Below, one piece after another: positions 1-12,323 of a DNA stretch of 12,323 nt (positions are counted from its first letter, which is position 1; each line of letters begins with the position of its first letter). Below the pieces are notes generated by a model that had not been told where the DNA came from, did no database searches, and saw nothing but the letters and a program-made list of their open reading frames with translations. The translations under genes and the position numbers were made by a program. This DNA is from Flavobacteriales bacterium. GTDB taxonomy: Bacteria; Bacteroidota; Bacteroidia; Flavobacteriales_E; Vicingaceae. Location: assembly GCA_029262915.1 (NCBI GenBank), contig JAJCYN010000258.1, positions 1 through 12,323 of the forward strand. The letters are read 5' to 3'.

Positions 1-216
1 GGGGTAATAATTCTTACACTTTTTTAGAGTTGGCTCATAATTAGTTACGACCCTCAAACAAGTGTTTCTTTCCTGCTCTAAGTATAGAGAGGGTTTGTAC
101 GATTGATATGTAAGCTTTAATGCTCCCATTTAACACATACAATAATACAGATTTTAGCTCGTAATACCATTATATCTACGACCCTAATTCCAGTTGAAAA
201 AGAAAAAAATGGGTAT
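1..216. other. Non-coding left flank, possible element end
   Basis: No credible gene is seen in this stretch downstream of the recombinase run and its terminator. It holds two copies of the 9-mer TACGACCCT in the same orientation (46-54 and 177-185) and a small hairpin, CTCTA-AGTA-TAGAG, near 77-90. Because it lies just outside the last recombinase gene, it is a reasonable place for an element end or attachment site. No matching inverted or direct copy of the 9-mer was noticed at the other side of the window, so this role is only a suggestion. Confidence 0.3.
46..185. repeat. 9-bp direct repeat pair TACGACCCT
   Basis: Identical 9-mers lie at 46-54 and 177-185, 131 bp apart, in the gene-free flank beside the recombinase genes. 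Both are preceded by AT-rich sequence. They could be binding repeats for a recombinase or the arms of an attachment site, but a pair of 9-mers in AT-rich DNA may also be chance. Confidence 0.3.
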
Positions 217-246
217 AAAAAAAGGCTTACTAATAACAGTAAGCCT
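217..246 (-). terminator. Rho-independent terminator of the recombinase run
   Basis: A perfect 9-bp inverted repeat, AGGCTTACT (223-231) and AGTAAGCCT (238-246), encloses a 6-nt loop. On the minus strand the stem is followed directly by a run of seven T residues (complement of 217-223). It lies 20 bp after the stop codon of the last recombinase gene (267), exactly where the leftward transcript should end. This is a textbook intrinsic terminator and marks the 3' end of the run. Confidence 0.92.
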
Positions 247-266
247 GATCCGTTGATAAAGGAGTT

Positions 267-1133
267 TTATAAAGGGTGGTATTCGTTTAAATCATTCTGT
301 AAATCATCTAAGTTGGTCAGTTGGTAATGCTCTGTGCTGCTCACATACCGATGTCCTGCCATGTGCTGCACTTCTCTGATATTGAACTTGCTTAACCAAT
401 GTGTGATTACGCTCATACGGATTTGTTTAGCAGATTTTACTTCAGGAACATATTTCTGAACATTCTTTAGCAATTTGGTAATACTATTGCTAAGTCGTAC
501 ACTTTGTCCAGTAGAAGTAAAGATTTTATCGGTCTCTTTTTCTGCTAATTCAAGGATTAAAGGTAATGTTTTGTCCAGGTATTCTTTTATCTCCAGTACT
601 TGATGAGCTGCTAATGGCAACATACGACTATTACTTCTTTTTCCTCCAGGAACATATACTTTCCCTTTTTTTAACTGGATGTCCTCTAGTTTAAGTTTAG
701 CCACTTCTTCTGTTTTTAACCCTTGGTAGATCATCATTCCTAAGATGACTTTGTTGCGTTTTCCTGCCAGTCCTTTGGTGGGATATTTTTCGTAAATATC
801 CTGTAGTTGTTCTTCATCTAATAAATCATGTGGTAATCGTCTGGATACGCCTTTTACAAAAAGGTTGTCTGCAACATTATCCTTTACCTTCCCTATTTTG
901 GTTAAGTAATTAAAGTAATGCCTGGCAACGGTAAGTTGCTGATTGATGTGTCGTTTGCTATTGCCTTTACTTCCTGCATATCGGATAAAGGTGAGCATAT
1001 CAGCATACCGTACATCTTCGGGTTTTAAATCTTCACTTTTAAACCATTCTAAAAGTTTGTTGGATGCTCGTATGTACCCCTCGATAGTATTGGTGCTTAA
1101 CTGCTTTTTTTCTAAGTATTGTTGAAAGTTCAT
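267..1133 (-). CDS. Degenerate tyrosine recombinase, nucleophile retained (fourth in run)
   Basis: A 288-residue phage-integrase-family protein with an N-terminal SAM-like core-binding region (about 1-95) and a C-terminal catalytic fold (about 105-275). Against the intact recombinase upstream, the first catalytic Arg is Lys140 (GLK where GLR is usual) and the HxxR His is Lys236. The beta-hairpin Lys165, second Arg239, His261 and the Tyr270 nucleophile are present. It is therefore the least decayed of the three small paralogues and might still cleave DNA. IntDOT of CTnDOT is a known active recombinase that lacks the usual first Arg. Its ATG shares one base with the stop codon of the preceding gene (TAATG), which implies translational coupling. 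A strong terminator follows it. Family assignment is secure; activity is not. Confidence 0.88.
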   Translation of the reverse strand: MNFQQYLEKKQLSTNTIEGYIRASNKLLEWFKSEDLKPEDVRYADMLTFIRYAGSKGNSKRHINQQLTVARHYFNYLTKIGKVKDNVADNLFVKGVSRRLPHDLLDEEQLQDIYEKYPTKGLAGKRNKVILGMMIYQGLKTEEVAKLKLEDIQLKKGKVYVPGGKRSNSRMLPLAAHQVLEIKEYLDKTLPLILELAEKETDKIFTSTGQSVRLSNSITKLLKNVQKYVPEVKSAKQIRMSVITHWLSKFNIREVQHMAGHRYVSSTEHYQLTNLDDLQNDLNEYHPL

Positions 1134-1591
1134 TAATAACGTTTTTTTAGTTGAGATGCAGCCTGTATGTAGTGGTGTCCTGCCATTTTAATGGTTTTTG
1201 TTAATCCATATTTCTCATGCCAATGAGCTAGCACACTTGCTCTAAGGTGGGTGTAAGAGGTAAATTGAGGGAACTGCTTTTTTAAGTCTTGGAGCATTTT
1301 ATTGGTAATGTTATTAAAGCGTTCTTTTTCTCCTAAAGAGATAAAAAGCTGATTACTCTCTTTTTCACTAATGGCCATAATGGTTAATCGTGTTTTAAGT
1401 AGGTAATGTTGTAAACTTTCTAATTGGATTTTATGGAGTTTTAAGGTTCTTTTTTTACCTGCAAAAGTGCTTGGTATTTTTATTTTTCGATTGGTTAAAT
1501 CAATGTGTTCAGGTTGCAAGTGTTTTAGTTCATCTTCGGTAAGGGCTTGGAACACTTTTATTCCTAAGATGACTTTGTTGCGTTTTCCTGC
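736..1591. repeat. 32-bp exact repeat shared by two recombinase paralogues (736-767 and 1560-1591)
   Basis: Positions 736-767 and 1560-1591 are identical over 32 bases in the same orientation. Each lies in the coding region for the helix that carries AGKRNKVILG, just before the degenerated first catalytic Arg. The two proteins are otherwise clearly diverged, so identity including synonymous positions is unexpected. The third paralogue has only partial identity at the corresponding place. Local gene conversion between neighbouring copies, or a recent duplication of this segment, would explain it. Confidence 0.75.
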
Positions 1592-1954
1592 TATTCCTTT
1601 AGGTTGCCATTGTTTAAAAATTCGCAACACTTCTTCATAGGATAGCAATGATGGTAAAGCTTGTTTATGGATGCCTTTAATGTACAGATCGGCTGCTAGT
1701 TTTTCATTGGCTGTTCCGGTAGATACTAACATATATCCATAATGACGAAGGGCAGTTAATGCCATGCTGATGGCGTGATTTTTAATTGATTTTTCTTGAA
1801 TATGATTGATATAACCTTGGAAGTGTTGTAAACAAAACTCATTCTCCTGAAGTTTAAAAGGAACTGCCCATTCTAAAAACAATTCGATGTCTTTTTTATA
1901 TTTCACTTGGATATTGGGACTGTGTTTTTTGAGGTAATTGTCAAGGTTTTCCAT
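1133..1954 (-). CDS. Degenerate tyrosine recombinase (third in run)
   Basis: A 273-residue integrase-like protein, close paralogue of the gene before it (shared HFQGYI, YGYMLV, ANEKLA and LYIKGI blocks). The SAM-like N-terminal region is kept. In the catalytic half the first Arg is Thr139, the HxxR His is Thr235, and the nucleophile position nine residues after His260 is Leu269. The hairpin Lys (about 167-168), Arg238 and His260 remain. A Tyr is the last residue (273), four places beyond the expected nucleophile. Strand cleavage is unlikely, but DNA binding and protein contacts through the recombinase fold could be kept. It begins 7 bp after the preceding gene's stop and overlaps the next gene by one base, so the three small genes are surely co-transcribed. 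The frame is intact, which suggests it is maintained rather than a decaying pseudogene. Confidence 0.85.
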   Translation of the reverse strand: MENLDNYLKKHSPNIQVKYKKDIELFLEWAVPFKLQENEFCLQHFQGYINHIQEKSIKNHAISMALTALRHYGYMLVSTGTANEKLAADLYIKGIHKQALPSLLSYEEVLRIFKQWQPKGIAGKRNKVILGIKVFQALTEDELKHLQPEHIDLTNRKIKIPSTFAGKKRTLKLHKIQLESLQHYLLKTRLTIMAISEKESNQLFISLGEKERFNNITNKMLQDLKKQFPQFTSYTHLRASVLAHWHEKYGLTKTIKMAGHHYIQAASQLKKRY

Positions 1955-1961
1955 CGTTCAC

Positions 1962-2771
1962 TTATTTATTAATGAGTTGATTAATGTATTCGTGTCCTGC
2001 CATTTCGATGGTTTTGTCTAATCCATATTGGGTGTACCAATGATACAATACACTTGCTTTGATTTGTGCATAGGAGATAATTTGAGGGTACTTACTTTTG
2101 AGTGAAGTCAGCAAGTTGTCGGTAATGTTTTTTCCTTTGGGGTTGCCACTTGTGGTGATGAAAAGTCTTTCATCTTCTTTATTGGCAATGATGAGTATTT
2201 TCGGACGAACATGATGCAGGTAATCATCTAATAAAGGGATTTGATGATTTTCTAAGGGGATCACTCTGCTCTTTCCTTTGTAAGTGTCAGGAATGGTTAA
2301 CGTTTTCTTTGTGAGATTAAGGTGTTCAGGACAAAGGTTAATCGCTTCTTCAGGAGTAATACCTTGGTAAATGATAAGATTGAGTACAGGTTTGTTGCGT
2401 TGTCCAACAATGCCAGGGGTATTAAAGTCATGGTACATTTGTTCGAGTTCGTTCCATTCAAAAAGTGATGGGAAAGGCGTTTTGTAAATGCCTTTGATGT
2501 ACAACTCCATTGCCAGTTTTTCGTTGGCTTTGTTATTCAATACTAGCATATATCCATAGTTCCTTAATGCAGATATACTCAGTCGTATTTTGTATTCTTT
2601 ATTATCTTCTTCTTGTAAATGGCTGATATATCCTTGGAAGTGTCCCAACTGTAGATCTTCTTGTTGAACGTTAAATTCGGCTAACCATTCTAAAAATAAG
2701 CGTACTCGCCAAACATAGCCTTCGGTAAGGCTTTTACTGTGTCCACTTAAATATTCCTTAAAATCATCCAT
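1962..2771 (-). CDS. Degenerate tyrosine recombinase, ends at the nucleophile position (second in run)
   Basis: A 269-residue integrase-like protein, the most decayed of the set. The N-terminal SAM-like region (about 1-95) and C-terminal recombinase fold are recognisable. The first Arg is Thr139, the HxxR His and Arg are Ala235 and Lys238, and the chain ends with Lys269, exactly where the Tyr nucleophile should be. The hairpin Lys167 and His260 are kept. It cannot cleave DNA by the usual mechanism. It starts 35 bp after the intact recombinase gene and 7 bp before the next paralogue. A role as architectural or targeting partner is an inference. A short C-terminal truncation at the Tyr is possible, but the remaining substitutions show that catalysis was already lost. 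Confidence 0.84.
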   Translation of the reverse strand: MDDFKEYLSGHSKSLTEGYVWRVRLFLEWLAEFNVQQEDLQLGHFQGYISHLQEEDNKEYKIRLSISALRNYGYMLVLNNKANEKLAMELYIKGIYKTPFPSLFEWNELEQMYHDFNTPGIVGQRNKPVLNLIIYQGITPEEAINLCPEHLNLTKKTLTIPDTYKGKSRVIPLENHQIPLLDDYLHHVRPKILIIANKEDERLFITTSGNPKGKNITDNLLTSLKSKYPQIISYAQIKASVLYHWYTQYGLDKTIEMAGHEYINQLINK

Positions 2772-2806
2772 TTTTAATTGTTTTATTCCTAGTAATTCTT
2801 TCTTAA

Positions 2807-3736
2807 TTAATAATCATCCGCAGTCATTGACTGCTCTTCTGCGATATGAGCATAGATTTGAGTACTCTCTATGCTTTTATGCCCCAAAAACTGACCGATT
2901 CGTTCGAGTTTCATTCCTCCCATTAATAGGTGAGTAGCAATACTGTGGCGAAGCGAGTGCAAGCCCACCTCTTTTTGTATGAGTTTTTCATTGCCTGTTT
3001 TTTCCTGTAATTGTTTGAACCGAAGCAGTAAACTTTGCCCGTTAATGCGTTCTCCTCTGGCACTTAAAAAGAACGCTTCGGTAGTTTTGTTGCTTTTTTG
3101 TAGCCCTGCTCGTCCACTTTTAATGTAATCAGCAAGGTATCTTGTTATTTTTTCTCTTACTGGAACATAGCGTTCGGTATAGTTTTTCCCTTTTCTGATG
3201 TAGAGCATTTGTCGGTCAAAAAGGATGTCGTTGACATCGAGTTGCACCCCTTCATTTCTGCGTAATCCACAACCATAGTAAACACTTAGTAATGCTCTAT
3301 CTCTTAATCCTAATACATCATCTTCGGTGGCATCAAAGAGAAGCTGTATTTCATGTAGCGTAAGAATGTCTTTGATGTTGCGTACTTGTTTAGGAGTAAC
3401 TACTTCTACTAAAAAACCTCCTTGTTCGGTTTGTCGTAAATAGGTGCTGAACCTTTTGATGGCTTGCAAGTGTTTGGCAATGTAATTATTACTTAACCCA
3501 CTGCCATTGCGTAAGTTCTTTCTGTGCCGAAGCATCTCGAAGTAGTCATCTATTAATTCCGCATTGATGCTGGTAATGTCCATAATGCCTTTGCCTTCTA
3601 ACCAACATAAAAATTCTCTGATGTTGTTCGGCATTCCATACACACTGGTGTTGGCATAACCGAGTACGCCTAACCATTCTCTAAAGCTGTGTTCTAACCG
3701 AACATATTCCCTGTATTCTAAGTTTAATTTTTTCAT
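2807..3736 (-). CDS. Tyrosine recombinase/integrase with complete catalytic set (first in run)
   Basis: A 309-residue XerC/XerD-like site-specific recombinase. It has an N-terminal SAM-like core-binding domain (about 12-105) and a catalytic domain (about 120-300). All expected residues are seen: Arg159 (GLRR), hairpin Lys184, His260 and Arg263 (HSLR), His286 (LGHKS) and Tyr295. It should cut and rejoin DNA at short core sites through a 3'-phosphotyrosine intermediate, and is the likely integrase/excisionase of the element. It lies between the primase-helicase gene (106-bp gap) and three degenerate paralogues. Unlike its neighbours it has a good ribosome binding site, AGAAAGG, 5 nt before the ATG. 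It is no closer to host XerC/D than a typical element integrase as far as can be judged by eye, so no gene symbol is given. Confidence 0.93.
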   Translation of the reverse strand: MKKLNLEYREYVRLEHSFREWLGVLGYANTSVYGMPNNIREFLCWLEGKGIMDITSINAELIDDYFEMLRHRKNLRNGSGLSNNYIAKHLQAIKRFSTYLRQTEQGGFLVEVVTPKQVRNIKDILTLHEIQLLFDATEDDVLGLRDRALLSVYYGCGLRRNEGVQLDVNDILFDRQMLYIRKGKNYTERYVPVREKITRYLADYIKSGRAGLQKSNKTTEAFFLSARGERINGQSLLLRFKQLQEKTGNEKLIQKEVGLHSLRHSIATHLLMGGMKLERIGQFLGHKSIESTQIYAHIAEEQSMTADDY

Positions 3737-3741
3737 GTGTA

Positions 3742-3748
3742 CCTTTCT
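3742..3748 (-). promoter_or_regulatory. Shine-Dalgarno sequence of the intact recombinase
   Basis: The minus strand reads AGAAAGG followed by 5 nt and the ATG at 3736. It is one of the few convincing Shine-Dalgarno sites in the window and supports this start codon. Confidence 0.7.
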
Positions 3749-3757
3749 TTAATTGAG

Positions 3758-3805
3758 CAGACCACAAGGGGTAATTTATTGATATTAAGTTGGTTTGGTG
3801 GTCTG
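3758..3805. repeat. 8-bp inverted repeat in the primase-recombinase intergenic
   Basis: CAGACCAC (3758-3765) is the exact reverse complement of GTGGTCTG (3798-3805). They are separated by 32 AT-rich bases. The spacing is too long for a normal intrinsic terminator and there is no U tract. Inverted arms around a spacer are the usual form of a recombinase or replication-protein site, so this may be a cis-acting site of the element. Confidence 0.55.
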
Positions 3806-3816
3806 TTTTGATAAAT

Positions 3817-3844
3817 GAACCACCCTGAACCACTCGAACCACTC
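3817..3844. repeat. Three tandem 9-10 bp repeats (GAACCACYC)
   Basis: GAACCACCCT, GAACCACTC and GAACCACTC follow each other without gaps, with the last reaching into the stop codon of the primase-helicase gene (3843-3845). On the minus strand they read GAGTGGTTC twice and then AGGGTGGTTC. The GTGG core recurs in the inverted repeat 12-60 bp away. Short iterated sequence between a replication gene and an integrase gene is consistent with an iteron-like origin or accessory recombinase sites, which is an inference. Confidence 0.6.
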
Positions 3845-6524
3845 AAGCAATTACGCCTTCCTTTTTTCGCTTAATTTGGTCTAATAATTTATCCAGTAGA
3901 TAGTCTATGGAATGTTTTAATTTTTGATATTCTTCATAACTGGTTACTTCATAGGTGTAACCTCTTGTTTTGTTGCCTCCTGTTATTTTAAGGTGTCCGC
4001 AATTGAGTAATTCAGGCAAGTACCGTTTTAAACTGGATGCCGATACTTGCAACTCTACTCTTAATTCTGCTGTTTTAAATTGTTCTTTTTTATGATCTTT
4101 CAACCATTTCTTGATGCGTTCAAAAAAGTGTCGGGAAGGGTCAGTCAGCTCGTCTGCTTTTCGTAGGAGTACATCTTTAATGAGTTGGTTTGCCCAAGCA
4201 ATGTCTTCTATGGTGGTTTCAATAAAGTTCTCTCCAGTATTTTTATCTACGGACATTGTCCGTTGGTATTGATGGTAGAGGGTAATGATTTCAATAAAGC
4301 GTAAATAGATACCATTGATTCTACGTTTCTTCTTGGTTTTAAGCGGGATTTTTAAGTCTGGTGCATAAGGATTGACTACTTTAATCGGTTTTAGTGTACG
4401 TTGCACATTGCGTAAGATTTGTCGATATTTTAATTCTTCTTCTTTATTGATTTTTCCTGCGGATGCTGCCCGTTGGTAAGCCATGATTCGTTCGTCTTGT
4501 TCGGCACTTCCATCTATGTAAATGAGGATGCTTCGATTGGCATTGTCTTCATAGATTTTGTTTTTGGTGGTACATCCTGCAATACATACGGGACCATAAA
4601 CAGTAATGTTGATTGCTTTTAATGTTCCTTTACTGTCTTTGATGCTCACTCTTTTGGTGATTTTTTGTTTGGTTTGCAGTTCTCGTAAAGGGTAAAGCAC
4701 TTCCTGAGCACCGTCCATATCTTCTATGATCAGGACTTTGTTGGCGATTTCTCCATCTTGTAAATAGTAAAGGGCATTTCCACTAATGGAGGTAATTTCC
4801 AGTTTCGCTTCTTCAGGAAGCAATTTTGCAATACCATCTTGCAAGTGGGTTTTGCCTGTTCCGCTTGCTCCAAAGCTGATAATGTGTAAGGGTTCATCTG
4901 TTATTCTGCTTAAAAACACGAGGTACATGATGATCCGATTATTGATTTCGCCAACAATGCCTGTTTTTCCTAAATCTTCCATTGTTCGCTCCATCAAGTT
5001 TTTTTCTTTCAGGTAACTTTCTGTACTGGTTAATTCGTGGGGAGTAATGGTAGTGCTTGTTACCTGTTGTGGCTGCATTTGATTGATGCGATTAATCCGA
5101 TAGTTTTCTAATTGTTCGATTAAATCCTGTAATGTTTGACGTGCTATTTCTGTTTGTACATCCAGTTGTTCGTTGAGGGTTTTGATTAATCGGGTAAGTT
5201 GATCGTTATTGTATAAATCTAATATTTGTCTCAAAGGGGCATAATGAGAGGCTTTCACTTGTATTTTTAGGGTGACTTTCATTCGCTCTAATCCACTTAT
5301 TTTGATGCCTCCAAGTACCGTAATGTCTAGTTCTTTGGTTTCATAGGTTAATGCTTCGTGATTACTACTATTAAATTTCGGAGCATTAATGGATTCAACG
5401 GCTTGGATGGTAATGCCTGTTTCACTAGAAGGATTATAACTGATTTTACGTTCGTTGATAAGCGTTTCTAAACATTCTCCATCATAGGTGGTGTACAAGC
5501 TATTGATGTCTTCTTCTTCGGGAGTGTTCACATGACTAATGATTACACCGGGCAATAAAAAGTGAAGTTCTTGGGCATATTTGGCTACTGCTTTGCGACC
5601 TGCATCATCTCCATCAAAAAATAAAATAATTTCTTCGAGTTTTTTTAATTGCTGAATAGCCTCGATGTGTTCTTGAGTTAAACGGTTTGTTCCGTAAGCT
5701 GCCAATAAGCTATATTTTTTAAGGATAGAAGGTATTTGTAACAATGTTGCTGCATCTATGATACATTCAGGAATAATCAGCTTTTTAGTATTCTTTGGAG
5801 GATAAGAGGGGTATAAGCCTTGGGTATTTTTGAGATAATAATGTTTGGCTTTGTCGTTGTCGTAGATGCTCCGCCCATACATACTAACGATTTGTCCTTC
5901 TTGATTTTTTAAAGGAAAAATAATGCAGTTTTTAGCAAAAACACGGTAGCCTCCTGATGGATTTTTGGTTAACAAATGAATGGCTAGATAGCTATCAATG
6001 TATTGGCTGTTTTCTCTTTGGTGTATTTGGGCACTGTTGTAACCAAGTGTAGAGTCTGCGGAGGCTAACAAATTGATGTCTAAGCCTCTTTCTTCTAAAA
6101 ATTGTTTGATTTGTGGACTACTTCTTCTAATGCCCGATTTAAAATAATCAAAAACTTTATTGAGTGCAGCTACTCTATCTAAGAGTGGAGCTTGTGTTTC
6201 TTTTGTTTCAACTGGTTGAACAGTTGGTTTTGGAACGGATGGAGCTGCAACGGTAGTGGTAGTTACCAATGCTGTTGCTTTTTGGATGGCTTCGTATTTA
6301 GTAGTCTTCTCGAACTTCATAATAAAATCAATCACATCTCCACTTCCTGCATCACAATTGCTACTGAAACACGTCCAACTGTTTGTTTTAGGATAGATTT
6401 GTAAGGAGGGTGTTTTATCGGGATGCCAAGGACAATTCAACCGATTATTCTTATCAGGCTTTAATTTGTAGTAGCCAAGAACCTTTTCTAGGGTTAAATT
6501 GCGTTTGATTTCTGGTATTTTCAT
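3843..6524 (-). CDS. Primase-helicase: CHC2 zinc finger, TOPRIM and P-loop ATPase
   Basis: An 893-residue replication protein. The CHC2-type zinc finger at 31-57 has Cys31, His34, Cys52 and Cys57. A linker and a DnaG-like catalytic core follow, with TOPRIM residues Glu253 and Asp304/Asp306 (FFDGDDAGR). A middle region (about 360-500) has no recognised fold and some coiled-coil character. The ATPase has Walker A GASGTGKT (552-559) and Walker B VLIIED (597-602), probably an AAA+/helicase-like motor. The C-terminal 80 residues look like a winged helix (about 815-875). It should synthesise RNA primers and unwind DNA, as in phage or plasmid primase-helicases. It diverges from an XRE regulator and heads the recombinase run, so it is probably the element's replication protein rather than host DnaG. 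The ATPase is not a typical DnaB RecA-fold helicase by its motifs, and its exact class is unsure. Confidence 0.9.
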   Translation of the reverse strand: MKIPEIKRNLTLEKVLGYYKLKPDKNNRLNCPWHPDKTPSLQIYPKTNSWTCFSSNCDAGSGDVIDFIMKFEKTTKYEAIQKATALVTTTTVAAPSVPKPTVQPVETKETQAPLLDRVAALNKVFDYFKSGIRRSSPQIKQFLEERGLDINLLASADSTLGYNSAQIHQRENSQYIDSYLAIHLLTKNPSGGYRVFAKNCIIFPLKNQEGQIVSMYGRSIYDNDKAKHYYLKNTQGLYPSYPPKNTKKLIIPECIIDAATLLQIPSILKKYSLLAAYGTNRLTQEHIEAIQQLKKLEEIILFFDGDDAGRKAVAKYAQELHFLLPGVIISHVNTPEEEDINSLYTTYDGECLETLINERKISYNPSSETGITIQAVESINAPKFNSSNHEALTYETKELDITVLGGIKISGLERMKVTLKIQVKASHYAPLRQILDLYNNDQLTRLIKTLNEQLDVQTEIARQTLQDLIEQLENYRINRINQMQPQQVTSTTITPHELTSTESYLKEKNLMERTMEDLGKTGIVGEINNRIIMYLVFLSRITDEPLHIISFGASGTGKTHLQDGIAKLLPEEAKLEITSISGNALYYLQDGEIANKVLIIEDMDGAQEVLYPLRELQTKQKITKRVSIKDSKGTLKAINITVYGPVCIAGCTTKNKIYEDNANRSILIYIDGSAEQDERIMAYQRAASAGKINKEEELKYRQILRNVQRTLKPIKVVNPYAPDLKIPLKTKKKRRINGIYLRFIEIITLYHQYQRTMSVDKNTGENFIETTIEDIAWANQLIKDVLLRKADELTDPSRHFFERIKKWLKDHKKEQFKTAELRVELQVSASSLKRYLPELLNCGHLKITGGNKTRGYTYEVTSYEEYQKLKHSIDYLLDKLLDQIKRKKEGVIA

Positions 6525-6552
6525 TTACTTTGTTAAAGCTTATTTGTTTGTG

Positions 6553-6560
6553 CAAATATA
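6553..6560 (-). promoter_or_regulatory. TAnnTTTG promoter element of the primase-recombinase run
   Basis: The minus strand carries TATATTTG, a match to the Bacteroidota -7 consensus, 28 nt before the primase ATG. The expected start site leaves a leader of roughly 25 nt without a clear Shine-Dalgarno. A convincing -33 element is not seen. A 10-bp AT palindrome (TTTTATAAAA, 6572-6581) lies just upstream and could be an operator shared with the divergent XRE gene. Confidence 0.55.
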
Positions 6561-6662
6561 GCAATAGAAGTTTTTATAAAATCATATAAGGATGTATTTA
6601 ATTGAAAAAAGTTTTTAAATGATTCCTATTACATTTTAGCTGATTATACCCGTTGAAATCAT

Positions 6663-6670
6663 TAAATTTG
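6663..6670 (+). promoter_or_regulatory. TAAATTTG promoter element, XRE gene 1, probably leaderless
   Basis: TAAATTTG matches the Bacteroidota -7 element. Its final G is separated from the ATG (6675) by only 4 nt, so transcription should begin at or within a base or two of the start codon. The GGAG at 6670-6673 is a single base from the ATG, too close to act as a Shine-Dalgarno. Confidence 0.65.
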
Positions 6671-6674
6671 GAGC

Positions 6675-7076
6675 ATGGATAATTCCAACGAGTTACTGAA
6701 TAATATAGGAGAAAATCTCCGCTCTTTTAGAATATCTAAAGGACTGGAGCGAAAAGAGATAGCTGATATCTCAGGTATTTCTGTTTCTCAGTATGGCAGG
6801 ATAGAGAACGGAACGACCAAGGCTTCTGTTTTAATGTTGGTAAAGATTGCTAAAGCCCTAAATGCAGGAATAGATGAGTTAGTTTTTGGTGAAAGAATGA
6901 AAACCGATGATGATTCAATTGTACTAAACGATAAAGAGCTTGTGCAAAAAATGAAGGAGTTGGATGAGTTAAATGATGAAGATAAAGAAGTAGCTCATCA
7001 ATTACTTGATCTTATTCTTACTCAAAAGAAATTAAACGAATTGACTAATAGTTTTCAGAAGTTGTCTAAGAAATAA
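6675..7076 (+). CDS. XRE-family HTH regulator 1
   Basis: A 133-residue DNA-binding protein. The HTH_3/XRE domain spans about 10-68 (NIGENLRSFRISKGL, then a recognition-helix region with ISVSQYGRIENG). The C-terminal half is charged and probably helical, with a KMKELDEL block also present in its paralogue 2.5 kb away, likely for dimerisation. It diverges from the primase-helicase gene with 150 bp between the starts. It is therefore the natural candidate for repressor of the element genes and of itself, although no experiment is implied by the sequence. The ATG is chosen because no in-frame start follows before the HTH and because the promoter lies directly against it. A convergent MORN gene follows after a bidirectional hairpin. 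Confidence 0.9.
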   Translation: MDNSNELLNNIGENLRSFRISKGLERKEIADISGISVSQYGRIENGTTKASVLMLVKIAKALNAGIDELVFGERMKTDDDSIVLNDKELVQKMKELDELNDEDKEVAHQLLDLILTQKKLNELTNSFQKLSKK

Positions 7077-7096
7077 AATAACTTAAGATTTCAGAC

Positions 7097-7123
7097 TTCA
7101 ATTAGGTCTTAAACCTAATTGAA
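7097..7123. terminator. Hairpin between convergent genes, probably bidirectional terminator
   Basis: A perfect 11-bp inverted repeat, TTCAATTAGGT (7097-7107) and ACCTAATTGAA (7113-7123), with a 5-nt loop. It lies between the stop codons of the rightward XRE gene (7076) and the leftward MORN gene (7133). U tracts are weak on both sides, but position and perfect stem favour a terminator for both transcripts. Confidence 0.72.
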
Positions 7124-7132
7124 TATTAGTTG

Positions 7133-8005
7133 CTATTCCGTACTTATCAGTTCTCCATTTTTATAGTGTTCAGTTTTTATCAAACCACCATCTTTGGAGT
7201 AATATTTCCAATATCCACTTTTGAAGTTAAAGGGAAGTTTTGCCATTTGATAATACTTTAGTTCAGTATTAGAGTATTTCTTTTGTAAAGAATCTATATT
7301 TTTAGAGGTAATATAAATAGCATCTATATCTTCATTAAAATGCCCCTCATTTTCTAATTGTCCATTTTTATAATACATCTTCCAAACACCACTTTTAGCA
7401 TTGTTTTTGTACTGCCCTTCTATCCAAAGTTGTTTTATTGGTTCTTGATAAAAAGTCTCCCATTTTCCATTCAAAGCACCATTAGCAAAATTCTTCCTAT
7501 TTTTCACATACCCATTAGGGTATCTAAAAATCCATTCTCCATTTTGTTTTCCATTTTCCCATTTTCCAACTCTAATTGTTCCTGATGTAGGATAATAAGT
7601 ATGACTAATTCCATGATAAGTTATTTTGTAATTTTTATCATATAAAGCATTATAAAAACCCGAAAGATAAAACTTACTATTTTCTATTTCAAAATAAGGA
7701 GAAGTGAGAATAGCATCCTGCTCAACACCCCAGGTCATTTTTTGATCAGAATAATATTTCACAACAGCTTCTTTGTTTTCTAAATAAGTAATTGTTTTAT
7801 AGCTTTTTCCATTTTTTAAATAAAAGTACCATACCCCATAACGTTTTTCACCTCTCACTTCTCCGTATGCTTCAATATTTCCTTCAGTATCATAAAGAGT
7901 GTCTATGCTGATTGGGGTAGTAGATTTAGAATGTGAAAAATCGTTAATTTGAGCAAACATCTCATTTAATGTAAATGATAACAGTATTACAAATATTATA
8001 CGCAT
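7133..8005 (-). CDS. Secreted MORN-2 (YwqK-like) repeat protein
   Basis: A 290-residue protein with a signal peptide (residues 1-18, cleavage likely after MFA) and several MORN-2 repeats of the GxWxxYxxNGxL type, best seen around 48-75, 145-198, 196-223 and 262-288. It should be exported to the periplasm or cell surface. Databases often name this family YwqK antitoxin, but that label says little about function. The gene starts 11 bp after the RHS-tip gene, on the same strand, and is surely co-transcribed. By position it could be the immunity or partner protein of the RHS C-terminal domain. That is inference, since neighbourhood alone supports it. The DNA appears more AT-rich than the recombinase genes. 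Confidence 0.85.
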   Translation of the reverse strand: MRIIFVILLSFTLNEMFAQINDFSHSKSTTPISIDTLYDTEGNIEAYGEVRGEKRYGVWYFYLKNGKSYKTITYLENKEAVVKYYSDQKMTWGVEQDAILTSPYFEIENSKFYLSGFYNALYDKNYKITYHGISHTYYPTSGTIRVGKWENGKQNGEWIFRYPNGYVKNRKNFANGALNGKWETFYQEPIKQLWIEGQYKNNAKSGVWKMYYKNGQLENEGHFNEDIDAIYITSKNIDSLQKKYSNTELKYYQMAKLPFNFKSGYWKYYSKDGGLIKTEHYKNGELISTE

Positions 8006-8016
8006 AATAGTCTTAA

Positions 8017-9054
8017 TTAATTATCAATTTCTTGGTATGTTTCAGTACTTGTCGTTGTTTCAGTTACATCATAACTAAATCCATCTGTACCATCATTGCT
8101 ATTCCCTATTACTTGAATAGAGTATGAAGAGTTTGCAGGGACATTGAATGAGTAATTTCCTCCATCCAAACCACTGAATGTATTTATCACATTTCCATCT
8201 TGATTGAGTATATTAATAGTGTTAGGAACAGAATTACCCGCATTAAAAGCAATATTTACTAAAACATTTGTAGATGAATTTCCTGAGGTAAACCCTTTTG
8301 AGAAAACACCTCTGTTATTACTGGCAAAATTTGATTGAAAGGACTCTATCTCTTGAGTTGAAGGCACTTCTCTTGTAGCTGTTCGATATTGATTATTTGT
8401 TATTCCTCCATCTATTGTAAAGTGATTACCCCAATCTCCACTTGGATCAAGCAAACCAGAAACAGGTTTAAGACCTCCATTACCATCAGGAATCGATAAA
8501 CCTCCATTATCATTCTTTACCATTTCTCCATACCTTTCTTGTAGTTGTTTAAATGCCCAGTCACCTTGAGTGGTGGAAACAGTTTGACCATTATAATCAA
8601 CTTGAAAAGGTTTGTTGTAACCATCTTCAGCTAAAAACACTTGTATTTGAGTAGTTCCATCTCCCATATCAGTCCCACGAACTTTATAATGTTCCAGTCC
8701 TTCTAGATCTATGCCATCAATTACTCTGTTTTCTGCAAATGCATAAGGACTATTCCAAGGATATTTCATACTCAAAGGATCTATACTTAAGAACCTTCCT
8801 AACCTTGGATCATGTATTCTGTATGAGAAAGCGACACTATTTCCTTCTCCTTTGATTTCAGGATCTCCTTCCTGTCCTTGGAAACCGTAACGATAATCAG
8901 AACCTCCTGTATATCTTCCAGGCATCAAACTTCCAAAATTATAGTAATAGTCAGGGTGGGTCGTAGATGATACAATGGACACAAATTTTTCACCCAAATT
9001 GAAATTTAAAAATTTGGAGTTTTGATTGAATAATATTTGATCTCTCAATTGCAT
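8017..9054 (-). CDS. RHS-repeat core domain tip with unrecognised C-terminal domain
   Basis: 345 residues from the ATG at 9054. An upstream TTG at 9063 is in frame but lies inside the promoter element. Residues about 35-121 form the RHS-associated core end ([55 protein letters not shown]). Complete RHS proteins have thousands of residues of YD repeats before this point; none are here, and no signal peptide is seen. This is therefore a detached tip, a displaced C-terminal cassette or a remnant. The remaining 225 residues are Gly/Asn/Thr-rich and look beta-rich near the end (an Ig-like or adhesin-like sandwich is possible). No nuclease or other toxin motif is recognised. It has its own promoter and is followed closely by the MORN gene. 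Confidence 0.82.
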
Positions 9055-9060
9055 GAATAA

Positions 9061-9068
9061 CAAATTTA
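9061..9068 (-). promoter_or_regulatory. TAAATTTG promoter element of the RHS-tip gene
   Basis: The minus strand reads TAAATTTG, then 6 nt, then the ATG at 9054, so the leader would be 0-3 nt. An inverted repeat ATTAGT (9072-9077) / ACTAAT (9100-9105) lies upstream, between this promoter and that of the divergent XRE gene, and may be an operator. The presence of a promoter shows the tip is expressed on its own rather than as part of a long RHS gene. Confidence 0.55.
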
Positions 9069-9112
9069 ACGATTAGTTTAGAGCAAATATTATTCCATTA
9101 CTAATAATCTAA

Positions 9113-9128
9113 TTCTTTTAATTAAGAA
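9113..9128. promoter_or_regulatory. Possible operator: interrupted palindrome TTCTT-6-AAGAA
   Basis: TTCTT (9113-9117) and AAGAA (9124-9128) flank a 6-bp AT centre, about 16 bp before the -7 element of XRE gene 2. Its size and place fit an XRE dimer operator, but the AT-rich composition makes chance likely and XRE gene 1 has no obvious copy. Confidence 0.25.
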
Positions 9129-9143
9129 TACCTCGTAAATCAT

Positions 9144-9151
9144 TAAATTTG
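9144..9151 (+). promoter_or_regulatory. TAAATTTG promoter element, XRE gene 2, probably leaderless
   Basis: Identical in sequence and spacing to the element before XRE gene 1: TAAATTTG, 4 nt, ATG at 9156. A TTG codon at 9165 with GGAG 10 nt before it is an alternative start. The conserved ATGGA in the repeat favours 9156. Confidence 0.62.
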
Positions 9152-9155
9152 GAGC

Positions 9156-9560
9156 ATGGAAGAATTGGATGTTTTGCAACAAAATATAGCTGAAAATATG
9201 CGTAGGTTGAGAAAATCAAATAACCTAACATACAAACAAGCTGCAAAAGCATTAGGTATATCCCTTACTCAATATACCCGAACAGAGAGAGGAACTGCAA
9301 ATACTTCTATAATTACCATTGCTAAAACAGCTCTTTTATATGAGGTGAGCATCCGCGAAATTGTTTTTGGAGAAAAACTAAAACAGACAACTAGGTCTTC
9401 AAAATTTCATAGAGATAAAAGCTTGAAAGAAAAAATGAAGGAACTAGATGAGCTAAGTAAAGCTGAAAAAGAAATAGCTTTTAAAATCCTAGATTTAGCA
9501 CTAAGTAAAAAAAGAATAAATAATCTTCTTCAAATTATTGATAATGCTAAAAAGCAGTAA
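9156..9560 (+). CDS. XRE-family HTH regulator 2
   Basis: A 134-residue paralogue of XRE regulator 1, with the HTH at about 10-68 (NIAENMRRLRKSNNL, then LGISLTQYTRTERG) and the same C-terminal KMKELDEL block. The two share layout and length, but the recognition helices differ, so their operators may differ too. It diverges from the RHS-tip gene (101 bp between starts) and is followed 82 bp later by the unknown 280-aa gene. Control of the RHS/MORN pair, of itself, or of the downstream gene is plausible but not shown. Two XRE paralogues flanking the RHS/MORN pair is noteworthy. Confidence 0.9.
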   Translation: MEELDVLQQNIAENMRRLRKSNNLTYKQAAKALGISLTQYTRTERGTANTSIITIAKTALLYEVSIREIVFGEKLKQTTRSSKFHRDKSLKEKMKELDELSKAEKEIAFKILDLALSKKRINNLLQIIDNAKKQ

Positions 9561-9590
9561 TTCTTTTTCTCCCTGTTTAAAATGAATAGC

Positions 9591-9598
9591 TAAATTTG
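9591..9598 (+). promoter_or_regulatory. Third TAAATTTG-GGAG-ATGGA start module
   Basis: TAAATTTG is followed after 4 nt by ATG at 9603, as at the two XRE genes; 9591-9611 matches 6663-6683 with one difference. Here the ATG opens a 16-codon ORF rather than an HTH gene. This promoter probably drives the 280-aa gene that starts at 9643. Confidence 0.6.
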
Positions 9599-9602
9599 GA
9601 GT

Positions 9603-9653
9603 ATGGATAATCACATGGTTTCATTACTTAAAAAATGTAGGGATGTCATTTGA
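9603..9653 (+). CDS. 16-codon leaderless ORF overlapping the next gene start
   Basis: ATG at 9603 opens a frame of 16 codons (MDNHMVSLLKKCRDVI) that stops with TGA at 9651-9653, 9 nt inside the following gene. It starts with the same MDN codons as XRE regulator 1 because the start module is copied. It may be a leader peptide coupling translation to the next gene, which lacks a spaced Shine-Dalgarno. Alternatively it is the true N-terminus of that gene: removing one base in the six-A run at 9630-9635 would join the two frames. It could also be a non-functional relic. Confidence 0.35.
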   Translation: MDNHMVSLLKKCRDVI

Positions 9654-10485
9654 AGAAGCAAATAAAATAGCCAAACAGTTCATGCAAAAGCAGAACAATG
9701 ACCCTGTCGATGACTTTCAAGGACTTTCTCCATTTCAGATGCACCACCTGATTCATGATCCGTTGCATCCTGATAGTATTTTGAACATAAAAGAGCTTTC
9801 CGTTGAACAACTGGAAAGAATCCCAATGTTTTGTCAAGTAAGGTTTTTAGCTCAATTAATTGCGGATAGTAAAGGGCTAAAACTTACTAAATCTGGTTTT
9901 CTACCCATGAAGGTAGTCGAGGCAATTTACAATCAAGGTTATATCAGAGAGCATTTTGTAGAACAAGGTATCCAAAAACGAATGAGAGAGGATGAAATTC
10001 CTTCTGTGTTCATTGCTAGAATACTTCTGCAAGTTATGGGAATGACTAAAATAAGAAGTGGTAAACTTTCATTAACTAAAAAAGCAGAAAAACTTCTTGC
10101 TGATGGTCAATTGTTACTCAATACTCTTTTACAGGATTACCTAAAAGAGTTCAACTGGGGCTTTATGGATGGTTATGAAGATGATCGTGTTGGACAAATG
10201 GCTGGGGCTTTCTCTATTTACCTTGTTCATAAATTCGGAGATAAAAAACGTATTGATACTTTTTATGCTGAAAAATACATTCAGGCATTTCCAATGTTAC
10301 TTGATTCTCCGATACCTGTATATCAGGAACCAGTTGATTATATAGGACATATTTATATTTACAGAGCTATTCAACAATTTATGGTCTATTTTGGGTTAAT
10401 TGAATACCAACGAGGAAAAAGGTATGATGATGATTCGTTTGTAACCAAAACAGCACTCTTTGATGAGTTTATCTCCTTTGAGTAA
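9643..10485 (+). CDS. Unrecognised 280-residue protein
   Basis: I do not recognise a function. The protein is mostly helical in appearance, with no signal peptide, membrane segment or catalytic motif. It begins with an acidic, Gln-rich stretch and a motif QGLSPFQMHHLIHDPLHPDS (24-45), which looks like a conserved N-terminal signature. The centre (about 55-165) may hold winged-helix-like units, with LTKSGFLPMKVVE and LSLTKKAEKLL resembling wing strands. The end is rich in Asp, Tyr and Phe. The first in-frame ATG is 9643; the frame is open back to 9586 without another ATG, so a longer product by frameshift from the 16-codon ORF is possible. It stands alone, convergent with the 85-aa gene, and belongs by position to the accessory cargo. 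Confidence 0.8.
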   Translation: MSFEEANKIAKQFMQKQNNDPVDDFQGLSPFQMHHLIHDPLHPDSILNIKELSVEQLERIPMFCQVRFLAQLIADSKGLKLTKSGFLPMKVVEAIYNQGYIREHFVEQGIQKRMREDEIPSVFIARILLQVMGMTKIRSGKLSLTKKAEKLLADGQLLLNTLLQDYLKEFNWGFMDGYEDDRVGQMAGAFSIYLVHKFGDKKRIDTFYAEKYIQAFPMLLDSPIPVYQEPVDYIGHIYIYRAIQQFMVYFGLIEYQRGKRYDDDSFVTKTALFDEFISFE

Positions 10486-10531
10486 TCGTATATTTTTTAT
10501 CCTGAACAGCGAACAATCAAGATTATGTTTA

Positions 10532-10789
10532 CTATTGATCAATTATTTCCAAAACTTTTCCGTTACTAAATAAATGTTCTTTTACTGCATTTTCCTTGTC
10601 AATCAACAAACTGATTAATGTCTCATTTTTTTTGTCTGTAATTTCAATACTTTTAATAAGGAATCGTCCTGCATCAGTTTTGATAAACATTCCTTTAGAA
10701 ATTTCTCCTGCCAATAACTCTCCAGCAATTACAAAGTAATTTTTATTTTCCAGAGTGAAAGTGGTTTTTATTTTAAATTTTGCAGTCAT
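10532..10789 (-). CDS. Small protein resembling elongation-factor domain II
   Basis: 85 residues. The pattern FTLENKNYFVIAGELLAGEI, SKGMFIKT, and a closing strand IKSIEITDKKNETLISLLI resembles the beta-barrel of EF-Tu domain II (VFTIxGRGxVxxGxVxxGxIKxGD). There is no GTPase domain, so it is a free-standing barrel, a type seen as hypothetical proteins in Bacteroidota. Its role is unknown. It starts 9 bp after the stop of the TPR gene on the same strand, so both are likely one operon. No terminator was clearly seen in the 46 bp towards the convergent gene. Confidence 0.75.
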   Translation of the reverse strand: MTAKFKIKTTFTLENKNYFVIAGELLAGEISKGMFIKTDAGRFLIKSIEITDKKNETLISLLIDKENAVKEHLFSNGKVLEIIDQ

Positions 10790-10798
10790 GGAAAATAG

Positions 10799-11923
10799 CT
10801 AAGGGGTATTCAATAATTCTTTTTTTCTTTTTTCTTCTTCCTCTTTTAACCACCTTTTTTTAGTTTCTTTAGATATTTCAATTACACGTCCATCATCAAA
10901 TTTCCAAGTGGTTTTTTCGCTGTCTTTAATGTCCCATATTTCCATTACGTTGTCAGGCGAGATTTCTATTTCTCTAATGGTATCTGTTTCAGGATTAAAA
11001 ACAGGTTTGGGAGGGCAAACGCAATATTGATAATCGTGCCTATGAGGATATCCCCCATACATTCTCATTGTTGATTCTAAATCAGTTAATTTACAGTAAC
11101 TATCCAAATCCTCAATATATCTTCCTAAAAGCGTTGCTTTAGTTAAATCCTTACAAGCATATTCTTTATCGTGAAAAGCATTATAGTATAGTAGTCCTCT
11201 TTTCTCATACAACTCAGCCATATTAGAATCAAGATCAATTCCTTTTGTATAATCATCTCTTGCATGGCCAGGAGAACCATATTGTTCTCTAAAGTTTCCT
11301 CTGTTTAAATAATGAGTAGCAACTTTTGGTTCTTTTTTGATGCAATAATCATAATCTTTTTCTGCTGCATCAACTTGTTGTAAATAATGGTAATATATTG
11401 CCCGATAAGAATATGCTGTTATGAAGGTAGAATCTAATTCAATACATTTTGTGAGGTCTTCGATAGCATTTCCATAGTCGTACAACCCCGAATAGCTATA
11501 ATCGTTTGTACTGGGCATATAATACCTGTTTTTTATATTGTCAGCAAGCCAGACACTATCTTTTTTATGTTTTTTTATTTGTTTTGCTAAACTATCCGAA
11601 AAAACATCTACGAATGATGTTGAAATACCTCTGTAAAAATAACCGTAAGGATTATTAGGATTAATAAAAATGGCTTTATTGCTATAATCTATTGTTTTTT
11701 CCACCTTTCCAAGATTATAATAACAGGAAGCCAAGAGAGTGTAAGTTGAATCTGCTTCAGGGTTTAAAATAACAGCACTATCCAAATAATAAATTGCTGC
11801 TGCATTATTTCCTTGTTCAATTGCTTCATATCCTTTTTGGTAGTAATATTTGTAATCCCTTGGAACAATAAATGCCATTGAAACAATTATTACAAATAAA
11901 AATATGACCCATTTCTTTAGCAT
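10799..11923 (-). CDS. Membrane-anchored TPR-repeat protein
   Basis: 374 residues from the ATG at 11923. A TTG at 11932 is in frame but overlaps the promoter element. An N-terminal hydrophobic segment (about 4-20, KKWVIFLFVIIVSMAFIVP) acts as anchor or signal. Around six tetratricopeptide units follow: two near 25-95, then after an insertion with a long charged loop, three or four between about 145 and 270 (YSYRAIYYHYLQQVDAAEKD, YLNRGNFREQYGSPGHARDD). The C-terminal 100 residues are not TPR, with a strand-rich part and a Lys/Glu-rich tail. TPR proteins mediate protein contacts; the partner is unknown. It is followed closely by the small domain-II-like gene. Nothing ties it to the mobile element. 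Confidence 0.87.
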   Translation of the reverse strand: MLKKWVIFLFVIIVSMAFIVPRDYKYYYQKGYEAIEQGNNAAAIYYLDSAVILNPEADSTYTLLASCYYNLGKVEKTIDYSNKAIFINPNNPYGYFYRGISTSFVDVFSDSLAKQIKKHKKDSVWLADNIKNRYYMPSTNDYSYSGLYDYGNAIEDLTKCIELDSTFITAYSYRAIYYHYLQQVDAAEKDYDYCIKKEPKVATHYLNRGNFREQYGSPGHARDDYTKGIDLDSNMAELYEKRGLLYYNAFHDKEYACKDLTKATLLGRYIEDLDSYCKLTDLESTMRMYGGYPHRHDYQYCVCPPKPVFNPETDTIREIEISPDNVMEIWDIKDSEKTTWKFDDGRVIEISKETKKRWLKEEEEKRKKELLNTP

Positions 11924-11929
11924 AAGAGA

Positions 11930-11937
11930 CAAATATA
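11930..11937 (-). promoter_or_regulatory. TAnnTTTG promoter element of the TPR gene
   Basis: The minus strand reads TATATTTG, then 6 nt, then ATG at 11923, giving an expected leader of 0-3 nt. This is the same close arrangement as at the RHS-tip gene. No clear -33 element was found. Confidence 0.55.
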
Positions 11938-12058
11938 CGGATTGCGTTTACAACATATCTTATATTATTTTGTTGCTTCTTATTAAGAACAAATCATTTA
12001 ATAAATGAGAATAATTCCTAGTAGGAACAGTTGTGTAACTATCTTGAGAATTAAAAAT

Positions 12059-12323
12059 TTATTGTTTGTGTAAGCATGATTTAATTTCAGCTATTAATTC
12101 ATTTACATCTGTATGAAATTTTGATAAATGCTTGTACGCTCCAAGATTAACCATTTGACCACTCAATTCTTTTTCATTAGAATCTGAAAAACCTATAATC
12201 CTTACATCTGGAAATTCTTTATGAATTTGTGCAGTAGCTACCATTCCATTTGTTTGATTAGGATCCATCAACAAAACATCTATGGCATTTGTATTCAGAA
12301 ACTCTATGGCTTCATTTCCTTCT
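12059..12323 (-). CDS. Response-regulator receiver domain, 5' part missing
   Basis: The frame is open to the window edge, giving at least 87 residues of the C-terminal two thirds of a REC domain. Seen are the phosphoacceptor strand DVLLMDPNQTNG (Asp at about 12264), the Ser of the IIGFSDS strand in the place of the conserved Thr/Ser, and the conserved Lys in GAYKHLSK. The loop after the Asp is two residues shorter than the usual DxxMPxMxG. The chain ends soon after the last helix, so no output domain follows: a stand-alone receiver, or the tail of a hybrid kinase. The start lies beyond 12323. Phosphotransfer signalling is the likely role; the partner is unknown. Confidence 0.8.
   Translation of the reverse strand, partial: EGNEAIEFLNTNAIDVLLMDPNQTNGMVATAQIHKEFPDVRIIGFSDSNEKELSGQMVNLGAYKHLSKFHTDVNELIAEIKSCLHKQ

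What the first reader, a model, noticed from the sequence alone, without database searches (positions are those of the whole stretch)
267..6524. Primase-helicase plus one intact and three degenerate tyrosine recombinases: candidate undescribed mobile element core
Five genes run in one direction to a single strong terminator. The recombinase set keeps the fold but loses catalytic residues unevenly: the 309-aa protein is complete, and the next three lack the first Arg and HxxR His; two of them also lack the Tyr. Recombinase-in-trio elements and Tn554 show that multi-recombinase elements exist, but not, to my knowledge, with a CHC2-TOPRIM-ATPase primase and mostly inactive partners. A heteromeric recombination complex with one catalytic and several structural subunits is a plausible model.
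Basis: partly seen in the sequence, partly recalled or inferred. Interest (0 to 1): 0.75.

Follow-up and report, generated by a model that had tools for sequence, protein, structure and literature searches.

The report
Mobile element swapping bacterial toxin tips
The window holds what looks like a mobile DNA element whose relatives in other bacteria insert into genes for large toxin-delivery proteins at a fixed spot and replace the toxin end of the protein in frame, which would give bacteria a dedicated way to exchange weapons.

Summary
In detail: a DnaG-type primase fused to an MCM-like helicase, one intact tyrosine recombinase (R4) and three degenerate ones (R3, R2, R1) run on the minus strand. 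Relatives share a smaller kit: divergent HTH gene, (primase-)MCM ATPase, intact R4, degenerate R1. R2/R3 form a conserved side clade lacking the nucleophile. The key finding lies outside the given coordinates: these modules sit inside rhs polymorphic-toxin loci. In 48 of 48 module-core pairs the nearest Rhs core is on the module's strand. Eleven of 25 upstream cores end long reading frames; 20 of 23 downstream cores are cut-off tips with 6-86 residues before them. Tandem copies in three genomes, one assembled as a single contig, place the ends at the codons Pro/Ala-Phe-Gly before the core; two show that the unit carries its own core, toxin tip and immunity-position gene. Best explanation: a site-specific integrative element that inserts into toxin genes, adds its own tip in frame and displaces the old one. 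Excision, replication and the recombinase roles are inferred. The window copy spans about 1-8945; its tip is not attached to a full rhs gene. Nine paper searches showed no description.

The parts
1..12 (-). Probable recombinase-side end of the element: minus strand reads AAT TAT TAC CCC (Asn-Tyr-Tyr-Pro), the kind of codons that precede Phe-Gly at ends in relatives
   Evidence: Direct reading; other ends. The sequence goes on into contig C65 (141-base identical overlap).
223..246 (-). Intrinsic-terminator-like hairpin after R1
267..1133 (-). R1, degenerate tyrosine recombinase, the partner that recurs in relatives; keeps box-II Arg, His and Tyr, lacks the first Arg and the box-II His
1133..1954 (-). 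R2, Tyr-less recombinase-fold protein
1962..2771 (-). R3, Tyr-less recombinase-fold protein; AF2 model closest to Xer recombinases
2807..3736 (-). R4, tyrosine recombinase with all six catalytic residues
3843..6524 (-). DnaG-type primase (CHC2, Toprim) fused to an MCM-like AAA+ ATPase
6675..7076 (+). Divergent HTH_3 protein, probable repressor (role inferred)
   Evidence: same divergent place in many relatives
7133..8005 (-). MORN-repeat protein in the immunity-gene position (role inferred)
   Evidence: MORN_2 below its cutoff; position by analogy with relatives
8017..8937 (-). Rhs-associated core (8695-8946 by TIGR03696) followed by the variable tip carried by the element (toxin activity not shown)
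8932..8945 (-). Probable tip-side end: codons Tyr-Asn-Phe-Gly at the insertion position seen in relatives; crossover not mapped in the window
9156..9560 (+). Second HTH gene, like the one at 6675; may be a remnant of an older upstream element

Best explanation
This is an autonomous, site-specific integrative element that targets polymorphic-toxin genes. Its unit is: att - Rhs core plus toxin tip - immunity gene - divergent HTH - (primase-)MCM ATPase - intact recombinase R4 - degenerate partner R1 (here also R2, R3) - att. Shown by sequence in relatives: where the ends lie (three genomes), that the unit carries its own tip (two genomes), that the frame of the host rhs gene runs on into that tip (11 of 25 upstream cores; others run off the contig, lie behind another copy, or are orphans), and that an old tip lies behind the recombinase genes. 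Inferred: R4 cuts while R1 (and R2/R3) hold or position DNA as non-catalytic partners; the element leaves as a circle, is copied by the DnaG-MCM protein and re-enters at Tyr-Pro-Phe-Gly codons in rhs genes; the HTH protein represses it. Entry replaces the toxin end of the protein and brings the matching immunity. The window copy lies in an eroded rhs array: its own tip has only 59 codons before the core.
For: Recombinase and ATPase queries, not rhs queries, found 33 module rows (32 distinct; one G074 copy counted twice). Nearest Rhs cores within 9 kb of R4 are on the module's strand in 48 of 48 module-core pairs (some cores serve two modules), upstream in 25 and downstream in 23 of 33 rows. 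Control in 10 genomes that I chose after seeing the maps: 26 of 26 module recombinase rows lie within 10 kb of a listed TIGR03696 core, against 3 of 60 other recombinase rows (my comparison, whose capped list shows 42 of these genomes' 47 cores). Tandem units: G074 offset 7333, 7341 identical positions; G309 offset 6749, 6784 identical; both hold the tip and end at CTTTTGGG and TATCCTTTTGGA.... In G717 (one contig of 5.4 Mb) two modules differ at one base and end at TTATTATCCTTTTGG before two different tips. Single tips match RNase, EndoU or HNH families; single next genes match Barstar, Imm33, Imm11. R4 complete in 30 of 30 rows; R1-like rows lack the first Arg in 31 of 32 and the box-II His in 31 of 32, keep Tyr in 30 of 31 readable.
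Against: No excision, circle or integration was observed, and no empty site was compared (referred step). Fourteen of 25 upstream cores are not preceded by a long frame: 4 run off the locus, 5 lie behind another copy, and 5 (window, L083, L088, L089, L090) are orphans without a seen reason. Downstream, L080's third module is followed by a core with 556 residues before it, L082 and L091 by 109 and 134. L043, L093, L095 (8.0-11.3 kb readable) and L096 (5.9 kb) show no core upstream; L038 and L083 none downstream with over 8 kb readable. Several elements enter further on, at Tyr-(Arg/Thr)-Tyr-Gly-Phe, and two held-out elements sit in genes without a detected Rhs core (G355, G580). On its recombinase side the window runs into C65, where only a short rhs-like stretch is visible. 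The window tip matches no Pfam family; at most 13 of 41 tips match any. R1 and R2/R3 roles have no direct test.
Confidence: 0.77

Rival explanations
1. Rhs tips are exchanged by ordinary homologous recombination in the conserved core, as in the C-terminal displacement model; the recombinase module is a passenger that settled in a dispensable, repeated locus.
For: An array of eight Rhs cores in G059 (L106) mostly shares rhs sequence before the Phe-Gly codons and looks like homologous displacement. In G717 the same module carries different tips, which also needs exchange inside the module or two independent entries.
Against: Unrelated element ends meet the rhs frame at the same codons in many loci; 20 of 23 downstream cores have only 6-86 residues before them, of sequence that I see as mostly not rhs; other recombinases of ten of these genomes are rarely near a listed core (3 of 60 rows).
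Confidence: 0.13
2. It is an ordinary integrative island that uses rhs genes as a safe harbour; the tip is only a replacement 3' end that keeps the target gene working, as some phages do (recalled).
For: Extra cargo such as PDC-S02 (YhcG-like) genes follows R1 in L032 and L085; restoring the 3' end of a target gene is a known trick (recalled).
Against: The new ends are not equivalent: past the core the 41 tips that I chose share almost nothing, and single ones carry different toxin domains, with different immunity families in single neighbours.
Confidence: 0.1
3. R1-R3 are decaying duplicates without function and only R4 matters.
For: They lack catalytic residues; R4 itself is frameshifted in one copy of G580 and truncated in one of G484, so decay does occur in this family.
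Against: R1 dN/dS 0.08-0.17 in 3 of 4 pairs; co-inheritance r 0.875; R3 relatives of 51-92% identity keep full length in 9 of 9, and R2 and R3 are separate supported clades. dN/dS of R2/R3 could not be computed.
Confidence: 0.08

Closest known systems
Rhs C-terminal displacement (Jackson 2009, PMC2935791; passages read)
   Same: Old tips are pushed downstream as core-plus-tip fragments; the authors propose circular intermediates.
   Different: [quoted passage not shown] here a recombinase module travels with the tip and ends lie at fixed codons.
GInt genomic islands (PMC5385486; abstract and part of the introduction seen)
   Same: Several tyrosine recombinases needed together, site-specific integration, variable cargo.
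   Different: GInts have three putative integrases plus a small helix-loop-helix protein; here one intact and one degenerate recombinase plus an MCM-like ATPase, and insertion into toxin genes.
rAID immunity arrays (PMC12247911; passages read) and recombinases beside polyimmunity loci (PMC3482391; passages read)
   Same: A Xer-like or tyrosine recombinase next to interbacterial-conflict genes.
   Different: Those are immunity-gene arrays with a recombinase; the passages seen describe no toxin-tip swap in frame and no helicase module.
Rhs-associated integrases of bee gut bacteria (PMC5727410; passages read)
   Same: Integrase-like genes near Rhs genes, suggested to help transfer and capture.
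   Different: No element, ends or mechanism in the passages seen; hosts are Snodgrassella and Gilliamella.
Rhs tips shared between Ornithobacterium and Bergeyella (PMC13183296; passages read)
   Same: Tips and immunity genes move independently of the Rhs scaffold.
   Different: Put down to the displacement mechanism; no recombinase element tied to rhs in the passages seen.
MCM-like helicases of SaPI and SCCmec elements (recalled)
   Same: MCM-type helicase on an integrative element, pointing to replication after excision.
   Different: Here fused to a DnaG-type primase in the window and several relatives; homology to those proteins not tested.
Tn554 and recombinase-in-trio elements (recalled)
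   Same: More than one tyrosine recombinase per element.
   Different: No toxin-gene targeting or helicase that I recall; not compared by sequence here.

Membership tests
Rhs polymorphic toxin locus | RHS-associated core followed by a variable C-terminal tip | tested here: met
   TIGR03696 39.1 bits against cutoff 32.5 in window 8020-9063; little conserved after the core in 41 chosen tips
Rhs polymorphic toxin locus | Immunity gene next to the tip | tested here: inconclusive
   Window neighbour has a weak MORN_2 match only; Barstar, Imm33, Imm11 in one relative each of 31 genes
GInt | Operon of three integrases plus a small helix-loop-helix protein | tested here: not met
   Usual modules hold two recombinases and an ATPase; the window holds four; no ginD search made; feature taken from the abstract
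Integron | IntI-type integrase | tested here: not met
   TIGR02249 92.5 (R4) and 36.4 (R1) bits against cutoff 265
XerC/XerD chromosome-dimer resolvase | Equivalog score of XerD | tested here: not met
   R4 169.2 and R1 131.8 bits against 329.6
rAID | Recombinase followed by an array of short co-oriented immunity genes | tested here: not met
   Gene maps by eye; feature from passages of PMC12247911
Site-specific integrative element | Complete tyrosine recombinase | tested here: met
   Window R4 and 30 of 30 R4-like rows have all six residues
Site-specific integrative element | Fixed ends with a short shared core | tested here: met
   Relatives G074, G309, G717; not mapped for the window copy
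Site-specific integrative element | Excised circular form | not testable with these tools
   No reads held
Tn554 / recombinase-in-trio | Homologous TnpA/B/C or three intact recombinases | not tested
   Family features recalled; no sequence comparison made

The most novel reading that the evidence does not exclude
Polymorphic toxins have their own class of transposing tip: an autonomous element that recognises conserved codons at the joint between delivery scaffold and toxin, inserts in frame, swaps the weapon and its antidote together, and stacks old weapons in a reversible array. Different lineages target different scaffolds (two codon sites in Rhs, and non-Rhs proteins such as the AHH-tipped one of G355 and the Cys-Glu-Leu site of G580). 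Strand exchange is done by one catalytic recombinase with dedicated dead partners, the most elaborate set seen here (one live, three dead) being the one in this window.
Probability: 0.6. Interest if true: 0.92.

Novelty: new variant of a known kind. Interest (0 to 1): 0.82.

Why it matters
How toxin tips move between polymorphic-toxin scaffolds has been put down to homologous recombination, with no integrase known to accompany Rhs (PMC2935791, passages). A recombinase element with mapped ends makes the question directly testable: look for the circle junction. It also offers a natural system for in-frame domain exchange at a defined site, a DnaG-MCM fusion, and a recombinase that travels with a conserved non-catalytic partner.

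Tried and rejected
R2/R3 relatives with readable DNA: genome-contig scans with R3 and with A1 gave none, viral contigs none, 45 other family genomes nothing above 30% identity, 397 genomes of G309's family none at 1e-35 (which warns that an empty answer shows nothing without a known positive). So dN/dS of R2/R3 and a shared five-gene order could not be tested.

Phage or plasmid origin: of 216 phage records none covers 80% of the primase-ATPase, and the 20 listed match only residues 3-363, the primase half; the 32 plasmid matches of R3 are all below 60% identity. Rejected as the source.

Anti-phage defence: PADLOC hits on the primase and HTH look generic to me; R4, R1, the immunity-position gene and the 280-aa protein had none.

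Sequence search of the PDB with the ATPase profile gave only weak hits that I judge irrelevant; the fold search was needed. R3 also resembles the regulators MrpR/YopR, so a regulatory role for R2/R3 is open.

Orphan-tip arrays as proof of the element: rejected, since the G059 array mostly shares rhs sequence before the codons. Contig break at the window's left edge as evidence of activity: suggestive only, because a branch 141 bases inside would look the same. Seen through the control: a different 384-aa recombinase abuts an rhs core in G243.

Full report
What is in the window. The window is the whole of contig C258 of a 72.6%-complete genome. A divergent HTH gene (6675-7076), an immunity-position gene (7133-8005) and an Rhs core with a tip (8017-9063) follow on the far side. 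No call names the organism; the genomes used are unnamed, and one named R3 relative is Pseudotamlana carrageenivorans, so Bacteroidota is likely but not shown.

Relatives. The ATPase query matched 43 of 46 genomes of the family; most of these are weak matches to frames of about 650 aa, which I take for host DnaG. Matches at 1e-60 or better come from nine genomes besides the window's own. A profile of R3 relatives matched 29 of 395 class genomes at 1e-20, the window's included. I read regions of 21 of those 29 (the window among them) and of five further family genomes. The maps show a recurrent module: divergent HTH, ATPase (with or without the primase half), R4-like, R1-like.

Recombinases. 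All 30 R4-like rows have all six residues. Of 32 R1-like rows, one of them truncated, 31 lack the first Arg and 31 the box-II His, 32 keep the box-II Arg, and 30 of 31 readable keep the Tyr. R4 and R1 are co-inherited. R1 evolves under constraint: NG86 dN/dS 0.153, 0.081 and 0.171 in three of four pairs, the fourth saturated; R4 0.166 and 0.152 in two of four. In the tree R2+R3 are one clade (100/100), nested in a 19-row group (96/96) that also holds window R1 and R1s of fused-primase elements; primase parts also occur outside that group. A profile search of the protein database finds the R2/R3 proteins in a score class of their own: 12 proteins, the window's R2 and one partial protein among them, at 219 bits or more, then 170 and below. 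R3's nine relatives all lack the Tyr.

The toxin target. A home-made Rhs-core profile placed cores around the modules. Of 33 rows (G074's second copy counted twice), 25 have a core upstream and 23 downstream within 9 kb, 17 both; all 48 module-core pairs are on one strand. Of the 25 upstream cores 11 follow frames of 161-1845 aa; 4 of the rest run off the locus, 5 lie behind another copy, 5 are orphans (window, L083, L088, L089, L090). Of the 23 downstream cores 20 have 6-86 residues before them, three have more (109, 134, 556) (my tally). Many modules without a core lie on short contigs, but not all: L043, L093 and L095 have 8.0-11.3 kb upstream without a core, L096 5.9 kb, and L038 and L083 more than 8 kb downstream. 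Cores are rare genome-wide: 1-33 matches per genome in 26 genomes, which I add up to 169 over about 98.6 Mb, so a same-strand core within 6 kb upstream is expected at roughly 0.5% of random places (my arithmetic).

Control. In ten of these genomes, chosen by me after the maps were seen, PF00589 has 86 matches. The 26 that belong to modules all lie within 10 kb of a TIGR03696 core listed; of the other 60, three do (G043:C61:67597, G243:C17:34062, and a fragment at G074:C40:31008). The list is capped and shows 42 of the 47 cores of these genomes.

Held-out test. The phylum search with the ATPase profile matched 12 of 395 genomes at 1e-30, seven of them new. I took regions from all seven. Five (G717, G475, G484, G156, G533) have Rhs cores on the module's strand. 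The other two do not, but G355's upstream gene ends in an AHH nuclease domain followed by a gene with a sub-cutoff Imm11 match, and G580's two copies and the frame behind them share leaders and exchange the C-terminal part of short proteins at the codons Cys-Glu-Leu. I read these as related elements in other toxin scaffolds, which is inference.

Ends. In G074 the two copies are identical over 7341 positions at an offset of 7333; in G309 over 6784 at 6749. The shared end sequence is CTTTTGGG in G074 and a 35-base stretch beginning TATCCTTTTGGA in G309; both encode the Phe-Gly of the Tyr-Pro-Phe-Gly motif (Asp-Ala-Phe-Gly at G074's outer flank). In G717, a genome of one contig, two modules with one difference over 7348-13211 end with TTATTATCCTTTTGG and then continue into different tips; this makes assembly error an unlikely explanation there. 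A second group seems to enter at Tyr-(Arg/Thr)-Tyr-Gly-Phe, and several of its displaced tips begin with a leader like MGCLKLTY.

Cargo. In 41 tips that I chose, little is conserved past the core. Single members match RNase, EndoU, AHH, HNH_4, peptidase C39 and lipase families, 13 families in all; of 31 following genes single ones match Barstar, Imm33 and Imm11, two match TPR families. Most members matched nothing informative.

The helicase. The AF2 model (pLDDT 84.2, pTM 0.50) matches DnaG primases in part and MCM helicases; TM-scores over the whole chain are low (about 0.25), as expected if each match covers one half. A replicative role is inferred.

The window copy. Its tip has 59 codons before the core, so it is not attached to a full rhs gene here. 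Its other end reads Asn-Tyr-Tyr-Pro at bases 12-1 and continues in C65 with a short rhs-like stretch (Gly-Ser-Leu-Ile-Pro-Asn, my reading) and then genes that look phage-like to me (not tested). I take the element as about 1-8945 in an eroded array; neither end is mapped by a copy comparison.

Literature. Nine searches of the held library showed no description of this element in their listings; most subscription papers are outside it. The known pieces are listed under Closest known systems with what I saw of each.

Noticed in passing
L106 (G059:C9:328000-345000): Array of eight co-oriented Rhs cores that mostly share rhs sequence before the Phe-Gly codons; looks like homologous C-terminal displacement.
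   Followed up: partly
L032:6156-7229, L085:2000-3046, L094:9489-10550: YhcG-like PDC-S02 candidate defence genes directly after R1 (PADLOC tested for the first two only).
   Followed up: partly
L032, L035, L041, L092: Displaced tips begin with a conserved leader like MGCLKLTY, probably supplied by the element end.
   Followed up: partly
L120/L121 (G580): Related tandem element at a non-Rhs site; the displaced part is preceded by a leader that looks like a signal peptide; copy 1 R4 is frameshifted.
   Followed up: partly
G243:C17:33648-34538: A different 384-aa tyrosine recombinase abuts an Rhs core on the same strand.
   Followed up: no
window 6660-6677, 9142-9158, 9590-9604: Repeated promoter-like (T)AAATTTGGAG just before the ATG of both HTH genes and of a third short frame (Bacteroidota -7 motif, recalled).
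   Followed up: no
window 1-141 and G000:C65:8333-8473: Assembly overlap of 141 bases; the contig starts exactly at the presumed element end.
   Followed up: partly
window 10799-11932: TPR protein; two of 31 immunity-position genes in relatives match TPR families, so this may belong to an older upstream element.
   Followed up: no
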